From the IMG/VR virus record IMGVR_UViG_3300017971_000006, positions 114,560 through 178,559 of that record: 64,000 nt of DNA, one strand, 5' to 3'. A program made the position numbers and the translations under genes. A model generated the notes under the pieces. It had not been told where the DNA came from. It was given only the letters and a program-made list of their open reading frames with translations, and searched no databases. Origin of the DNA: a virus. Each line of letters begins with the position of its first letter. The stretch's first letter is position 1. Shown piece after piece: positions 1-64,000 of the stretch.

Positions 1-7
1 GCTCACG

Positions 8-2932
8 TTGTCTGGCATACCTGGTGGGATTCTATACCCAGACAGCCCATACGGTACCGTAACTATAGAGCCCGACGAGATACATATAGGAGGCACGTAC
101 GATGTATACCTCAGGGCTACAGAGCTGGAGAGCACGTCGCTAGTCCTCACAGAGGTAATAGACGACGAGCCAGCCGTCAGTGGTTTGTCGGCAGCAGAGG
201 TCGCCCCTAACCAGGTAACGCTAACAGATATAGTGTTGAATGCGACCTACTTCGAGGGGGACTCTGTGTACACAGCCATAGAGGAGGCGGGAGCTAGAGG
301 ATACACACTTCAGATAGAGACAGGTACAAACGCGGGCAGCTACAGAGTTCTGAGCGTAACGCAGACGGTTGGGCTGTCCCCTGTTCTATATCTGACACCT
401 GACCTTCCGAACCCTACCAGCGGTCCTTCCAGGTGGAGGCTGGTTGACGAGCTTACAATAGAGCTCACAGGCCCGAGGCATACCAAGGTATCGGGAAACG
501 ACCTGAGCAAGATACAAGGCTCCGTCTACGTCACAACATCTTCAGGTACAGACTTCGACGCTCTAGGCGTGGCAGAGGGAGACGTTGTGCAGATTCTAGA
601 GGGGCAGGATGCGGGGGAGTACACGCTCACCGCAGACCCTATAGCTCCTGGGTTCACGTCTTTAGAGCTAGATGCGGAGATGACGTTCACAGAGACAGGT
701 GTGTCATACACCGTCTATACCCCTAATGTTGCAGGAAGCATCGACCTGCCTCTAGTCAGGGTTACATCAGTAGAGCTGCTAGATAGTGGTAATCAGCCGC
801 AAGGAACTACAGTACCGTACGCTAAGCCTGTAGACATTCAATCACGCTCCTTTCAAAACCCGGCTAGGGGCGTGAAGCATGATTGGGTAGACGTGTCTCT
901 CGGGCTGGTATCTGGAAGCATCACGTTCCCGCTCGTGGGTACGCTGTTCGTCTACAATTTTTACTTTTCTACTGTTGTTGTTACGTTCTCAGGAGAGGCA
1001 GATATAGCTTCGGTAGTTAACACGTTGAACACGATGCTGTTACCGTTCTCTAGCGGTCCTGTAGCGGTGGAGCTAGACAGCACCCACTTCGGCATCAGGC
1101 CGTTCGGTAATGGCGGAAGAGTGGCCATTACTGGGGGTACAGCGATGACCGCCGTGTTCGGGGATACCGACGTTAGGACCTCATGTGACATACGGTCTTC
1201 TAACGCCTCTGCAGGGTGGGACAGCTTAGACCCAGATGTGGACCTGGCTACAGGTCTAGATGTAATACAGGTTCTAGACGGTAATCAGGTGGGGTTCTAC
1301 CCTATTCCTTACGTAGTTGACTGGACGTCACCGTTAGGGACGGCAGACCCATCTAAAGCGCTTATTCTAGCGGAGGACACTCCGACCTTGAGCAATGCTA
1401 CGGCTCTGTCCCCTGAGCTCAACGTGCATGTTCAGATAGGGGCGCGCTCTATAGGCTCTGCAAGGATGTACTTTTTAGAGCCCACTACAATAGAGGTAGA
1501 CTCCGACACGTACTTCACGGCGTCAACAGCGTACGGGGATGTAAGGTACCTTCCTGACCCATCGCTAAGCACACAGCTAATACCACCATTACCTGGTGAT
1601 GTCCCTGTGAGGGACGGGGAGACAACGACAGGCTCGCCTACGCTGACATCCCTGTCTCAGGACTTCAATCTGTCTAGAGTACATGCCGGGGACGACCTGT
1701 TGCTGCTGTACTGGCCTTTAGCTGGTACCGTTGTGATGCCGTCAGGGGTGCCGGTGGCTAACGCCTCCGGTACAACCTTAACGTACTCTGTAGACAACGG
1801 TCCTTGGAAGACTGTTACGTTTGTCCGTGATGACCCAGCTCTGGCTCCTACGGATGTGAGTAGAGAAGGGATTGTGTCGCAGATTAACGCCTCGTTCGGC
1901 GATGATGTGTGCTCTCTTACAGGGACGGACACTCTAGAGTTTGAAGCAGACATGCTGATAACGATAAGTGAGACGGGGACAGCCAACGAGCTAATACTAG
2001 GGGATATAGCTGGTACAGCTCCTCCATTGTCGTTTCACACTGCAGGACCGAACCCTACAGGTAACAGCGTCCAAAGGAGCAACAGGTCACCAAGCTACGG
2101 TACGTACAGAATACTTTCCACGGCCACGACTACGCTCCAAGCAGACGCTCCGATACCCATCGATGCCAACTTTACAGCTAACTACCCAGGTCCTAGCTAC
2201 CCCCGGCAGAGCTACCAGATTCTCAGACCAGGAGCTCAGAGAATCACTACAACGGACATGGGTGACAACGAGGCTGAGGCAGGGCTCTACTACTTTGACG
2301 TAGAGCTTGTGTCGGAGGGGACAGGGGATATCTGGAATCTAGCAGCAGACGTGCAGATGAGTGCTGAGGGGTACAGGTCTGAAGGGTGGTACCTGACAAC
2401 GGAGGATAGCAACCTATCGTTCTCGGGTGTAGAGACCGTAAAGATAATTGTGTCTAGAACAATACTCCCGGACGGTGTAGATGATGACCCATCTAATGCC
2501 ATCCAAATTACCGGGCAGAACCTGCAGGTTAGCTACGACAGAGCTCCTGTAGTAGATAGTGTTCAGAGCTACATCAGCTCAGACATAGAGAGAGTAGTGT
2601 GCTCAAGCCCCCTTGCTCGATATCTGTCTCCCTACTTTGTGCGGATGGACGTGACGTACACTGGGGGCTCTAAGGTAGATGTTGTGCAGCCAGAGCTTGA
2701 GGATTACATCACCAAGCTGTACCCGGAGGACACGCTTAGCAGTAGTAACGTGCAGAAGATATTCTTGGACAGAGGAGCTACAGACATAGACAATCCGCTA
2801 GACCTTATCGCTATAGTTCATGAGGCCGATAGAACGGTTACAGCGCGAAGGTCGCAGGATGCTATAGGTACAGACAGTAGACTGTGCACGTTCATACCAG
2901 ATGTTCTTAACATCGTGAGAGATGTGAGCTAA
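8..2932 (+). CDS. Large β-rich tail or baseplate protein (start may lie outside the window)
   Basis: A 974-residue open frame beginning with TTG at the left edge. The frame stays open to the window border, so the true start may lie upstream. The composition is Thr/Ser/Asp/Val-rich and low in Lys, typical of extended β-structure in virions. A short module recurs at about residues 100, 194 and 420 (YTLQIETGTNAGSYRVL, VQILEGQDAGEYTL, IQVLDGNQVGFYPI), which suggests internally repeated small β domains as in baseplate or tail-spacer proteins. It heads a plus-strand tail run. No catalytic motif is visible. The structural role is inferred from composition and neighbours; the exact function is unknown. 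Confidence 0.75.
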   Translation: MSGIPGGILYPDSPYGTVTIEPDEIHIGGTYDVYLRATELESTSLVLTEVIDDEPAVSGLSAAEVAPNQVTLTDIVLNATYFEGDSVYTAIEEAGARGYTLQIETGTNAGSYRVLSVTQTVGLSPVLYLTPDLPNPTSGPSRWRLVDELTIELTGPRHTKVSGNDLSKIQGSVYVTTSSGTDFDALGVAEGDVVQILEGQDAGEYTLTADPIAPGFTSLELDAEMTFTETGVSYTVYTPNVAGSIDLPLVRVTSVELLDSGNQPQGTTVPYAKPVDIQSRSFQNPARGVKHDWVDVSLGLVSGSITFPLVGTLFVYNFYFSTVVVTFSGEADIASVVNTLNTMLLPFSSGPVAVELDSTHFGIRPFGNGGRVAITGGTAMTAVFGDTDVRTSCDIRSSNASAGWDSLDPDVDLATGLDVIQVLDGNQVGFYPIPYVVDWTSPLGTADPSKALILAEDTPTLSNATALSPELNVHVQIGARSIGSARMYFLEPTTIEVDSDTYFTASTAYGDVRYLPDPSLSTQLIPPLPGDVPVRDGETTTGSPTLTSLSQDFNLSRVHAGDDLLLLYWPLAGTVVMPSGVPVANASGTTLTYSVDNGPWKTVTFVRDDPALAPTDVSREGIVSQINASFGDDVCSLTGTDTLEFEADMLITISETGTANELILGDIAGTAPPLSFHTAGPNPTGNSVQRSNRSPSYGTYRILSTATTTLQADAPIPIDANFTANYPGPSYPRQSYQILRPGAQRITTTDMGDNEAEAGLYYFDVELVSEGTGDIWNLAADVQMSAEGYRSEGWYLTTEDSNLSFSGVETVKIIVSRTILPDGVDDDPSNAIQITGQNLQVSYDRAPVVDSVQSYISSDIERVVCSSPLARYLSPYFVRMDVTYTGGSKVDVVQPELEDYITKLYPEDTLSSSNVQKIFLDRGATDIDNPLDLIAIVHEADRTVTARRSQDAIGTDSRLCTFIPDVLNIVRDVS

Positions 2933-3243
2933 TCTTTTCCTACAATAGGGATTATGTCATGAGGTATCTTTGAGGCATCTCCAAACTCCAGAACGACGCT
3001 AGTGTGCGGGTCTATGAGGTATTGACAGTGAGTGCAACGAAGAAGAGCTCTAGCTACAACACTGGTGTCGTCGGCGAACGCGTGCCGAGAGTCGAACTCT
3101 TTTTGCAGTGGGACGCGGCAACGGGGACACTCAAACTGTCGGTAGAAGGTCTCTTGAGACTTGGCAGGCCCCTCAAGCGCATTCTCCACTCCCTCTATCG
3201 CCTTCCAGACAAGAACAGGGTCTAGCTCGGTGTAAACTGGCAT
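2929..3243 (-). CDS. Small zinc-binding protein inside the tail operon
   Basis: A 104-residue protein with two CxxC knuckles (CPRC near residue 39 and CTHC near 70), which together can bind one zinc ion. It lies on the strand opposite to its tail-gene neighbours. Its stop codon overlaps the stop of the upstream plus-strand gene by four bases. The start at 3243 is 38 bases before the next tail gene, so it sits in a gap just large enough for it. I do not recognise the family. The opposite orientation and zinc knuckles resemble the many small zinc proteins of the replication region rather than virion proteins. Confidence 0.7.
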   Translation of the reverse strand: MPVYTELDPVLVWKAIEGVENALEGPAKSQETFYRQFECPRCRVPLQKEFDSRHAFADDTSVVARALLRCTHCQYLIDPHTSVVLEFGDASKIPHDIIPIVGKD

Positions 3244-3280
3244 GAGGAAAAGATAGGCTTGTAGAGGAAGAAAGTCAAAG

Positions 3281-6200
3281 ATGGCCGCATACGACTACTA
3301 CGACGGTACCTACCCCCCTGCGACGCAGATTATAAATCTGCCGGGAGGGCCTTCTGTAACTACAAGCCCAGGTAATCACTTCTACGGTGGACCCCCACCC
3401 TACGCTGATGACCTAGCTATACAGGTTCCAGGTCCTACGGGTGACCCGGGAAGTGCCTACATCTACATAGGACTTGCCGTAGAGCCTGAGTTCACGCTTG
3501 AGTGGAACATTTACACAGCGTCGTTGCCGGTAGACTTCACGCACGTCACCACGCAGCACGTATTCGTGGGAGCCCTGAATGCTACAGGGGCGTGTGCCGG
3601 ACTGTTCTTGTCTAAGGTAGGTATGATGTACGGCGGAGGCGTGATTCACGACGCCTCGCAGCTTATGAGCGTAGGCAGCGCCACTCAGATTATTCCTGGG
3701 AGCTACGAGTACATCAAGGAGGGCTTGATGCTCAACATCCGCATGGCGGTGAGCACCATCATCAATGCGGCGTATATATTTGTAACCCCTAAGAGCGAGC
3801 TGCCCACCTACCAGCTTAGAGCTGTGATGCCGTTGATAGACGCTGACATCTTGGCGTTCTCTGCCGTGGACCGAACGGTAGTTAGTGTGTGTGGAGAGTA
3901 CGGGTCCGAGGCGTTAGTGTACCTAGACCGAATACAGATGACTGATGCGGTGCTGATACCTAACGTAATACCTATCGCTGACGCAGGGGATGACCAGGCG
4001 GTCAGGTCGTGCAGCATTGTAGAGCTAGATGGTTCTGCCTCGTTCGACCCAGAGGGAGCTCCTCTTGCGTACGAGTGGCACCTTACAGACGCTCCTATCG
4101 GAAGTGAGAATGCATTAGAGCTTAACGACGGTAATATCGTAGCCGCAGATGAGATAAGGTCTACAGAGCTGTCTATCCCACACACCACAGACCCTGTTCT
4201 TCCCGGAGACATCATACAGCTTAACGGAATAGCGCGGGTTGTAGACACTGTGGGCGTAGTAGGTGGTGATGTGTACATGACCGTACCTCCATCGCAAGCG
4301 GATATGACGGTTAGCAGCGGCGTGTCCTTTAAGGTGTTAAGGCAACGAGGCGTGCGTGACGCCACTGAGGTACATCCAACATTCCTACCGGACAAGCCTG
4401 GGTTCTACTCCTTTGAGCTTACCGTGTTCGATGGCCAGAACTACTCTGAGGCCAGTCAGACCATTGTAAACGTTCTAGAGTCTCCGCTTCCTAGAGGATG
4501 CACTCCAGACTTATCCTTTATCTGGTCGTACCTTGGTGACTTTTGGAGGCTTGTCGAGGAGAAGGAGCCTATTGCAACCTTCTGGTCTGCCCTTGCACAG
4601 GTGACAGCATCGGAGCTGTACACGCTGTGGCAGATAGACTACTCAAAGTCTTTAAGGGACATCCAGCGACAGTTCGTGCGCAGGTGGCTGCACTATGACC
4701 CCCTACTGGCCGAACCGCTACCAGAGCTGACCCAGATAAGAGCGCTGTGGGAGGGTGTCACCACCTCTCTGATTCCCTCTGCAGGAGTAGCTGGCGTGTC
4801 TGCGTCTACTATAGTCCTGTCTTTTCTGGGACAGGAGGTATCCTACACGTTCACAGGACCGGACCCATTTACCTACGGAGAGCTTGTAAATGAGCTCGTA
4901 GGAGCGCTGGCTAGGTACGGTTTCACAATACAGCCTGTGGTGGACAGGAGCTCTGCCCCCGCTCCTTACGACGGGTACGTCAGAATATACGCCCCGTTCC
5001 CGTTCACAGTGGAGGCTACTAGTACCATACCCAGCTCTATCCTGCCTCGCTCGTCAAGCATCTACCCGAAAGGCTCCTCTGGGGCGGGCGTAGCGGAGAG
5101 AACATACCGTACCAGCATCTCATTAGAGGGTCTGGGAGTTCAGGAGAACGACGTTCTCCTTGTTGGTGGTATTGGGTACCGTATTCTACGCGTTCAAGAT
5201 GACGCATCAGACCCTCTAGCGTACCAACGTATTACGCTAAAAGACGCTCTCCCTGTTACTGTGGGTACTGAGTGGTCCATAGGTGCGGCCACGCGTTCGG
5301 AGCTGTTGGACTTCTACAAAGGGCTGGTTACGGTGGGGGACCACGTATACTTTGAGGTCCTAGGAATAGACCCAGACCTCGCCCCCGCCGCACAGGAATA
5401 CGAGATTGTACACACTACAGTGCTAGGGGTGTGCGAGGGTGTTCCGGAGGAGGTGCAGGTTGACCCGACACCCCTAGGAGCGTATCTGTACAGACCAGAT
5501 GAGTACAGGGTGCGTCTAGCTAAGGTTGTGCGGAGGAGGTACATTCCGCGCTCAGAGCTAGTTGTAGACGTACCGACGTTGCGCGACAAGATAGTGATAG
5601 AGGATGAGGCAGAGGTTCTTAGGCGCAATCTAGATTTCTACCTAGACACCTTTAGGGATGTCCCCTGTATACGATTTGTAGCAGATGTTAACGGTCTGGA
5701 CGTTTGGGAAGGAGAGACGCCTCCTGACCGTCTTTGGGCTGAGTACAGCTATCTAGACAACAGCGAGCGCATAGAGGCAAACTTCGGAATTCCTGTAAGC
5801 TTTACTCTAGACGACCTAGACACCCTTTCAAGCGGCGTTGACTATCTGTCTGCCGTTAGAGGTTTATGGTACGCCTACTCCCACTCTCCCACCTTGTACA
5901 ACCTGCGTGTAGGGGTGCAGATTCTACTTGGGCTCCCGTTCGCAGAGGAGACAGGTACTATTGAGGAGATACGAACAGACTTCTCCCCCAATGAGGGCAG
6001 GATTCTAATACGAGATACCGCCAATCCGGAGATAGTAAGGTCGTATACCTTCCCTAGAGACCTAGAGATGGAGGTAGACTTCTCCACGGGGGAGAGGTGG
6101 ACAGAGGGGGATGAGGTACCGCAGTTCGCCCCCCTTGTGACCGGTGCCGAGATACTGGACTACGTTAACGACCCAGACTGGTTTGTTGGGTACCTTAACC

Positions 6201-7111
6201 AGGGCCACCTAAGGGAGATAGAGAAGTTCTTTAGGTTCATGCTCAGGGTGGACAGTACGGTGTTTAACCTGTCTGCTCTGATATTCGCACACGAGTTCGT
6301 GCTACGTGTTAAGCCCAAGTACACGTACCCAAAGCTAGTAGTGCTGTTGGCGGCGGAGGACTCCGAGATAGACGTCACAGACCAGACGGAGGCATCTGTA
6401 ACTGTAATAGTAACGGATGTCCCGTGTGACGGCTCTAAGTGGTTGGGCATAGGGCTTACGTGGGATGACCCCAGATGCGGAGGGGGCGGGTGGCGCAACC
6501 AGTACGATTCAAACCCGGACCCGAACGACCCTCCGCCTGTTGCTCCTGTGCCTGATGCCGAGATTCTTTGGGGGTACGACAAAGCGTATCTGTGCCCTGA
6601 CGACCCGATATACGCAAACGTCACAGTGACGTTTGCAGCGCCTACTTTGATAACCCCGGCCTCTGAGTTCCCTCCGAACGACCCAGTAAGCACGACTCAC
6701 GTATTCCTAGACCCAGCTCCCGTGCTCCCGCTGTCTCTGGGTCCTTCGATATCCCCCTTTGAAGGTGAGCTAGTGCGCTTGGACCTCTTGGTGTACGGTA
6801 TCGTTGGCGCATCGAATGGCTACGTGGTTGAGGTAAATATAGGCGGGTTTTTGGCTGCATCTATACCGTTTGATGCTCAGAATCCTAACACTGAGCTTCA
6901 CGCGGCCTTAGCTTTATCCATTAAAGCTGCCGATACAGTAGATGTAAGGTTGTATGAAACTACAGGAGACCCGGCCCCTCCATGGACTAGAGTGCGTATA
7001 GCGGTAGTTCAGGAGGAGAGGGACGCGCTCAATAATCCTGTATATTGGTGGCAGAAGTACGGTCTAGTAATACCTGCCGGGCTGTACAGCTACTCTTTGG
7101 GGCCGATGTGA
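3281..7111 (+). CDS. Giant tail/baseplate protein with a PKD/Ig-like domain
   Basis: A 1276-residue protein; the ATG is preceded by GAGGAAG at good spacing. Residues from about 228 to 395 look like a PKD-type Ig domain: ADAGDDQ, then LDGSASFDPEG and YEWHL near its start, and FELTVFDGQ near its end. PKD domains are common in surface-binding and tail proteins. The rest is β-rich, with an acidic central part containing several Tyr/Trp-rich stretches. It ends ATGTGA, overlapping the next gene. The location in a tail cluster suggests a baseplate or tail-tip component. No enzyme motif was seen. Confidence 0.75.
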   Translation: MAAYDYYDGTYPPATQIINLPGGPSVTTSPGNHFYGGPPPYADDLAIQVPGPTGDPGSAYIYIGLAVEPEFTLEWNIYTASLPVDFTHVTTQHVFVGALNATGACAGLFLSKVGMMYGGGVIHDASQLMSVGSATQIIPGSYEYIKEGLMLNIRMAVSTIINAAYIFVTPKSELPTYQLRAVMPLIDADILAFSAVDRTVVSVCGEYGSEALVYLDRIQMTDAVLIPNVIPIADAGDDQAVRSCSIVELDGSASFDPEGAPLAYEWHLTDAPIGSENALELNDGNIVAADEIRSTELSIPHTTDPVLPGDIIQLNGIARVVDTVGVVGGDVYMTVPPSQADMTVSSGVSFKVLRQRGVRDATEVHPTFLPDKPGFYSFELTVFDGQNYSEASQTIVNVLESPLPRGCTPDLSFIWSYLGDFWRLVEEKEPIATFWSALAQVTASELYTLWQIDYSKSLRDIQRQFVRRWLHYDPLLAEPLPELTQIRALWEGVTTSLIPSAGVAGVSASTIVLSFLGQEVSYTFTGPDPFTYGELVNELVGALARYGFTIQPVVDRSSAPAPYDGYVRIYAPFPFTVEATSTIPSSILPRSSSIYPKGSSGAGVAERTYRTSISLEGLGVQENDVLLVGGIGYRILRVQDDASDPLAYQRITLKDALPVTVGTEWSIGAATRSELLDFYKGLVTVGDHVYFEVLGIDPDLAPAAQEYEIVHTTVLGVCEGVPEEVQVDPTPLGAYLYRPDEYRVRLAKVVRRRYIPRSELVVDVPTLRDKIVIEDEAEVLRRNLDFYLDTFRDVPCIRFVADVNGLDVWEGETPPDRLWAEYSYLDNSERIEANFGIPVSFTLDDLDTLSSGVDYLSAVRGLWYAYSHSPTLYNLRVGVQILLGLPFAEETGTIEEIRTDFSPNEGRILIRDTANPEIVRSYTFPRDLEMEVDFSTGERWTEGDEVPQFAPLVTGAEILDYVNDPDWFVGYLNQGHLREIEKFFRFMLRVDSTVFNLSALIFAHEFVLRVKPKYTYPKLVVLLAAEDSEIDVTDQTEASVTVIVTDVPCDGSKWLGIGLTWDDPRCGGGGWRNQYDSNPDPNDPPPVAPVPDAEILWGYDKAYLCPDDPIYANVTVTFAAPTLITPASEFPPNDPVSTTHVFLDPAPVLPLSLGPSISPFEGELVRLDLLVYGIVGASNGYVVEVNIGGFLAASIPFDAQNPNTELHAALALSIKAADTVDVRLYETTGDPAPPWTRVRIAVVQEERDALNNPVYWWQKYGLVIPAGLYSYSLGPM

Positions 7112-7767
7112 AAGCTAATGTGTTCATCACCCTTCGCGAGAGGGGAAAGATAGTAGCCAGGAGAGAAGGTCACAATGTTTTTGTAGACCTCGGTAGACAG
7201 TGGCTGTCTAACTATATAAGTCTACTGCCAGGAGACGTACCCGCGGACCCCAGGAGCATACGCTACATGGGGGTAGGTATAGGCGGTATAGAGCAAACTG
7301 AGCAGGCGATGGTAACATCTCCCCCGATATCTCTTGCGTACCCCGTAGGGTTTGACCCGCACGGTACGTCAGGTTTTGAGTACAAGGACTACTGCCCTAT
7401 ATCCCCTACAATAACCACACTAGAGCTTCCTGTACGTGTGTTCGGCTCTCAGAATCCGTACTCTGTACCTACTCTGATAGACGAGTGGTTGGTAGACATG
7501 GCCCCTGGGTGGCCGTATGGCGGCATAATCACCCATCCAACTCCGTACTCCACGGCATACAGAATTATACTGGATGGGTCTTTAGGGCATGTCGTTTACG
7601 GTACGTTCACTGAGATGCCCATCTCAGAGGCGGGGTTATACAACAACTTCTCTCTTAACCCTACTGGGTTTCCCTACGGAAACACTCTATTCGCGTACCA
7701 TAACTTCCCCGCAGTAATCATGACTACGGCACATACGCTAGAGATAATCTGGCACGTGAGGTTCTAG
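7108..7767 (+). CDS. Virion protein, first of a tandem paralogue pair
   Basis: About 219 residues from a GTG that overlaps the stop of the preceding gene (GTGA). A longer frame opens at a TTG at 7045, but alignment with the next gene starts only at MKANVFITLRERG, so the GTG is preferred. Both proteins share RERGKIV-RREGHN-F-D-GRQWL near the N-terminus, a KYMG/RYMGxGIGG motif, and a C-terminal PISEAGL or PISELGL motif. The pair is a duplication. The position between a giant tail protein and a tailspike suggests a fibre connector or baseplate wedge part. Function unknown. Confidence 0.75.
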   Translation: MKANVFITLRERGKIVARREGHNVFVDLGRQWLSNYISLLPGDVPADPRSIRYMGVGIGGIEQTEQAMVTSPPISLAYPVGFDPHGTSGFEYKDYCPISPTITTLELPVRVFGSQNPYSVPTLIDEWLVDMAPGWPYGGIITHPTPYSTAYRIILDGSLGHVVYGTFTEMPISEAGLYNNFSLNPTGFPYGNTLFAYHNFPAVIMTTAHTLEIIWHVRF

Positions 7768-8406
7768 ATGAAGGGTCTAATAAACCTGAAGGATGACATC
7801 GAGGTTAAGCAGAACCTCACTCTGGTAGCTAGAGAGCGAGGGAAGATAGTGGACCGAAGAGAGGGACACAACATCTTCCTGGATGTCGGTAGACAGTGGC
7901 TGGCCGAGCTTATTGCGTACATAAGCTTTTTCCCGGAGACTACGCAGAGGGACGACCGCATCAAGTACATGGGGCTGGGCATAGGAGGTACAAGGCAGCT
8001 CGCCCTTCCTACAGCTAACTCGGGGGCACTGCTGGCTGACTACCCTGGTACGAACAACCAGACAGACTTGCTACCTACGGTGTCTCAGCTGGAGAGACCG
8101 GTAAGGGTCACCGGTGACCCTGGAGGGGGACCTCCTATCGGAACAGACGAGTGGATAGGTCAGGTAGCCGCCCCTCCTACATGGCCCACGCCACAGTCAG
8201 TGACGTTCTTTAGGGTATTCACGCAGCTGGAGATTAGCTATGGGCCCTACCTCACCGTGCCCATCTCTGAGCTTGGGCTGTTCACGGCTGCAGCAAACCC
8301 AGCTTTTCAGTACAACGCGGGGTACATGGTTGCGTACGACACTGTTGATACAATAAGCAAGACCTCCGCAATCGAGATTGAGGTACGCTGGACCTTCCAG
8401 TTCTAG
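7768..8406 (+). CDS. Virion protein, second of a tandem paralogue pair
   Basis: A 212-residue protein whose ATG directly follows the previous stop. It shares RERGKIVDRREGHN, DVGRQWL, YMGLGIGG, a DEW motif near the middle and PISELGL with the preceding gene, so the two arose by tandem duplication and diverged. The N-terminal RREGHN-F/V motif resembles a conserved start seen in phage baseplate or fibre-associated proteins; that is a recollection, not a search. No transmembrane or catalytic feature is visible. Translation is probably coupled to the upstream gene because there is no gap. Confidence 0.75.
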   Translation: MKGLINLKDDIEVKQNLTLVARERGKIVDRREGHNIFLDVGRQWLAELIAYISFFPETTQRDDRIKYMGLGIGGTRQLALPTANSGALLADYPGTNNQTDLLPTVSQLERPVRVTGDPGGGPPIGTDEWIGQVAAPPTWPTPQSVTFFRVFTQLEISYGPYLTVPISELGLFTAAANPAFQYNAGYMVAYDTVDTISKTSAIEIEVRWTFQF

Positions 8407-8415
8407 GAGCCGAGG

Positions 8416-11400
8416 ATGCCGTTTCACAGACTAACCACGCCGACCTACTACCTACCTGTTCCTTGGCCCCCCGTAGGGTACGACTACATCAACAACGACC
8501 CGGCAGCACCGTTCTCTCAAGCACCGGCAGATGGAGCTAAGGCAGGCGGTAGCTTCCCTGGGACCTACTTCATAGACTTCGGTGAGGACGCGGAGTCTCT
8601 GTATGGAAACAGGGCACATAGGGCTTTAGCAGAGAACACAGACTTCCTAGACAACATTCTGAGTAGCAGCATCCCCAAGGTAACGTACAGGGATAGTACT
8701 CCTCTCTTCGGAATCAACAACACTACCATCACCGGAGAGGTGTTCGTCGGGGAGGCTGGGACACCAGACACGCTAGAGACGCACGGTAGGCTGTTCAGCG
8801 TCGTAGACCCCAATACAATGCACGAGCTGGTTCTATCTACGGGCATCCGGGTGTACGTTAACGCTGTTGACGATGGCGGAGGTCTGCCTGTCGTAGGGAA
8901 CGGGTTCCAGACAAACCCTCGCATCTTCTTCAATACCCCGATACCGGCCGGAGTTCAGTACAGAGTCATCTACGGAGAACGCTCTAGCTTTGCTGGGATA
9001 TCTACCGGTACTCCTCCTACTCTTAGTGGGCTGTTGGGGGAGTCTATCAGGTCTGCTCATCTAATACCTGGAGAGGTTTTGCGCGTCCTACTGGAGGCGT
9101 TCAGGCGCGTTGGAGGGGATGGGGCTGTTGACGCGATACAGCTCACTAAGATAGAGACACCATCCGGCTCTAATCCCCTAGCGTTTATAGGGCATAACTT
9201 CATTGATGTAGAGGTAGATACTAACGCAGATTTTGTGGATGGAGGGGTATTTAACGTAGCCTTCTCAGGCGGTAGCAACATCTTCAGCGTAAGGGAGACA
9301 AGCGGATTTGTACCGTCTTGCTGGTCGTCTGACTTTACGATACGTTTTCAAGATGTCAACACGCTTATGATGGCCTCCCCACGCCCTGTTCCTCTTACTG
9401 AGGGGTTGGCGTCTGACGGAGCAAGGTTCCCTAGACTTATAGAGTCTGACCCAAGCACAATAGGCATCCGACCCAGCCTTATGCGGCTATTAAACGCCAA
9501 GTTCAAGGTTACCGTGGGTGATGGGGTAAACAGCTTTGGAGACTTCAATGGAGCATCCGCCATCACGGAGGTTCTATCCGCCTTTAGCGGGCTAGGGTCT
9601 CCTGCTACTATACTGCACATACAAGTAAAGGAAGGTGTGTACAACTCCTTCCACACGTCCTCTATCCCGTCTAACCTAGTGCTGGAGGGTATGGGTACAT
9701 CCTCTATTGTCTTCCTGAATGGGAACATATCCCTAAATAGTATAGTGATACGAGACCTGTACCTGCAGAACACCGTTGCAGGCGCTGTGAGTATCTCTGC
9801 TTCTAACTTCGTCAAGGTAGAGCGGTCTTATGTGTACGATATAACACTTCAAGTAGCCCCTACGCTGACTAACTACAACACCTACGCATGCTACCTAAAG
9901 GACTCACGACTCAGACAGCAGTACGGTCCTGCAGTGCACATACGTCCAAGCAGTGATGGTGTCGTAACCTCAGGGGTAAAGGCAGAAGGGTGTTTCTTCA
10001 CTATGACAGGTGAGCACCCTCCTATGCGCATAAGCACGAACCTCGTTGGATTGGGGGATACTGCCGACGTAAACGACGTAGTATTTGAAGATTGTCAGCT
10101 AAAGTTGTTCGGATGCTCCTCTGTAGGAGGTAACCTTAGCGAGAACGTAGGGGCTGTCGACATTGAGCATCCTGCTATAGGTCCGGTACTCACTGTTCAC
10201 GACCTAGTGTTCGTGCGCTGTAGAGTAGAGGCAAACTGGTTCGGGGCCTCGCAGAACAGTATTCTGCTGTACCTTAGAGGGTTTAACGGGACATCAGCTT
10301 TTACACTGAACCATCTTAGGATTGAGGGCGGTAGATGGACATGTCCCGGACAAGACACCGAAATTGCGCCTCTATATGTAGGTGGGTGGCAAGCCTCTAG
10401 CACTGGGTATAGACCAAATAAGGTAACTATACGAGATGTACAGTGGGGGTTTGAGTCAGGTACATACACAACTGCAGTACCTCATGGAACCTTCGCCGCC
10501 GAGGTAGGTGTAGGAAAATCTTCCACAGTAGCATCATTCTATATCAGTGCGGATAATTTAGTGATTAATAATCTCTCATTTTTCCGCACTATACGTCGTC
10601 TGGGAGACAGCGTTAGCGCATGTGACCTCATGCTTGGTGGAGCAAAGTCTTACGACGTAGATGGAATATTTATCGAGAACATAGCTAATGATTTCGCCCC
10701 CGCAGCAGCTGACCCTGACTATAGAGTGGTTATAGCGGGGGATTCCCCGTTCGGGTCTAATGGGTCCATATCTAGGTTAGTCATAGACGGTACCGGTAAT
10801 GCGGAAATATGTGATATTGCTGCTCTGATGGCTGTAAGCAACGGCAGTCTAGTATTAAAGGACTGTACGTTTAGACAGCTAGGAACAGGTGGTAGCGGTT
10901 CGGCTATACACATATTCTCTGGTACCCTAGATGAGGCTAACGGATTCGAGCTTCATGACTCATTAATCAAGAATGTACCTGGACTTGGAGTGTTCTTATC
11001 CTTGGACCCTGCACACGACGATGTCACCGGAGTTACTATACGTGGCTGCGATATAGACAACTGCCTTGTGGGTGCGGCGCTAGTGTCGGAGCTTGGAGGT
11101 CAGTATATTACAGATGTACGTGTACAAGATAATATAATACATAATTGCAGCTCGTATGGGTTGTGGTACGCACCAGGTGCCGCGCTTAAGGACTGTTTCG
11201 TAATTACTAACAATACGATAAAGGACAACAACAGCGGTCTAACGCATACACAGATATTGTTCGGTAGAAACGGAGCTGCTGTTCGCGGGGCGTCTTTGGG
11301 CGGTATTCTTGTGGGAAACAACTGTGGGTACGACGGTGCAGACAATGGAATCATAACGTTCTATATAAAGTCGACACCACCTTCGGCCGTCCCCTACCCA

Positions 11401-11565
11401 GGACAGGTTTTAGACTCGTCGACTGCATACCAGCTTAACGTAGGTCTGGTTCGCTGGTGGGGGTTTGTCTCTCCAACATCATCTCAGGTGATAATAGACG
11501 GGGAGCTTATGTTTAGGAACCTTGCTAGAATAGCTTTGATTGAGTACGGTGACCCAATTCCGTAG
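8416..11565 (+). CDS. Tailspike-like protein with a right-handed β-helix
   Basis: A 1049-residue protein; GGAG precedes the ATG by a few bases. Residues from about 375 to 1000 are made of short repeated strands with turn asparagines and glycines (for example VTIRGCDIDNC, VRVQDNIIHNCSSYG, FVITNNTIKDNNSG). This is the pattern of pectate-lyase-like right-handed β-helices in phage tailspikes. The N-terminal 370 residues are likely the virion-attachment and oligomerisation part. Such proteins bind and often cleave host surface glycans. No specific catalytic residues can be assigned from sequence alone, so depolymerase activity is inference. Confidence 0.8.
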   Translation: MPFHRLTTPTYYLPVPWPPVGYDYINNDPAAPFSQAPADGAKAGGSFPGTYFIDFGEDAESLYGNRAHRALAENTDFLDNILSSSIPKVTYRDSTPLFGINNTTITGEVFVGEAGTPDTLETHGRLFSVVDPNTMHELVLSTGIRVYVNAVDDGGGLPVVGNGFQTNPRIFFNTPIPAGVQYRVIYGERSSFAGISTGTPPTLSGLLGESIRSAHLIPGEVLRVLLEAFRRVGGDGAVDAIQLTKIETPSGSNPLAFIGHNFIDVEVDTNADFVDGGVFNVAFSGGSNIFSVRETSGFVPSCWSSDFTIRFQDVNTLMMASPRPVPLTEGLASDGARFPRLIESDPSTIGIRPSLMRLLNAKFKVTVGDGVNSFGDFNGASAITEVLSAFSGLGSPATILHIQVKEGVYNSFHTSSIPSNLVLEGMGTSSIVFLNGNISLNSIVIRDLYLQNTVAGAVSISASNFVKVERSYVYDITLQVAPTLTNYNTYACYLKDSRLRQQYGPAVHIRPSSDGVVTSGVKAEGCFFTMTGEHPPMRISTNLVGLGDTADVNDVVFEDCQLKLFGCSSVGGNLSENVGAVDIEHPAIGPVLTVHDLVFVRCRVEANWFGASQNSILLYLRGFNGTSAFTLNHLRIEGGRWTCPGQDTEIAPLYVGGWQASSTGYRPNKVTIRDVQWGFESGTYTTAVPHGTFAAEVGVGKSSTVASFYISADNLVINNLSFFRTIRRLGDSVSACDLMLGGAKSYDVDGIFIENIANDFAPAAADPDYRVVIAGDSPFGSNGSISRLVIDGTGNAEICDIAALMAVSNGSLVLKDCTFRQLGTGGSGSAIHIFSGTLDEANGFELHDSLIKNVPGLGVFLSLDPAHDDVTGVTIRGCDIDNCLVGAALVSELGGQYITDVRVQDNIIHNCSSYGLWYAPGAALKDCFVITNNTIKDNNSGLTHTQILFGRNGAAVRGASLGGILVGNNCGYDGADNGIITFYIKSTPPSAVPYPGQVLDSSTAYQLNVGLVRWWGFVSPTSSQVIIDGELMFRNLARIALIEYGDPIP

Positions 11566-11576
11566 AAGGAGTAGTC

Positions 11577-11969
11577 GTGGATAAGCTGTTAGGAGAGATA
11601 GTCTGGTTAGCTCTGTTTGGGGCTGGCTGCTACGTCATCACGTTGGGCATCCGAAAGATTGTAGAGACAGCTCAACCACATCTAAAGGAGAAGCCCTACA
11701 AGACAACCTTCTCTAGGTGGTGGAATCAGGTGTTTCTGTACCTCATCCCAATCACTATTGGTGGGTGTGTGGGTGCTGCGCTAAAGGGTACCTCTGTTCT
11801 TCCCTCAGGCATCGAGAGCTATCAGGTGGCTGTGGTGTATGGGATGGTCATTGGCTCCCTGTCGTCGATGCTCTACAAGATTCTGAAGATGCTCATCCTC
11901 AAGAAGGCTGGGCTGAAGAGTGAGGAGGAGCTAACGACGGCTACCAACCCCACAGAGAAGAATGAATGA
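11577..11969 (+). CDS. Three-helix membrane protein, holin candidate
   Basis: A 130-residue protein from GTG; the SD AAGGAG lies just upstream. It has three hydrophobic segments, roughly residues 7-25 (IVWLALFGAGCYVITLGI), 52-70 (VFLYLIPITIGGCVGAALK) and 84-104 (VAVVYGMVIGSLSSMLYKIL), and a charged, hydrophilic C-terminus. Size and topology fit a class I holin. It is followed by a spanin-like gene at an ATGA overlap, which supports a lysis role. No endolysin is visible nearby, so the assignment remains tentative; a structural membrane protein is the alternative. Confidence 0.6.
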   Translation: MDKLLGEIVWLALFGAGCYVITLGIRKIVETAQPHLKEKPYKTTFSRWWNQVFLYLIPITIGGCVGAALKGTSVLPSGIESYQVAVVYGMVIGSLSSMLYKILKMLILKKAGLKSEEELTTATNPTEKNE

Positions 11970-12334
11970 TGCTCTTTCTGAAGAAGGTGTGGGCGTGGCT
12001 CAAGCGGTACTGGAAGTACATCCTGTTCCCCGTCGGCATCGTTGTAGGTATCATCACAGCTGTTTCCCAGCGGCGAGCTCCTACGCCATCAGGCCCCTCA
12101 GAGGAGGAGATTGAGGCAGAGAAGGAGCGTATTCGCATCAAGGAGAAGCACGACGAGGACGTCCGCAAGGCCGAGGAGGAGCACGATAAGAAGGTTCAGG
12201 AGGTCGAGGAGAGGCACGAGGAGGAGGTCAAGAAGGTCACCGACGAGCAGAAGGAGGACGTCAAAGAGCTCCTTGATGACCCGGACAAGCTGAACGAGTA
12301 CCTAAAAAAGGTGGGGAAGGATGTCAGAGGTTGA
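11966..12334 (+). CDS. Membrane-anchored coiled-coil protein, inner-spanin candidate
   Basis: A 122-residue protein overlapping the previous stop. A single transmembrane helix (about residues 18-35, ILFPVGIVVGIITAV) is followed by a short Pro/Ser linker. A very charged heptad-like helix fills residues 50-105 (EEEIEAEKERIRIKEKH and onward). One N-terminal helix plus a long periplasmic coiled coil is the layout of Rz-type inner spanins that fuse membranes at lysis. No lipoprotein partner is embedded or overlapping, which is the weak point. The stop codon lies in a hairpin (12319-12339). Confidence 0.6.
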   Translation: MMLFLKKVWAWLKRYWKYILFPVGIVVGIITAVSQRRAPTPSGPSEEEIEAEKERIRIKEKHDEDVRKAEEEHDKKVQEVEERHEEEVKKVTDEQKEDVKELLDDPDKLNEYLKKVGKDVRG

Positions 12335-12416
12335 CATCCTTCGCATCTTCGCTATTGTGAGGACAATGACTAGCCTGTTTACAAACCTCGAGGAGTATTG
12401 GAGGACCCCAATGTAG
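12321..12416 (+). CDS. Small 31-residue ORF overlapping the spanin-like gene
   Basis: ATG at 12321, preceded by the purine-rich AAGGTGGGGAAGG, opens a 31-codon frame (MSEVDILRIFAIVRTMTSLF then TNLEEYWRTPM). It overlaps the last codons of the upstream gene by 14 bases and ends at 12416, just before the terminator. The predicted peptide is an amphipathic helix. Tight coupling and SD quality make it plausible as a third small gene of the lysis-like cassette, but there is no homology evidence. Confidence 0.4.
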   Translation: MSEVDILRIFAIVRTMTSLFTNLEEYWRTPM

Positions 12417-12441
12417 GCCCGAGGGATACAGGCATATGCGA

Positions 12442-12471
12442 ATGAAAGGCCGCCCTCGGGTGGCCTTTCAT
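12442..12471 (+). terminator. Intrinsic terminator after the tail operon
   Basis: ATGAAAGGCC at 12442-12451 pairs perfectly with GGCCTTTCAT at 12462-12471, and the loop bases extend the stem. It is followed by CGTTT, a short U-tract. It separates the tail operon from the tRNA cluster that begins seven bases further on, and could also shape the 5' end of the first tRNA precursor. Confidence 0.7.
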
Positions 12472-12477
12472 CGTTTA

Positions 12478-12559
12478 GGACGGTGCATACAGTCTTGGAG
12501 ACTGGGCTGGCTGTAACCCAGCTGCTGTGAGGCGCGTGGTTCGATTCCATCACTGTCCA
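12478..12559 (+). tRNA. tRNA-Tyr (anticodon GTA)
   Basis: The acceptor GGACGGT pairs with ACTGTCC (one G-U). The anticodon arm GCTGG-CTGTAAC-CCAGC presents GTA. There is a long variable region typical of bacterial tRNA-Tyr, and a T-loop TTCGATT. The D arm is AGTC-TTGGA-GACT with an unusually short five-base loop keeping GG. The T-stem has one mismatch. CCA is not encoded. Identity is secure from the anticodon arm; the reduced D-arm is shared with the tRNA-Trp candidate downstream. Confidence 0.7.
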
Positions 12560-12560
12560 C

Positions 12561-12648
12561 CGGGTCTAGCCGCTTGCACGGCGGTGAAGGTAAGTCCAGC
12601 GGAGCTGGCTCCCAAGCATTACCCATCGATGGCGGGTACCCGGACCCG
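12561..12648 (+). ncRNA. tRNA-like folded element without a canonical T-arm
   Basis: CGGGTCT at 12561 pairs with GGACCCG at 12642-12648, closing an 88-base element. Inside are GCCGC-TTGCACG-GCGGT (5-bp stem, 7-base loop), CCAGC-GGA-GCTGG nested in GGTAA/TTACC, and a palindromic CGGGTACCCG. It is the size of a type II tRNA and lies in the tRNA cluster, but I cannot place D, anticodon and T arms in the correct order. It may be a decayed tRNA or another structured RNA. Confidence 0.4.
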
Positions 12649-12678
12649 AAGGCTGTCCACGGCAAACAGGTCTGGGGT

Positions 12679-12755
12679 GGAGTAGGTTCCTGGTCCTGTA
12701 CTCAAAACCAGGGTTTTACTACTCCCCAAAGGGCCAAAATGGCACTTTGGGGTAG
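12679..12755 (+). ncRNA. Minihelix-like element with CCA and a competing hairpin
   Basis: GGAGTAG (12679-12685) pairs with CTACTCC (12719-12725), which is followed directly by CCA. The enclosed arm is CCTGGT/ACCAGG (12689-12694 and 12707-12712). This looks like an acceptor stem on a single arm, only 50 bases long. The 3' strand can pair instead with the following bases: CCCCAAAG (12724-12731) with CTTTGGGG (12745-12752). The two folds exclude each other. The role is unknown; a processing signal for the next tRNA or a degenerate tRNA are possibilities. Confidence 0.35.
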
Positions 12756-12757
12756 CA

Positions 12758-12828
12758 CTGGGCATAGCCCATGGTGGGCACTCAGGCTCCAAACCTGAAG
12801 AAGGGGGTTCGATTCCCTCATACTCAGC
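12758..12828 (+). tRNA. tRNA-Trp (anticodon CCA)
   Basis: The anticodon arm TCAGG-CTCCAAA-CCTGA presents CCA. The D arm is GCCC-ATGGT-GGGC with a five-base loop, preceded by the usual T8-A9. The T arm is GGGGG-TTCGATT-CCCTC. The acceptor CTGGGCA/TACTCAG has one mismatch and one G-U and requires one extra base beside the T-stem, so the 3' end is approximate. The identity from the anticodon arm is clear; the body is somewhat degenerate. Confidence 0.6.
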
Positions 12829-12835
12829 TGCCTTA

Positions 12836-12915
12836 GGGATGTGCTAGGGCCGGTAGACGACGCACAACAGAATTCATGATGTCTATCGTCCGGGTTCGAT
12901 GCCCGGAGCATCCCA
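12836..12915 (+). tRNA. tRNA-like gene, possibly tRNA-Met (CAT), poor anticodon stem
   Basis: The acceptor GGGATGT/GCATCCC and a very good T arm (CCGGG-TTCGATG-CCCGG) are present. Counting back from the T-stem places CAT in the anticodon position, but its flanks do not form a stem. Instead CGGTAGAC (12851-12858) pairs over 8 bp with GTCTATCG (12881-12888), leaving a 22-base loop. It is either a tRNA with an unorthodox fold or a decayed one. Confidence 0.45.
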
Positions 12916-12922
12916 AGGTTTT

Positions 12923-12998
12923 GCCGGGGTAGCCCAACGGCAGAGGCAGCTGGCTTAGAACCAGCTCAGTGCAAGTTCGACTCTTGTTCCCGGTACCA
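12923..12998 (+). tRNA. tRNA-Leu (anticodon TAG), short variable loop, CCA encoded
   Basis: The acceptor GCCGGGG pairs with TCCCGGT (two wobbles) and is followed by A and encoded CCA. T8-A9, D-stem GCC/GGC with GG in the loop, anticodon arm GCTGG-CTTAGAA-CCAGC giving TAG, a five-base variable loop, and T arm GCAAG-TTCGACT-CTTGT are all present. The anticodon reads CTA, a codon used heavily in this window. Bacterial tRNA-Leu normally has a long variable arm, so this short-armed body is unusual. Confidence 0.85.
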
Positions 12999-13072
12999 GC
13001 CAAGCTAGCCCAAAAGGCAGAGGAGGCCGCCTCAAAAGCGGTATGCTGCGAGTTCGACCCTATCGCTGGGCA
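12999..13072 (+). tRNA. tRNA-Leu (anticodon CAA), weak T-stem
   Basis: It begins directly after the CCA of the preceding tRNA and shares its TAGCCCAA...GGCAGAGG core, so the two look like a tandem duplication. The anticodon arm GCCGC-CTCAAAA-GCGGT gives CAA, which reads TTG. The acceptor GCCAAGC/GCTGGGC has one mismatch, and the T-stem pairs at only three of five positions around a good TTCGACC loop. The variable loop is again short. Confidence 0.6.
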
Positions 13073-13081
13073 CATCGATTG

Positions 13082-13624
13082 TCACTCGAACATTGGAGTC
13101 GGCTTAGGCGAAGACGCGGTAGGCTTGGGGGCTACAGCAGGAGGTCTACGGACAGGGTGCCTCAGGGGAGCTTTGCTGCTCACCGTTACGGTCACAGTAA
13201 CGGTAGGGGGCGGCGGCGGTAGGTCCCTGCTCGTTAGGTAAGCCGGGTGGCTGTGGCTCTTAGCCACTTGTCCCCGCTGTATCTCGTCTAGCTTCCTTGC
13301 AGATTGGTAGTACAGAAGGGCGGTCAGGAAAAGGTTTGCCAAAACGAAGAGGCACACGGCAATTGTCACTGTGTGTGCCCTACGTGTAAGGTCACGCGCC
13401 AGAACAACCATCTTGGCGTTAACCTCCTGCGACCTTCGTATCTCGTCCGTAACCTCTAAGGATACGTGACACACCTCGTCAAAGGCGGCAGCCAGCTTAG
13501 CCATGGGCTCAGACCAGTAGCTTGCTTTGCTGGTGGCGGCGAGCTGGATGTTAGAGCTGACGGCCCTAACTCTCCTTCGCGCATTCTCCGTCTTGCTCTC
13601 CTCTTTGCCTGGCCTCTTCTCCAT
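13082..13624 (-). CDS. Single-pass membrane protein with Pro/Thr/Val-rich tail
   Basis: A 180-residue protein; AGGAG lies seven bases before the ATG at 13624. The N-terminal half is basic and helical. A transmembrane helix lies at about residues 86-106 (TVTIAVCLFVLANLFLTALLYY). The C-terminus is low complexity: a Pro run, TVTVTVTV, then Pro/Ala/Lys repeats. It is the last gene of a four-gene minus operon (14461 to 13082) of membrane and coiled-coil proteins, overlaps the preceding one by 59 bases and converges on the tRNA cluster. Family unknown; a lysis or superinfection-exclusion role is speculation. Confidence 0.7.
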   Translation of the reverse strand: MEKRPGKEESKTENARRRVRAVSSNIQLAATSKASYWSEPMAKLAAAFDEVCHVSLEVTDEIRRSQEVNAKMVVLARDLTRRAHTVTIAVCLFVLANLFLTALLYYQSARKLDEIQRGQVAKSHSHPAYLTSRDLPPPPPTVTVTVTVSSKAPLRHPVRRPPAVAPKPTASSPKPTPMFE

Positions 13625-13811
13625 CGAGTATCTCCTGCGCAGCCTGGGCGCCCTGCTTCCTGGCCTTACGTATAGCCCCCTCCAGTCTATCCAGGTTATT
13701 GTTAATCTCGTCGTTCGCCTCCCCTAGCTTGTCCCAAGCGTCATGCAGCCTCTTCTCCTCAGGCGTTACTTTGCTCAGCTCCCCAAATAGGAGGTAGATG
13801 AAGCTCTTCAT
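13566..13811 (-). CDS. Small helical protein in the membrane-protein operon
   Basis: 81 residues from the ATG at 13811; a GTG lies one codon earlier, but GGAGGA is correctly spaced for the ATG. A short hydrophobic start (FIYLLF) is followed by a charged helix with heptad-like spacing (LHDAWDKLGEANDEINNNLD). The start overlaps the previous stop (TGATG), so translation is coupled. The 3' part overlaps the next gene by 59 bases. No recognised family. Confidence 0.65.
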   Translation of the reverse strand: MKSFIYLLFGELSKVTPEEKRLHDAWDKLGEANDEINNNLDRLEGAIRKARKQGAQAAQEILDGEEARQRGEQDGECAKES

Positions 13812-14173
13812 CACTCCTCCGTGTAGATTCTGTGTCCCGACTCTAGTGGGGGCCTAGAGGAGTCAATAAGGGGTCTAGTGGACGGGGACCTATGCTCCAG
13901 GCGGAGCTCCATCACCTCTCGCGCCAACAGCTCGTTTGACCTACGTAGCTCTGCTAGCCCCTTAGCTACGCTCTGGTTGGCGTGTGTATTGTTTGTTATG
14001 GCCTCGCGGAGCTTGTCTGTATGCATAGTGAGCTTGTCAGCGTTCTCCTTAAGGTATGTGTCGTGCTTATCCTGAACAGCAATAAGTCTTCTCCATATTA
14101 GGGTTAGCGCGCAGAACAGAACTCCTACTAGGGGGACGGTCTTGATGAGCTCTACGGCTAGCTTCTCCTCCAT
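13811..14173 (-). CDS. Membrane-anchored coiled-coil protein
   Basis: 120 residues; AAGGAGG sits upstream and the ATG follows the previous stop directly. A transmembrane segment spans about residues 8-27 (ELIKTVPLVGVLFCALTLIW). It is followed by a long coiled coil to about residue 92 with repeated charged/Leu positions, then a Ser/Pro-rich tail. This topology is also seen in inner spanins and in XhlA-like or holin-accessory proteins. Together with its neighbours it forms a cassette of four membrane/coiled-coil proteins. Function not assigned. Confidence 0.65.
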   Translation of the reverse strand: MEEKLAVELIKTVPLVGVLFCALTLIWRRLIAVQDKHDTYLKENADKLTMHTDKLREAITNNTHANQSVAKGLAELRRSNELLAREVMELRLEHRSPSTRPLIDSSRPPLESGHRIYTEE

Positions 14174-14461
14174 CTAGTCCTCCTTCTTGCCGCTCCTGCG
14201 GGATGTCTCGCTCTGCCAGTTGGGCCATCGGTCGTGCAGGTCCTTAAGCGAGGTACGGAGAAGACCGGCTCCTACCGACCAAAGTCTTACTGCAGCGTCT
14301 ACGACAGCAGCTAGCAGGGCTTGTCGCCTGCGCAAGACCTCTATCTCTTGGATGAGGGCGCGCATGTCGTTCGTCGTCTGGGAGTAGACCCCTAGGGAGG
14401 CTGCTCTGTTGTCTGTCTCTTTGAGGCGCTCCTTGATGGCCTCCAGCTCCTCGTCCTTCAT
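14174..14461 (-). CDS. Helical protein with one hydrophobic segment, first of a four-gene operon
   Basis: 95 residues. An N-terminal charged helix (residues 1-45) precedes a hydrophobic, Ala/Val-rich stretch (about 48-68, ALLAAVVDAAVRLWSVGAGLL), which may be a membrane helix, and a basic tail. There is no SD before the ATG at 14461. TACACT lies six bases upstream as a possible -10 element, so the message may be nearly leaderless like other units in this region. The downstream genes of the operon do have SD sites. Family unknown. Confidence 0.6.
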   Translation of the reverse strand: MKDEELEAIKERLKETDNRAASLGVYSQTTNDMRALIQEIEVLRRRQALLAAVVDAAVRLWSVGAGLLRTSLKDLHDRWPNWQSETSRRSGKKED

Positions 14462-14502
14462 GCATACAGTGTAGCACCGCAGAGAGAACCCTGTTTACGG
14501 AG

Positions 14503-14574
14503 CTAAAAAGGACCATGAGGTCCGTGCTGGTAGGGCTGTTGCGCCCATGGTTTAACGTCTCACAGCTTAGACGT
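14503..14574 (-). terminator. Structured 3' UTR and U-tract terminator of the 14592-14885 unit
   Basis: Read on the minus strand, a hairpin ACGTCT/AGACGT (14555-14574) with AAGCTGTG in its loop is followed by GTTAAACC. Then GGACC-TCAT-GGTCC (14510-14523) ends in TTTTTAGC. The first hairpin and GTTAA are conserved in two other units (near 14985 and 16378); the terminator and its TTTTTAG run recur near 14935. Confidence 0.75.
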
Positions 14575-14591
14575 GGGACTTGAGAGCTCCC

Positions 14592-14885
14592 TTACTCATC
14601 ATCCTTCTTCCTACGCCGGGGTCTGGAGTACTCCCAGCCGCATGAGCAGAAGTACCCGACTCGGTAGTCGTCGTTGTAGCTTCTGTTCCCCATGCGGCCA
14701 TGGGGCTCGACATAGTACTCCCGCCAGTAGTATTTTCCGTCTACCGACTTGTACTGTGTGTCGAATATTACCCCGGAGCACTTATGGCACTCCGGGCACT
14801 CTGGACCCGCGACGCAGTCCCATTCATGACTGAATGGGTTGCGCCTCTCACTGAGGCACACGCTGCAGTCGCGGTTGTATTTCAT
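14592..14885 (-). CDS. Cysteine-rich small protein from a hairpin-tiled unit
   Basis: 97 residues with at least seven cysteines (CSVC, CPEC, HKC, CSC), suggesting zinc binding. There is no SD before the ATG at 14885; instead a CATAAG promoter element ends nine bases upstream. The coding sequence contains perfect inverted repeats: CCCCATG/CATGGGG (14688-14705), CCCATTCA/TGAATGGG (14819-14838) and CCCGGAG/CTCCGGG (14772-14796). The unit has its own promoter and terminator. Family not recognised. Confidence 0.65.
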   Translation of the reverse strand: MKYNRDCSVCLSERRNPFSHEWDCVAGPECPECHKCSGVIFDTQYKSVDGKYYWREYYVEPHGRMGNRSYNDDYRVGYFCSCGWEYSRPRRRKKDDE

Positions 14886-14894
14886 ACCATTACT

Positions 14895-14924
14895 CTTATG
14901 CTCGATTTTACGTATTATTTTACG
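14895..14924 (-). promoter_or_regulatory. Phage promoter copy: CGTAAA, 18 bases, CATAAG
   Basis: On the minus strand CGTAAA (14924-14919) is separated by exactly 18 bases from CATAAG (14900-14895), followed by AGTA. It matches five other copies in this window. The start codon lies nine bases after the -10-like hexamer and there is no SD, so the transcript is probably leaderless or nearly so. Confidence 0.7.
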
Positions 14925-14928
14925 GTAC

Positions 14929-15065
14929 TAAAAAGGACCATTAATGGTCCCGTGCCGAAGAGCTTGTGCGCTCTGCTTAACGTCCTTCAGCTGAGGACGA
15001 GGTTACACCATGTGCTTGCCAGACACATCGGTGTCTCCCCAGTGGCTTTGCCACGACCACTGGGG
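14929..15065 (-). terminator. Hairpin-rich 3' UTR and terminator of the 390-residue gene
   Basis: Between 15082 and 14929 the minus strand carries five hairpins in succession: CCCCAGTGG/CCACTGGGG (15037-15065), AGACAC/GTGTCT (15021-15036), CGTCCT/AGGACG (14981-14999), AGAGC/GCTCT (14959-14974) and GGACCA/TGGTCC (14935-14950), the last followed by TTTTTAG. The CGTCCT hairpin has AGCTG in the loop and is followed by GTTAA, as in two sister units. Confidence 0.75.
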
Positions 15066-15082
15066 AGGGAAGGGGCTGGCCT

Positions 15083-16255
15083 TTAGAGCTCAGCCAGCCC
15101 CTCCTCTATGTCTGCTTCGGCGGACCTCCCCGCCTTCTTCCCCACCCACTTTGGTATAGTGGGCTTCCGTGGGAGTCGTATCCAGCGAGGTGCGTCCTCC
15201 TGCGCCGCCTTATACAGCAGCTCTGCCACCTCGACATCCGGGAGGAGCCCCCGCAGGGCGCCGTGAGCGGAGACATACCTTTGCAGGCCCTCAAAGTACA
15301 GCACCCCTCCCATCTGCCCGGGAAAGTACTGCAGCTCCGCCCCTGCTAGGAGAAGGTCCCTAGCCTGGGCCCTAGAGTCTGCGTACTCTCGGGCACTGGC
15401 GCGGTTCTCCTCCTTCTCCCTCTGGCGGAGGGCCTTACCCTCCTCCACGGAGAACACCTGGAGCTCCAAGGTCCTGAAGGGCATCAGGGAGGTGCAGTAC
15501 TCCATGGTCACTACCGGTACTCGGTGGAGGCACAATGTCCGCTCCCTGTAAGGGGACGACCAGTCCCCTTTTGCCCTGTCCTGGATGAACCATCCGGGCA
15601 TCCCCTCAATCGATCCCCAGGGTAGCCTGGAGAACCGATTGCCGAGAACGGCAACCTCCTCCCTATCGTACCTCCCGGGACGCAGGGCGCGCAGAGCCCC
15701 TATTACCTCCTCGACGGGAGGGAACTCGAACTCTACGCTCACCCAGTCACACCCTTCTCGCTGGTAGGCGTTCCATCCATCGAGTAGGGCTATGTGCCCG
15801 GAGCCCGCTTGGGCTCCCCCCACCAGTCGCCTCCCCCTACCCTCTGGGAGGGTCTCGGCCCAAGCCATTACGGCCCGGGCAACCTCATCACTCGGGGGAT
15901 AGTTTTGGATGGATACCCGGATTTCGTTCAGGTAATCCTTCACCGCTCCCATAGGGGGGAGCGGGGAGGTCGGGGATTCCCACGTGGTGTCGATACGGGG
16001 TGGGAAGTACCCGTCGTTGTACTCCCACCCCTCCGGGAGGAGGGCAGGAACCACCTCCTCCCTCCCCTCCATCAACGCGTCCACAATGAGGAGGAGATTT
16101 TCAATCTCCTCCTCATCCCTTACGTCCCCAACCACCTCGAGGACCCTTCGGTCCTCCTCCCCCTCCCGGCGGTCGACTACCACCGGGGTGTTGATTATGG
16201 TTGCGGTTGTGCTGATGGTGGTGATGGTGGTGATGTTGGAAGTGATGTTCGACAT
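15083..16255 (-). CDS. 390-residue protein of unknown function, hairpin-tiled gene
   Basis: The N-terminus is a Thr/Ile/Asn low-complexity stretch (SNITSNITTITTISTT); the rest is acidic and globular. There is no strong SD before the ATG; the promoter copy lies about 60 bases upstream. The coding sequence holds striking perfect palindromes: ATGAGGAGGAGATT/AATCTCCTCCTCAT (16086-16116, 14 bp, 3-base loop), GAGGACC/GGTCCTC (16139-16156), GGAGCCC/GGGCTCC (15800-15817) and AAGGGGAC/GTCCCCTT (15550-15570). No domain recognised. A start further in cannot be excluded. Confidence 0.6.
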   Translation of the reverse strand: MSNITSNITTITTISTTATIINTPVVVDRREGEEDRRVLEVVGDVRDEEEIENLLLIVDALMEGREEVVPALLPEGWEYNDGYFPPRIDTTWESPTSPLPPMGAVKDYLNEIRVSIQNYPPSDEVARAVMAWAETLPEGRGRRLVGGAQAGSGHIALLDGWNAYQREGCDWVSVEFEFPPVEEVIGALRALRPGRYDREEVAVLGNRFSRLPWGSIEGMPGWFIQDRAKGDWSSPYRERTLCLHRVPVVTMEYCTSLMPFRTLELQVFSVEEGKALRQREKEENRASAREYADSRAQARDLLLAGAELQYFPGQMGGVLYFEGLQRYVSAHGALRGLLPDVEVAELLYKAAQEDAPRWIRLPRKPTIPKWVGKKAGRSAEADIEEGLAEL

Positions 16256-16316
16256 TTTCTTGAACCACTAGAGCAGCGCACAACCTTTGCACGTGTCTGT
16301 GGTCTCCTTCACTATT

Positions 16317-16347
16317 CTTATTACCTATTCTTGAGCGTACTTTTAAG
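16317..16347 (-). promoter_or_regulatory. Phage promoter copy: CTTAAAA, 18 bases, AATAAG
   Basis: Minus-strand CTTAAAA (16347-16341), then AATAAG (16322-16317) followed by AATA. Spacing is 18-19 bases. Unlike the leaderless copies, about 60 bases separate it from the ATG at 16255. The leader contains GAAGGAG at 16304-16310 that is not near any long frame. Confidence 0.6.
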
Positions 16348-16348
16348 G

Positions 16349-16400
16349 AGCTAAGAAAAGCTGGTTTAACGTCTCAGCTTGGACGGGGCGCTCTCATAGG
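16349..16400 (-). terminator. 3' UTR element and terminator of the 16.4-17.1 kb unit
   Basis: On the minus strand, CCCGTC-CAAGCTGA-GACG (around 16370-16386) is followed by GTTAAACC, matching the conserved 3' UTR box of the two sister units. It then runs into AGCTTTTCTTAGCT (16349-16362), a weak hairpin with a pyrimidine run. It separates the structured RNA/ORF unit from the promoter of the 390-residue gene. Confidence 0.55.
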
Positions 16401-16416
16401 GGAGCTCCCATTACCC

Positions 16417-16641
16417 TTACCTGCATACGAGTGGCTCGTGCCCTTCAGCAGGAGCTGCCCCGCAGAGGGGGCAGACGTACCATGGGCCGAATAGTCGGAC
16501 CCAGTGGTCCGACTCACACTCGCAGGCCGGTGTTAGCTCCCCACGCGGGAGGCGTGGGGGGTTGCTGGGTACTATGTGGTACCCAGCAATCAGTCCGAGC
16601 TCGGAGAGCTCGGACTGAGTCATGCCTTTTGTCTTATACAT
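16417..16641 (-). CDS. Possible zinc-ribbon ORF within a continuously hairpin-tiled stretch
   Basis: A 74-codon frame with CECESDHW and CPLCG, a credible zinc ribbon. The same 190 bases are tiled by six inverted repeats: 16427-16439, 16455-16474, 16494-16513 (GTCGGACC/GGTCCGAC), 16539-16559 (CCCCACGC/GCGTGGGG), 16564-16587 (GCTGGGTAC/GTACCCAGC) and 16591-16617 (12 bp). It follows the ncRNA without a gap and has no clear SD; the internal ATG at 16623 is another possible start. It may be a real gene, or the 3' part of the structured RNA. Confidence 0.45.
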   Translation of the reverse strand: MYKTKGMTQSELSELGLIAGYHIVPSNPPRLPRGELTPACECESDHWVRLFGPWYVCPLCGAAPAEGHEPLVCR

Positions 16642-16642
16642 A

Positions 16643-17130
16643 GAGGCTGTTTCGGGACTCGAACCCGCTGGGGCCTATAACCCACAGCCCTACACTTCCT
16701 CCTGACGCCCCGAGAGACACCATTAGCGGAGGGTGTAGCGCGGCGAATCTGACTGCACCGCGAGAGGCCGAAGGCCCAACGTGGCGGTGCTGTCAGAGTC
16801 GTTGCGTGTCCCTTTGCATGTGGCCTCATTGTGAAGAGGAGACCTGCCATGAGCCGTACCCTACCTTTAAGGGACTGGTAGGAGCCCATGCGAGAGGTTA
16901 ATCCGCGGCGGTACACCGCAGCCTCTCTTAAGATAAGCAGCGCAGAGCTCCGGGAAGCTCCGTGCTCAGGCTTTTGCGGATGCTGTTGGTCACCGGCCCA
17001 GCATCCAGCCTACCGAGAGTACCTCGGTAAAAAACACTAACCACCGGGCGCCACTCCGATGGCGGGAGACTGCTCTCCCTGACCAGAGGGCTTTAACTCT
17101 GGTCGGCACCTGAGATGTATCTTCCATCTC
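16643..17130 (-). ncRNA. Long structured RNA with tRNA-like 3' end
   Basis: Downstream of a promoter copy, the minus strand forms hairpin after hairpin: 17112-17130, 17081-17104 (GACCAGAG/CTCTGGTC), 17064-17079, 17011-17029, 16978-17006 (GGATGCTG/CAGCATCC), 16945-16960, 16849-16889, 16755-16790 (GCACCGC/GCGGTGC with GGCC-GGCC inside) and 16690-16738. The 3' end has a T-arm CGGG-TTCGAGT-CCCG. CAGCCTC just after it pairs perfectly with GAGGCTG 283 nt upstream (16919-16925). Closing a long insert by an acceptor-like stem beside a T-arm recalls tmRNA, but no tag reading frame is visible. ORFs in this stretch are judged spurious. Confidence 0.6.
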
Positions 17131-17136
17131 GTTATT

Positions 17137-17166
17137 CTTATGCTTTATTTCATGACGAACTTTCAC
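17137..17166 (-). promoter_or_regulatory. Phage promoter copy: GTGAAA, 18 bases, CATAAG
   Basis: Minus-strand GTGAAA (17166-17161), 18 bases, CATAAG (17142-17137), then AATA. It drives the structured RNA; no start codon follows at the leaderless position. It lies back-to-back with the plus-strand helicase-fusion gene, whose start is 53 bases away. Confidence 0.7.
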
Positions 17167-17218
17167 ATCTCGCTCTGACAGAGGTGCTCGGTGCATACGG
17201 ATGGTGGTACGATGAGGC

Positions 17219-19804
17219 ATGTCTGAGAAGGTCGCGGCAATACGCCATGAGCTAAAGCCCCATCAGCGCAAGGTAGTAGAGCGTATGAAGGAGCAGCCAG
17301 GGCTGGTAGTGGCTCATGGGCTAGGCTCTGGTAAGACCCTCAGCTCTATTGCTGCACAGGATGCGTTAGGTCTTCCTTCTACTGTGGTCGTGCCCGCCTC
17401 CTTGAAGGCGAACTACGAGAAGGAGCGAGAGAAGCACATAGAAGGCACCTCCCCCGAGGCGGCTATTACTACTCTGCAGCGTGTAGCAAGAGCAGGCGAG
17501 GTGATAGATGCGCCCATGCTGATTGTAGATGAGGCGCACAGAGCAAGAGAGGTGGACTCTAAGACCTATCAAGCGCTTAAGAGGAACCTCTCAGATAAGC
17601 GTATGCTCCTCACGGCGAGCCCATTTTATAATAGGCCAAGTGACATAGCTCCTCTGATAAACATTGCCGCGGGGGAGCGTGTCCTCCCCCCAGACCAGAA
17701 GAGCTTTGAGCAGAGGTACGTGAAGGAGACGCGCATCAATCCTTCCTTGTGGCAGCGTATCCGTGGGGCCAAGCCTGGGACGGTGCAGGAGCTTAACCCG
17801 AGACAGGCCAACGAGCTCAAGAAGGTGATGCGTACGTGGGTAGACTACCACCCTGGCACGAAGGCCGACTTCCCAGACGTGAGGAGGGAGGTGGTGAAGG
17901 TTCCCATGACCGCCAAACAGCGCAAGCTGTACGATGGGGTAATAGGACAAGCCCCTCCGTGGGTAGCGCTCAAGATAAAGGCGGGTCTCCCCCCCTCCAA
18001 GCAGGAGTCCAAGCAGCTTAACGCGTTTGCCTCTGCTGTACGGCAGATATCTCTCTCCACGAGGGCGCATGCGCCAAAGGAGCCCCCCCAAGAGCCCAAG
18101 GTTGATACAGCGTTCAAACGTATGAAGGCTAAGCTAGAGGGCAACCCCAGGTTTAAGGGGGTGGTCTACTCAAACTATCTGGATGCTGGGGTACGCCCGT
18201 ACAAGGAGAGGCTTGAGCAGGCGGGCATCCCCTACGGGGAGTTCACCGGGGCCATGCCCAAGAAGGAGCGTGACCAGCTGGTTCGAGACTACAATGAAGG
18301 GAATAAGAGGGTTCTACTGCTTAGCTCAGCAGGCGGTGAGGGGCTAGACCTCAAGGGCACCAGGCTGCTCCAGGTGCTAGAGCCACACTGGAACACAGAG
18401 AAGCTGAAGCAGGTGGAAGGCCGAGGCATTAGGTACAGAAGCCATACGCACCTACCCAAGAAGGAACGAAACATCACAGTAGAGAGCTACCTTGCCACAA
18501 GACCAAAGGCAGGGTTGCTGGAGAAGCTGAAGATAACAAAGCCCGGCGGGGGCATAGATGAGTACCTGACGGCACACGCCCAACGTAAAGAGAAGCTGAT
18601 AGGGCAGTTTAGAGGGCTAATGGATAGCAAAGAGAAAAGAGCAGAGGTCTGGTCTCCTACAGCGCTCCACAGGTGGCGTGGGTTCGTAGGAGAGCTAGAC
18701 AAGATTGCGCAGGACGGTAGAGCAAAGAAGAAGGTATACTTTCAAGGGCTCACTGTGCACATAGACCGCCCAAAGGGGTTCGTCATGGAGGGCGTAGACG
18801 AGGGGGGTACACCGTGGAAGCGCGTGTACAAGACAGACTACGGCTACCTCAAAGGTGCTAATGGAGGAGACGGGGATAGCCTTGATGTGTTCGTAGGCCC
18901 GAGCAAAGGCTCTACAAGGACATTCTGGGCTAGGCAGGTAAAGCCGGACGGTACGTTCGATGAGTACAAGGTGTTTGTCGGCTATGACAACAAGAGTGAC
19001 GCACTACAGGCATATAAGGAGCACATACCCCCTAAGCTATTAAGCAGCATGTTTGAGGTTGGCCTTGACGTCGTTAAGGCTCTTTTGGGTGTAGACCCGG
19101 AGGGCACAGCAAAGACGGCGGAAAAGGGGGACGACACTGCAGCCCTGCTGGAGGGTATCTTGGCCCACCATCAACAGGGTCAGGCTCTGGAGAGAGCTGC
19201 CGGCGCGGCAGAGCAGATGAAGGAGCGCAGGAGGCGGCAGCAGCTGTACGGTTTGGCTGGTGCTGGCTTAGGCTTTGGTGCAGGTCTCGGTGCCCGTGCT
19301 CTTGGAGGAAAGCATCTCCTGGCGCAAGCGGCACCTCTCGTTGGAGTGCTGGGAGGAAGCACAGTAGGCACCCTTCTCGCCAACCAGAGAAGTGGAGGAG
19401 CTCCGCGAGACAGTGCGAAGGAGGTACGTCGTCAGCTTCTTCGGGTCAAGGACCTTCAGGGGAGGGTGGAACGTGCCAGGGAGCTAGGGATGGAGGTGAA
19501 GCAGGCTGCGGTGCAGGAGAAGACGGCCAAGGTGCAGGTGATGGGGAAGGAGGATTACTACCCTACCGCGTTCAAGGTGCAGGCTAACGAGCAAAGAGCA
19601 ATCATGAAGGCGATGAAGGGCTCTGGGATGCGGATGGCGGGAGGCGGTCCCTTGTCGTCCGGATGGTCTGTGGGGCCAGGTGGTCCCGTAGCTCCTAGAG
19701 CTTCTATAGGTAACCCGTATCCTACATTCGGGAGCGCCATGAGTGCTGCAGGAGGCATCTCTCCTCAGACAATATCAGCGCTCAGCGCGTATGGTCTTGT
19801 GTGA
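17219..19804 (+). CDS. SNF2-like SF2 helicase fused to a pyrophosphatase-like domain
   Basis: 861 residues. The helicase core has Walker A GLGSGKT (about residue 35), DEAH (about 103), TASPF (about 131), and motifs V-VI with EGLDL and QVEGRGIRYRSH (about 365-408). Near residues 500-605 lies an InPase-like domain (DYGYLKG, GDGDSLDVFVGP). In known families this domain is found inside phage polyvalent proteins. A Gly/Ala-rich, possibly membrane-active segment follows (residues 675-720). The SD is weak (GAGG, very close to the ATG). It leads an otherwise structural operon, so the protein may be packaged and injected. That role is inference. Confidence 0.8.
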   Translation: MSEKVAAIRHELKPHQRKVVERMKEQPGLVVAHGLGSGKTLSSIAAQDALGLPSTVVVPASLKANYEKEREKHIEGTSPEAAITTLQRVARAGEVIDAPMLIVDEAHRAREVDSKTYQALKRNLSDKRMLLTASPFYNRPSDIAPLINIAAGERVLPPDQKSFEQRYVKETRINPSLWQRIRGAKPGTVQELNPRQANELKKVMRTWVDYHPGTKADFPDVRREVVKVPMTAKQRKLYDGVIGQAPPWVALKIKAGLPPSKQESKQLNAFASAVRQISLSTRAHAPKEPPQEPKVDTAFKRMKAKLEGNPRFKGVVYSNYLDAGVRPYKERLEQAGIPYGEFTGAMPKKERDQLVRDYNEGNKRVLLLSSAGGEGLDLKGTRLLQVLEPHWNTEKLKQVEGRGIRYRSHTHLPKKERNITVESYLATRPKAGLLEKLKITKPGGGIDEYLTAHAQRKEKLIGQFRGLMDSKEKRAEVWSPTALHRWRGFVGELDKIAQDGRAKKKVYFQGLTVHIDRPKGFVMEGVDEGGTPWKRVYKTDYGYLKGANGGDGDSLDVFVGPSKGSTRTFWARQVKPDGTFDEYKVFVGYDNKSDALQAYKEHIPPKLLSSMFEVGLDVVKALLGVDPEGTAKTAEKGDDTAALLEGILAHHQQGQALERAAGAAEQMKERRRRQQLYGLAGAGLGFGAGLGARALGGKHLLAQAAPLVGVLGGSTVGTLLANQRSGGAPRDSAKEVRRQLLRVKDLQGRVERARELGMEVKQAAVQEKTAKVQVMGKEDYYPTAFKVQANEQRAIMKAMKGSGMRMAGGGPLSSGWSVGPGGPVAPRASIGNPYPTFGSAMSAAGGISPQTISALSAYGLV

Positions 19805-19845
19805 CGTTCCCTTAGAAAGCAGTCAGCTGCTAGAGTAGAGGTGCT

Positions 19846-21732
19846 GTGGGAAAGTCTCAGTCCTTCAAAGATGAAAAGCCCGTTCGCGTGCATCTGTTAA
19901 AGAGCCGTGGTAGGGGCGGGGAGATTACCGACCTTCGTAACGACATCGACGAGGCTTTCTACCGTCTCGAGCAGAGCGGGGGAATAGGCGGAGTCACTGT
20001 TTTAGACGAGGGGACGGTAGTTCTAACGGGCGTAACAGCCCTCAACTTCATAGGAGCGGATGTACTCGCTTCAGACCCTTCTATACCTGGGCAGGTGAAC
20101 ATATTCATACCTACTCCTACCTTTCTCTCTCACTGGAACACGTCTGATGGCGCCAACGGAGACCAGAGCGTTGTAGAGGGCCAATCACGTACTTCCGCAC
20201 ATATCTCTGCTCCCGCGGGAGGGGAGGGCACTCCGTTTAACACCGGAGGGTGGGCTGGCACAGACCAAGACGCCGCTACCACCGCTGCTGTAGGGTTCAC
20301 AACCCCGGCTAACACCACCGGGTTTGGTGGGGATAGCACGGCTACCATCAACGTGTACGACGCTGATGGGGTGTCCCTGTTAGAGACGTACACCACTCCC
20401 GTGCTAGACGGTGTGGCTCTGCATAACTCTCCCAGCGGTAACATCACGGTTGCCATCACAGGATACGGCCCGGACTCTCTTAGGTTCCAGGCCAAGATGG
20501 CTGTGACGGTCAACATCGGCGCTATACTGACGAATGCTGGACTAGCGGGTGGCAGGTACCACGTAGCCATCACGCACGACACAGACAGTGCTACAGACGG
20601 CTCTTCGCACACGTACACTCAAAGCGATGTGTTCCTGGACGCCAACCCCACGACCCCCAGCATAAGCGGTGCGGTAACCATTGCAGAGACAGGTGGCGGC
20701 ATTCAGACCAAGCACCTGTCCGGACTTGAGTACTACGTTCTCAACAGCCAGTTCACAGCCAACATCATCGGCATTGACGACCTCAACGAGAACACTAGCA
20801 GGGTGGACAGCAACCTCGTCCTAAATGGGGCAGAGTATGGGCTAGCCACGCTTAACCAGTGCCCGTTTGGTGCGGGAGCCGGGAGCTTCACGGGGTGGAC
20901 GAACAACCATGATGTGGCTGGTGTTGGGTACACAAACACCACGTGGGCCATATCTCAAGCCAACTACCGGTACATGGGGCCCACCGCGAATATCGTAGCT
21001 ACACCTCAAGACCCGTGGGCGGCTGGTGGGTCTCAGCTGTCCGCTAATGCTCTTGTGCTGATAGACACGTGGACGATTACAAGCACGGACCTGTTTGAGG
21101 GATTCGATGACGAGGCTCGCAGAGAGGACCCAGCTAGCTTCCCAGGGGCAGGTACGTGGGTGAGCTCTAACGCCCTCCTAGCTGGTGAAGCTCAGCAGTA
21201 CGACAGCTACCTCTTGGTACCTAACACCACGACCTACGTTCGCTCGGACGGACCGTCAAGCCCCAACGCCGATTGGACGCTGTACAAGCCCGATGTAGGC
21301 GGCGCTAACCCAGACTATTCGGCTCTAGGAGCTCCCGTAGACTACGGCAGAAGGTTCACGCAGGCTCCCGGCCTCATACCCTCCTTCACGATTGTGTTCT
21401 CCGGCGTCTTCGCGGCAGGAGACGCCCTGGCAGACCTCATTGCAGGGAACCTTGAGGTATATGTCTACCGTATCGATGCTCCCTCCGGAGGTAACTTCGG
21501 ACCTCCCCCAGGGAACACCTTCCCCCTACGGGTGCATGAGCCGTTCAACCTTGCCTTCTGGGACGACGGTGTGACAGTACCCGGCTCCGGCATTAGGGAA
21601 GGCTCCTCCGTAGGGAACACAATCAACTGCACCTTCGGCCCAGGTACCCCGGCAAGCATAGGGTTCTATGGCTGGGTACGCATCATCAATCCAGGAACTC
21701 AGCTGGACTCTATGTCCGTAACCTTCGTGTAG
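19846..21732 (+). CDS. Fibre or tail-surface protein, 628 residues
   Basis: Starts at GTG with AGAGG upstream. A charged N-terminal 40 residues (possible attachment segment, DLRNDIDEAFYRLEQ as a short helix) leads into a β-rich, Gly/Thr/Asn-rich body. A short frame, a fibre gene and small virion genes follow on the same strand. No enzymatic motif. The composition and setting suggest a fibre or decoration protein; the specific role is unknown. Confidence 0.7.
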   Translation: MGKSQSFKDEKPVRVHLLKSRGRGGEITDLRNDIDEAFYRLEQSGGIGGVTVLDEGTVVLTGVTALNFIGADVLASDPSIPGQVNIFIPTPTFLSHWNTSDGANGDQSVVEGQSRTSAHISAPAGGEGTPFNTGGWAGTDQDAATTAAVGFTTPANTTGFGGDSTATINVYDADGVSLLETYTTPVLDGVALHNSPSGNITVAITGYGPDSLRFQAKMAVTVNIGAILTNAGLAGGRYHVAITHDTDSATDGSSHTYTQSDVFLDANPTTPSISGAVTIAETGGGIQTKHLSGLEYYVLNSQFTANIIGIDDLNENTSRVDSNLVLNGAEYGLATLNQCPFGAGAGSFTGWTNNHDVAGVGYTNTTWAISQANYRYMGPTANIVATPQDPWAAGGSQLSANALVLIDTWTITSTDLFEGFDDEARREDPASFPGAGTWVSSNALLAGEAQQYDSYLLVPNTTTYVRSDGPSSPNADWTLYKPDVGGANPDYSALGAPVDYGRRFTQAPGLIPSFTIVFSGVFAAGDALADLIAGNLEVYVYRIDAPSGGNFGPPPGNTFPLRVHEPFNLAFWDDGVTVPGSGIREGSSVGNTINCTFGPGTPASIGFYGWVRIINPGTQLDSMSVTFV

Positions 21733-21736
21733 CTCT

Positions 21737-21901
21737 ATGTTCTCCACACTTACAAAGGTCGAATACAAGAAGGACACCAAAGAGGTGCAGCTCTCCGTAA
21801 AGGTGAGTGACAGCTGCGTACAGGTGTTCCGTATCCCGCTAGCAGAGTGGCGAGTTCTTGTGGCACAAGCCGAGGGGCTCATCAAGGAAGCAGGTAGATA
21901 G
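21737..21901 (+). CDS. Small 54-residue protein between fibre genes
   Basis: ATG four bases after the previous stop; 54 codons ending TAG at 21901, three bases before the next start. The sequence begins MFSTLTKVEYKKDTKEVQLS, with a predicted β-rich first half and a helical end (EWRVLVAQAEGLIKEAG). It fills the gap exactly and is likely translationally coupled. Function unknown. Confidence 0.65.
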   Translation: MFSTLTKVEYKKDTKEVQLSVKVSDSCVQVFRIPLAEWRVLVAQAEGLIKEAGR

Positions 21902-21903
21902 CT

Positions 21904-24900
21904 GTGTCTTTCGGCGAGCTAGAGAGGATTGTAGCCGCAGCCAAGGCGCTACAAGGAGGAGTGCTAGACTCAGACCCAACGGCGCAGTGGTATGAGAGCA
22001 CCAGAGCTTTTGGGTTCGTCCTAGATGCGGCGTTAGTGTGGACTGAGGCCGCTCTTGTACGAGCAAATCCAGCCGCTAACATAGCAACAGCGCAAGCGAA
22101 TGCCGCGGGTCCTCTGGCGGGAGTGATTGCAGATTACAGCTTGGCCGCTAATGCTATCAGGATGACACCTGTTCCTGGTGTCAACAACACATACGTAGCT
22201 CTCCAGACGTACGGAGACTTCTCTACGTGGATGTACGGGTGGTTAAAGCCCCCGTTTGCTCCGCAGGCAACAGGAGTTCCTAGCGTAGGATACACCGCGC
22301 GTCTGTTTAATGGTGACCCCGATGCTGGTGGGACAGAGATTCTCACTACAGACGGTACAACAGGCACAGGCATCAACAAGAGCGTCGGATGGGTGTTCAA
22401 CTACGACAACGGTCTGCTGATGCTGGCAGACGACTTCGCAGTAGCGGACCCATACATAACGGGGTTTCATTACATTGGTGGGACCGCTACATCCGCCTAT
22501 CTAGCAGACACGTCACGCGTATTCATCTTCCGTCCGGGTGGCCCTACAGAGGGTAGCTACTACTCAGATTGGGTAGAGATGATGGATGACGTTCTGCTCG
22601 TAGACGGTCCTAGGAAGGTCATTGTAGACGACACATACATATCCCCTGTAACCATTCCTGTTGGCTCATGGAATATGACCGATGTGTCTTTAGAGGGGTA
22701 TTCTACCCGCCTTACACAGGTTCTATGCCGTGTGTCTGCGGGGGCTTCGCTCACGAACCTTCGCAGGCTTGCGAACAACATTAATATTTATAGCTTGGGG
22801 GCACCTCCTGCAATAGTCCTTGAATCGGGGGATAAGATGGAGCTGGAGAACAACGCCATTATGACGGCGAGCCCTCTTTCTCCATTAGTGTCTGTTATAG
22901 GAACCACAGGTCCCGCGTACTTCGACATGAAGCATGGTAGCGGGTCGTCAGGAGCTAATCCAGTAATAGACGCTTCGGTTTCCGGCTCCTCTATATTCCT
23001 CTTTCTGGGGCAAGGATGCTCCTGCTTAGAGACGTCCCTCAGCGGGGTAGCTGGCTCATCAGGTATTGCCGTAATAGTGGCTGCATCAGCTACTTGGGAT
23101 GACCCTAAGAGCTTCTGGTCGGGCAGCGCCTGGTTCGTTGTCAACTCAGAGGAAGCGCAGTACGTAGAGTTCGACCCATCAATCACCGGGCATCTAACCG
23201 CTACCGACACACAAGCGGCCATAGATGAGCTGTCGTTTGGAGGGTCTCTAATCTTCGTGTACCAGCCTGGCGGTACAGCAGCGGGTAACGTGTACACAGA
23301 CTGGGCGGCTATGATGACCGCTATTGGGGCCGCCCCGCCAGGGAAGAAGACTCTCCGGATAGATGACTCGTTCACGTCTCCCGCGTTAATCCCGGCAGGT
23401 GCTTGGGACATTACGGACACAACGCTCAAAGGCAGTAACCCTCCTGGAACCACACCAAGAACAGAGGTAGAGATTCAGGACGGGGCTACGTTACCCGGTA
23501 TGTCGATTGTAGAGGACCTAAAGATTGTAGGTAACTCTACCTCGTGGTCTGTACAGGGTACAGGGTACAGGCTCCTATTTAGGAGCACAGAGCTGCAGGT
23601 CTTACCCGGTCAGTCCCCTATATTCGAGCTAAGCGACAACACTGTAATAGAGCTTGTAGATGGCAGTAGGACATCCGGAGTTGAGGGGGTGTTCCGTATG
23701 TGGGGAACGTGCCAGATTAGGCTGTACAGAGACGTTGTCGTAGCGCAGGATACAGTAGAGAACGCTGGGTTCCCGTTCCAGGTAGCTAGCTTCTCCCTAT
23801 TCAGGGACGCCACGTGTACCTTCGGTACGCAGTCCAACTTCTCATATCTACCGTCGCCGTATCCCGATACTATGTTGGATGATTCGGCTAATGTGCGATA
23901 CACGGACCTAGGCGCTCTTGGCGGTGTTGATAACGTTCAAGATGCCATAGACGCTCTTGTAGGTCAGCGAGGGTCGCAGCCGTCTCGCGTAATATTGGTA
24001 GACCCTGATGAGGGAGCTGTTATTGGAGAGAGGTACCCCAATTGGGTTGGTGCGGATGCGTACGTCACTGCACAGTCTCCGTCAGCATCCAGTAGATGGG
24101 TTATTAAGATAACAGGGACTAACGCAGAGAATATTGTTGTACGTCCGTGGGTAAGCATTGTCGGGGAGGAGGGGCAGACCTTCTTGACAGGCAGCATCAC
24201 CTCTACGGCCACATACGTCGGTCCAACAGCGGATACGACGGAGGCGAGCGTCATAGGGTGCACAATATCCAATCTATCTCTGACGGGCGCATCCTTGCTG
24301 CGAGCAGACCGCTGTGTACTCAGTGGAGGCTCCCCCTCAGGTGGTGCTCTGTTCGCGCATGACTGCATCTTTACAGACCCGTTCGACGGGAAGAGCTTGG
24401 CTGTAGAAAGGTTGTTCGGCGGTAAGGTTCTCGGAGGCGACCATCTATTCGATATGGAGGCGAGCTGGACAAACTTCCTAGACAACTTCACGCTAGCTGG
24501 TGGTGTGTACAGGTTCTGCAGGCTAGGAAACGCAGGGTCCGCAACGTACGGTCCGGGGCTGTACACCATAAACAACTGTGACGTTACTGCAGCTTTGTCT
24601 CCGAACAGTGGGGCGTGGAACATCAACTCCATGGCAACGGAGTTTCTTGGAGCTGTGACCGTTACTGGGGGCTCTACATTCCGTGCTGTTGCCTGCGCGT
24701 TTGGCGCTTCAGCGTCCGTGGCGGAGGCTGGGTCTGTCATAGAGACAAACTGCTGCACCAAGCTTGGAGGGGGTACGTTGGTAAACGTTACTGCCCCTGG
24801 TACCTGGACCAACAGGGGCTCGTCGTACAACAACGCCACGTCGGGATTGACAGCCACCAATACTCAGGCCGCTATAGACGAGCTCGTAACAACCAACAGC

Positions 24901-25134
24901 AGGAGCTACCAGACAGCGTTTACAGACGCCTCTCTGGTTACTGGTGTTCTTACTGTAACGCACAACCTAGGGCAACAGTTCAATCATGTGGCGGTGTACG
25001 ACAATCTTCTTGTAAAGAGAGATGTTACTACAGCTCCCCGCGTGGTTACTGGAGTTAACGGGAACACGCTTACTATTGATTTCTCCGGATGGACGCCCCT
25101 TACGGGCCAGTGGACAGTGGTGGTGAGCACGTAG
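21904..25134 (+). CDS. Modular tail fibre protein with repeated β-helix units
   Basis: 1076 residues from GTG. A unit starting FIFRPGG(P/T)..G..Y.DW..MM recurs (about residues 205 and 455, with a diverged third copy near 700), each followed by short strand repeats typical of β-helices. Short helical linkers LTATDTQAAIDEL, DNVQDAIDAL and LTATNTQAAIDELV (about 433, 680 and 985) look like trimerisation segments of fibres. The last 80 residues (TVTHNLGQQFNHVAVYDN) form a compact β domain, likely receptor-binding. The arrangement fits a long trimeric fibre; the receptor is unknown. Confidence 0.75.
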   Translation: MSFGELERIVAAAKALQGGVLDSDPTAQWYESTRAFGFVLDAALVWTEAALVRANPAANIATAQANAAGPLAGVIADYSLAANAIRMTPVPGVNNTYVALQTYGDFSTWMYGWLKPPFAPQATGVPSVGYTARLFNGDPDAGGTEILTTDGTTGTGINKSVGWVFNYDNGLLMLADDFAVADPYITGFHYIGGTATSAYLADTSRVFIFRPGGPTEGSYYSDWVEMMDDVLLVDGPRKVIVDDTYISPVTIPVGSWNMTDVSLEGYSTRLTQVLCRVSAGASLTNLRRLANNINIYSLGAPPAIVLESGDKMELENNAIMTASPLSPLVSVIGTTGPAYFDMKHGSGSSGANPVIDASVSGSSIFLFLGQGCSCLETSLSGVAGSSGIAVIVAASATWDDPKSFWSGSAWFVVNSEEAQYVEFDPSITGHLTATDTQAAIDELSFGGSLIFVYQPGGTAAGNVYTDWAAMMTAIGAAPPGKKTLRIDDSFTSPALIPAGAWDITDTTLKGSNPPGTTPRTEVEIQDGATLPGMSIVEDLKIVGNSTSWSVQGTGYRLLFRSTELQVLPGQSPIFELSDNTVIELVDGSRTSGVEGVFRMWGTCQIRLYRDVVVAQDTVENAGFPFQVASFSLFRDATCTFGTQSNFSYLPSPYPDTMLDDSANVRYTDLGALGGVDNVQDAIDALVGQRGSQPSRVILVDPDEGAVIGERYPNWVGADAYVTAQSPSASSRWVIKITGTNAENIVVRPWVSIVGEEGQTFLTGSITSTATYVGPTADTTEASVIGCTISNLSLTGASLLRADRCVLSGGSPSGGALFAHDCIFTDPFDGKSLAVERLFGGKVLGGDHLFDMEASWTNFLDNFTLAGGVYRFCRLGNAGSATYGPGLYTINNCDVTAALSPNSGAWNINSMATEFLGAVTVTGGSTFRAVACAFGASASVAEAGSVIETNCCTKLGGGTLVNVTAPGTWTNRGSSYNNATSGLTATNTQAAIDELVTTNSRSYQTAFTDASLVTGVLTVTHNLGQQFNHVAVYDNLLVKRDVTTAPRVVTGVNGNTLTIDFSGWTPLTGQWTVVVST

Positions 25135-25136
25135 AT

Positions 25137-25631
25137 ATGCCTACTCCAAGTAAGATTCTGACCTTTACTCTCTGTGTGCTAGCACTCCTGATTTCTCAGG
25201 TAGCGTCAGCAGAGCCTCCAAAGGTGGAGTCGATACCCCCCGGGGATGACGTCATTGTCCCTCTGCGTAAGGGGGACACAGCACCGTTCACAGGTCAGCT
25301 CTACAGTCAGGACACCGCTCTCCGGTGGGTTAACTGGATAGTGCAGTACAGGCGCCGCCTAGAGCTAGATGTGAAGAGGGAGAAGGACCTACGCCTCGTA
25401 GAGGTAGAGCACTACTCCAAGCTGCTTAAGCTGGAGAGGTCCAGGTCAGAGGAGATGGAGAGCAGCCTACGCCTTCGTTTGAAGAGCTCAGAGGACAAAC
25501 GCGAAGAGCTGCAGAAGAGACTTAACGACCCACCGTGGTATCAGTCAGTAGAGTTCGGCGTGGTGCTGGGAATTCTCAGCACGGTTGGTGTACTCTCCCT
25601 AAGCATCTGGGCATTGGAGGCAAGGAGCTAG
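25137..25631 (+). CDS. Exported coiled-coil protein with C-terminal membrane helix
   Basis: 164 residues from the ATG at 25137; an upstream GTG-type extension overlaps the fibre gene and is unlikely. A classical signal peptide (KILTFTLCVLALLISQVASA) ends before EPPK. A charged coiled coil spans about residues 65-125, and a C-terminal membrane helix follows (VVLGILSTVGVLSLSIWAL). Signal plus C-terminal anchor resembles unimolecular spanins, but there is no lipobox cysteine. It lies among virion genes, so a virion or envelope-interaction role is equally possible. Confidence 0.65.
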   Translation: MPTPSKILTFTLCVLALLISQVASAEPPKVESIPPGDDVIVPLRKGDTAPFTGQLYSQDTALRWVNWIVQYRRRLELDVKREKDLRLVEVEHYSKLLKLERSRSEEMESSLRLRLKSSEDKREELQKRLNDPPWYQSVEFGVVLGILSTVGVLSLSIWALEARS

Positions 25632-25850
25632 ATGGCGACCATCCTTATAGGCAGGTACCTGGACGCGTCTACAGACTCTGTGAGCACGCTGCAGCTAGCG
25701 CAGCTTGTCCCTTTTGAGTACGACGACGTACAGATTAGCTACACGGGCGGGGACCCCACAACTGTTGAGTACTACAACGGTGGCGGGCTGGTGGCCACTC
25801 TAACCCTCACCTGGGTAGCTGGGGACCTGGTGCGCGTACAGAGGACCTAA
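25632..25850 (+). CDS. Small β-rich virion protein
   Basis: 72 residues; the ATG directly follows the previous stop, and its last base overlaps the next start (TAATG). Predicted β strands with Gly/Tyr turns (YTGGDPTTVEYYNGGGL). Gene order and size suggest a head or fibre accessory protein. Unrecognised family. Confidence 0.65.
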   Translation: MATILIGRYLDASTDSVSTLQLAQLVPFEYDDVQISYTGGDPTTVEYYNGGGLVATLTLTWVAGDLVRVQRT

Positions 25851-26302
25851 TGGCTTCCCTGGTCTTTAATCCATTCACAGGAACCCTAGACTTTGCCGAG
25901 GTAGGCGCTGGTGGCGGCGGAGACCCAGCCACCAATAGAGGAACCTATACACATCTAGGAGGCTTGGCAGTAGGTGATGCTGTATACCTGTCGGCCTCTG
26001 GTCAGGTAGCTCTGGCAGACGCTAATGGTCCCGGGACACAGCCCGTGATTGGCCTTGTTCAGTCAGTCGTGGGTGGAACATGCGTGGTGCAGTACTCCGG
26101 GGAGATGGCCGGGTTCTCGGGGTTGGTCCCACGTGCCATTTATTATCTGAGCACATCTGGAGTGAGCGGGTCCACTATAACTGCCACTGCACCGGACATC
26201 CCCCCAGAGACACCGCCATTGATATCTCAGAAGATTGGGATAGCTAAGTCGGCGACGGTGCTCCTCATCAAGGTAGATACAGACTTCACGGAGATTGGCT
26301 GA
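25850..26302 (+). CDS. Small virion protein with N-terminal Gly hinge
   Basis: 150 residues starting MASLVFNPFTGTLDF, a start common in phage fibre-tip or decoration proteins, followed by a Gly hinge (GAGGGGD) and a β domain containing VGDAVYLSASGQVALADANG. The C-terminal part of the 822-residue protein downstream carries similar VGDVAYMTT and GVVTTVDSG motifs, so the two may share a domain. Start and stop overlap both neighbours. Exact role unknown. Confidence 0.7.
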   Translation: MASLVFNPFTGTLDFAEVGAGGGGDPATNRGTYTHLGGLAVGDAVYLSASGQVALADANGPGTQPVIGLVQSVVGGTCVVQYSGEMAGFSGLVPRAIYYLSTSGVSGSTITATAPDIPPETPPLISQKIGIAKSATVLLIKVDTDFTEIG

Positions 26303-26529
26303 TGGCACGTTTCAGATGGATGGGCGGAAAAGCCCGACCCGGACTGATAAAGAAGAGAGGACAGATGCGCAAGATACGTATCCCTCTACAGAACGGGACA
26401 AAGATGAAGATTGACGCTCCCAATAAGCAAACAGGATTTGTTGTGGGAGAGGACATTGGAGTAGACATCACAGACCCTCGGGCCCTTCGTCTGCTTCGCA
26501 ACGACCACAGGTTTGAAGAGATAGTATAG
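26302..26529 (+). CDS. Small basic protein
   Basis: 75 residues, rich in Arg/Lys at the N-terminus (MARFRWMGGKARPGLIKKRG) and more acidic at the end. It begins at the last base of the previous stop. Its small size and basic character suit a head-completion or structural linker protein, but there is no specific evidence. Confidence 0.6.
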   Translation: MARFRWMGGKARPGLIKKRGQMRKIRIPLQNGTKMKIDAPNKQTGFVVGEDIGVDITDPRALRLLRNDHRFEEIV

Positions 26530-26539
26530 AGGTCCAACA

Positions 26540-29008
26540 ATGGCTGACCAGATACCCCTAGTACTGGATGGCGGCTCTCATAAGAGGCTGCCGGATGGAG
26601 ACAATCTGCACATCAAGCTGGGCCTCGATGTGGCCGCAGCTGGAGTGCTCAACATTGGTACCGTCAATGCTACCAGCATGTCTGTTGGTAGGAGCGGTCA
26701 GACCGTAACCTTCCCTGGCAATGTCACGGTGCAAGGTATTGAGACGGTAGAGGGTAATACCGTCCTTGAGGAGGATGTAACCCTCGGTGATGCGTCTGAT
26801 GACCGCATTACGATGGGTGGGCGCTTCGGAACAGCGGCGGCGCCAAACTTCACCTTCAGCAACGACGCTAACCACATTGTTATCGTAGACACCTCTCCCG
26901 TGGAGACTGTTGGTAGGCAGCTTGCCATCTACGGCGGAAGTGGCGGAGCGTCTAGTGGTGGGGCCGCTGGCGGGGCTGGGGGAAACCTGACTATCCTAGC
27001 GGGTACAGGTGGTGCTGGAGACGCTACGTTCGCCGCGGGTGATGGCGGAGACCTTAATCTACGTGCAGCGAGTGCCGGAGCGGATGGTGGTGGTGGAGGG
27101 GCTACTGGCGGTGACCTTAAGCTGGAAGCGGGCGCTAGCACCACTGGGTCCGACGGGTCCATCACCCTGGGAGCGACCACGGCGTCGGCCATCTCCCTTG
27201 GTAACGCCACGGACAACACCACCATCACCCAGGTGGGTACCGGTCAGGTAACGTTTACGGGCAATGTTGACATGCCCTCTGCGGACGTATCTGGGCTGCT
27301 TACCGTTGGTGGGGCTGACCACGAGATTCGTGCAGTCGGCGACGCCATCGTGCTGGGAGGTACATCTACCACTGCGGCCTCTGCTCTCGTATCCTTGACG
27401 TCTGGCGAGCGCACAGCGCTTACCGGTGTCAATGGCATGATTGTGTACGACGAGACCCTGAACTCGTTCTACGGGTATGTGGGTGGCTCGTGGACGCAGA
27501 TTGCCGCTGGCTCCTCTGGTTCCGGTACTGACAACGTGTCGTGGACCATCAACCAGGACCATACCACGGGGGACCAGGACGCTTATCTAGGGCTGTTCTC
27601 TGGGGATGGTACTTCTGCGTTCCAAGGGTTCTGGACTCTAGACGCAACGACTGACCCGCCCCTGCTGGTTTACACGGTTACGGATGATGGAACAGCGGAC
27701 TCCCCCATTGTGGGCATCGGCGCTGCTGGAGTTACAGACGCCTCTACCGCAGAGCTCCGTCTCAACTCTGGTACTGGAGCCGCTACGCGGCAGGCCACCC
27801 TGCAGCTAGACCCGGCCACGCAGGACCTGGTTGTAAACGGCACGAACCTGAACAGCTTCTCCTCTGCGGTGAACTTCGATGCAGAGGCCGGTATTGATGT
27901 GTCCGGAGGTCAGATGACCTTCACCGGGACGAACATCGACCTAGACCCCACCGGAAGCTTCAATCTAGCGATGGATGCCGGACAGGGCATCGAGATGGTT
28001 CTGGCGGACAATAACTCCAGTGCTTTTCTTATCAGGGAAGGTGCCCTTGGAGATTACATCCGAATAGATACGGGCGACGGCTCTGAGGAGGTAGGGATTG
28101 GCAACACAACGACCAACCCAGACTTCCAGGTATATGGCTCGGGTCAGGCCACGTTTAACGGCAACGTTGACTGTGTTTCCGGTTTAGACGTTATAGGCGG
28201 GAATTTCAACTTTACTGGTGGGACCATAAACCTAGACCCCACTGGAAGCTTTGACCTGTCAATGGACGCCGCTCAGAACTTCACTGTGTTTATGGGGCTG
28301 GGAGGTGCTTGTCGGTACCGTATCTCTGATAACAGCGCCCTGGCGTTCTTGATTGAGCAGAACACGGACGACTACCTGCTCATCGACACAACAGACGCCG
28401 CTGAGGCGATGAGCTTCGGTAACGCATCTACTAACCCCGATTTTGCGTTCCTAGGGTCTGGTGCTATCAATGCATCTAACGGTACGCTGAACGTACCCTC
28501 TGGGACTAGCTTCTTGATTGCTAGTACGGCGCTTACCACGGCCAACTTCACAGCGCCTAACATGGACACGCTGCTAGACGGCTCAGATGCTAGTGCCTTG
28601 CACTACCACGGCGTTGGAGGAGCCGTTACAGGCATGGACACTGGAGCGTGCAGTGTCGGTGATGTAGCGTACATGACAACCACAGCGAACAGCGTAGACC
28701 AAGCAGATGCCGACGCTCTAGCAACATCCGTGTTTGCCGGTGTCGTGACAACCGTAGACTCAGGACCAGCCACCTTTGACGGTGTTCTAGCCTCTAGCGG
28801 TAGAACGAGTGTTGCTTGCGAGTCTGATGTTGTTGCAGGAGACCGCGTTTACGTGTCTACAACGCTTGGGCGCGTGTGCCGTAGCGGAGGTACAGGGTTC
28901 CCCTCTGCTAACCCAGATGTGGTTGTAGAGGTAGGCTACGCCGTGACCTCTGCAGCAGCTAATGTCTGCGATGTTGTACTACGTGGTGCACCGCTGACCG
29001 AGCTGTGA
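26540..29008 (+). CDS. Gly-rich fibre-type protein with repeated modules
   Basis: 822 residues. Residues about 130-215 are a glycine-rich region of GG(A/D)LxLxAG-type strands (for example GGNLTILAG, GGDLNLRAAS, GGDLKLEAG), which suggests a polyglycine-II or β-roll fold. Residues about 435-590 contain two copies of a NGNVD/GGxFxFTGxxIxLDPTGSF module. Strand-dense, without catalytic motifs. A terminator follows immediately. The 525-residue gene downstream has the same Gly-rich module, so they are likely related fibre components. Confidence 0.7.
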   Translation: MADQIPLVLDGGSHKRLPDGDNLHIKLGLDVAAAGVLNIGTVNATSMSVGRSGQTVTFPGNVTVQGIETVEGNTVLEEDVTLGDASDDRITMGGRFGTAAAPNFTFSNDANHIVIVDTSPVETVGRQLAIYGGSGGASSGGAAGGAGGNLTILAGTGGAGDATFAAGDGGDLNLRAASAGADGGGGGATGGDLKLEAGASTTGSDGSITLGATTASAISLGNATDNTTITQVGTGQVTFTGNVDMPSADVSGLLTVGGADHEIRAVGDAIVLGGTSTTAASALVSLTSGERTALTGVNGMIVYDETLNSFYGYVGGSWTQIAAGSSGSGTDNVSWTINQDHTTGDQDAYLGLFSGDGTSAFQGFWTLDATTDPPLLVYTVTDDGTADSPIVGIGAAGVTDASTAELRLNSGTGAATRQATLQLDPATQDLVVNGTNLNSFSSAVNFDAEAGIDVSGGQMTFTGTNIDLDPTGSFNLAMDAGQGIEMVLADNNSSAFLIREGALGDYIRIDTGDGSEEVGIGNTTTNPDFQVYGSGQATFNGNVDCVSGLDVIGGNFNFTGGTINLDPTGSFDLSMDAAQNFTVFMGLGGACRYRISDNSALAFLIEQNTDDYLLIDTTDAAEAMSFGNASTNPDFAFLGSGAINASNGTLNVPSGTSFLIASTALTTANFTAPNMDTLLDGSDASALHYHGVGGAVTGMDTGACSVGDVAYMTTTANSVDQADADALATSVFAGVVTTVDSGPATFDGVLASSGRTSVACESDVVAGDRVYVSTTLGRVCRSGGTGFPSANPDVVVEVGYAVTSAAANVCDVVLRGAPLTEL

Positions 29009-29015
29009 TAAGACT

Positions 29016-29066
29016 GACCGTGTGGGCCGGGCTCTGTCCCACCGTCCAGCTCACACGGTCTTTTAT
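29016..29066 (+). terminator. Intrinsic terminator
   Basis: GACCGTGTG (29016-29024) pairs with CACACGGTC (29052-29060), followed by TTTTATC. The 27-base loop can form a smaller GGGC/GTCCC helix. It lies eight bases after the stop of the 822-residue gene. Confidence 0.8.
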
Positions 29067-29093
29067 CTACGGTGGGACATTGGTGGGACAACC

Positions 29094-29435
29094 ATGGCAA
29101 CTAAGAAGAACAGCAAGAGCAGCAGTAACAGTAGAGTGCGAAGTCTAGAGACACCTATAGACAACGTTCCTCTCGCTGACACAGAGAAGGCATACGGGCT
29201 ATCTCTACGCAACGAGATAGTAGAGCTACGCTTAACCCACTCTAAGCTGTGTCAGCAGTTCGCCTCGCTGGAGACACAGTTTAAGGTTCAGCAGGCAGAG
29301 CTGCTTAAGAAGCTCCAAGACAAGGAGCATGAGCAGCAGGAGTGGGCTAAGAGAACCGCAGAGGCCCATGGTATAGACGTAAACCAGCGTTGGACACTTG
29401 ACCAAGACAGGTGGACGTTTGTAAGGGCTAGCTAG
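29094..29435 (+). CDS. Small coiled-coil protein
   Basis: 113 residues from the ATG at 29094; the longer frame to 29022 would run through the terminator and is rejected. Ser/Lys-rich start (ATKKNSKSSSNSRVR), then a heptad-rich helix (residues 45-95). Probably a small structural or chaperone-like protein of the fibre operon. No family recognised. Confidence 0.6.
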   Translation: MATKKNSKSSSNSRVRSLETPIDNVPLADTEKAYGLSLRNEIVELRLTHSKLCQQFASLETQFKVQQAELLKKLQDKEHEQQEWAKRTAEAHGIDVNQRWTLDQDRWTFVRAS

Positions 29436-29446
29436 GATGACAGGTC

Positions 29447-31024
29447 ATGGCGGAGGTACGGTTCTTAAAGATATCCGGTGGAAGTCACCAGCGGCATGAC
29501 GTTCAGAACGACTCCATTCGTGTTTACTCCCTGGGTGTAGGAACTGGCCCGCCTACTACTGGACTAGAGCTGATATCAAACTTCAGCTCCTATGGTGTTG
29601 TTGACGCCACGCTAGATATAACTGCTGGCCGTAATACAGCTATGGGGGCTGGGGACACATTAGCTGGTGTGTACGTACGGCAGGGAGGGTACACAGGAGA
29701 CAGCTCTACCTCCGAACGAGTAGGGTATAGAGTGATATTTGCGGAGCCTTTGGGCTCCGCAGATAAGATAGGCATCCTCGTTGAGCATAGTAACGACCCA
29801 CCAGACTTCACATTACTCTGCCGTAATCACGCACTACGCATTGCCTCTGAAACGACCACAGGAGATGGGTATGCCGCAAGCGTGGAGTCGGGTGACGCGT
29901 CAGGTGCGGATTACGACGGAGGAGGCGGAGGGTTTACAGGGGGCACTGCAGGTGCCCCGACCACTGTCAGTACGTACGGAGGAGACCTGGTAGTATGGGC
30001 TGGTGGGGGCGTTCCGGGACCTGCGCATGCTGGCTCTGGTGTTGCCTCTTACGGCGGAGACCTAAGCCTTAGAGCCGGGCACAGCTACGTGTCCTCGTCT
30101 GTAGGGTCTGGGGGTATAGGTGCTGATGGTGGTGAGGTACGGATACAAGCCGGTAGCGGTTCAAAGGTAGGTACGGGGCAGGCAAACGGGGGAGACATAC
30201 TGCTAACTACGGGAAGCGCCGATGGTGACGGTGACGATGGGGATATCATCTGCAGGGTGGGGACAGAGGCCAACGCGCCCAACATAGTACCGTACGCAGA
30301 TGGTTATGGAAATATAGGCGATTCTACTCACTCGTGGTCTCTAGGGTATATTAACGTACTGCGCACAAACATAGTAGAGATAGCCAATGACGGAACTATA
30401 AGCTGGTCGTCCTCTAGCCCCGCATCTGCGAATGCTGGCGAGCTCAACATGAACGCCACCACAGGTGTTCCCACAATATACGTGGCCTCTAAGAGTGCTG
30501 AGAAAGACCTGATGTACGAGGGGTACCCTGGACACTGGGAACGCCTGGTAGAGGTCGAGCTGTCTACCTCTGTCACATCATACACGTTCTCTGGGCTCAA
30601 CGGTAACGTGGACATTAACTACATGATAGAGGGGTTCCTGGTGGCTAGCTCCACTTCAGGGTCTTACTTCTACATAGCCCCTAACAATGTCACCACAAAT
30701 CAGCGGTGCGCGATACTAGAGGGTACAGAGACTGCTGTTAATGCTGGAGCCAGTATCTACATGAGAGTAGCTGGAGCGCCTTCAACGATTCAAAGGGTTG
30801 TGTTCCGAGCGCTCTTACACGCTAAGACAGGTAGGTATAGAGCTATGAACTCTATATGTGGAGGAGGTAATGCTTCTACGGGTACAAATAATACTGTTAA
30901 TTACCATTTTGGGTCTAGGTGGGCAGACTCCTCCACCAACATCACTAGCTTAGTACTGTACTCGTCTGTAGCCAACGGGTTGGTTACGAATACACAGCTA
31001 CGTTTGTACAAGATGGGAGCGTAG
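29447..31024 (+). CDS. Gly-rich fibre-type protein, partner of the 822-residue protein
   Basis: 525 residues. Residues about 160-285 carry repeated GGDLxxxAG strands (YGGDLVVWAGGG, YGGDLSLRAGHS, DGGEVRIQAGSG, NGGDILLTTGS) like the Gly-rich region of the upstream gene. The N-terminus (ISGGSHQRHDVQNDSI) parallels LDGGSHKRLPDGDNLHI of that protein, so both share an N-terminal module too. The C-terminal 160 residues form a β-rich tip. Likely a homologous fibre with a different distal end. Confidence 0.7.
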   Translation: MAEVRFLKISGGSHQRHDVQNDSIRVYSLGVGTGPPTTGLELISNFSSYGVVDATLDITAGRNTAMGAGDTLAGVYVRQGGYTGDSSTSERVGYRVIFAEPLGSADKIGILVEHSNDPPDFTLLCRNHALRIASETTTGDGYAASVESGDASGADYDGGGGGFTGGTAGAPTTVSTYGGDLVVWAGGGVPGPAHAGSGVASYGGDLSLRAGHSYVSSSVGSGGIGADGGEVRIQAGSGSKVGTGQANGGDILLTTGSADGDGDDGDIICRVGTEANAPNIVPYADGYGNIGDSTHSWSLGYINVLRTNIVEIANDGTISWSSSSPASANAGELNMNATTGVPTIYVASKSAEKDLMYEGYPGHWERLVEVELSTSVTSYTFSGLNGNVDINYMIEGFLVASSTSGSYFYIAPNNVTTNQRCAILEGTETAVNAGASIYMRVAGAPSTIQRVVFRALLHAKTGRYRAMNSICGGGNASTGTNNTVNYHFGSRWADSSTNITSLVLYSSVANGLVTNTQLRLYKMGA

Positions 31025-31026
31025 GC

Positions 31027-31368
31027 ATGGCGTTAACTGAGTGTAAGTGTACAGAGCGTAACGTTATAACATCTTTGGATGATAAGCCAGGCGCATACAG
31101 AGCCCATCAGGAGGATGCTAATGGAGTGTGGTGTTGCGTGGTGGTCCCTACCCCCGGCGGAGAGATTGTACATCCGCAGGAGCTAATAGCTCCTTCATCC
31201 GCTTATGAGGTAGCTGAGGCAGCAAGGTTGAAAGACTGCGCAGATGAGAACGCGGCAGAGGAGAGCAAGCGCGCTCGTAGAGAAGCTTTGAGGGCTAAGG
31301 CTAGGAGCAAGGAGACGTTTTCAAATGACGACATCTGCGAGCTCTGTGCTATATTGCTAGGAGATTAG
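31027..31368 (+). CDS. Small cysteine-containing protein, first of a likely related pair
   Basis: 113 residues with CKC near the N-terminus and a WCCVVVPTPGGEIV strand region, followed by an Ala/Glu/Lys/Arg helix and CELC near the end. The next gene has the same order (CDC, then YCHVVWFTRDGSIL, then a helix), so the two look like diverged tandem duplicates. Located in the fibre operon; fibre assembly factor is one possibility. Function unknown. Confidence 0.65.
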   Translation: MALTECKCTERNVITSLDDKPGAYRAHQEDANGVWCCVVVPTPGGEIVHPQELIAPSSAYEVAEAARLKDCADENAAEESKRARREALRAKARSKETFSNDDICELCAILLGD

Positions 31369-31376
31369 GAGGAGAC

Positions 31377-31757
31377 ATGAGCTTAGAGTCGATGACAGCG
31401 TGTGATTGCGGAGAGCCTACAAAGGAGATTGCTGAGCTGCTGGCTAAGGAAGGAAGAGAGCGTAGACACACAACGGTAGAAGGGGTAGGTGGGTACTGCC
31501 ATGTGGTGTGGTTTACACGTGATGGCAGTATATTAGCCGTAGAGAAGAGCACTCTAATCTCCCCGACACAGGAGTTTTTGGATGGTAAAGCAGCCTACAC
31601 AGCGGAGGTTGCTGCGCAGAAAGAGGCCGTATCGCTGGCCAATACAGAGCTAGATAGGATAAGGGATAAGAGGATAGCAGGAGAGCCCCTGACGGCGGAC
31701 GAACAGCAGTACATACTAGACAGAGTTTTAGGAGTACCCCCTACAGTGGAGAAGTAA
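31377..31757 (+). CDS. Small protein, second of a likely related pair
   Basis: 126 residues; GGAGG precedes the ATG. CDC at the start, a central β segment (YCHVVWFTRDGSILAVEKST), then a coiled helix and LTADEQQYILDRVLG at the C-terminus, as in tail-fibre assembly chaperones. Pairs with the preceding gene in layout. The next start follows its stop directly. Confidence 0.65.
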   Translation: MSLESMTACDCGEPTKEIAELLAKEGRERRHTTVEGVGGYCHVVWFTRDGSILAVEKSTLISPTQEFLDGKAAYTAEVAAQKEAVSLANTELDRIRDKRIAGEPLTADEQQYILDRVLGVPPTVEK

Positions 31758-32297
31758 ATGGGTAGTACGCACGAGATAGAGAGAACGTCATCCTCCTACC
31801 CTTTGGTGTGCTCCATTATAGGACCTGGTGGCGGTGTTACAGGACAGTCTCCTACAGTAGCTGTAAGGGACGGTGACACGGTTAACTCCTACCTGGACTT
31901 CGCGGACAACACCTTCAAGACATCTGGGTGGACAATCAAGTACTCTCCTATGGTGGAGGTAGAGCGCGGGCATTACCAGAGAAGCATCAATGTTGCCAAT
32001 CTAAACCTTCAAGCTGGACAGGAGCTGGTGGCTGAGTTCTCAGTAGACGACGGTGGTGGTGTTGTGGGGGGAGACCACGACATCCTTAAGATTGTCGACA
32101 TCGCAGCAGACACGTCGTTGGTGAGGAAGGTAATCACCAACCGTCAGGAGGAGGAGCCTGGTCTTCCGGGACGCCTCATCACCTATGATGATGACAACGT
32201 AACGCCTATCCTTGACCAGGAGCTGAGGGACAACAACGATGGCGCCATCGTGTCCGCCACCGGTGTGCCTGCTAAGAGGACGGCTAGCAGCATATGA
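31758..32297 (+). CDS. β-rich virion protein
   Basis: 179 residues. An N-terminal β domain (YPLVCSIIGPGGGVTGQSPTV) is followed by DGDTVNSYLDFADNTFKTSG, a pattern also seen in phage tail proteins with a receptor-facing β-sandwich. Acidic C-terminus. It overlaps the next gene by ATGA. Role inferred only from position at the end of the fibre operon. Confidence 0.65.
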   Translation: MGSTHEIERTSSSYPLVCSIIGPGGGVTGQSPTVAVRDGDTVNSYLDFADNTFKTSGWTIKYSPMVEVERGHYQRSINVANLNLQAGQELVAEFSVDDGGGVVGGDHDILKIVDIAADTSLVRKVITNRQEEEPGLPGRLITYDDDNVTPILDQELRDNNDGAIVSATGVPAKRTASSI

Positions 32298-32494
32298 GCT
32301 CTCTAGGGTTCCAGTCCAGGGGGTTTAGGCTCGGCCTAGGGCGTCTCACGGTTAGCCGCGGCTTAGGACCTCTAGAGGCAGAGGAGGAGCTCGTAGAGCC
32401 TCCGGAGGACCTTCCATCACCTACCATCCAGCAGTCAGATGCGAACAGGTCCAGCCCCCGTGTGGTTTCTGTAGCTAAAGAAAGGCGGGGGTGA
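32294..32494 (+). CDS. Small protein ending the plus-strand fibre operon
   Basis: 66 residues, start overlapping the previous stop (ATGA). Gly/Arg-rich N-terminus and Pro/Glu-rich middle; probably disordered. The convergent terminator follows directly. Real by coupling; function unknown. Confidence 0.55.
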   Translation: MSSLGFQSRGFRLGLGRLTVSRGLGPLEAEEELVEPPEDLPSPTIQQSDANRSSPRVVSVAKERRG

Positions 32495-32503
32495 GCCCGC
32501 CTT
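32482..32503 (-). terminator. Convergent terminator between fibre and replication operons
   Basis: AAGGCGGG pairs with CCCGCCTT (32482-32503). On the minus strand it is followed by TCTTTAGC, a usable U-tract; on the plus strand only AAAGC follows. It best serves the long minus-strand operon ending at 32508. Confidence 0.65.
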
Positions 32504-32507
32504 AAAG

Positions 32508-32822
32508 CTATCCTCTACGCGCTAGTGTAAGCAGGCTTGCTAACGCCGCTATCAATGGCGCCACGGCCATCGCGACTCTTCCCCATCCCTTCTTCTCCGT
32601 CCTACGCGGGACGGGCTCTCTAGCGGCGTAATGCCCGAAGTACGGAGCGCGGCCAACATGCCCGCATCTTGGGCACATCCACCATGATGTGCCAGGCTCC
32701 CACTCAGGCTCCCCAGGACACAGCTGCTCTGCAGGCGGTATAGGGTATCTACCGTACCTCCATGTCTCCGTCTGTGCAGCCTCTTTGAGCTCAGAGCTGC
32801 TGGATTGTGCTACCTCTCCCAT
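32508..32822 (-). CDS. Zinc-ribbon protein with C-terminal hydrophobic segment
   Basis: 104 residues from the ATG at 32822; an upstream extension in the same frame overlaps another small ORF and lacks an SD. One CPRCGH knuckle plus an earlier Cys, then a basic stretch and a hydrophobic C-terminus (AMAVAPLIAALASLLTLARR) that could be a tail anchor. Last gene of the minus-strand replication operon. Unknown family. Confidence 0.6.
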   Translation of the reverse strand: MGEVAQSSSSELKEAAQTETWRYGRYPIPPAEQLCPGEPEWEPGTSWWMCPRCGHVGRAPYFGHYAAREPVPRRTEKKGWGRVAMAVAPLIAALASLLTLARRG

Positions 32823-32929
32823 TCTATTACCGCCTCTCTCAGTCTCCTTCTTACCACCTCTATGGGAGGCTTGTCGTTGGTGATGAGCCCCAGCTCTCTG
32901 GCCAGGGCGCTCAGCTCCTCGCTGTTCAT
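32810..32929 (-). CDS. Small 39-residue helical ORF
   Basis: ATG at 32929 with AAGGA ten bases upstream. It encodes MNSEELSALARELGLITNDK then PPIEVVRRRLREAVIEWER, two amphipathic helices with a turn. It fills the gap between the 260-residue gene and the zinc-ribbon gene and overlaps the latter by 13 bases. The helix-turn-helix spacing recalls SAP-like DNA-binding peptides, but that is a guess. Confidence 0.5.
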   Translation of the reverse strand: MNSEELSALARELGLITNDKPPIEVVRRRLREAVIEWER

Positions 32930-33003
32930 GGAGTCTACGTCCTTGGTAGCAGTAATAAGGTCGTCGTCTCCTGGAGCCGTGCACCCAGGCCAGGGGGGCG
33001 CAA

Positions 33004-33786
33004 TTATTTTCCCGAGGGCTTGTGGTTTCTAGTGCCCTCAATGAAGGCTTCTAGCTCCCCTCTTCCTATCACTCCCTTTATGCACTCAACAAGGTAGCTT
33101 ACGCTTACCTTCTCGTTGTTGCTGAACAGGGACAAGTACGTCCACATAAGAAGGGCCATGCTGCTGCCCGCTTCGGATTTAATCTCCTCTGTCTTTGCAG
33201 AGAGCTCCTCTACCCGCTCATTGCATCTACGCACCTCCTCAACGAGGTCTGATATCATTGAGGGAGACACCCCCGGGGTTGGGGAGCTCTTCTTGGGCCT
33301 GTCTGCGGGCCCCTCCGGCAAGCTTGTGGGGAACCCAGGAGGAAGCTTAGGCGGGGATAGGTCCACTGGCTCAGCGCTTTTTCCGTTTGCCTTGCCTCTC
33401 TTAGTTCTAGTCTTTGCTGGCTTCTGCTCATCGCTTTGCGTCGGTTTCTTCTGTGGCTCTTTTGCGGGCTCTTCTTTCTTCTCCTCTGCCATCTTAGGGG
33501 CTGAGGGAGCAGTGGGGACCTTAGCAGGCTCTTGCTCCACGTACTCCATCATCGTCACATCCTTCCCCGCGTCGTACTCATTCAGAGCTCTTAGCAGCTC
33601 CTCTGACTGCTCCTTGTCCTTCATAGCCAAGAATGCAAGGTACATCTCCATCTGGGACTCCTTATCGTCCCCCTTACCGAACATTCCAATCTTGCCGGCT
33701 ATTCGACCTCTGATGTATGGCTGAACGCCGATGAGCTTCTGAAGGTCTCGCGGGATGGTCTCAACCGTCATCTTTGTGGGTTCCAT
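33004..33786 (-). CDS. Protein with Lys/Pro-rich linker and helical ends
   Basis: 260 residues. A folded N-terminal 85 residues and a helical C-terminal 100 residues (DLVEEVRRCNERVEELSAKT coiled coil) are joined by a Lys/Glu/Pro-rich disordered linker (residues about 95-170). It overlaps the upstream gene by 26 bases. A bridging or scaffold role in replication is conceivable, but nothing identifies the family. Confidence 0.65.
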   Translation of the reverse strand: MEPTKMTVETIPRDLQKLIGVQPYIRGRIAGKIGMFGKGDDKESQMEMYLAFLAMKDKEQSEELLRALNEYDAGKDVTMMEYVEQEPAKVPTAPSAPKMAEEKKEEPAKEPQKKPTQSDEQKPAKTRTKRGKANGKSAEPVDLSPPKLPPGFPTSLPEGPADRPKKSSPTPGVSPSMISDLVEEVRRCNERVEELSAKTEEIKSEAGSSMALLMWTYLSLFSNNEKVSVSYLVECIKGVIGRGELEAFIEGTRNHKPSGK

Positions 33787-34126
33787 GCTTTCTTATCTCC
33801 TCTATGTTGTTCTCGTTCTCGATGGCTAGGCAGGCAATTACCTGCATGTCGGTGCAGTAAAAGCAGGCGTCTGGTCTTCTAGTACTAGCAGCACACCCGC
33901 CGAGCTGCGGTCTTAGCTTCTCCCAGTGATGGAGAACGAACAGCATGATGTTCGTTCTCCACTCATCGAGGGGGTTTACCGCTCCTGCCTTTCCGGTCAG
34001 GAGCATGTCCACTAGCTCCTCCTTCGTGGACAGGGGGTGCGCCCTGATTCCCGCTTGGCTCACTCTCTGGTAGAGCTCCGTAATGTTGCACTGCGTCAAC
34101 AGCTCGTAGAGCTTTTCTGGCCCCAT
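33761..34126 (-). CDS. Cysteine-containing protein overlapping the RusA-like gene
   Basis: 121 residues; GAGGAGGAG immediately upstream of the ATG at 34126 is a strong SD. The first half is helical (LYELLTQCNITELYQRVSQA), and CFYCTD with a distant Cys lies near residue 88. Its first 164 bases overlap the end of the RusA-like frame. Family unknown. Confidence 0.6.
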   Translation of the reverse strand: MGPEKLYELLTQCNITELYQRVSQAGIRAHPLSTKEELVDMLLTGKAGAVNPLDEWRTNIMLFVLHHWEKLRPQLGGCAASTRRPDACFYCTDMQVIACLAIENENNIEEIRKHGTHKDDG

Positions 34127-34553
34127 CAGGCTCCTCCTCTGTATCCCATATCCACACGTGCGTACACTCCTTGTCTCCCTCTGTCTTGCTCAACAGTATA
34201 GGGAAGTACTGACTATCGTCTACTCCTGATGCAGACGCCACGCAATCCTCTAGAAGCTTGACTCTATTGGTGACGTCGGTTCGCTTATACCTGTTTTTTG
34301 TCCTTCCTGGCCATCCGCTATTGTAGATGCTCTCGAACACAAACAGTAGCGCAAGCCCGTACGCTCTGTCCTTCCTTCCTCTCATGTGTACTAGACCCCC
34401 CGATAGGAGGGTTACGGTAGCCGAGCTCTTGAAAAGCGCGCCGTCCTTTGACAGCGTGCGGAACGTTACTATTTTCCCCCCTGACCTCTTCTTTTTGGTG
34501 ATGTAGGCGTTGTTAGTAGTAGGGGGTAGGTACGGCAGGATGATGTGAATCAT
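33963..34553 (-). CDS. rusA: RusA-like Holliday junction resolvase
   Basis: 196 residues. The N-terminus IHIILPYLPPTTNNAY and the central KRTDVTNRVKLLEDCVASASGVDDSQ match the RusA fold, in which aspartates of the DxxN and DD region bind metal and cleave four-way junctions symmetrically. RusA proteins normally end near EGDKECTHVWIWD, as here at about residue 137; the following 55 residues run through the start of the next gene and look like an out-of-frame tail. It belongs with the RecA, Cas4-like and Hjc-like genes upstream in this recombination operon. Confidence 0.8.
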   Translation of the reverse strand: MIHIILPYLPPTTNNAYITKKKRSGGKIVTFRTLSKDGALFKSSATVTLLSGGLVHMRGRKDRAYGLALLFVFESIYNSGWPGRTKNRYKRTDVTNRVKLLEDCVASASGVDDSQYFPILLSKTEGDKECTHVWIWDTEEEPDGARKALRAVDAVQHYGALPESEPSGNQGAPPVHEGGASGHAPDRKGRSGKPPR

Positions 34554-35104
34554 CTACGGTACCCGCCCCTTAAAGGCATGTTAGCGTCTACTCGCTGTTG
34601 CTCTCTTTCTTGCCTTCGTATCTCCACTTGTCGAGAGAACACTCCTCCAGCCTTCTCTAGAATCTTCACGTAGTTCTCGAGGTACTCCTTCTGGCTCAGG
34701 GCTGCCTGCTCTTTTCGCCGCTGCTTCAGGTATGCAGGGTCTCGCAGCACGGCTTCCTTCAGCTCTAGTGCTGTAGGCTTCTTGGACCCTAGGTCTGCTG
34801 CAGCCGCGCGCTCTAGCTCATGGATGGCGGTCTCCATGTGCTTCATGGCATTTTGAATCCCGTAGAGTCTGACCTTAACTCTTGCTAGCTGTGTTGAGGT
34901 ATACGCATGCCACTGTGTTATGGATGCGAAATTGGCTGTGTACTCCCTGTCATTTAGGGTTGTTAGGATGTCTGATGTGACTATGGGAGCGTTTACGCTG
35001 GGCATCGGGAAAGGTTTGAACCCTTGCTCAAATAGCTCACTTTCTATCTCATCAGCGATGTCCCAGAACTCTGCAATACTCTCCGCTGTCTCCTTATCTA
35101 GCAT
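34550..35104 (-). CDS. Helical protein of the recombination operon
   Basis: 184 residues, almost entirely α-helical with a long coiled segment (LARVKVRLYGIQNAMKHMET, then RKEQAALSQKEYLENYVKIL). It overlaps its neighbours by ATGA-type junctions between the Cas4-like nuclease and RusA. Conserved position suggests a recombination or replication accessory protein. Family not recognised. Confidence 0.65.
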   Translation of the reverse strand: MLDKETAESIAEFWDIADEIESELFEQGFKPFPMPSVNAPIVTSDILTTLNDREYTANFASITQWHAYTSTQLARVKVRLYGIQNAMKHMETAIHELERAAAADLGSKKPTALELKEAVLRDPAYLKQRRKEQAALSQKEYLENYVKILEKAGGVFSRQVEIRRQEREQQRVDANMPLRGGYRR

Positions 35105-35912
35105 GTACCCTCCTCAACCTCATCGGGTCACACGTCCAAGAGAAGGGGCACCAGCTGCACTCAAACCCTTCATCCCTTGCCGGCAGGCTCTCACGGATAG
35201 AATGAATAGTGGCTGATGACATTCTCTTCTCTAGCTTACGCCACAGGTGCGCGTCGAACTTGTACAACCAAGGTGCGTGAGGACCTGTAAAGTTGCTGTT
35301 GCTCTTGTTGTAGTAGAGTACCCACATTAGGGGCAGGTCTAGGCAGCTCATGTACACGCATGTCTGCTCTCTGTGCTTCGTCTTAGGCTCATTAGTCACG
35401 GAATAGTCCTTGTCCGAAGCGGTCTTTATCTCTAGACCCACTCTCAGGTACGGCTCTCCTTTCTCGAAGAATGTGAACACCCCGTCGCAGTGGGAGTGTA
35501 TGTTCCACGTTCCTGCGGGTCCTCCGATAGATGGGTCTATGTTCACCTCATCCTCAAACCCTATCTCGTCATCCTCCTTGCACATTGTGTGGAAGTCATG
35601 CTGGAGCATAGAGTGGAGCGCGTGACCTACCGCAAATCGCATGAGCATGTTGCAGTTGCTCTTGCCAGGTATCCTTTCTGTGGAGCTGATTGCGTAGGTA
35701 AGCGCGCGCAGGCACCCACCAACCTCGGAAGCATGCACGCCTCCTGCTCGGTGCTCACCTCCGCCTATATGCACATCATACCTAACATCACCGGTTCTCC
35801 CCTCTATGAGCCGCATGTACTTGAACCGTAGGCTGTCGACCTTCTTCAAGTACCGCATCCTCGTTTCCGCGCTAATAGACTCTAGATGCTCAATCTTCGT
35901 CAGCTTCTCCAT
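35094..35912 (-). CDS. Cas4/RecB-like PD-(D/E)XK nuclease with Fe-S cysteines
   Basis: 272 residues. ASEVGGCLRALTYA near residue 62 gives the N-terminal cysteine, DGVFTFF and GLEIKTAS (about 145-170) give the PD-(D/E)XK metal-binding D and E-x-K, and KHREQTCVYM supplies the RecB motif III-like QxxxY equivalent. ECSWCPFSWTCDP near the end supplies three more cysteines, completing a Cas4/AddB-type iron-sulfur site. Such nucleases process DNA ends for phage recombination. Adjacent to RecA and Hjc-like genes. Confidence 0.8.
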   Translation of the reverse strand: MEKLTKIEHLESISAETRMRYLKKVDSLRFKYMRLIEGRTGDVRYDVHIGGGEHRAGGVHASEVGGCLRALTYAISSTERIPGKSNCNMLMRFAVGHALHSMLQHDFHTMCKEDDEIGFEDEVNIDPSIGGPAGTWNIHSHCDGVFTFFEKGEPYLRVGLEIKTASDKDYSVTNEPKTKHREQTCVYMSCLDLPLMWVLYYNKSNSNFTGPHAPWLYKFDAHLWRKLEKRMSSATIHSIRESLPARDEGFECSWCPFSWTCDPMRLRRVHAR

Positions 35913-36240
35913 CTTTCTCCTCTATCAGCTCCTCCCAGTAAACCTGAGGGATGATGACGTATTTAGCCAACGTTCTAAGGCTGTCGTCCTTAAACTCCAG
36001 GGCTAACACTGGCTGCTCTAGTCCTTGGCACTCTGCTTTAAGCTTCAATAGGTCATGAAGCTTTATTGAGTAGCTCTTCTTTGTTGTGTACTTAGCCTCT
36101 CCTAGCAGTCTACCTGGTACCCTAAAATCTCCTTTGCAGCCGGGTACGCACCCTGAGCCGGGCTGTACTCTTCCTCCTACGGCTTCTGCTAGCTTTATCT
36201 CCTGCTTCTTAGATGCGCGTCTTCTGCTTTTAGGATTCAC
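35890..36240 (-). CDS. Hjc-like PD-(D/E)XK resolvase or nuclease
   Basis: 116 residues. It has the small PD-(D/E)XK core: E19 in a basic helix, GDFRVPGRLLGEAKYTTKKS giving D and E-x-K, then a helix KLHDLLKLKAECQ. This layout matches small Holliday junction resolvase-type or VRR-like nucleases of phages. Two cysteines (GCVPGC) precede the active site. Overlaps RecA (ATGA) and the Cas4-like gene. It coexists with RusA, so the two may act on different substrates. Confidence 0.7.
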   Translation of the reverse strand: MNPKSRRRASKKQEIKLAEAVGGRVQPGSGCVPGCKGDFRVPGRLLGEAKYTTKKSYSIKLHDLLKLKAECQGLEQPVLALEFKDDSLRTLAKYVIIPQVYWEELIEEKDGEADED

Positions 36241-37445
36241 GCGTCTTGCTCCCTGTACACCCGGTAGTCTCCGGTGCTTGCTTGAATGGCGTATCGTATT
36301 GATAGCTCAAGCTCTAGGTCTTGCTCTATCTTGCTACGCAGCTCCACTAGGTTGTCTGCAGCTAGCACGGAGCCATTTACGGTGTTTAGGTACACCCCGT
36401 CCGGCTTCTCTGCTAGAACTCCTCTGCGGATACCGGACACTATGACGCTTCCTATTCTATCTACTCCTGTACGGAACCCGTACCCTCCGTAGTAGAATGG
36501 GGCGTCTCCGGTTCTATGGTTGTATGTTCCCTTCTTGCCCTTGTCTACGTACCACTTTAGCGTCTTTCCGACCACGACCTTGTCACCTTTAATGGTCTTC
36601 TTTATCCTGCTTCCTTCGCTTAGAAGCAGACGGACTGTGGCGATATGCTTGAACGCGTGAGCGCCTGCTGGTTTCTCGTTCGGAAGGGACTTCTGCATGT
36701 ATGTAGGGGCGTTTGCTTTATCCTGGTTAGCTCGCATCTGTTGCGTGAGGATTACCGTAGTAGCGTTGTTACCACGCACAGCGCTCATGAGCTCTCCAAT
36801 ACGGTTAGAGAACCTTGTTATCATGGTGGCGTGTGCCGCCATCTTCTCCGAGTCTGTGAGGGACTTGCCAAGGTTAGCCATAGGAAACAGCGTTGTAACT
36901 GAATCTACGATTATAAGCTGGCATATGTTCTCCCCTATCAGACTCAGAATCTCCTCTAGTGTCTCGTCTCCTGAAGGAGCCCTTCCAGCGTATATCTCCC
37001 CTACGGTTTCTCCTATCTCCTCCTTGGTTAGCGGCGGCACCCCAGCGGCAGCTCTAGCAAAGTTCTTGCGCGCCACCTCCTCGGGGGACAAGCGTATCTT
37101 GACTCCCACGTCACGTAGGCGGTCTACGTCCAATCCTCCCTCCGTAGCGAAGATTGCCACTCTGGTGTCCTTCTTGTAGAGACGCTGCACCATCTCCACA
37201 CAGTAGGCACAGAGCTCGCTCTTTCCAGACTGGTCCTTCCCTGCTACCACGGTCACAGCTCCACCAGGGAACCCACCTCCGGTGTGTATGTCTAGCTCCA
37301 TTATGCCACTGGGCCTACGCAACGTCGTGGTGTCTGGCAGCTCGTCAGCCATACACATTACGGGGTGCTTGTACTTAGAGTTAATCCTAGCGCACACAAG
37401 CGCTAGACTTTCCTTCTTACTCGCTCTCTTCTTTGCTTTAGCCAT
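36237..37445 (-). CDS. recA: RecA/UvsX family recombinase
   Basis: 402 residues. Walker A GKDQSGKS near residue 68, Walker B QLIIVDSVTTL near 177, and a strand followed by TTVILTQQMRA (motif with the sensor Gln) near 230 define the RecA fold. Then the loop region and a C-terminal domain of about 150 residues. A basic N-terminus (MAKAKKRASKKE) precedes the core. It catalyses ATP-dependent strand exchange in recombination and repair. It is first of a tightly overlapped group with Hjc-like, Cas4-like and RusA-like genes. Confidence 0.9.
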   Translation of the reverse strand: MAKAKKRASKKESLALVCARINSKYKHPVMCMADELPDTTTLRRPSGIMELDIHTGGGFPGGAVTVVAGKDQSGKSELCAYCVEMVQRLYKKDTRVAIFATEGGLDVDRLRDVGVKIRLSPEEVARKNFARAAAGVPPLTKEEIGETVGEIYAGRAPSGDETLEEILSLIGENICQLIIVDSVTTLFPMANLGKSLTDSEKMAAHATMITRFSNRIGELMSAVRGNNATTVILTQQMRANQDKANAPTYMQKSLPNEKPAGAHAFKHIATVRLLLSEGSRIKKTIKGDKVVVGKTLKWYVDKGKKGTYNHRTGDAPFYYGGYGFRTGVDRIGSVIVSGIRRGVLAEKPDGVYLNTVNGSVLAADNLVELRSKIEQDLELELSIRYAIQASTGDYRVYREQDA

Positions 37446-37465
37446 GCTCCCTCTAGTAACAGTAA

Positions 37466-37485
37466 GGGCGACCGACTGGCCGCCC
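37466..37485 (-). terminator. Intergenic hairpin between HU-like gene and recA
   Basis: GGGCG-A-CC-GACT-GG-C-CGCCC forms a compact stem with one mismatch (37466-37485) in the 60-base gap. It is followed on the minus strand by TTACTGTTAC, a poor U-tract. It may attenuate transcription or stabilise an mRNA end. Confidence 0.4.
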
Positions 37486-37505
37486 TGTACTCTGCAAAAC
37501 TACAG

Positions 37506-37988
37506 TTACTTCTTTTTCTTCTCGAACGGCTCAGAGCCGTGGGTCGGGCATAGCAGGATGGAGCCATGCTTGACTAGCTCCCTCCCGCATTCCGGGCAAC
37601 CCTCGGATGCTGCCTTCTCCATCTTCTCCTGCTCTATCCCTTCGTCCACGCCGTACTTGTCCATGGCCATTCCTTCCTTTAAAAAGCTGTGTATCTGCTT
37701 CTTGAAAGGCAATCCTTTCGCAAAGAACACTCTACATCGTAGCTTCTCGGCGGTGATGTGGGCAGGCATATTCCGGTCGGAGTCGGATATTCTTCTCTCC
37801 GTTACTAGCCGGAATCTACCTAGGTTGCGCACCGTAGCAGACCCCTTCTCTATGAGAGCTCTTTTCAGTGCCTCTACGAAGGCTGCGGTTACGGTACGCA
37901 CTACGGTCAGCTTGACTCCTGTCCTCCTTGCCACCTCAAGGTTTAGCTCGTGCTGCTGTACCTCTCCAGCACCCTTAGCCCTCGGCAT
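37506..37988 (-). CDS. HU/IHF-like DNA-binding protein with a zinc-ribbon tail
   Basis: 160 residues. Residues about 15-100 follow the HU pattern: two helices, KRALIEKGSATVRNLGRFRL, a β arm (ERRISDSDRN) and FFAKGLPFKKQI at the end of the core. A C-terminal CPECGRELVKHGSILLCPTH ribbon is an addition not found in typical HU. It would bend or compact phage DNA. It overlaps the nucleotidase gene by 14 bases and lies just upstream of recA in the operon. Confidence 0.75.
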   Translation of the reverse strand: MPRAKGAGEVQQHELNLEVARRTGVKLTVVRTVTAAFVEALKRALIEKGSATVRNLGRFRLVTERRISDSDRNMPAHITAEKLRCRVFFAKGLPFKKQIHSFLKEGMAMDKYGVDEGIEQEKMEKAASEGCPECGRELVKHGSILLCPTHGSEPFEKKKK

Positions 37989-38556
37989 GGCTCTTCTCCA
38001 TGACTAGGTGCATCTCAGCAGCACTGAAGGAGCCTACTCTGAATAGCTTAGGGAGGAGAGGCAGAGACTCCTTTAGATTGTGAAATTGGCTCCACAGAAG
38101 AGCTCGTTTATCCCTGTGATGCTTTGCCCACGTGAAGACGTTGGACGGCTTATCGTCTATGAACACGTCTCCATCGCACAGGTACTTGTGGCCGGTGTGC
38201 ACGACGTTCTTGCCTAGCTCACCGAAGTGCTCCTGTAGCCACTCGTCCCTTTTGTCCCGCCAACCATACACAGGTAGACCCTCTACGGCAGGGTAGGACG
38301 TTACAAAGTACACGTTGTACTCCAAGGTCAAAGCTCTATCTATGAAGTCTTTAGCTCCTTTCACTATTGGTATCTTTGACGCGTCCATGTCGCGGATAGC
38401 TGCCGCTACCACTGCTCTAGGAAGGCTGTAAGCCTCCTCAAGGTAGTAGCTCGATTTTAGCTTTGTAGGGATGTACGCCCCTCTATCTCGGAGCACCCTC
38501 TCGAACTCCGAACCGAAGTCAGCTAGTACGTTGTCTACATCAACCAATAGCCTCAT
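37975..38556 (-). CDS. HAD-type 5'(3')-deoxyribonucleotidase
   Basis: 193 residues from the ATG at 38556, which overlaps the previous stop and has GGAG upstream; a start eleven codons earlier is less likely. LLVDVDNVLADF carries the nucleophile Asp and acid Asp, VTSYP is motif II and FIDDKPSNV is motif IV. This matches the NT5C-like family that dephosphorylates dNMPs. In this phage it sits beside ThyX and may tune the pyrimidine dNMP pool. Confidence 0.8.
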   Translation of the reverse strand: MRLLVDVDNVLADFGSEFERVLRDRGAYIPTKLKSSYYLEEAYSLPRAVVAAAIRDMDASKIPIVKGAKDFIDRALTLEYNVYFVTSYPAVEGLPVYGWRDKRDEWLQEHFGELGKNVVHTGHKYLCDGDVFIDDKPSNVFTWAKHHRDKRALLWSQFHNLKESLPLLPKLFRVGSFSAAEMHLVMEKSHAEG

Positions 38557-38798
38557 AGACCTATCTCCATCCTGAATGCTTCTATCCACTCTCGAGCCAT
38601 CCGTTTCGCCTCCTCTAATCCTTCTACAGGGCGCTTGTGGGTGAAGATGCCCTTCTCCTCAAACAGACCTGGAGCTGACTCAAACCACGTTTGAAAGGTC
38701 ATTGACTCGTTCCAGGTAACCACCAGGTTTGCTTCCTGGTCTGCCGCAACGGCTATCCTTCCTGAGAGGACGCCGAAGATGTCCATGCTAGCTCCCAT
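38553..38798 (-). CDS. Small protein upstream of the nucleotidase
   Basis: 81 residues; GGAG lies seven bases before the ATG at 38798. A β-rich first half (MDIFGVLSGRIAVAADQEAN) and a helical end (EGLEEAKRMAREWIEAFRME). Its stop overlaps the nucleotidase start, so they are co-translated. Unknown family. Confidence 0.65.
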   Translation of the reverse strand: MGASMDIFGVLSGRIAVAADQEANLVVTWNESMTFQTWFESAPGLFEEKGIFTHKRPVEGLEEAKRMAREWIEAFRMEIGL

Positions 38799-38936
38799 TC
38801 TTATTCTCCTCTATACAGGGGTGCGCACAGTATCTAGCTCGGTGGCGGGGGCAGAGACCTAGTCTCTGCCGCCACTCTTTTAAGCTTCTTCCTGCGCTTC
38901 TTTCTTCGTTTTCTTTTGAGCTTCTTTCTTCTCTCC
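38799..38936 (-). other. 138-base intergenic stretch with purine run and hairpin
   Basis: Between thyX and the next gene the minus strand is first a long A/G-rich run (38936-38880), then a perfect hairpin GGCAGAGAC-TAG-GTCTCTGCC (38849-38869), then the SD of the 81-residue gene. No U-tract follows the hairpin, so it may stabilise mRNA rather than terminate. A basic out-of-frame ORF crossing this stretch was rejected. Confidence 0.5.
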
Positions 38937-39833
38937 TCAAGCAGCTTTAGCCGACACATCGCCGTAGCCGTTAGGGTAGATGTCGTCGAATACGATTGGG
39001 ATGCGCTGCTTAAGCTCCTCAAGCAGAGGGCGCATTAAGGTCTGCATGTCTGGGTGGGCATGGCGAGAGCAGCGCATGCGAAAGATGTGTCTCCACTGTC
39101 TGAGGTTTGCCGTGCATACGATGTCAGCAGCCAGTACCTGTGGGAGAACGTCTCTAGCCATCTGGGCCTTAACGCCACTGGTAGTGAGCCACCGGTACGT
39201 TTCCTCTACGACATCTAGGCACTTATCCCACATACGCTGTGCCGCTACTGGGTTATCCCCGCCAAGCTCTTCGGGCTCTCTCCCTATCACGCGTATCTCA
39301 CTACCGAACTTGCCTTTGTTGTAGTTGCAGTAGCGCGTACTTTCTTGTGTGTAAGACGTGGGGCGGTGGCGCACTAGCTCGTGCGTGAACCCACGGTTGC
39401 CTGTGAAGTACACGGATATAACCATGTGCTCCAGTACGGACTCGTGCGGTGGGTCACCCTGCATGGACAGGAGAACATTATCTACAATATCCTCTGCCAC
39501 CTGCGCGACAGACACGGCGTTCATGGTGAGAAGCTTAGCCGCCATCTTTACTAGGCGGTCTCTTTTATCTGCCTTGAGTACAGACCTCAAAAGCTTTGAG
39601 GCCGAGGACTCCCTAGCTTGTATCTTCCCCGTACCTTTACACTCTGTGCAGGGGTCATACTCCAGCTTGTTGAAGAGAATCTTCCTCCCCCTGCACGCGG
39701 GGCACGCCTCCTTCCCGTCGTCTATCTTGTCCTCAGACCTGTAGGCTATCCTGCAGCATCTCTCCAGGAAGGCCAGTGCCTCCTCTCCATCGGGGCACTG
39801 CCAAATCTCGTACTTCATCTCTGTCGTATTCAT
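38937..39833 (-). CDS. thyX: Flavin-dependent thymidylate synthase ThyX with a zinc-finger insert
   Basis: 298 residues; AAGGAG before the ATG. The signature RHRPTSYTQESTRY (about residue 158) is the ThyX RHRxxSxxxxSxR motif for FAD and dUMP binding; HESVLEH and MRCSRHAHPDMQ are further family motifs. It methylates dUMP to dTMP using methylenetetrahydrofolate and NADPH. An insert near residues 40-75 contains CPACRG and CTECKGTG, a DnaJ-like CxxCxGxG zinc module that normal ThyX lacks. Translation is coupled to the preceding small gene (TAATG). Confidence 0.9.
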   Translation of the reverse strand: MNTTEMKYEIWQCPDGEEALAFLERCCRIAYRSEDKIDDGKEACPACRGRKILFNKLEYDPCTECKGTGKIQARESSASKLLRSVLKADKRDRLVKMAAKLLTMNAVSVAQVAEDIVDNVLLSMQGDPPHESVLEHMVISVYFTGNRGFTHELVRHRPTSYTQESTRYCNYNKGKFGSEIRVIGREPEELGGDNPVAAQRMWDKCLDVVEETYRWLTTSGVKAQMARDVLPQVLAADIVCTANLRQWRHIFRMRCSRHAHPDMQTLMRPLLEELKQRIPIVFDDIYPNGYGDVSAKAA

Positions 39834-40024
39834 TATCTCTCCTTGTTCAATAGTCTCTCTAGCGCACTAGCGCAGCTATTCAGGGTGGCCGCAGCTTCCT
39901 TGTACACGTCGCTGCTGTTTGGCTCCGACCGGTATAGCGCCCGTGCTAGCTCGTCATTGCTTTGCGCCGCAGTGCGCCATGCAGCTACCAGTCCCCGCAT
40001 CTCCTTCATGTAAGGGTCATCCAT
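39833..40024 (-). CDS. Small helical protein before thyX
   Basis: 63 residues from the ATG at 40024 (GGAGG six bases upstream; a GTG four codons earlier is less likely). All-helical, two or three amphipathic helices (MKEMRGLVAAWRTAAQSNDE). Overlaps the HNH-like gene by eight bases and thyX by one base. Unknown function. Confidence 0.6.
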   Translation of the reverse strand: MDDPYMKEMRGLVAAWRTAAQSNDELARALYRSEPNSSDVYKEAAATLNSCASALERLLNKER

Positions 40025-41321
40025 ATGTTCCTCCACAACCGCAGTCAGGCACCCGTCCAGACAGAAGGTCTGTAGCGCGCACCTCCTCTACCTTCCCGCA
40101 GGTACACAAGCACAGCATGTGTCTCTTCTCCTTAAACGGGCTTACGCCTAGAATCCTCCACTCCCACATCTCTCGTCCAAGCCATTGGGTGTTTACCACG
40201 CGCTCTCCTGCGCTTGTGAGCTCTACAGCACTGATGCCGTTGTACAGCTTGGTGGGAGACACGAGCTCACTACGCACAAGCCACATCACACCATCTACAA
40301 CACCCTCGTAGGGAACCCCAGAGCGCTCTACCAGCTCTCCCCACGTCGTTTCGCCGATTACATGGGGTAGCAGACGTAGGCCAACGTGCTCTTCCGATGT
40401 GCCGTAATCATACGCTACATTAGCTAGCTCCTTGTGGTTGTTGTGCTTCTTCTTGTGGATAGATACGGGGTTGTCGCAATGCTTCCTTTTGCCCTCTCTC
40501 AGGTCTGCCGCGCGAACGGCCTGTATGGTTCCGCATGAGCAGTAGCACCAGCACATACCGCTGCGAAGAGGCCCTGACAGCACCGTCCACCAGTAGTATC
40601 TTCTTCTCTTAAGTGGGTATCTATCCTTGCTGCTACCTAGGTGCTCTCTCTTTACCCAGATTGTGTTAGATGGCCCCCAGGGAAGGTCTTCCCTTAGACG
40701 AAACATCCAGCCTCTGGGTGGCTTCTTTCCTCCTGGGCACATGTCCCGTTTGAAGTTGATGTAGTGCTCCCACTCTGGGACGATGCTCTCTCCTCTCTCT
40801 GCTGCTCTTTGTCGCATGGTTCTCCAAGACATGTACTCTATCGTCTTGGCGTCTGCATACGCCCCTCCATGCTTTCTATTCGCCTTGCGCAGGTACCTCG
40901 CTTTTTTGCACCCGCATGACTTGGTGTGCTCATTACGTAACGAGGTTCCGCAGATAGCGTGCTCATTACCGCAAACACACATGCACATGTAGTAGGGGTT
41001 TCTATCCGTGCCCTTGTCCAGCACGCGATAGAGAACTAACCAACAGTGGAAGTGCTTACCTGCGACGCGCGCAGCCATCTTACGGCCAGTAGGCTCTAGC
41101 TGGTATCCCCTATTAACGTCCCTCACTATGTGCCCCTCATCCTCCAGCCAGCATATAGCGTCATCTGTCTCGAACATGGTGGCTGGAGTATTCTCTTTTA
41201 GGTACGTTCTAGTGAGGGGACGTTTACTGAGGAATAGGTTTCGGAGGACGAACCCTGCAGCCGCCCTCCTACCCATAGCAGGAGCCCACCTAGAGTAGGA
41301 TGAAGGCTCCTGAGCTCTCAT
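40017..41321 (-). CDS. Degenerate HNH/AP2-type protein with three CxCG modules
   Basis: 434 residues. Three copies of a [CW]xCxCG...(S/D)LR.G...C-G-C type module occur near residues 112-138, 258-285 and 402-428. Between the first two lies a stretch resembling the phage HNH core (EYMSWRTMRQRAAERGESIV then W..YINFKRDM and GPSNTIWV), but the catalytic His-Asn-His are not clearly preserved. Winged-helix-like segments flank it. It may be a former homing endonuclease now acting as a DNA-binding regulator. Not assigned further. Confidence 0.65.
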   Translation of the reverse strand: MRAQEPSSYSRWAPAMGRRAAAGFVLRNLFLSKRPLTRTYLKENTPATMFETDDAICWLEDEGHIVRDVNRGYQLEPTGRKMAARVAGKHFHCWLVLYRVLDKGTDRNPYYMCMCVCGNEHAICGTSLRNEHTKSCGCKKARYLRKANRKHGGAYADAKTIEYMSWRTMRQRAAERGESIVPEWEHYINFKRDMCPGGKKPPRGWMFRLREDLPWGPSNTIWVKREHLGSSKDRYPLKRRRYYWWTVLSGPLRSGMCWCYCSCGTIQAVRAADLREGKRKHCDNPVSIHKKKHNNHKELANVAYDYGTSEEHVGLRLLPHVIGETTWGELVERSGVPYEGVVDGVMWLVRSELVSPTKLYNGISAVELTSAGERVVNTQWLGREMWEWRILGVSPFKEKRHMLCLCTCGKVEEVRATDLLSGRVPDCGCGGTYG

Positions 41322-41497
41322 GCTTTCTTACTGACGTAGAGGGCCCCGTCCTTTCTTCTTTTGTTCTTGCTAAGCTCGAAGCGGAACACCTTGAAACCCT
41401 TCCAGGCACTTGCATGCTCCACGGCCTCTTCCCTTCTATTGAAGGTCGCGTCAATATCCCCGTCGTCGTCTACCACTACGTACAGATACCTGTCCAC
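41318..41497 (-). CDS. Small 59-residue protein
   Basis: GTG at 41497, two bases after the previous stop, with GAGGAGGAG directly upstream. Encodes MDRYLYVVVDDDGDIDATFN followed by a helix (RREEAVEHASAWKGFKVFRF) and a Lys/Arg-rich end. Its stop overlaps the start of the HNH-like gene (ATGA). The β-hairpin then helix layout suggests a small α/β fold. Function unknown. Confidence 0.65.
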   Translation of the reverse strand: MDRYLYVVVDDDGDIDATFNRREEAVEHASAWKGFKVFRFELSKNKRRKDGALYVSKKA

Positions 41498-41499
41498 GG

Positions 41500-41796
41500 C
41501 TACTCCTCCTCTACTACCTCGATGTTCCCTGACTTGAACGCCTTGCGCTTCTTGCTGGCCTCTCTGGCCGTCTTCTCTGCCCTCTCCTCGGCCTTCTTAG
41601 CTCTGTTGAAGGCATCTGCTTTAGCTTCTGTGAGCTCTTCAAAGACGTCCTTTCCGATCTTTAGGATAAGGATGTCTTGACCTCTTCCGAAGACCACTCT
41701 GGGTCCGTTTCGGTTCTCCTCTCTTATCCCCTTACGGGCAACAATGCCCTTCGTTAGCGCCCACTTCGTGATGTAAAACGTCTTCTTCTCTGCCAT
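41500..41796 (-). CDS. Small basic protein with Ala/Lys/Glu helix
   Basis: 98 residues; AAGGAG eight bases before the ATG. An N-terminal α/β part (KKTFYITKWALTKGIVARKG) and a long charged helix from about residue 55. It overlaps the upstream zinc-ribbon gene by 65 bases. No recognised family. Confidence 0.65.
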   Translation of the reverse strand: MAEKKTFYITKWALTKGIVARKGIREENRNGPRVVFGRGQDILILKIGKDVFEELTEAKADAFNRAKKAEERAEKTAREASKKRKAFKSGNIEVVEEE

Positions 41797-41944
41797 GTCT
41801 GCTCTCCTTGTTGCAGCTCATGCAGCTCATGCAGCGCCTACGCCATGAGCTATCTAGGTGCTCCAATGCTACCGTACCGCCGCAGTGCTCGCACACTCCG
41901 GCAGGTACGATGGTAATCTCTACGAAGCGCACTATCTTTCCCAA
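41732..41944 (-). CDS. Small zinc-ribbon protein
   Basis: 70 residues from TTG at 41944 overlapping the previous stop, or from an in-frame GTG four codons later. Zinc knuckles CEHCGG and CMSCMSC; the doubled CMS comes from a nine-base direct repeat (around 41817-41834). One of several small Cys-rich proteins in this operon. Confidence 0.5.
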   Translation of the reverse strand: MGKIVRFVEITIVPAGVCEHCGGTVALEHLDSSWRRRCMSCMSCNKESRHGREEDVLHHEVGANEGHCCP

Positions 41945-42492
41945 TCACTCCCGTCGTCGTACTTCACCTTTACAATCTCCACCAAGGCGGTCGTACCCTT
42001 AGCGAGACCGTAGTAGGAGCGGTACCACTGCTTGCTTTTTCCTGGTGTGAGCTTGGTGTCGTCCGCGGACAGGAACTTAACGAACTCTCCTCCGAGAGCT
42101 ATCTCCATAGGCTCGTCCATCTTGTTGAATCCGTAGACGTAGCCCTTGAAGGCTACGACCGTCTTGTCTGTCGTATTATTGAGCTCCAGGGTGACCCCGG
42201 ACAGCCCCTTCTGCTTCTCTACTGTGGCCTCAACCTTTACAGGGTCGTCCTCGTTGGCAATGGCTGCTTTCTTCTCCTTCTTGCTTAGCTTCTCCGGAAG
42301 CTGCGTGCTCCTACCTGGAGCCTTCGGCTTCACAGACGTCGTTGTGGTTGGCACGACCGTTCCGCTCGTTGTCGGCGCGGCGCTCACTGTGCTGGTGGGG
42401 CACACGCACGGCTCCGGCTGGGGGCACTTGCCGGAGCACCCAACCTCGATAAGAAGTCCGCACACCGCTGTTACCAATAGCTCTCTACTCAT
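41932..42492 (-). CDS. Exported protein with Pro/Thr linker, lipoprotein candidate
   Basis: 186 residues from the ATG at 42492 that overlaps the previous stop; longer upstream frames ignore the coupling. The N-terminus MSRELLVTAVCGLLIEVGCS resembles a short lipoprotein signal with an imperfect lipobox (EVGC). Then a Cys/Pro and Thr/Ser/Pro linker to about residue 75 and a β-rich C-terminal domain (VTLELNNTTDKTVVAFKGYV) like an immunoglobulin-type or DUF-type extracellular domain. Possibly a superinfection or surface protein expressed early. Confidence 0.65.
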   Translation of the reverse strand: MSRELLVTAVCGLLIEVGCSGKCPQPEPCVCPTSTVSAAPTTSGTVVPTTTTSVKPKAPGRSTQLPEKLSKKEKKAAIANEDDPVKVEATVEKQKGLSGVTLELNNTTDKTVVAFKGYVYGFNKMDEPMEIALGGEFVKFLSADDTKLTPGKSKQWYRSYYGLAKGTTALVEIVKVKYDDGSDWER

Positions 42493-42991
42493 CATCTTCA
42501 GTCTCCTCTGGGATAGTTTCCTTGATTGCCCTAGACACCCCCGTAAGGTCCTTGTGAAGTCTTTTAAGGTCGCGTAGACGGTGTTTAAGGTGTACGTTCT
42601 CATCATGAAGCTCTTTGGCGTGGCAGCCTAGATGGAGTATCGCAGACACCTTTGGCTGCGCGGCTATGTGCTGCAATGCCAGTCTGGTATCGTACGAGAG
42701 GGCAGGAAGCGCCATAGTAAGCTGAATCTCACCATCCTTATAGTCGGCCTTCACGTCTATCTTCTCTACACGTCCGTGTAACGCCAAAGACACCATAGGC
42801 TCTGGGGGCGTGGCTGGTAGTATCTTGCAGACCTCCTCATCTTTACCTGCGATAAGCACTGTGGTTGTCTCGTCCTCAGTTAGCTCCATTACTAGAGGAG
42901 AGAGGTAGCACCGAGACACAGCCTCGAACGCAGCTTGCCTGTCGGGGAACACGTAACCATTCAACAGCTTATGCGTCACTATGTAGCTCAT
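42485..42991 (-). CDS. Protein of unknown function, α/β
   Basis: 168 residues from MSYIVTHKLLNG (ATG at 42991, overlapping the previous stop); the 22-codon upstream extension is unlikely. Mixed α/β first 110 residues; the last 55 form a His/Lys/Glu-rich coil (ENVHLKHRLRDLKRLHKDLT). No family recognised. Confidence 0.6.
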   Translation of the reverse strand: MSYIVTHKLLNGYVFPDRQAAFEAVSRCYLSPLVMELTEDETTTVLIAGKDEEVCKILPATPPEPMVSLALHGRVEKIDVKADYKDGEIQLTMALPALSYDTRLALQHIAAQPKVSAILHLGCHAKELHDENVHLKHRLRDLKRLHKDLTGVSRAIKETIPEETEDDE

Positions 42992-43524
42992 GCCAGTCCT
43001 TTCTCTTCTGCCAGCTCCAACGGGATGATTAGAGTACCAGACGTTCCCGCTCGCCAAACCTCTGAGTCGTCATGTATGCGGTACTTCGGTATCCAGTGCT
43101 CTCCAACCCTGCCCTTCACCCTTACTAGAATGGCTCCTCTCCTCTCGTCCCCTGGCTGTGTCTCCCTCTTCACAGTTACATTGCTCAACCCTACATGCCC
43201 GCTTGGCGCGTTGCGCATGTAGTGCGATACGCCGGGCATCCTTCTTTCCATCTCTGTTGCAAGTACCCTAAGGTCTCTTGACAGCTCTGGTAGCTCCTTG
43301 TCGCATGCCGCTGCGTATGCTCTAAGTGCTGGGATGGCGAATCTGTCGTGGTCAGCATCCAGCACGAACAGGTGGCACCCGTGGTGCTTCTCTCCGGGCT
43401 TGTCCCTTCTGTCTGTTCGGCTTACCCAGTACTTGTGGTACATCCTTGGGCTCTTGTCCTCTGGTCCTCCCTCCTCGCTCTTATAGAATCCGGCTCCACC
43501 ACATAGCTTGCACGGTTTCAACAT
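42988..43524 (-). CDS. Zinc-knuckle protein of unknown function
   Basis: 178 residues starting MLKPCKLCGGAGFY, a rubredoxin- or DnaJ-like CxxCGGxG knuckle, with HHGCH further on as possible second half of the metal site. The rest is α/β. The start overlaps the stop of a 31-residue ORF. Function unknown. Confidence 0.65.
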   Translation of the reverse strand: MLKPCKLCGGAGFYKSEEGGPEDKSPRMYHKYWVSRTDRRDKPGEKHHGCHLFVLDADHDRFAIPALRAYAAACDKELPELSRDLRVLATEMERRMPGVSHYMRNAPSGHVGLSNVTVKRETQPGDERRGAILVRVKGRVGEHWIPKYRIHDDSEVWRAGTSGTLIIPLELAEEKGLA

Positions 43525-43613
43525 CCTAGTATCTCATCAGGAATAGGGTTCTCGTCCGCTAGGTCTAGGGGCTCCACGCGCATGACAAGCTCCCCATCAG
43601 GTCTAACCTCCAT
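43518..43613 (-). CDS. Small 31-residue acidic ORF
   Basis: ATG at 43613 with GAGGAGGAGGAG four bases upstream. Encodes MEVRPDGELVMRVEPLDLAD then ENPIPDEILGC; its stop overlaps the next start and its 5' end overlaps the previous stop. The SD strength and double coupling support expression. Role unknown. Confidence 0.5.
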   Translation of the reverse strand: MEVRPDGELVMRVEPLDLADENPIPDEILGC

Positions 43614-43905
43614 TCTTCTCCTCCTCCTCTTTGTACTCTCTAAGAGCCGAGCAAAAGGCATCCACTGCTCTTTCGTACGCTCTGTCCTGGTACTTATTCC
43701 GACAGCTACGACACAGCTTTATACTGCCCAGGCAATCAGTATCGCTGAATGTAGCTACTGTCCCCGTTGCGGTACACAGTAGAGCCTTGCAGCAATCACG
43801 GCTACAGAGCTGCGCTTCGCAGATGAAGCAGGCGTGCTCAAGCGTCCTCCCAATCCTTCCTCCACAGGTGTCACAGTAGTACTCCTTAACTCGCGTTTCC
43901 GACAT
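43603..43905 (-). CDS. Cysteine-rich zinc protein
   Basis: 100 residues with eleven cysteines arranged as CDTCGG, CFIC, CSRDCC, LLC, CLGS and CRSC, enough for two or three zinc sites (B-box or treble-clef like). Glu-rich C-terminus. Overlaps the neighbouring genes by 20 and 11 bases. Unknown function; a protein- or nucleic-acid-binding regulator is plausible. Confidence 0.65.
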   Translation of the reverse strand: MSETRVKEYYCDTCGGRIGRTLEHACFICEAQLCSRDCCKALLCTATGTVATFSDTDCLGSIKLCRSCRNKYQDRAYERAVDAFCSALREYKEEEEKNGG

Positions 43906-44248
43906 TCTTCTCCTCCTTGTAGGAGCCGGTGCAGAACGTGCGGTCTACCCGCTTCCTATTAGCGTCCGACAGCTGTAGGTATACAGTGTCTAGCTGCTCT
44001 CCGTAGTCAGCCTCTACAGCATCGTGAAGCTCCCCTCCGTTGTTGAACCTGTCTCTGAACACCCTGCACATCAGGTCGACGTACCTGTTCGCAAGCTGCT
44101 CTTGAGCCTCTACCTCTGTTTCCATCCGTCTAAGCACCTCCTCCCTCATCTCTATAGGTGTCGGGTACCTTTTTAGCTCGCAGTGACTACTCGTACACAG
44201 TAGGAGGTTCTCTAACAGGTCACGGTTGCTCATCTCTTCTAGTCTCAT
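43886..44248 (-). CDS. Small helical protein
   Basis: 120 residues; AAGGAG before the ATG at 44248. Helical throughout, with acidic and aromatic residues (EQLANRYVDLMCRVFRDRFN). Overlaps both neighbours. No family recognised. Confidence 0.6.
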   Translation of the reverse strand: MRLEEMSNRDLLENLLLCTSSHCELKRYPTPIEMREEVLRRMETEVEAQEQLANRYVDLMCRVFRDRFNNGGELHDAVEADYGEQLDTVYLQLSDANRKRVDRTFCTGSYKEEKNVGNAS

Positions 44249-44411
44249 CGTCTCTCCTTTTCTCCATACGAGACAGAACCTCTGTCTTCAGTAGGTCTAG
44301 GTCGCGGGCTAACGTAAGCTTTGTACGGATAGGTGCCGCCGCCCACTCATTTGTAAGCTGCAGTAGCTCACATACGAGCTCGCCGTCGTCCATATCCTTA
44401 GGGTTCTTCAT
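44220..44411 (-). CDS. Small helical protein directly after the polymerase
   Basis: 63 residues from the ATG at 44411 (AAGGA eight bases upstream) rather than from within the polymerase frame. MKNPKDMDDGELVCELLQLT then a charged helix. Coupled to the next gene by a 29-base overlap. Similar size and start to that gene, so a distant duplication is possible. Confidence 0.55.
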   Translation of the reverse strand: MKNPKDMDDGELVCELLQLTNEWAAAPIRTKLTLARDLDLLKTEVLSRMEKRRDDETRRDEQP

Positions 44412-44412
44412 A

Positions 44413-44916
44413 CTAATGTCCTTCCGCCCATGTCTGTCCTGTACCGGCATCCACGCCCATAGCCACTGCAAGGTCTGTGGGGAACGGGTGCTCCATAGTT
44501 CCGACGATGTCCTTCATTGCCCTCTCCACGTTCTCCGTGGGGCACTCGAACACTAGCTCGTCGTGAATCTGAAGGAGCATCTCGCATCCGTACTTTCTGT
44601 CGAACCTAGATGCGTGACACATAATCTGAGCCATCTTTACAACGTCTGCAGCGCTACCTTGAATACGCGTGTTGACCGCTTTTCGCTCTGCATCTGCGCG
44701 CACACCGTTGTATCTAGAGTTGATACCAGGTAGTGCACGCCTTCTACCCAGAACGGTGTAAGCGTAACCTGTTCTCCTTGTCTCCTCCTTGGCTGATTTG
44801 TAGAACCTCTTAATGGCCGGGTATGTCTCCAAGTACTTAACCATCTTGTCCTTTGCCTCTGCCCTAGAGCACTTCAGCCTTCTTGCTAGGGACGCAACTC
44901 CCATCCCGTAATTTAG
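44413..44916 (-). CDS. polA: Family A DNA polymerase, 3' exon (motif B end, motif C)
   Basis: Exon 2 encodes 167 residues starting LNYGMGVASLARRLKCSR, the second half of motif B, and contains motif C LQIHDELVFE with the catalytic Asp. Joined to exon 1 it gives KNIGFG-LNYGMG, which aligns without gaps to the family A consensus KxINFGLIYGM. As a free-standing ORF it would begin at an ATG inside the intron (44925) and would not be functional. Exons together encode about 669 residues. Confidence 0.85.
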   Translation of the reverse strand, partial: LNYGMGVASLARRLKCSRAEAKDKMVKYLETYPAIKRFYKSAKEETRRTGYAYTVLGRRRALPGINSRYNGVRADAERKAVNTRIQGSAADVVKMAQIMCHASRFDRKYGCEMLLQIHDELVFECPTENVERAMKDIVGTMEHPFPTDLAVAMGVDAGTGQTWAEGH

Positions 44917-45189
44917 CGTGTACATCCTGAGTTTCCCCAGGCACTGACTATACCTTCACTCTTCTAACCCGCCACCCGCATACGCCTGCGGGATTTGGTA
45001 AGAGTGCCTGCCGTGTCAACAGAAGCATGGGGAGTGACTACCCTGCGCTAGGCCCTTCTGTTGAGGGGGCGTCGGCCCCCAAGTCGATACACTGCCCATG
45101 ACGCTAGGCAGCACGGGATTGCCGTAGGCGTTACGCCCGTAGGTTTCCCCGTTTTGAGCAGGTTTTACTTCGGCCTGACTGGCTGGTTG
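44917..45189 (-). ncRNA. Group I self-splicing intron in the DNA polymerase gene
   Basis: 273 nt without its own ORF. The 5' exon end CTTCGGT pairs with GCCGAAG shortly inside the intron (P1), with the required U-G at the splice site. The core contains AAACGGGGAAACC and CAATCCCGTGCT, closely matching the P4-P6 core of phage group I introns such as T4 td, and the 3' part contains AAGGTATAGTC typical of P7. The intron ends in G. The insertion point is the highly conserved polymerase motif B. Confidence 0.9.
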
Positions 45190-46695
45190 ACCGAAGCCGA
45201 TATTCTTAACATCGTTTCTATACCCTAAGCACTCAACCATGTACTCGGTTAGCGCGCTCTCCTCTAGCTCCTTCGCATCGACCGCCTTTCTTGTCTTCTT
45301 TGCCAGGACGATATCATCGTACGGGACCCCGTACATGAGAGACGCATTGCCCATGTGGATGTCCCAGTTCCTATGAAAGACACCCTGCATGTCTGGGTCG
45401 TTAGCGGCACATGCCAGAAGGCGCATCTCTAGCTGCTTGTAGTCGACAACTATTAAGGTGTAGCCCTCTCTGGCGATGAACACACTTCGTATTCTCCATC
45501 GGGTGTCCTTCTCTGGGTTTGGGATATTTTGAAGGTTTGGCTCTTTTGAGGACAACCTGCCGGTCCTCGCTATGTCCTGATTATAGGTGGTGTGTATGCG
45601 GTCTCTAGCATCAACGTACCTGCCAATGCCGACGATGTACGTTTTGTACATCTTCGCAAAGTCTCGGTAGTCGAGGATAGCCCCCGCCAGCTCCCTAGCC
45701 TCTCGCGGGTAGTTACCCTCAGCGATGCGCTGAAGAACCTCGGCGTCGGTCGAGGCTTTGGGCTCTCCCTTCTTGCCTCCTTTAGTCTTCTTCAGAGGTT
45801 TAAGGCCGAAGTTGCCCCGCTCCTTAGGTCCAAAGAACTTCTCCCGAAGCTGGTCAGGACTGTCTGTAGACAGCTTCCTTCCCGCTAACCTCCACACCTC
45901 CCTCTCTGCGTTATCAAGTCCCTTCTTTATGGTGGGAGAGATGTCGTTGACACGCTCCATGTCAATTTTGATACCGACTCTCTCCTGGTCCCACAGAACC
46001 CTGGTGTAGACGGCCTCTACTCTAGCGAAGTAGTCCCAAAGAGTGACTATGTACGGCCACGTGTCTGGATACAGGCTGTACGTCAGCTCTTTCTCCAGCA
46101 TCTTCTTTAGGATGTAGTACAGCTCCATGGTGCCCCACGCATCCAGACAAGCGTACTCAACAAGAAGAGGCATGTCCTGCACCTCTGCGCGGCGTATTAC
46201 GTCCTCGGCAGTTACTCCTTTCTTCTTTGATATCTTACCGAAGGTGTTCTGAAAGTCTGTCCACTTGTTGCCAAGCAGATCATTGGCCATGTCCTTTAGC
46301 TTGTGGCTCTCCTCCGCGAACAGAAGAGCATGCATGACCTGTATGCAGTGAACCTTTCCCTGGATAGGTGTGCCGTAGTTAGCCAGCATGTGCATGTCGA
46401 ATTTGGCGTTTGCCAACAGCCATGTCTTGCTGGTGTCCGCTAGGACGTGCTTGAAGTGCGGGAGTGTCGAGGCGTGCAGCGCTACACGCTCCTTACCCCA
46501 CGATACAGACCAGTACAGAGGATAGTCAGACACGTTGCTAAGACCTGTGGTCTCTGTGTCTATAGCTATCATCTTCTGGTCCTCGAGAGCGCGTACGACG
46601 CTCTCTATGCTTGCCGTCTCTACGGTATCCGGCGCTGCGGGCCCTACACCTTGGACATACTTAGAGACGGGTACGTCAATGTTCCAGCGTGCCAT
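45190..46695 (-). CDS. polA: Family A DNA polymerase, 5' exon (exonuclease domain and palm)
   Basis: 502 codons. Exonuclease motifs: IAIDTETTGL (about 45), NAKFDMHML (about 98) and YACLDAWGTMELY (about 178). Polymerase motif A is VVDYKQLEMRLLA (about 420). Motif B begins DVKNIGFG and is completed after splicing. This is a T7/Pol I-type replicative polymerase with proofreading. The unspliced frame would add 57 meaningless residues. There is no SD before the ATG; a terminator hairpin abuts it. Confidence 0.9.
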
Positions 46696-46726
46696 AAAAA
46701 AAGGGGGAGGGCTCTCACCCTCCCCC
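46696..46726 (-). terminator. Intrinsic terminator touching the polymerase start codon
   Basis: On the minus strand GGGGGAGGG-TGAGAG-CCCTCCCCC is followed by seven T and then directly ATGGC. This is a textbook terminator for the 387-residue gene upstream. It leaves no room for an SD in front of the polymerase, so polymerase expression must depend on readthrough, another start or a leaderless message. Confidence 0.85.
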
Positions 46727-46742
46727 GTCTCCTGTTTACGGG

Positions 46743-47906
46743 TTATGCGCGACCGTATTCCCTGGCCATACGGTTGGCCTGCTCCTTCATGCTCTTGTTA
46801 GAGCTCCACAGCCGCTGCTGGTACTCAAGGTCCGCAGGGGCAAACAAAGAATCTAGGTCTAGTGGCTCCAAGACGAGATGTGCGTACTTCCGGTCTATGG
46901 GCTTCGGCTTTGATATAGAGCTGTTCTGTAAGCTAATGATGTTGCTCCCTTGGGGTCGTTCTCCGTACACGCAGATATCAACGTTCCAGAGGTTTGCTCT
47001 GACAGGTGTATCGCACTGCGTGCAAGATAGTGTCTCATTCGGGAACGCCTGCGTGCTGCACTCCGGGCAGCTGTAAAGGTTGAAGGCTACCTGCTCTATC
47101 TCATCAGAGCTAAGGTACGTAGACGACATGTCGATGATGACGTTGCCGCACCCACGGCACACCCATTTCTCTGTGAGGATGGTTCTGTCACCGCCGCAGG
47201 CCGTGCAGTCCATGCCGACGGTTGTCTCCCACCCTATGAGCGTTTGGAAGTGTGTTTTGCGCATGGCCCAGGGCAGCTTGATGCCATCCTGGGTCTCAGC
47301 TCCCGTGCGGCATCCTTCGCACCCTTGCCTAGAGCAGGTGACCCACTCCATCACGGGCTCTCCTCTACCGTCTACCTTAACGCTTCCCGCCTTAGGCCCT
47401 TGAACGTATCTAGCGGGTACCTTATGTACGACACCCAGCACCGCTACGGTGAACCCGAACAAGGGGCTTATCCTGTTCTTCATGTCCTTCCACTCATCCT
47501 GCCCTCTGTTTCTTCTATCCCACCTTTCTTGCCAGTACGCCTCGCAGCCTAGGCACTCATCCGCCATGTCCCTGTGGGACTCCATCAGCCTGAACGGTCC
47601 TCCGCTGCAGATGGCGGTACCGCTACCGGAGCTGTGCTCAAATACCTTCTTCCAAGGGGTTACCATCTTAGACAGGTTGCCTTCCCTGTCTGACTCGACA
47701 AGTAGGTACTCACCAGGGACTATCCGAACGGCGGCTGCGTTCTGCGCCCCTAGTGGTAGCTTAAACTTCTCGGCCCAATATGCCTTTCGGCTCGGCCCGT
47801 TGTCGTTTCTCCCAGTGGTCTCAGAGAACCTCGCCTTCTGTCGTAGGCTGGCGTTCTGTGTAGGAATGCTCTCTAGAACCTTGTCGTCCTTACCGTACTC
47901 ACCCAT
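46743..47906 (-). CDS. Zinc-rich protein, candidate single-stranded DNA-binding protein
   Basis: 387 residues with at least seven CxxC-type pairs (CLGC, CEGC, CTAC, CRGC, CPEC, CTQC) in the central two-thirds, an N-terminal basic region, and an acidic C-terminal third (VLEPLDLDSLFAPADLEY). It lies between primase and polymerase, where phages usually encode the ssDNA-binding protein, and zinc-containing SSBs such as T4 gp32 have an acidic tail. The number of zinc sites is unusual. Assigned as SSB-like by context only. Confidence 0.55.
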   Translation of the reverse strand: MGEYGKDDKVLESIPTQNASLRQKARFSETTGRNDNGPSRKAYWAEKFKLPLGAQNAAAVRIVPGEYLLVESDREGNLSKMVTPWKKVFEHSSGSGTAICSGGPFRLMESHRDMADECLGCEAYWQERWDRRNRGQDEWKDMKNRISPLFGFTVAVLGVVHKVPARYVQGPKAGSVKVDGRGEPVMEWVTCSRQGCEGCRTGAETQDGIKLPWAMRKTHFQTLIGWETTVGMDCTACGGDRTILTEKWVCRGCGNVIIDMSSTYLSSDEIEQVAFNLYSCPECSTQAFPNETLSCTQCDTPVRANLWNVDICVYGERPQGSNIISLQNSSISKPKPIDRKYAHLVLEPLDLDSLFAPADLEYQQRLWSSNKSMKEQANRMAREYGRA

Positions 47907-48894
47907 GATTTATGTACTCCGCAAACGTTATAGCGTTGTCTTTGACCCTTTGTAGCTCCTCGGCTGTCAGGTCATCTGGTTGCGCTTTGATGTTCTTCAG
48001 ACGTTGTGGATATGTGGCTATCCGCACCTTTATGCTTCGCTGAAGCGTCTGTGCAGCCTGCTCTGTTCCTTTATGTCCTGAGCTGTCGTTATCCAAGAAA
48101 AGGTACACTACGGCACCCATGGCTTCAAGTATCCATTTCTGCTCCCAAGAAAGGTAGCTACCCATCAGAGCAACAGTGTTGGTCATCCCGTGCTGCACCA
48201 GCCACATGCACGCCTTGAAGCCTTCTACCACAAACACCTCTACAGTGCCTGTAAAGTAGTAGACGGCCGGCATGACTGCATGGGCGTTATACAGTACTGT
48301 TCTCTTATCCCATCCTTTTCTGGGTGGCATGTCCCACGTAGCGTACTCCGATGAGTAAATCTTGTACCGAGATGAGGAGCTCAGTACGCTTCTACCGCTT
48401 ATCCCTACGAGATTTCCTCTTATGTCTCGTAGGGGGAAGGTGATGCGCATGTGCTCCTTGTCGAACCCGACATCAAACCTCCTTAGTGTCTCCTCTGTAA
48501 ATCCTGCCTCCTCTAGGGAGACAGGGCAGTAGTCGAACAATCCTAGGAGCTTCTCCGGTATGGGCTCCGTAGACACAATACCCGGCCTTAGCGGGTCGGG
48601 GTCTGGGGGTATGTTGCGAGAGGCGGCATCAATGAGCCGACGGTAGTCGTACTCGATGTCGTCTCTCGTATGCCCCAGGTGCCTCAGGAGCGTATACAGG
48701 TTGCCTGACTCTTCACAGGCGTGGCAGAAGTACACGCCTTTCGAGAGAGACAGAGCGAAAGATGGAGTGCGCTCCATAGACCCATCAGCCTTACGATGGA
48801 AGGGGCACAGCGCCATCACATCGTAAGGCCCTGAGTGGCTAACCCGTCTCAGGTGCTTCCTGGCTAGTGCCAGGACCTCCTGTTCTATATCCAA
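47899..48894 (-). CDS. dnaG: DnaG-type primase with zinc finger and TOPRIM domain
   Basis: 331 residues. The zinc-binding domain has CPFH (about 30) and CHACEESGN (about 57). The TOPRIM core has VFVVEGFKACMWL (about 226, catalytic Glu) and VYLFLDNDSSGHKG (about 273, DxD). It synthesises RNA primers for lagging-strand replication. No helicase domain is fused; the DnaB-like helicase is the adjacent upstream gene, overlapping by 56 bases. Confidence 0.88.
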   Translation of the reverse strand: MDIEQEVLALARKHLRRVSHSGPYDVMALCPFHRKADGSMERTPSFALSLSKGVYFCHACEESGNLYTLLRHLGHTRDDIEYDYRRLIDAASRNIPPDPDPLRPGIVSTEPIPEKLLGLFDYCPVSLEEAGFTEETLRRFDVGFDKEHMRITFPLRDIRGNLVGISGRSVLSSSSRYKIYSSEYATWDMPPRKGWDKRTVLYNAHAVMPAVYYFTGTVEVFVVEGFKACMWLVQHGMTNTVALMGSYLSWEQKWILEAMGAVVYLFLDNDSSGHKGTEQAAQTLQRSIKVRIATYPQRLKNIKAQPDDLTAEELQRVKDNAITFAEYINHG

Positions 48895-50287
48895 CTTGCA
48901 CCGCCTCGCTCATATCCTCGGCAGCCGCCTGGATGCTCCTCATTATACGGTTGGTGGCCATCGCCTTTCCTTTCTTCTTTCTACTCTTGGCGTGTGAGGC
49001 TGGGTCTGCCTCCGCCTCTCCCGTGTCTCCCTCCTTTGCTTTCTCCACCTGGTCTGCCGTAAGAAGGCTGTGGAATCCGAAGCTGACAGCAGGCTTTGCC
49101 CAGATACGAAAGCCGTTCATTCGGTACTCCCTAGCTCCTGTAGCTATCACGGATATCGTAGGGCTGTCCTTGTCGTTCACACATCGGTAGATGCCTGTAG
49201 GGTCTTGCCCTAGAGCATCACTGTGAGCCATGTCTCGTAGCTCGTCTGAGTCTTGCCTGTTGGCCTGTAGCGTAGCCACAACAGGGACTCCTTTAGCTAG
49301 AATCATAGCTCTGATAGACCTAGAGATACACCGTACTCGCTCGTGGTCTTGCTTTGTCTTGATGTCTGCGCTCATTAGGTACATACCGTCGATGCCCACA
49401 ATATGGGGCTTGTGCTCGTCTACCTTACCGCTGAGCCAGCTAACTGTGTCTCTCCCTTCTCCTACCTCATTGCCCTTTAGTGCGATGATGCATCTTCCAT
49501 CCGCCTTCTGGGCGTTCCTAATGTAGTCAATGCCGTTAAAGAAGGAGCTCCTCTCCTCCTCTGTCAGGCTGCACGTCTTGTAGTTGTGGTAGTCTACCTG
49601 CGCCAAGATGGCGCTCATGCGTTCAAAGATGTTGTCTGGTGTCATCTCCTTTGTGTAGACAAGCACACGCAGACCTTGAAAGTACGCGTGAACCAAGAAC
49701 CACGCGAGCACCCAGCTCTTGTAGCTCTTAGGTCTACCGTAGAAGACGATGTAATCTCCTCTCTCTACTCCGGGGGTAACATCGTTAAGAGGGTGCCACG
49801 GATACGTGCACACTCCCGTCATTACGCCGCTCTCTCTTAGCTTGTAGTTCTCTATTGCTCTCGCGTAAGAGTCTACCCACGTAACGTCTACATCTTTTCT
49901 AGCTAAGAGCATACGCAGCTTAGCGTATCTTTCTTCTCCCATCGATATCGCTTTAATCGGGTCTCTCTGCAGAGCCCTAGCGATGTCTGCTGATACCTCC
50001 TCTGCTTGTACGGCTACTCTGTTGTAACGTACCTGCTCGCACAGGTACTCAACAGCGGTGTTCTTGTCATGGCATATCTCGAAGTCCGGGGTAGCCTCCA
50101 GGAAAGCGTTAACACCCATCGGCTTACCGTCGGCTCCCTTAATCTGAGAGTGCGACTCCAGCTTCAGGAACTGCTGCTTGTGCGCCTCTATAAGGAAGTC
50201 GTCCGATGTGATGCCCCACTTCTTGACCCCTGCTAGGTCACCTGTGGATACGATGTGAGATATGAGCTGAGCCTCGATTGACGGCAT
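48839..50287 (-). CDS. dnaB: DnaB-like replicative helicase
   Basis: 482 residues from the ATG at 50287 with AAGGAGG five bases upstream; a start 23 codons earlier is less likely. The RecA-type core has a modified Walker A YGRPKSYKSW (about 205), Walker B HIVGIDGMYLMS (about 310) and VPVVATLQANRQ (motif H3, about 355), the order of DnaB/T4 gp41 helicases. A Lys/Arg-rich region and disordered C-terminus follow. It unwinds DNA at the fork and works with the primase next door. Confidence 0.85.
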   Translation of the reverse strand: MPSIEAQLISHIVSTGDLAGVKKWGITSDDFLIEAHKQQFLKLESHSQIKGADGKPMGVNAFLEATPDFEICHDKNTAVEYLCEQVRYNRVAVQAEEVSADIARALQRDPIKAISMGEERYAKLRMLLARKDVDVTWVDSYARAIENYKLRESGVMTGVCTYPWHPLNDVTPGVERGDYIVFYGRPKSYKSWVLAWFLVHAYFQGLRVLVYTKEMTPDNIFERMSAILAQVDYHNYKTCSLTEEERSSFFNGIDYIRNAQKADGRCIIALKGNEVGEGRDTVSWLSGKVDEHKPHIVGIDGMYLMSADIKTKQDHERVRCISRSIRAMILAKGVPVVATLQANRQDSDELRDMAHSDALGQDPTGIYRCVNDKDSPTISVIATGAREYRMNGFRIWAKPAVSFGFHSLLTADQVEKAKEGDTGEAEADPASHAKSRKKKGKAMATNRIMRSIQAAAEDMSEAVQVGYRTGGPGTSQEAPETG

Positions 50288-50358
50288 ACGCCTCCTTCCT
50301 GCGTCTCCCTCAACGCAGCACCGCCCAGCATGGCGGGGCGGTAAGCTGCCTGTCAACT

Positions 50359-50688
50359 CTACACAGACGGGGCGTCGGACCCGCTGAGGTTCTCGCCTAG
50401 TCCACTCTCAGGTAATTGCAGACCTTTTCTGTCCTCCGTGGGCCCCATTCCGGCCAGGTGAATATTGGCTAGGTCTGCCTCGATTAGCTCGGCCAGGCGT
50501 TTAACCGCCTCCACGGTCTCCTCCGACCAGGTTCCTGGTTGGTGGGCCTCCTCGCTCCTCACGGTTGCGTGGATGAGGCCGTTTGCACTCTCCACCAGGT
50601 CAACCCTGGTAAGTATCCGCATACCCGGCAGCTCCACCTTGAAGGCGGTGAGCTCCATAGCGTCTATCTTAGGTGTTCCCTTTATCAT
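50359..50688 (-). CDS. Small acidic protein of unknown function
   Basis: 109 residues; overlaps the upstream gene by ATGA. A β-rich first half (MELTAFKVELPGMRILTRVD) and a helix, then a disordered Ser/Gly tail. Located just before the helicase gene, so a replication accessory role is possible. The 71-base gap to the helicase holds a GC-rich imperfect repeat (CCGCC/GGCGG). Confidence 0.6.
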   Translation of the reverse strand: MIKGTPKIDAMELTAFKVELPGMRILTRVDLVESANGLIHATVRSEEAHQPGTWSEETVEAVKRLAELIEADLANIHLAGMGPTEDRKGLQLPESGLGENLSGSDAPSV

Positions 50689-51077
50689 TCTTCCACCTTG
50701 TACCTTCTAACTAGTGTCCGTACCTGAGAGTCAACCTGCTCAGGTACCTCACGACGTACCCATGCTGCCATGTACATGTTCTTGTCTCCTTTGTACTTTG
50801 CTACTCTCTCTACTGTTCCTCCAACATGGGTAAACGCTATCTCACCCAACAGCTCATGCGCCTCCTCCCAGTTAATCTTGTACGACTCCGACATCTTTCT
50901 GAACGGGCCGCACGACACGCCCAATGCTCTAACCGCTTTACTGGCAGCTTGAAGAAGAATGTCTCTCTCCTCCAGCAGCTCTCTCATACGCTCTAGCTCC
51001 TCCTTGTGTCTCTCGTCGAATGCGACTAAAGCGGCTACCTCCGGAATCTCATCGACGTCTAGCTCATCTTTCTCCAT
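50685..51077 (-). CDS. Small helical protein
   Basis: 130 residues, with an acidic N-terminal coiled coil (KEELERMRELLEERDILLQA) and an α/β second half. Overlaps the uracil-DNA glycosylase gene by 14 bases. No family recognised. Confidence 0.6.
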   Translation of the reverse strand: MEKDELDVDEIPEVAALVAFDERHKEELERMRELLEERDILLQAASKAVRALGVSCGPFRKMSESYKINWEEAHELLGEIAFTHVGGTVERVAKYKGDKNMYMAAWVRREVPEQVDSQVRTLVRRYKVEE

Positions 51078-51831
51078 ACAGCTCTTTCCTCATGTCTAGT
51101 ATCCGTTTAAGGGTGTTGATGGCGTCCGTAAAGCGGTGCATGGGAGAGTTAAGCGCTGTGTTCTCTAGGTCCCTCAGAACGAACGAAGGATGAACTATTG
51201 GCATTAGAGGATACCTGACCATGTACGGTCTTACTGGTGCCACCATCTTCCCTTTGACCTTTCTCCTCCACACTCTTCTCTTCTCCGTTAAGCAGGCCTC
51301 CTTCGTTACACCGGGAACACCTACTGTGCGAATAGAGCCGGTCTCTTTCACTATCTTTACGTTGCCTCCCGCTAGAGCCTCGGCAGCAGAACGGCCTACG
51401 GCAAGTATGATGATGGGGTCTACGAGATAAATCTCGTTCATCAATCGTGGGCGGCAAGCCTCTATGTGGGGGTACCTAGGCGGTGTATCCTCCATGGTAA
51501 TCTCTCCTCGGAGCTTCACCACCTCGCCGTTAATCTCTAGAGGTTTACAGGACCGGCACAGTACTATGTTGGTCATGTAGCAGTCGTCTAGCAGACCGAA
51601 GTTCTCCAGCTGTATCCGGAGAAGCTGGCCTGACTTGCCGACGAATGGGGACCCTTCCTCCTCCTCTGTCTTACCGGGTCCCTCACCGATGACCATGACG
51701 CCCCCGGTAGGGCCGCTCCCGTGCACCATATGGCAGAACGGGAACGACTCTCTACGCTCGCTTAGAGCGCACCTGGTGCATCCCTCCCATGCCTCATGAA
51801 GGGCTGTTAAGCTTCTGTAATAGTCCGGCAT
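51064..51831 (-). CDS. Uracil-DNA glycosylase, family 4/5 type with Fe-S cysteines
   Basis: 255 residues. CTRC (about 18) and two later cyste-ines (CRSC near 95, C near 127) supply an iron-sulfur site; VIGEGPGKTEEEEGSPFVGK is motif 1 and GKSGQLL follows; VHPSFVLR near residue 212 is the C-terminal HPS motif. Such enzymes excise uracil from DNA. Its presence next to ThyX and the nucleotidase suggests that the phage guards against uracil in its DNA, or processes uracil-containing host DNA. Confidence 0.82.
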   Translation of the reverse strand: MPDYYRSLTALHEAWEGCTRCALSERRESFPFCHMVHGSGPTGGVMVIGEGPGKTEEEEGSPFVGKSGQLLRIQLENFGLLDDCYMTNIVLCRSCKPLEINGEVVKLRGEITMEDTPPRYPHIEACRPRLMNEIYLVDPIIILAVGRSAAEALAGGNVKIVKETGSIRTVGVPGVTKEACLTEKRRVWRRKVKGKMVAPVRPYMVRYPLMPIVHPSFVLRDLENTALNSPMHRFTDAINTLKRILDMRKELYGER

Positions 51832-52180
51832 CCGCGGTTACCATCCCTGCCCGTTGTAGACGCTCAGCTTGCAGCATCTTCTTACCGGTCTCTAGCAGCT
51901 CGAACATGGTCTGCTTGTCCTTACCATCCATGTCATCGAAGTAGATGACTGCGGAGGGAACCACTGTTACGCAGAATGATTCTAAACAGGGACCAAACGA
52001 GCGGATTACATCGTGCACCTGCATCATTGTTCCCTTAGGTGTCTGCACAGGAGTCGTGTATGTTTTTATAATGTATGCCTCCTCCAGTATTACCCGGTGC
52101 TCTCCGACCTCCTTTATCTTACCTACGAAGGTGTCCGCGGCTGTTTGTACTACTGCCCAAGTGCATCCGTTATCTGACAT
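51794..52180 (-). CDS. Protein of unknown function, α/β
   Basis: 128 residues. β-rich first 90 residues with an OB-like strand order (GCTWAVVQTAADTFVGKIKE, VILEEAY), then a helix. Overlaps the SF2 helicase by 31 bases and the glycosylase by 38. A nucleic-acid-binding accessory is possible. Not recognised. Confidence 0.6.
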   Translation of the reverse strand: MSDNGCTWAVVQTAADTFVGKIKEVGEHRVILEEAYIIKTYTTPVQTPKGTMMQVHDVIRSFGPCLESFCVTVVPSAVIYFDDMDGKDKQTMFELLETGKKMLQAERLQRAGMVTADAGLLQKLNSPS

Positions 52181-53907
52181 TGATTTGCTCCTCCAAACAC
52201 ATGCTCTACGTAGTGGTACTTGTACGGTCCTCCCTCATCGGAGGGCCACGACCTTAGGAGGCTTCGCAGCTTACCGCACATCGCCTGGAACATGCTTATA
52301 GAGTCCTCATATACGACCATCACGGGTCTCTTCTTGCCTTTTAGCACACGCAGCACCCTGCCCATCAGCTGCTGCATAGAGTTTCTGCTAGAGAAGGGCA
52401 CAGATACCATGAGAGTGTCTAGCTCTTGGCAGTCCAATCCCTCCTTGCCGTACTTGGCTATTGCGAACGTCACCCTCTTGTACGCGAGAAGCTCCGCTCT
52501 TTTCTTCGGCTTGATGTCATGGACCATGACGCCAGCCGGTAGGTTTCTGCTCTCCGTTTGCTCTAGCACGTGAGCTATCCACCTCTTTCTTCTACGCTTG
52601 TGCTCTGCCTCAATCTTTTGATGTATCTGGTGTCTCTTCATCATCAGGTTCAGGTCTACCAGCCTGCCTTTGGCTAGGCTCTTCTTGCCCTCTGTAGCCT
52701 TCTTAGACGATAGAACCCGTTCCATCTTAGCTATCTGCGCTTCTATCTCCTTTCTCTCTTTGGGTGTTAGCTCCTTTGGTTTTATCGTCTCTCCGACATC
52801 CAGCTCTGTAGGGACTGGAATGTCTGAGTAGAGGTCAGCCCCCTCTCCCAGGTTCCACATAGCCCACAGGTTAAGAACCTCCGCTTTAGACTCCGACAAG
52901 AGAAGAACCTTTCTGTCGTTATCTAACGCGAGCTGGATGTCCTTCATCAAGAAACGCAGCCTGTCCCGCATACTTCCTAGATGACCGGCCATCATCTTGT
53001 AGTGAAGCTCACCGTTGCAGTCCTTTATCTTAGCCGTAGGGTCTGACTCGTCTACAGTCATCCCCGTCCATCTGAAGTAGATGCTAGGAACTAAGACCTG
53101 AGATAGGTCCTTGTAGAGCACGGGACCGACATGCAGCTTATACACAACGGAGAGACCATCCTCCCGTTCTGCTGTTGCAGATAGTACGTACCGCTTACCG
53201 TAGAACAGGTCTGCACTCTTGGCGAACATCTTAGCGGCGAGGTGGTGTCCCTCATCCCAGATGGCTACACCGAAGTGCGCGCATACCTCGAACGGAATAG
53301 AGTCTGCTCTAGATGCCAAGGTCTGGTACGTGGACAATACAATGTCCTTGTCCCAGTCCTCCTTAGACCCTTGTATGAGCCCTACTCCCCCAGGTACATC
53401 AAGATGCCTGTCTATCTCCTTCCTCCACTGCTCTAGTAGATGTGTGTTGTCTACGATGATGATAGCGGGGACACGACTTCTCGCTACTACCTCCAGAGCT
53501 ACAACCGTTTTACCCTTTCCGCACGCCAGCTGAAGAACACCTCCTTCCGCATCTAGCATTGCTTGAACCGCCTCCTCCTGTACTCTTTCTCCTGTCGGGT
53601 GTAGCCCATTTGGCCCTCTTATGTGGTCTAGCTTTATGAGGCTAGCTATAGAGGTCCTTTTTAGCTCCCTGGGTCTGCAGTCCACGACATCGAAAGGAAG
53701 GGAGGAGGCTTGCCAGAATGTTCTAGGGAACCAGAGATGATGCTCTGTCTCCCGCCACAAGCGTATCGTCTCTGGGTACTCAGAGTACTTGCTCTTCTCT
53801 GATACGGTCAGAGCCTGCTTGGTGCCTTCAAGGTTGATGTAGTCCTTGGGCACGGCCATCCATGCGCCCAAGTACGCCTTGCTCTTATCTCTTCTGACAA
53901 GCCTCAT
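52150..53907 (-). CDS. SF2 DNA helicase, UvsW/XPB-like
   Basis: 585 residues. N-terminal domain of about 100 residues, then Q-like region HPTGERVQEEAVQAML, Walker A ACGKGKT (about 128), DEGHH (about 215), SATAERED (about 243) and motif VI QLMGRVLRVLKG (about 525). DEGH rather than DEAH is typical of some phage branch-migration helicases. A basic region of about 100 residues is inserted before motifs V-VI. Likely resolves recombination intermediates together with RecA and the nucleases. Confidence 0.85.
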   Translation of the reverse strand: MRLVRRDKSKAYLGAWMAVPKDYINLEGTKQALTVSEKSKYSEYPETIRLWRETEHHLWFPRTFWQASSLPFDVVDCRPRELKRTSIASLIKLDHIRGPNGLHPTGERVQEEAVQAMLDAEGGVLQLACGKGKTVVALEVVARSRVPAIIIVDNTHLLEQWRKEIDRHLDVPGGVGLIQGSKEDWDKDIVLSTYQTLASRADSIPFEVCAHFGVAIWDEGHHLAAKMFAKSADLFYGKRYVLSATAEREDGLSVVYKLHVGPVLYKDLSQVLVPSIYFRWTGMTVDESDPTAKIKDCNGELHYKMMAGHLGSMRDRLRFLMKDIQLALDNDRKVLLLSESKAEVLNLWAMWNLGEGADLYSDIPVPTELDVGETIKPKELTPKERKEIEAQIAKMERVLSSKKATEGKKSLAKGRLVDLNLMMKRHQIHQKIEAEHKRRRKRWIAHVLEQTESRNLPAGVMVHDIKPKKRAELLAYKRVTFAIAKYGKEGLDCQELDTLMVSVPFSSRNSMQQLMGRVLRVLKGKKRPVMVVYEDSISMFQAMCGKLRSLLRSWPSDEGGPYKYHYVEHVFGGANQCQITDALGQ

Positions 53908-53910
53908 CTA

Positions 53911-54459
53911 TTACTCTCTAGGCTCTGGTTTGCTCCATGGCCAGTTCAGCATGGCATAAGCTGCCTGCTGCAGCATCGTTCCGATGCCTGCTCTGGCCAT
54001 CTCGGTGGCCAACCTTTTGCCGGTGCTGACCCCGGCTACAATAGGCTCTGGCTGTGCCAGAGCGCTCGGCACTGGGCTAGGAGCAGCCTGCTGCACGGGC
54101 ACCATGGGCGCCCCATAGTATGCTTGCCAGGGGGGCATCATCATCACCTCCCCAGCGTTTGTAGGAACCATCTGCCCCTGCTGCGCGTACTGCGCCGTGG
54201 GATGCTGTGGTTGCTTATACGGCGCCGGGGGCCTTTGCGGTATCCCCGGAACAGATATTGATGGTGGAGTAGGGTTCGCTCTTGTCATACTGGACGACCC
54301 TATCTTCTTATCCCTGCAGGTCTCGAAGAACCTGCACTGAGGCATCACCTTCCTTCCTCCTGTTCTGGTGTCGATAGCCGTCGGGTCTAGCCCTCCGGCG
54401 CACTTGGCGTTTCCTGGGTCCCACAGACCGTCTCTGAAGCACCTCATGTCAGGCTCCAT
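53911..54459 (-). CDS. Pro/Gln-rich protein with zinc-type cysteines
   Basis: 182 residues; AAGGAGGT before the ATG at 54459. Cysteines at C7, C20 and near residues 42-48 (CRFFETC) suggest a metal site, then a Pro/Gln/Ala-rich disordered region (YKQPQHPTAQYAQQGQMVPT) and a hydrophobic C-terminal helix. First gene of the long minus-strand replication operon. No family recognised. Confidence 0.6.
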   Translation of the reverse strand: MEPDMRCFRDGLWDPGNAKCAGGLDPTAIDTRTGGRKVMPQCRFFETCRDKKIGSSSMTRANPTPPSISVPGIPQRPPAPYKQPQHPTAQYAQQGQMVPTNAGEVMMMPPWQAYYGAPMVPVQQAAPSPVPSALAQPEPIVAGVSTGKRLATEMARAGIGTMLQQAAYAMLNWPWSKPEPRE

Positions 54460-54552
54460 GTACTACCTCCTTGGTAAGCCTTACTTCCAGTTCCCTTATC
54501 CCAGGCTTTGCCTTACTCTTGCAGGTAGGATTTACTCTGCTGGAGAAGGTAA
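54460..54552. promoter_or_regulatory. Divergent intergenic region
   Basis: 93 bases between diverging operons: replication genes to the left, head genes to the right. It must hold promoters for one or both. No copy of the TRAAA-18-YATAAG element is present. SD sequences for both flanking genes are visible at its ends. Confidence 0.5.
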
Positions 54553-55062
54553 ATGAAGAAGATATGCGGGCTCGTGCTAGACATATATGACGACGTAGAC
54601 GGAGAGGTGTACAAGCAGCTAGTACACAGCAACGGTCAAGCTCAAGAGATGGTTAAGAGAGCTCACTGCATATCTCCAGAGGAGAGGGACCGTCTTCCTG
54701 ATGATGTGTTTGCGTTGGTTCTCATCAACAATGGTGACGTCTTGCGTAAGTATGCTTGTGTCGATGAGGGAAACACCGCCCTAGCAGTAGAGTACTTCCT
54801 GAAGACAGCGCACAAGCTACCAGTAGAGGCTCAGAAGGTAGCTGCTAAGAACCTAGAGACCGCTTGCGGGTGGTACGGGATAGACCCTCCGGAGGAGCTA
54901 AGAAAGATGGCCATAGGTCTCATGACGGCCATCGAGGCAGCTACTACTCTTCCAGGAGCGGTAAAAGAGACAGCGGCGAATTTGAAGCACAACAAGGGGC
55001 CTGTAGTAATTCCGCCCAAGCAGCGGATAGCTAACCTACAAAGAGCTGGATTCCCAGGATAG
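54553..55062 (+). CDS. Helical protein at the start of the head operon
   Basis: 169 residues; GGAGAAGG before the ATG. Helix-rich (YFLKTAHKLPVEAQKVAAKN, then a long helix), no cysteine cluster. It precedes two further virion-type genes and the portal. A scaffold, packaging or internal-head role is possible. Unrecognised. Confidence 0.65.
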   Translation: MKKICGLVLDIYDDVDGEVYKQLVHSNGQAQEMVKRAHCISPEERDRLPDDVFALVLINNGDVLRKYACVDEGNTALAVEYFLKTAHKLPVEAQKVAAKNLETACGWYGIDPPEELRKMAIGLMTAIEAATTLPGAVKETAANLKHNKGPVVIPPKQRIANLQRAGFPG

Positions 55063-55070
55063 GAGTCGCA

Positions 55071-55940
55071 ATGAGCGTCACGAGACTAACTAAGCAGCAA
55101 AGATTCTGGACCAAAGAGGCGGAGACAACAGGGACTCCTATCATGCCCAACCAGCCGCCATCGGACAAGAAGGTGGGCAAGCAGAAGGCGACAGTCAGCA
55201 AGACCGCTATGGCTCCGTACGTAGACGTGTCTGGGTGCGAGGTGGATGATTCATCTGCTAAGCCATCAGCAGACAGGTACGCTCTACCAGGATTGGAAAG
55301 GTACCCGCTCGATAGCTACTGGGAGGTAAAGCAAGCCGCCGCTTACTTTGAGGAGCACTGGAGAGCGTTCGGGGCTACCCATCGACGAGAGTTCGCCAAC
55401 AACCTCGTCAAGCGCGCGTCTCAGATTGGGGTAGATGTCGGTGAGCTCGCAGGAAGGTACGGGTCCGATGAGTACAGCTGTGACGTCGACGCAATGCTTG
55501 AAGGGCGCAGAAACCTAATGACGTCGGAGGAGAGGGAGCCCTTTATCCCTGTTCTGGACAAGCTAGCAGAGGCTCGTCCTCTTCTACCGCCAGACGTTTT
55601 CTGTGAAGCTCTTAGAGAGCTAGACGAAGCCTCTGGCCTGAGCTCTGCGTGGGACAGGTTCATCCCTGACCCGTATCTCTCCACGTACGGCTCCAAGACA
55701 GCGGCGCCTAAGGACGAGCTCATTCTAGTAGACAATGTGTCCGCTTCTAAGAGTGACATCATGAAGGCGGCAAAGACCCACATGAAGAGCATCTCCTCTA
55801 CATTTGGTGATGACTTCGCGTCGGAGTTTAGAAAAGACCCCATGGGCATCTTTAGCTCCTTGCCTAGAGACCAGAAGAAGATGATTATGAGGATGGTGAC
55901 GGACAACGCACCGAACCCAGACCTTACGGGCTCAGTATAG
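55071..55940 (+). CDS. Protein of the head operon, unknown function
   Basis: 289 residues. Lys/Pro-rich disordered N-terminal 60 residues, then a mixed α/β domain and a helical C-terminus (DPMGIFSSLPRDQKKMIMRM). Virion-like setting: the next genes encode a Gly-rich internal protein and the portal. No motif identifies it. Confidence 0.65.
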   Translation: MSVTRLTKQQRFWTKEAETTGTPIMPNQPPSDKKVGKQKATVSKTAMAPYVDVSGCEVDDSSAKPSADRYALPGLERYPLDSYWEVKQAAAYFEEHWRAFGATHRREFANNLVKRASQIGVDVGELAGRYGSDEYSCDVDAMLEGRRNLMTSEEREPFIPVLDKLAEARPLLPPDVFCEALRELDEASGLSSAWDRFIPDPYLSTYGSKTAAPKDELILVDNVSASKSDIMKAAKTHMKSISSTFGDDFASEFRKDPMGIFSSLPRDQKKMIMRMVTDNAPNPDLTGSV

Positions 55941-55948
55941 GAGGAAGC

Positions 55949-56710
55949 GTGCCAACGACAGAGGAGCTACGAAGGCGCTTTGAGAGAGCGCTGGAGAGTA
56001 TGCAGGGACCAGCAGAGGAGATAGACGGTCAGCTGGAGACTACAGAGGGGGTAGAGGAGGAGGCATCCTACGAGCCCCCGCCTACCTCAATAAACGTCTT
56101 CCAGCACCCAGATGCTCACCCTGCTATTCTGGACATGCTCCTCTTTAAGAGGTACGGACGTGACTGGCTTGGCTGGGAGGGAGAGACAATAGAGTGGCGC
56201 ATACCTCAGGACTTCAACACCCCTGATGTTGGAGACCTAGCCATGCACAAGATAGAGGCGATGCGCACACTACACGTCAACGCCAACTTCTGGACTAGAT
56301 GGGAGGTGTTCCTCTGGCTCACGATGCCTCTTAATGACCTCTACCCAGACTTTGTCGTGATGCAGGTCCCAACGTTAGCTCAGTGTCTTGTCTCTACAGA
56401 GATTGCAGACAGTGTGCATCTCAACCACGAGTGGTCACAGGAGCTCCGGGATTACCTGGGAGTGGTGTACCGACATGATGGCATCTTCTGTCCTGTGTGG
56501 CCTCTAGAGGAGATAGAGATAGACGTACCAGACCTTGTAGACCAAGAGGCCATCCTTAAAAGGTGGCCAGAGGTAAGCAAATCTCGTGTAGCACCTACGG
56601 AGGATACCGTAGAGGGGGAGCAGCTTAGACGCATGCTCCGTGCTACAGAGCATCTAGAGGAGAGCAGGGACCGTTTCAAGGACCAGCTCCCATTGGTGAA
56701 ACATGCATGA
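55949..56710 (+). CDS. Protein of the head operon, unknown function
   Basis: 253 residues from GTG with AGGAGG upstream. Trp/Tyr-rich α/β domain (KRYGRDWLGWEGETIEWRIP, FWTRWEVFLWLTMPLNDLYP). It overlaps the next gene by eight bases. Position before the portal suggests a head-completion or portal-associated protein. Confidence 0.65.
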   Translation: MPTTEELRRRFERALESMQGPAEEIDGQLETTEGVEEEASYEPPPTSINVFQHPDAHPAILDMLLFKRYGRDWLGWEGETIEWRIPQDFNTPDVGDLAMHKIEAMRTLHVNANFWTRWEVFLWLTMPLNDLYPDFVVMQVPTLAQCLVSTEIADSVHLNHEWSQELRDYLGVVYRHDGIFCPVWPLEEIEIDVPDLVDQEAILKRWPEVSKSRVAPTEDTVEGEQLRRMLRATEHLEESRDRFKDQLPLVKHA

Positions 56711-57797
56711 CACTGAGATACGCCTAAGGGCCTTCAATGCAGAGATGGACAAGCTTGCTGTTAGCCCTGGCACCTGGAAGGCCATCAAGGGAGCCTTGCA
56801 GAGAGCAGGAGGGGGAGCCGGAGCTGGTATGGGTCTTGGAGGTGCCATTGGCGGTCTCGGAGGACTTGCCTCCGGAGGCTATCAAGGGTACCAGGAGGCG
56901 AAGGAGCAAGGGACGGGAACTGCCGGGGCTCTGATGAGCGGCCTCCTTAGGGGCACGGAGACCGGGCTGAAGGGGGCCGTAATAGGAGCCGGAGCCGGCA
57001 CTGCTTTAGGCGGTGCTGCTGGAGCGGCCAAGGTCCTTAAGCCTGAGCACGTAAAGCGCCTTGCGGAGATGGGCGGTGGCGTGGGCGCAGCCACCCGCTT
57101 TGGTCAGAGGCAGGTGCATGGTCTTACAGGGTGGACACCGAAGGGATGGCACAATAAGGAGGGCATCCGAGCCATGCGTGCCGGGGCTACTGATGCTGTT
57201 GAGAACCTCAAGCGCGTGGAGAAGGGGGATGTCGCTCCTGGTCTTTACCACAAGCTCAAAGGAAAGGTTCTGGGTAAGGGCGCTGGGGAGGTGCAGCTAG
57301 CAGCTGCAAAGCGCTCCGCCGAGGCGGCTGAGAAGGCAGAGAAGATGGGCCTTACGAGCCTTCCTGGGTACGCACGCGCTATGAAGGAGAACCCCGTGGA
57401 GGCACTAAAGGCCGGTCTCGGGGAGCAGTGGCACGCGGGTGGGCCGATTAGCAAGGCCATGATGGTAGGGTTCCCCGCGATGTCTGTTGCCGACGCTATT
57501 AGGGCTCCAAGTCAGGAGGAGGGGGGTCCTTCCACAGGAGAGCGTATCGGGAGCACCCTAGGCTCCCTGGCCTACAGCATGGGACCTCTTCCGATAGGGG
57601 CGCAGACGCTTCTTGGTGAGGCGGTAACGGGGGGAGCTAGACGTCTAGGGGCCGTGCTGGATAAGGGAAAGACGTCTGTACCGGCGGGCCCTGTCACCAC
57701 CAGGGGAAAGCTGCTAACGTCGCCTGAGGCAGAGATAGCGCGTCGTGGGGCTCTCGCTCATGCAGGTAAGCGCACAGCTAGGGAGTATGGACTATGA
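56703..57797 (+). CDS. Gly/Ala-rich internal virion protein candidate
   Basis: 364 residues. Residues about 35-125 are Gly/Ala-rich, with repeated GAGxxGxG stretches (GGGAGAGMGLGGAIGGLGG) resembling membrane-inserting or ejection proteins; the C-terminal half is Lys/Arg-rich. The N-terminus (MHDTEIRLRAFNAEMDKLA) is helical. A similar Gly-rich segment ends the helicase fusion at 19250-19400. It lies right before the portal gene. A DNA-ejection or internal core role is inferred. Confidence 0.55.
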   Translation: MHDTEIRLRAFNAEMDKLAVSPGTWKAIKGALQRAGGGAGAGMGLGGAIGGLGGLASGGYQGYQEAKEQGTGTAGALMSGLLRGTETGLKGAVIGAGAGTALGGAAGAAKVLKPEHVKRLAEMGGGVGAATRFGQRQVHGLTGWTPKGWHNKEGIRAMRAGATDAVENLKRVEKGDVAPGLYHKLKGKVLGKGAGEVQLAAAKRSAEAAEKAEKMGLTSLPGYARAMKENPVEALKAGLGEQWHAGGPISKAMMVGFPAMSVADAIRAPSQEEGGPSTGERIGSTLGSLAYSMGPLPIGAQTLLGEAVTGGARRLGAVLDKGKTSVPAGPVTTRGKLLTSPEAEIARRGALAHAGKRTAREYGL

Positions 57798-59764
57798 GCG
57801 TAACAGGAGCCATGACGTGCGGACCTAGCTATAGGTACGCACGCACTAGAGGGAGGATATCTGGAGGTATACAGGACGGAGGTCTTACGTACCCGTCCCC
57901 GTTCTTTGATATCGCACACACCTGGCTACCGGCCTCTATAAAGAGGATGTTTCGGTGGTGTAGGTACTACTTCTTCACCAACCCTCTAATCAACGCCACG
58001 GTGTTCAAGCTGTCTGAGTACCCTATCACTGACATAGTGATAGACCATGACAGACCTGAGGTGGTTAGCAGATGGACGGAGTACCTACAGGACCATCTAC
58101 GCATACGCCCATTCCAGGTCGAGTGCGGACTTGACTATCACACGTTTGGTGCGTGCGCAGTTAGCATCTCGTACCCATTCAAGAAGTACCTTGTCTGTAA
58201 GACCTGTGGGTTCACTGAGCGGGCAGACAAGATTAGAGAGCACTACAGGATGCGCAACTTTCAGTTCCTTCTGTCGTGCCCTAGGTGCGGTAGTACAGAG
58301 GAAGCGGATGCCCACGACTTCTACTACAGGGACGCATCCGGCATAAAGCTTATGCGCTGGAACATAGAGGACCTGGATGTTCGTTACAACGAGCTTACAG
58401 GGGAGTCTACGTACTACTACACCATCCCTCAGAGCGTTAAGAGCGACATCTCCATCGGTAAGAAGGACGTTGTAGAGACGACACCTCAGCGGTTCATGCA
58501 GGCTCTGCAGAAGAACAAGGGAATCAAGTTCTCGGAGAACTTCTTCTTCTTTAAGCGCCCGTCCCTGGGAGGAAGGGATAGAGGATGGGGCATGCCTCTG
58601 CTCATGCCTGTGCTGAAGGACACGTTCTACCTTCAGGTGATGAAGAAGGCGCAGGAGGCAATTCTGCTAGAGCACATAGTACCTCTGCGTGTGCTGTTCC
58701 CGCAGGCTGGCTCAGGTACAAGTGACCCCTACACGACAATCAATCTCAGCAAGTGGAAGGACCACATAGCGACTGAGATAGCAAGATGGAGAATGGACCC
58801 CAACTACATTCCCATCCTACCTCTACCTATAGGTCAGCAGACTCTTGGCGGGGATGGCAGAGCTCTTCTGATGACGCAGGAGATGCAGATTCACTCAGAG
58901 CAGATACTAGGGGGTATGGGAGTACCGAAGGAGCTCATCTTTGGTGGGCTGTCGTACTCCGGCTCTAACGTGAGCTTGCGCATCATGGAGAACACCTTCA
59001 TTGGGTACCTTACACGGCACACGCAGTTCCTTCGCTGGGTAATCCGGGAGGTCAGCAACTACATGCGTTGGCCATTGGTGAAGGCTAGATTCAAGCCATT
59101 CAAGATGGCCGACGACCTGCAGAGGAAAGCCCTGCTATTCCAGTACAATCAGGCCCAGAAGCTCTCAGACACAACCTTACTGTCGGACTCTGACCTAAGT
59201 CAGCAGGAGGAGGACGAGCTCATGGTGCAGGAGACGGAGAAGCGGCTAGAGTCAACCCGCAAGCAGCAGCTAGCCATGGCCGAGGTACAGGCAGAGAGCC
59301 AGCTCATCATGTCCAAGGCGCAGGTCAAGGCTCAGCAGGCTGCCATGGAGGCTCAGGCGGCGCCTCAAGCACCAGGTGAGCCTGGGGGTCCTGAGGCTGG
59401 AGGGGGCACTGCCGGAGGACAGCAGGTAGGGGGCGCTCCGCCTGGAGCTGAGATGGCGATGAGCAGTCCTCTGGATATGGGGCAGCGTATGGGGCCTGAG
59501 CAGTCTCCCGAGGGTACAGGGGTCGATATAGTTGCCATGGCTCAGCAGCTGGCCCAGCAGCTCTCTCAGATGCCGCCTGACCAGCAGCAGACAGCATTGC
59601 AAACCATTGCGGCACAGTCCCCTGAGCTCGCACAGATGGTAGAGCAGATGCTCTCTCAGATGGGAGGCGCGGAGGGGGGTGCGCCTCAAGGAGCCCCTGC
59701 AGGAGTAGATATGAGGCCCAACCCAGAGGTCCTACCGCCACGTAGGGAGACCCCCGCAATTTAG
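57794..59764 (+). CDS. Portal protein with an inserted zinc ribbon
   Basis: 656 residues. The body follows the phage portal pattern: helical wing with FTNPLINATVFKLSEYPITD, stem region SFKGVP-like GGMGVPKELIFGGLSYSGSN (about residue 375) and a long C-terminal helix with a Gln/Ala/Gly/Pro-rich tail (residues about 510-640). An unusual insert near residues 133-170 carries CKTCGF and CPRCGS, forming a zinc ribbon. The portal is the DNA gate at the head vertex and binds terminase during packaging. Terminase genes are not in this window. Confidence 0.82.
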   Translation: MSVTGAMTCGPSYRYARTRGRISGGIQDGGLTYPSPFFDIAHTWLPASIKRMFRWCRYYFFTNPLINATVFKLSEYPITDIVIDHDRPEVVSRWTEYLQDHLRIRPFQVECGLDYHTFGACAVSISYPFKKYLVCKTCGFTERADKIREHYRMRNFQFLLSCPRCGSTEEADAHDFYYRDASGIKLMRWNIEDLDVRYNELTGESTYYYTIPQSVKSDISIGKKDVVETTPQRFMQALQKNKGIKFSENFFFFKRPSLGGRDRGWGMPLLMPVLKDTFYLQVMKKAQEAILLEHIVPLRVLFPQAGSGTSDPYTTINLSKWKDHIATEIARWRMDPNYIPILPLPIGQQTLGGDGRALLMTQEMQIHSEQILGGMGVPKELIFGGLSYSGSNVSLRIMENTFIGYLTRHTQFLRWVIREVSNYMRWPLVKARFKPFKMADDLQRKALLFQYNQAQKLSDTTLLSDSDLSQQEEDELMVQETEKRLESTRKQQLAMAEVQAESQLIMSKAQVKAQQAAMEAQAAPQAPGEPGGPEAGGGTAGGQQVGGAPPGAEMAMSSPLDMGQRMGPEQSPEGTGVDIVAMAQQLAQQLSQMPPDQQQTALQTIAAQSPELAQMVEQMLSQMGGAEGGAPQGAPAGVDMRPNPEVLPPRRETPAI

Positions 59765-59767
59765 TAG

Positions 59768-59931
59768 CTAAAAGAGAGCGTGAGCTCTCCTACTGCCTTG
59801 ACCATGGGCCTCCTAATCTGGGAGGTCATCCCCAGATGCCTGCGGTCTCGCTGAGGGCATTAATCCTCAGTCCCCGCTCAAGCCTGGCACGGCCTACCAG
59901 GTTTGCGCCTGGCTCGTTGATGGCTTGTCCT
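59768..59931 (-). terminator. Structured 3' UTR and terminator of the 60.2 kb unit
   Basis: Minus strand: several hairpins including CTGAGG/CCTCAG (around 59853-59872) and alternative CCTGG/CCAGG pairings (around 59885-59912), ending with GAGAGC-TCAC-GCTCTC (59774-59789) followed by TTTTAGC. It also lies opposite the end of the portal gene and may terminate it. Layout matches the units near 14-16 kb. Confidence 0.65.
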
Positions 59932-60228
59932 CTACCACGGGTAGTACCACCCTCCGAAGAGGGTGGTGCCAAACGCCGGTAGCTCATTGACCCCGCTTAC
60001 GTGGTCCATGAGCTCCCGAGTGGTGGCCGCGTCGAGGTCGACCATCCAGTTCGGCCAATAGCCGGATTGGATAGTCGCTGCGACGTCAGCCACCAGTGGG
60101 TGGCAACCGCTGTCCTCCCGGTATCGGAAGGACAGCTCCCCGTGGTGAACCAACCCGTCGTAGTACGGGTTGGTGAGGACAACCTCAGCTGCCTCTCTCA
60201 AGAGAGGAGACTGGAAGGCGTTCTCCAT
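59932..60228 (-). CDS. Small protein from a hairpin-tiled unit
   Basis: 98 residues starting MENAFQSPLLREAAEVVL; ATG at 60228 lies seven bases after the promoter's TATAAG, with no SD, so translation is probably leaderless. The coding sequence contains ACCAACCCGT/ACGGGTTGGT (60149-60174), ACCACCCTC/GAGGGTGGT with a UUCG loop on the transcript (59946-59967), and CTGTCCT...AGGACAG (60110-60135). Trp/Tyr-rich C-terminus. Unknown function. Confidence 0.65.
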   Translation of the reverse strand: MENAFQSPLLREAAEVVLTNPYYDGLVHHGELSFRYREDSGCHPLVADVAATIQSGYWPNWMVDLDAATTRELMDHVSGVNELPAFGTTLFGGWYYPW

Positions 60229-60235
60229 CATTACT

Positions 60236-60265
60236 CTTATACCTGTATTATAGAGGTAATTTCAG
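60236..60265 (-). promoter_or_regulatory. Phage promoter copy: CTGAAA, 18 bases, TATAAG
   Basis: Minus strand CTGAAA (60265-60260), 18 bases, TATAAG (60241-60236), then AGTA. The start codon ATG of the 98-residue gene follows seven bases after TATAAG. Confidence 0.75.
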
Positions 60266-60269
60266 GGGC

Positions 60270-60297
60270 TAAAAGAAGCTCACATGGGAGAGCTTCT
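60270..60297 (-). terminator. Terminator of the 60.7 kb unit
   Basis: AGAAGCTC/GAGCTTCT (60274-60297) with a TTTTAG run on the minus strand. A near-identical hairpin with the same stem ends the next unit upstream, so the pair is a dispersed terminator repeat. Confidence 0.8.
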
Positions 60298-60309
60298 AGG
60301 TAATTCCTG

Positions 60310-60675
60310 TTACGGGATAGCTGCGAGCAGCACTTTCAGCTCATCCAACGTCACTCCCCAGTGACGGAGGCGCCCATGTACCTCGACCCCGTCCTTGTTC
60401 AGGATCAGAGACGATCTGCTGTAGTTACTAGGGTCATACATGCGTAGGAGGCCATCTTCGACCTCCCACTTAAGATTCCATCCCGAGAACCTAGAGCACC
60501 GAGCTGTGATGCTCTCTACAGTTACTGTTGGCAGCAGCTCACGAAAGTAAGCTGCTGTCACCATGTTAGTGATACCATCCTCATACTTTATGAGGACAGT
60601 ATCACGCCCCTCTCGGGCCTCCACCACCTCTGTGGTGGAGTCCCACTCCGTTATCGTGTAGAACCTGCTTTTCAT
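60310..60675 (-). CDS. Small protein from a hairpin-tiled unit
   Basis: 121 residues from the ATG at 60675, seven bases after the promoter's GATAAG. The coding sequence carries nested palindromes GTGATAC/GTATCAC and TCCTCAT/ATGAGGA (60569-60605), CTCCACCAC/GTGGTGGAG (60619-60640) and CAGCAGCT/AGCTGCTG (60532-60557). α/β composition with an ITEWDSTTEVVEAR start. Unknown family. Confidence 0.65.
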   Translation of the reverse strand: MKSRFYTITEWDSTTEVVEAREGRDTVLIKYEDGITNMVTAAYFRELLPTVTVESITARCSRFSGWNLKWEVEDGLLRMYDPSNYSRSSLILNKDGVEVHGRLRHWGVTLDELKVLLAAIP

Positions 60676-60682
60676 CAATACT

Positions 60683-60711
60683 CTTATCCCCGTTTTATAG
60701 AGATAATTTAG
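60683..60711 (-). promoter_or_regulatory. Phage promoter copy: CTAAA, 18 bases, GATAAG
   Basis: Minus strand CTAAA (60711-60707), 18 bases, GATAAG (60688-60683), then AGTA; ATG follows seven bases after the hexamer. One of six matching copies. Confidence 0.75.
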
Positions 60712-60716
60712 GGGGC

Positions 60717-60744
60717 TAAAAGAAGCTCGTGTGGGAGAGCTTCT
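60717..60744 (-). terminator. Terminator of the 60.97 kb unit
   Basis: AGAAGCTC/GAGCTTCT (60721-60744) with a TTTAG run on the minus strand; near-identical stem to the terminator at 60270-60297. Confidence 0.8.
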
Positions 60745-60753
60745 AGTAATCCC

Positions 60754-60969
60754 TTAGGTGTACTCGACCTTATCGAGCTCTTGGAGTACCTCCAAGAGCA
60801 CCTTCTGGTCCTCTTGGTGGTACTCCCCCTCCCCATAATAGGGGAGGAGTTCGTACGGAAACAGGTTCTCTTCGAGAAGGCGAATAATCACCCTCTGTGA
60901 GAGGTGTTCTCTGTTTTGAAGGTTTTCTTCGAGGATGGCCGAGTGGATTGCATCTATTAATTGTTCCAT
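60754..60969 (-). CDS. Small acidic helical protein from a hairpin-tiled unit
   Basis: 71 residues starting MEQLIDAIHSAILEENLQN; ATG at 60969 is seven bases after TATAAG, with no SD. The coding sequence carries CTTGGAG/CTCCAAG (60780-60796) and CCTCCCC/GGGGAGG (60828-60847). Helical, Glu/Leu-rich. Function unknown. Confidence 0.65.
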   Translation of the reverse strand: MEQLIDAIHSAILEENLQNREHLSQRVIIRLLEENLFPYELLPYYGEGEYHQEDQKVLLEVLQELDKVEYT

Positions 60970-60976
60970 CAGTATT

Positions 60977-61006
60977 CTTATACTGTGGTTTCCCTTTTAT
61001 TTTCAC
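60977..61006 (-). promoter_or_regulatory. Phage promoter copy: GTGAAA, 18 bases, TATAAG
   Basis: Minus strand GTGAAA (61006-61001), 18 bases, TATAAG (60982-60977), then AATA. Its -35-like part overlaps the stop codon of the upstream 169-residue gene. Confidence 0.75.
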
Positions 61007-61515
61007 TACCTCTCCATGATGGATACGGTGCAGCGCACCGCTGCAATTATCCTGTCTGCAGTGTCCCTCGCAGCCTCTGCTTCCTTTAGCTCCTTCTGCA
61101 GCTCTGTGACCATCTCCCGCTGGGAGGCGATTACCTTATGCATCTCGTCCACCTCCTTCTGGAGCTTAGCCGCCCTCTCATGGCTCTTCCTCTTTACCTC
61201 CTCAACTAGTTTCCTTAATGTCTCCCGCGTGTGTAAACCATCATCCTTAGCTAGCTTGATGGCAAAGTCCTTCTCCTCGAGCATGGCCTTCATTCCATGC
61301 TTGTAGTCCTCGAACCGCCGATTGAAGGTCTTGTTAACCTCAGTCAGCTCCCTTTCCTTCTCTAGTGCTACCTTCTCATAGGAGTCGCGCGCTTCACGAG
61401 AAGCATCATTGTCAGCTATGAGCTGCTCTATCCTTCTCTGCTGCTCGCACACTCTAGCTTGCAGCTCGTCAATGACCTGCAGGAGCTCGGCCTTTGTCGC
61501 ACGTAGTTTACTCAT
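61006..61515 (-). CDS. Coiled-coil protein, 169 residues
   Basis: Start ATG at 61515 (GAGG nine bases upstream, overlapping the previous stop); a longer frame to 61578 overlaps that gene and is less likely. Almost entirely coiled coil (SKLRATKAELLQVIDELQAR, then Glu/Lys/Arg heptads). Possibly a structural or scaffold-like cytoplasmic protein. Unlike its downstream neighbours it has an SD and few strong palindromes. Confidence 0.65.
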   Translation of the reverse strand: MSKLRATKAELLQVIDELQARVCEQQRRIEQLIADNDASREARDSYEKVALEKERELTEVNKTFNRRFEDYKHGMKAMLEEKDFAIKLAKDDGLHTRETLRKLVEEVKRKSHERAAKLQKEVDEMHKVIASQREMVTELQKELKEAEAARDTADRIIAAVRCTVSIMER

Positions 61516-61867
61516 TGTAGTAATCCTCGTCTTCTGGGTACACATCGATATACGTCTGGTCCCATGCGGACCAATCATCCTCTATGCTGTATAGGTCCTC
61601 CTCCGCGCACCGGCACCAGTAGCCTTCCAGCGGGGACACCTTGTCCTTACAGCGGGGGCACGCCCAATGGTCCTCTCTGTCCTCAGGGCCTCCCTTGTCG
61701 TACTTCAGCTGTGTGTAGTATCGACTTATCGCGTTATACGCGTCCTTTCTCTGTCTCTCCTCCTCTACCTCCTGTAAGGCTCTCTCAGCTTCTGGTCGTC
61801 GCTCACAATCACTAGATGTCCCCACTCTGCTGGTCTCCTTCCGTAAGGTGTAGGCACGATGCACCAT
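61508..61867 (-). CDS. Zinc-ribbon protein, 119 residues
   Basis: CPRCKDK and WCRCAE give one zinc site near residues 78-94; a charged helix precedes it and an acidic tail follows (DQTYIDVYPEDEDYYNE). The start at 61867 lies inside the upstream gene by 103 bases with a poor SD, so a later GTG may be the real start. Unknown function. Confidence 0.55.
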   Translation of the reverse strand: MVHRAYTLRKETSRVGTSSDCERRPEAERALQEVEEERQRKDAYNAISRYYTQLKYDKGGPEDREDHWACPRCKDKVSPLEGYWCRCAEEDLYSIEDDWSAWDQTYIDVYPEDEDYYNE

Positions 61868-63129
61868 ACCACCGCCATACCCCTGGGGGGCTCCTCGGGT
61901 GCATCTCCGTCTCCGTCTGTCATGTAGATGAGAAGCTGCGGTCTAGGCTTCAGGCTCTCTGCCGCGACAAAGGCAGGGACAAACGATGTACCTCCTCTAC
62001 CCTCTACATCGAGCTTTGGTATGTCTCTAAGGTTTACTCTTCTGGGGTTGTAGGCTTTTGCGTCTGCATCTAAGAACCACACCTCCTGTAGCCCCATCTG
62101 CTTCAGCACACCCACCGCCTCATCGTTGGCACTTTTAAGCTGCTCCGCACCCATAGAGCCTGAGGTGTCGCGAACAATCAGAACCTCTGGCTCTCTCCGG
62201 CACGGTCCGGGTCTAGGCTCACCTCTAACAAGAGAGTGTAGCGACGGGCGCGCCCAAGACCTATCCGTCCTACCTGCTCTAAGCTTCCCTGAAGCATGGC
62301 GCAAAATAGACCGAAGCTCTCTTCTCCACGGTACTACTCCGGCAGACAGCTCGTAGTCTAAGCTCTCTATCATGTCTGCCGGAATCGTACCTCTTCCGTG
62401 CTCTGCTACGTGCTTGCTTATCGCCTCCTTCGTAACCTCCTTAGCTAGCTCCTTCTCGGCGTCGGAGCACCCCATGCGCTCGTTGGCCTCCTCCTCGATG
62501 TCTCCTAGGCTATTGCCCGCACCTGAGCCGCACTTGCCTGTACCGAAGCTGTCTCCTGTGGGCTGCCAGTCCTCTGTCATCCTAGACGGCCCGCGGTCTC
62601 CCTCCTGCTCTTCCCCATCCTCTCCTTTTCCTCCCTTGTCCAGGGCCTTGTAGTACTCCTCCAGGGTGAGACCCTTCTCTAAGCCGTAGCTCTCTGGGTA
62701 GGCTACCCACTCGGGGAGCTTGTGCCCCGTATCCCGTATCCTCCAATTGATGGCGAGGTCCCCCGCCAGGTTAGCGAGACGTTGGTCTGGAAGTGCCTTA
62801 AGGCGGTACATCCCTCGGTTCGGGTGCTCCACCTCATGCCACAGCACTGCGGCCAGCATCATCGGGTCGTTGATGTGAACTACCCACCCAGGGTCTATGA
62901 GCATCACCATCCTATCGGTCACCCCGATAGGGCTACCGGTAATCGCAAACATGTGGTCCACCCAGTAGGTGGAGTGCATGCGCAGAAGGACGGTGAAGTA
63001 GGGTACGATTCTCTCGAAGCGCGCCCTGGCTACCTCTAGCTGTACCTTGGCCTTTTGAAGCAAAGCAGCACGGTCCCCGTAGAGACCATGCTGCCGCAGC
63101 CAAGCTTCGAGCTCGGCTGATGGGCTCAT
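61765..63129 (-). CDS. VWA-domain metallopeptidase-like protein
   Basis: 454 residues. WHEVEHPNRGMYRLKALPDQ near residue 97 carries an HExxH-like metal-site motif; the C-terminal half has a von Willebrand A fold with the MIDAS-type DTSGSMG (about 317) and DGDGD/DDQK acidic loops. This matches the DUF2201-type putative metallopeptidase plus VWA family. It overlaps by ATGA with the MoxR-type ATPase upstream, the partner these VWA proteins normally have. Possible role: ATP-driven chaperone or protease assembly in the virion or host takeover. Confidence 0.7.
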   Translation of the reverse strand: MSPSAELEAWLRQHGLYGDRAALLQKAKVQLEVARARFERIVPYFTVLLRMHSTYWVDHMFAITGSPIGVTDRMVMLIDPGWVVHINDPMMLAAVLWHEVEHPNRGMYRLKALPDQRLANLAGDLAINWRIRDTGHKLPEWVAYPESYGLEKGLTLEEYYKALDKGGKGEDGEEQEGDRGPSRMTEDWQPTGDSFGTGKCGSGAGNSLGDIEEEANERMGCSDAEKELAKEVTKEAISKHVAEHGRGTIPADMIESLDYELSAGVVPWRRELRSILRHASGKLRAGRTDRSWARPSLHSLVRGEPRPGPCRREPEVLIVRDTSGSMGAEQLKSANDEAVGVLKQMGLQEVWFLDADAKAYNPRRVNLRDIPKLDVEGRGGTSFVPAFVAAESLKPRPQLLIYMTDGDGDAPEEPPRGMAVVWCIVPTPYGRRPAEWGHLVIVSDDQKLREPYRR

Positions 63130-64000
63130 CCCACCACCCCGTCAGCTCCTAGCTTTCGTACGACCGCCTTGGCGGCTCTACGAACCTCCTCACTCTTGCT
63201 CTTCCTCCCCACTCCCTTACGGGAGAGCCAATTGCAGTGCGGCACCACAACGTCTCTGAAGTGGAGGTCGCAGAGCAGGCCAATCCACTCAAAGGCAACA
63301 GCAGCTAGCTTGTCGCAACCTTGCTTATCTGCTGCCACCACATAGGACGCCACAGCACGGCACATCATGGACACCTTGTCTGGGCGGGTGTCCTCTGTGA
63401 GGTCCCACCCCGCCTTCCTGGTAAGGATGTCCTTTGGTGTGGGTAGGTCGCGGTACACGCTCCACTTCTCGTACTGGCGTGCGGTTGCTTCCCCGATGAA
63501 CGCTCTAAGGAAGTAGGGCTCGAGCCCTCGGTCCATGTCCAAGCACCGAAGGGCAGCGATGCACTGGAAGGCGGTCTTCCACGTCCGGGGCGAGGGCCAA
63601 GCCCCTCCTCCCTCTGTGCTACCAGCCTTAGGCTGGTTGTGTAGGAGCTCGATGCTCCTCATGGTCTGGTGGAAGGATACCATCTCCGCGGACGCCCCAG
63701 ACCATGCTGCCTGCCACCCGTCCTTGATGGCCTCTATCCCGTTCTTGAACGGGATTAGCTTGGGCGGGGTTGGGTCCATGATGTGCTCGCAGAACGAGTC
63801 GAGCATCGATTCCTCCACAGGCACCATGAAGTGCCCCATGCGATTGGCCAGGGCGGCCACCAGCTCGTAGCCCCCCGCTGAGTACTCAGGAGGATTGGCC
63901 AGCAGCACAACTCGTACCCCTGGGGGTAGCTTGTCATCCCCGGCCACCCTGTCCAGGATGAGTGGTTGCATGGCGCCCTGCGTGAGCCTATCTGCGTCGC
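63126..64000 (-). CDS. MoxR-type AAA+ ATPase, C-terminal part, cut by the window edge
   Basis: The frame is open past 64000 (DADRLTQGAMQPLILDRVAG), so only the end of the AAA+ module is seen: VRVVLLANPPEYSAGG is the sensor 1 strand, and ALANRMGHFMVPVE the following helix with the arginine region. The C-terminal 180 residues are helical and family-specific. Walker A and B must lie upstream. It pairs with the VWA protein through ATGA coupling, the classical MoxR-VWA arrangement. Confidence 0.7.
   Translation of the reverse strand, partial: DADRLTQGAMQPLILDRVAGDDKLPPGVRVVLLANPPEYSAGGYELVAALANRMGHFMVPVEESMLDSFCEHIMDPTPPKLIPFKNGIEAIKDGWQAAWSGASAEMVSFHQTMRSIELLHNQPKAGSTEGGGAWPSPRTWKTAFQCIAALRCLDMDRGLEPYFLRAFIGEATARQYEKWSVYRDLPTPKDILTRKAGWDLTEDTRPDKVSMMCRAVASYVVAADKQGCDKLAAVAFEWIGLLCDLHFRDVVVPHCNWLSRKGVGRKSKSEEVRRAAKAVVRKLGADGVVG

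Follow-up and report, generated by a model that had tools for sequence, protein, structure and literature searches.

We found nine minus-strand units in the genome of an uncultured double-stranded DNA phage in which a promoter-like motif, ATAAGARTA, lies near the start codon, short hairpins run throughout the coding and non-coding parts, and the end is mostly formed by a hairpin/CTTTT(T)AG terminator. The association between this motif and the dense tiling with hairpins is the most solid new point of our analysis, and the distribution of stems supports the conclusion that tiling tracks the promoter-like signal, not genome region or gene age. Because the tiled genes have one such signal in common, their folding seems tied to the way in which they are switched on or used.

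The window, meaning the whole 64,000-nucleotide stretch analyzed, comprises bases 114560-178559 of a 178,559-base IMG/VR phage record; positions refer to the window unless marked as genome positions. The phage is one of several large phages (most of the group's records span 165-210 kb) that carry a fused beta-beta' RNA polymerase gene and have Salmonella phage Arash and three Vibrio phages as distant kin. In this genome the polymerase (2476 aa) is encoded outside the window, at genome 2019-9449 (L013:2019-9449), and the gene was present in 17/17 relatives searched. It carries a LAGLIDADG-containing insert at residues about 786-1119, probably an intein, that is absent at the same place in most relatives; some have similar inserts elsewhere. 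On the plus strand, 12440-13075 holds clustered tRNAs (Trp, Leu, Leu) and additional tRNA-like sequences, including a tRNA-Sec candidate below cut-off (12479-12557); relatives L004 and L012 lack the stretch in which these lie.

Local perfect stems distinguish the tiled genes

Counting perfect stems with loops of 3-12 nt against 60 dinucleotide shuffles, we detected 18, 12 and 7 stems of at least 7, 8 and 9 bp in 14592-17130 (island 1), compared with shuffle means of 1.55, 0.37 and 0.10 and shuffle maxima of 6, 3 and 1. The hairpins named in a preliminary description of this region are all present, several of them longer than claimed: 14 bp with a 3-nt loop at 16086-16116, 13 bp at 16590-16618, 11 bp at 16562-16589 and 9 bp at 16493-16514, with 8 bp each at 16539-16559, 15550-15570 and 14819-14838. 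The tiling also extends beyond the 14592-17130 given there: island 2, at 59765-60980, contains 9 stems of at least 8 bp versus 0.2 in shuffles, and weaker tiled units occur at genome positions of about 1.3-1.9 kb and 39.7-40.2 kb; genome-wide, 5/7 of the 1-kb bins with at least 3 stems of at least 8 bp fall in the two islands.

The claim that neighboring genes are untiled holds where stems are counted. The adjacent helicase gene (17219-19804, plus strand) has 1, 0 and 0 stems of at least 7, 8 and 9 bp, and four minus-strand ORFs next to island 1 (13082-14461), which serve as an internal control, are untiled. This helicase is of the SNF2 type and is fused to a PF18823 'InPase' domain, with a domain order and fusion that differ in L004 and L012.

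Folding energy gives a less clear-cut separation. In codon-preserving shuffles (200 per ORF), stems of at least 7 bp were in excess in 7/7 window ORFs tested (p <= 0.015). Energies relative to codon shuffles were -5.4 to -18.7 kcal/mol per 100 nt in 10 tiled ORFs versus -1.66 +/- 1.9 in 70 genes from the rest of the genome (Mann-Whitney p = 5e-7), so the comparison proposed in the preliminary description does set the tiled ORFs apart. Under a stricter null that keeps both codons and dinucleotides, however, the 390-aa gene of island 1 (z -3.6) is among the strongest but has company, including a 559-aa gene at 45016-46695 (z -4.2). Because other genes match it, energy z-scores alone would not single out the 390-aa gene; what separates the tiled genes is how densely local perfect stems are packed. 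We also observed a second tier of moderately to strongly folded small minus-strand genes (L017:4650-6000, genome about 84.5-86 kb), with sense z of about -6 and no exact ATAAGARTA.

A promoter-like motif heads the tiled units

The 9-mer ATAAGARTA has exactly 8 copies in the 178.6-kb genome, where 1.5 are expected on both strands. All 8 are on the minus strand, intergenic and closely upstream of a small ORF, in a genome of which called genes cover 89%. Six copies lie in the window (60981, 60687, 60240, 17141, 16321 and 14899) and two outside it (genome 1943 and 39899), and a one-base variant, ATAAGATTA, heads a ninth unit near genome 40.2 kb, whose short ORF starts with a 10-bp and an 8-bp stem. 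A-rich elements precede most sites by 5-20 bases, and a hairpin plus CTTTT(T)AG terminator lies before several of them. The motif thus behaves as a promoter class would, being enriched, confined to one strand, placed before start codons and kept across the clade.

Stems of at least 8 bp reach 5.6 per kb in motif genes, compared with 0.65 in other minus-strand ORFans, 0.26 in plus-strand ORFans, 0.29-0.39 in genes with homologues in relatives and 1.78 in intergenic DNA. When about 216 genes were ranked by hairpin coverage without regard to the motif, 9 of the top 10 belonged to motif units. The unit at genome 39.9 kb showed no over-folding in the dinucleotide test, and the start regions of tiled genes showed no clear extra openness relative to controls.

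Table 1. Features of the two hairpin-tiled islands (window coordinates)
Feature	Position	Strand	Details
Island 1			
Promoter-like motif ATAAGAATA before unit A	17133-17141 (within 17125..17141)	minus	exact ATAAGARTA
Unit A first ORF, 44 aa from ATG	16990..17125	minus	7-8 bp stems 17011-17029, 17081-17104
Unit A non-coding structured stretch, about 350 nt	16642..16992	minus	bulged and branched hairpins, T-arm-like end GGGTTCGAGTCCCG
Unit A 74-aa Cys-rich ORF	16417..16641	minus	stems 16590-16618, 16562-16589, 16539-16559, 16493-16514
Unit A 3' end, terminator-like	16350..16381	minus	AAGCTG..CAGCTT hairpin and TTCTTAG
Promoter-like motif ATAAGAATA before unit B	16313..16321	minus	exact ATAAGARTA
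Unit B 390-aa ORF, tiled	15083..16255	minus	stems 16086-16116 (14 bp), 16035-16062, 15943-15964, 15550-15570, others
Unit B 3' UTR	14924..15082	minus	stems 15035-15067, 15071-15102; CGTCC..GGACGTTAA stem-loop; terminator GGACC..GGTCC-TTTTTAG
Promoter-like motif ATAAGAGTA before unit C	14891..14899	minus	exact ATAAGARTA
Unit C 97-aa Cys-rich ORF	14592..14885	minus	stems 14819-14838, 14772-14796, 14688-14705
Unit C 3' UTR	14505..14591	minus	ACGTC..GACGTTAA stem-loop; GGGC..GCCC hairpin; terminator GGACC..GGTCC-TTTTTAG
Island 2			
Promoter-like motif ATAAGAATA	60973..60981	minus	exact ATAAGARTA
71-aa tiled ORF	60754..60969	minus	stem 60777-60799, 10 bp
Promoter-like motif ATAAGAGTA	60679..60687	minus	exact ATAAGARTA
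122-aa tiled ORF	60310..60678	minus	stem 60619-60640, 9 bp; sense z -7.1 vs codon shuffles
Promoter-like motif ATAAGAGTA	60232..60240	minus	exact ATAAGARTA
99-aa tiled ORF	59932..60231	minus	stems 59946-59967, 60149-60174
Terminator-like hairpin GAGAGCTCACGCTCTC-TTTTAG, end of second island	59768..59790	minus	hairpin followed by TTTTAG

Coding and non-coding parts of the units

The 390-aa ORF is clearly coding, with a coding score of 166 in frame and negative scores in the other frames. The score of the 44-aa ORF is neutral, leaving its status as a protein uncertain. Between this ORF and the 74-aa ORF, the non-coding stretch of unit A folds with z of -3.2 in the sense and -2.8 in the antisense direction. 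The 74-aa ORF has 53% of its bases in stem-loops, the highest hairpin coverage among the genome's ORFs. At 16640-16692 on the minus strand, the T-arm-like GGGTTCGAGTCCCG is followed by AAACAGCC, which could pair with an upstream GGCTGT; this element looks like a tRNA stripped down to its acceptor and T arm and drew no ARAGORN or Rfam call. Three minus-strand 3' UTRs (14520-14590, 14960-15005 and 16350-16390) have in common a stem-loop followed by GACGTTAA. These stem-loops vary yet stay paired (ACGTC-loop-GACGT, CGTCC-loop-GGACG) and may form a shared 3' element. In island 2, hairpins similar to GAGAGCTCACGCTCTC-TTTTAG occur one each at about 60270-60298 and 60716-60745.

IMG/VR searches with five tiled proteins found no homologue, nor did searches of GTDB genomes, INPHARED and 17 relatives with the 390-aa protein, and the tiled proteins had no confident match in Pfam, PHROGs or PADLOC. 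An AlphaFold2 model of the 390-aa protein made without an alignment was unusable (pLDDT 38). In an Rfam scan of the window only plus-strand tRNAs reached the cut-off, and the tiled region yielded nothing credible at E up to 5.

The link between motif and folding extends to relatives

ATAAGARTA also precedes genes in several relatives, where A-rich elements again lie before it and a Shine-Dalgarno sequence often follows directly. In every case checked for orientation, the motif and the portal gene were on opposite strands. This recurrence identifies it as an element of the clade and not an oddity of one phage; a search of IMG/VR with a strict promoter pattern returned no match. In the 300 nt after the motif, relatives are over-folded by a frame-free measure (-3.64 versus -1.85 kcal/mol per 100 nt at other gene starts, p = 0.007), and the same measure gives -10.7 kcal/mol per 100 nt in the phage studied here. 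A codon-based version in the relatives agrees (p = 0.003-0.005); its ORFs were chosen by a mechanical rule, and some of them, L158:14316-14831 for one, seem to be in the wrong frame, so we rely on the frame-free test. The link between motif and folding is therefore clade-wide, mild in relatives and extreme in this phage. Records of six other near-complete relatives contained no cluster of at least 4 stems per kb.

Particles of Salmonella phage Arash contain RNA polymerase subunits (PMC10585845). By analogy with these and with AR9-type early promoters (PMC5312081), we infer that ATAAGARTA marks a gene class found across the clade and probably early, as its promoter element or as a sequence that includes the 5' end.

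Signatures of RNA selection and of DNA mutation

Tiled ORFs are more over-folded in the sense strand than in its complement (sense minus antisense, -2.1 versus +0.67 in controls, p = 0.004), which is what RNA selection predicts. Other signatures are weaker. In non-overlapping stems with arms of at least 8, G-U pairs outnumber A-C pairs 82 to 52 (p = 0.012), a difference that is not significant for arms of at least 7 or at least 9, and G-U and A-C interruptions inside long stems were too few for comparison. Stem register shows only a mild preference by codon position (16:7:3).

In simulations, stems were planted in control genes either by copying, as in template switching, or by synonymous change only, and the genes were then codon-shuffled. 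Real tiled genes retained 13.5, 4.9 and 1.4 stems of at least 6, 7 and 8 bp, compared with 9.1, 3.4 and 1.3 after simulated template switching and 7.1, 2.3 and 0.65 after simulated synonymous selection, although tiled genes are also more GC-rich, which inflates the number of stems left. More stems thus survive than synonymous tuning would leave, indicating that the amino-acid sequences take part in the palindromes, as in EEEI-E-NLLL at 16086-16116. The preliminary description attributed the hairpins to codon choice bent to keep RNA structure. This view accounts for an excess that survives protein-preserving shuffles but is incomplete, since silent codon choice does not by itself account for palindromes that extend into the proteins. 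Either selection on the RNA prevails over amino-acid identity as well, or the palindromes were made by template switching in the DNA. Template switching predicts palindromic amino acids, and so does RNA selection acting on proteins that tolerate change.

The further suggestion that the mRNA itself is under selection is partly supported. The codon-shuffle excess, the sense bias, the link to the motif and its weaker counterpart in relatives argue for it, whereas the G-U test is significant at one cut-off. Selection on mRNA is the best-supported reading, short of proven.

Possible origins of the tiling

We tentatively propose, at a little under an even chance, that the tiled genes are a co-regulated set of one promoter class under selection for locally double-stranded mRNA, probably for RNA persistence. 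The ATAAGARTA class would be read by the phage or host polymerase, and selection would favor locally double-stranded mRNA within it. The most likely cause is that a run of short hairpins exposes little unpaired RNA to endonucleases, which may lengthen the lives of the mRNAs, while ribosomes could still melt such short structures. The tiled proteins, which appear to evolve fast, may tolerate amino-acid change, in which case the RNA constraint would shape codons and amino acids alike. We count against this reading that many stems are perfect and, at 13-14 bp, longer than stability would need. Also against it are the cut-off dependence of the G-U test, the stems that persist after codon shuffling, the lack of dense clusters in six relatives, the 39.9-kb unit without over-folding, and start regions that are not clearly more open than those of controls. 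It is conceivable, if somewhat doubtful, that RNA shape is what defines the class as a regulon: consecutive hairpins along the whole mRNA would mark the genes of one promoter class and give unrelated proteins a common transcript-level property, either a longer life or protection against nucleases of host or phage or against RNA-targeting defence.

Long perfect arms are also what would be expected if mutation writes the palindromes, with template switching at imperfect inverted repeats perfecting the arms, heavy transcription promoting the process, and RNA structure arising as a by-product that is tolerated because ORFan proteins are weakly constrained. RNA hairpins can be created and maintained by template switching (PMC8794818), and in yeast without RNase H2 transcription promotes quasi-palindrome mutations (PMC3820800); these findings make a transcription-linked mutational origin a serious rival, even if we consider it rather unlikely. 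Palindromy that reaches the protein, with a post-shuffle stem signal at least equal to that of simulated switching, fits this origin, as does a genome-wide density of stems of at least 8 bp (0.61/kb) that exceeds the 0.20-0.38/kb of seven relatives, one with equal GC. Mutation alone, however, predicts no dependence on gene class beyond constraint and does not explain why other ORFans are untiled, nor does it readily accommodate an energy asymmetry favoring the sense strand or promoter-linked over-folding in other phages.

The non-coding parts of unit A raise the question of whether the transcripts are mainly structured RNAs, acting as protein-binding scaffolds or as decoys that occupy RNA sensors or nucleases of the host, with the short ORFs secondary. 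The structured stretch at 16642-16992 with its T-arm-like end, a 74-aa ORF that is over half stem-loop, and the lack of coding signal in the two shortest ORFs would suit such a role, but the coding signal in the 390-aa, 99-aa and 122-aa ORFs and the absence of an Rfam family match make it improbable. We regard as more improbable still that the tiled units are a foreign module from a phage group in which all genes are tiled, bringing its own promoters and terminators. The island 1 stretch is indeed missing between the same neighbor genes in L004 and L012, and the tiled genes have no homologue in the relatives compared; yet the promoter-like motif is native to this phage's clade, the 390-aa gene matches the phage's own hexamer usage, and the units are scattered over four places.

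Relationship to known systems

To our knowledge, selection on whole-mRNA structure has so far been mainly an RNA-virus phenomenon. Hairpin-tiled coding sequences in one phage promoter class would tie transcription class to mRNA structure, and would offer a natural test of RNA selection against transcription-linked template switching as the source of that structure.

Among phages, Arash ('Arashvirus', PMC10585845) has homologous portal and RNA polymerase proteins and a similar genome size, though its proteins are only about 32-33% identical to those here. ATAAGARTA resembles the early promoters of AR9, AAATATATATTAT-6N-G (PMC5312081), in being an AT-rich, clade-specific element near the unit start in a phage that encodes a multisubunit polymerase, but its sequence differs. 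Hairpins made by template switching (PMC8794818) likewise have perfect stems and are a plausible source of the arms; no restriction to one promoter class is described for that process, in contrast to the tiling reported here. Perfect inverted repeats in protein genes, with both arms coding, are also found in the mitochondria of Nematomorpha (PMC6649704), where palindromes of up to 284 bp occur in conserved genes, whereas those in this phage are 7-14 bp, dense, and located in ORFans behind a promoter-like signal. The genome-scale ordered RNA structure (GORS) of positive-strand RNA viruses (PMC3695492) is similar in that folding exceeds codon-preserving controls across coding sequences, as we found in 10 ORFs. 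A notable distinction is that here, in a dsDNA phage, the structure consists of short, local tandem hairpins and is not genome-wide, being found in only one promoter class (5.6 stems per kb versus 0.26-0.65 in other classes).
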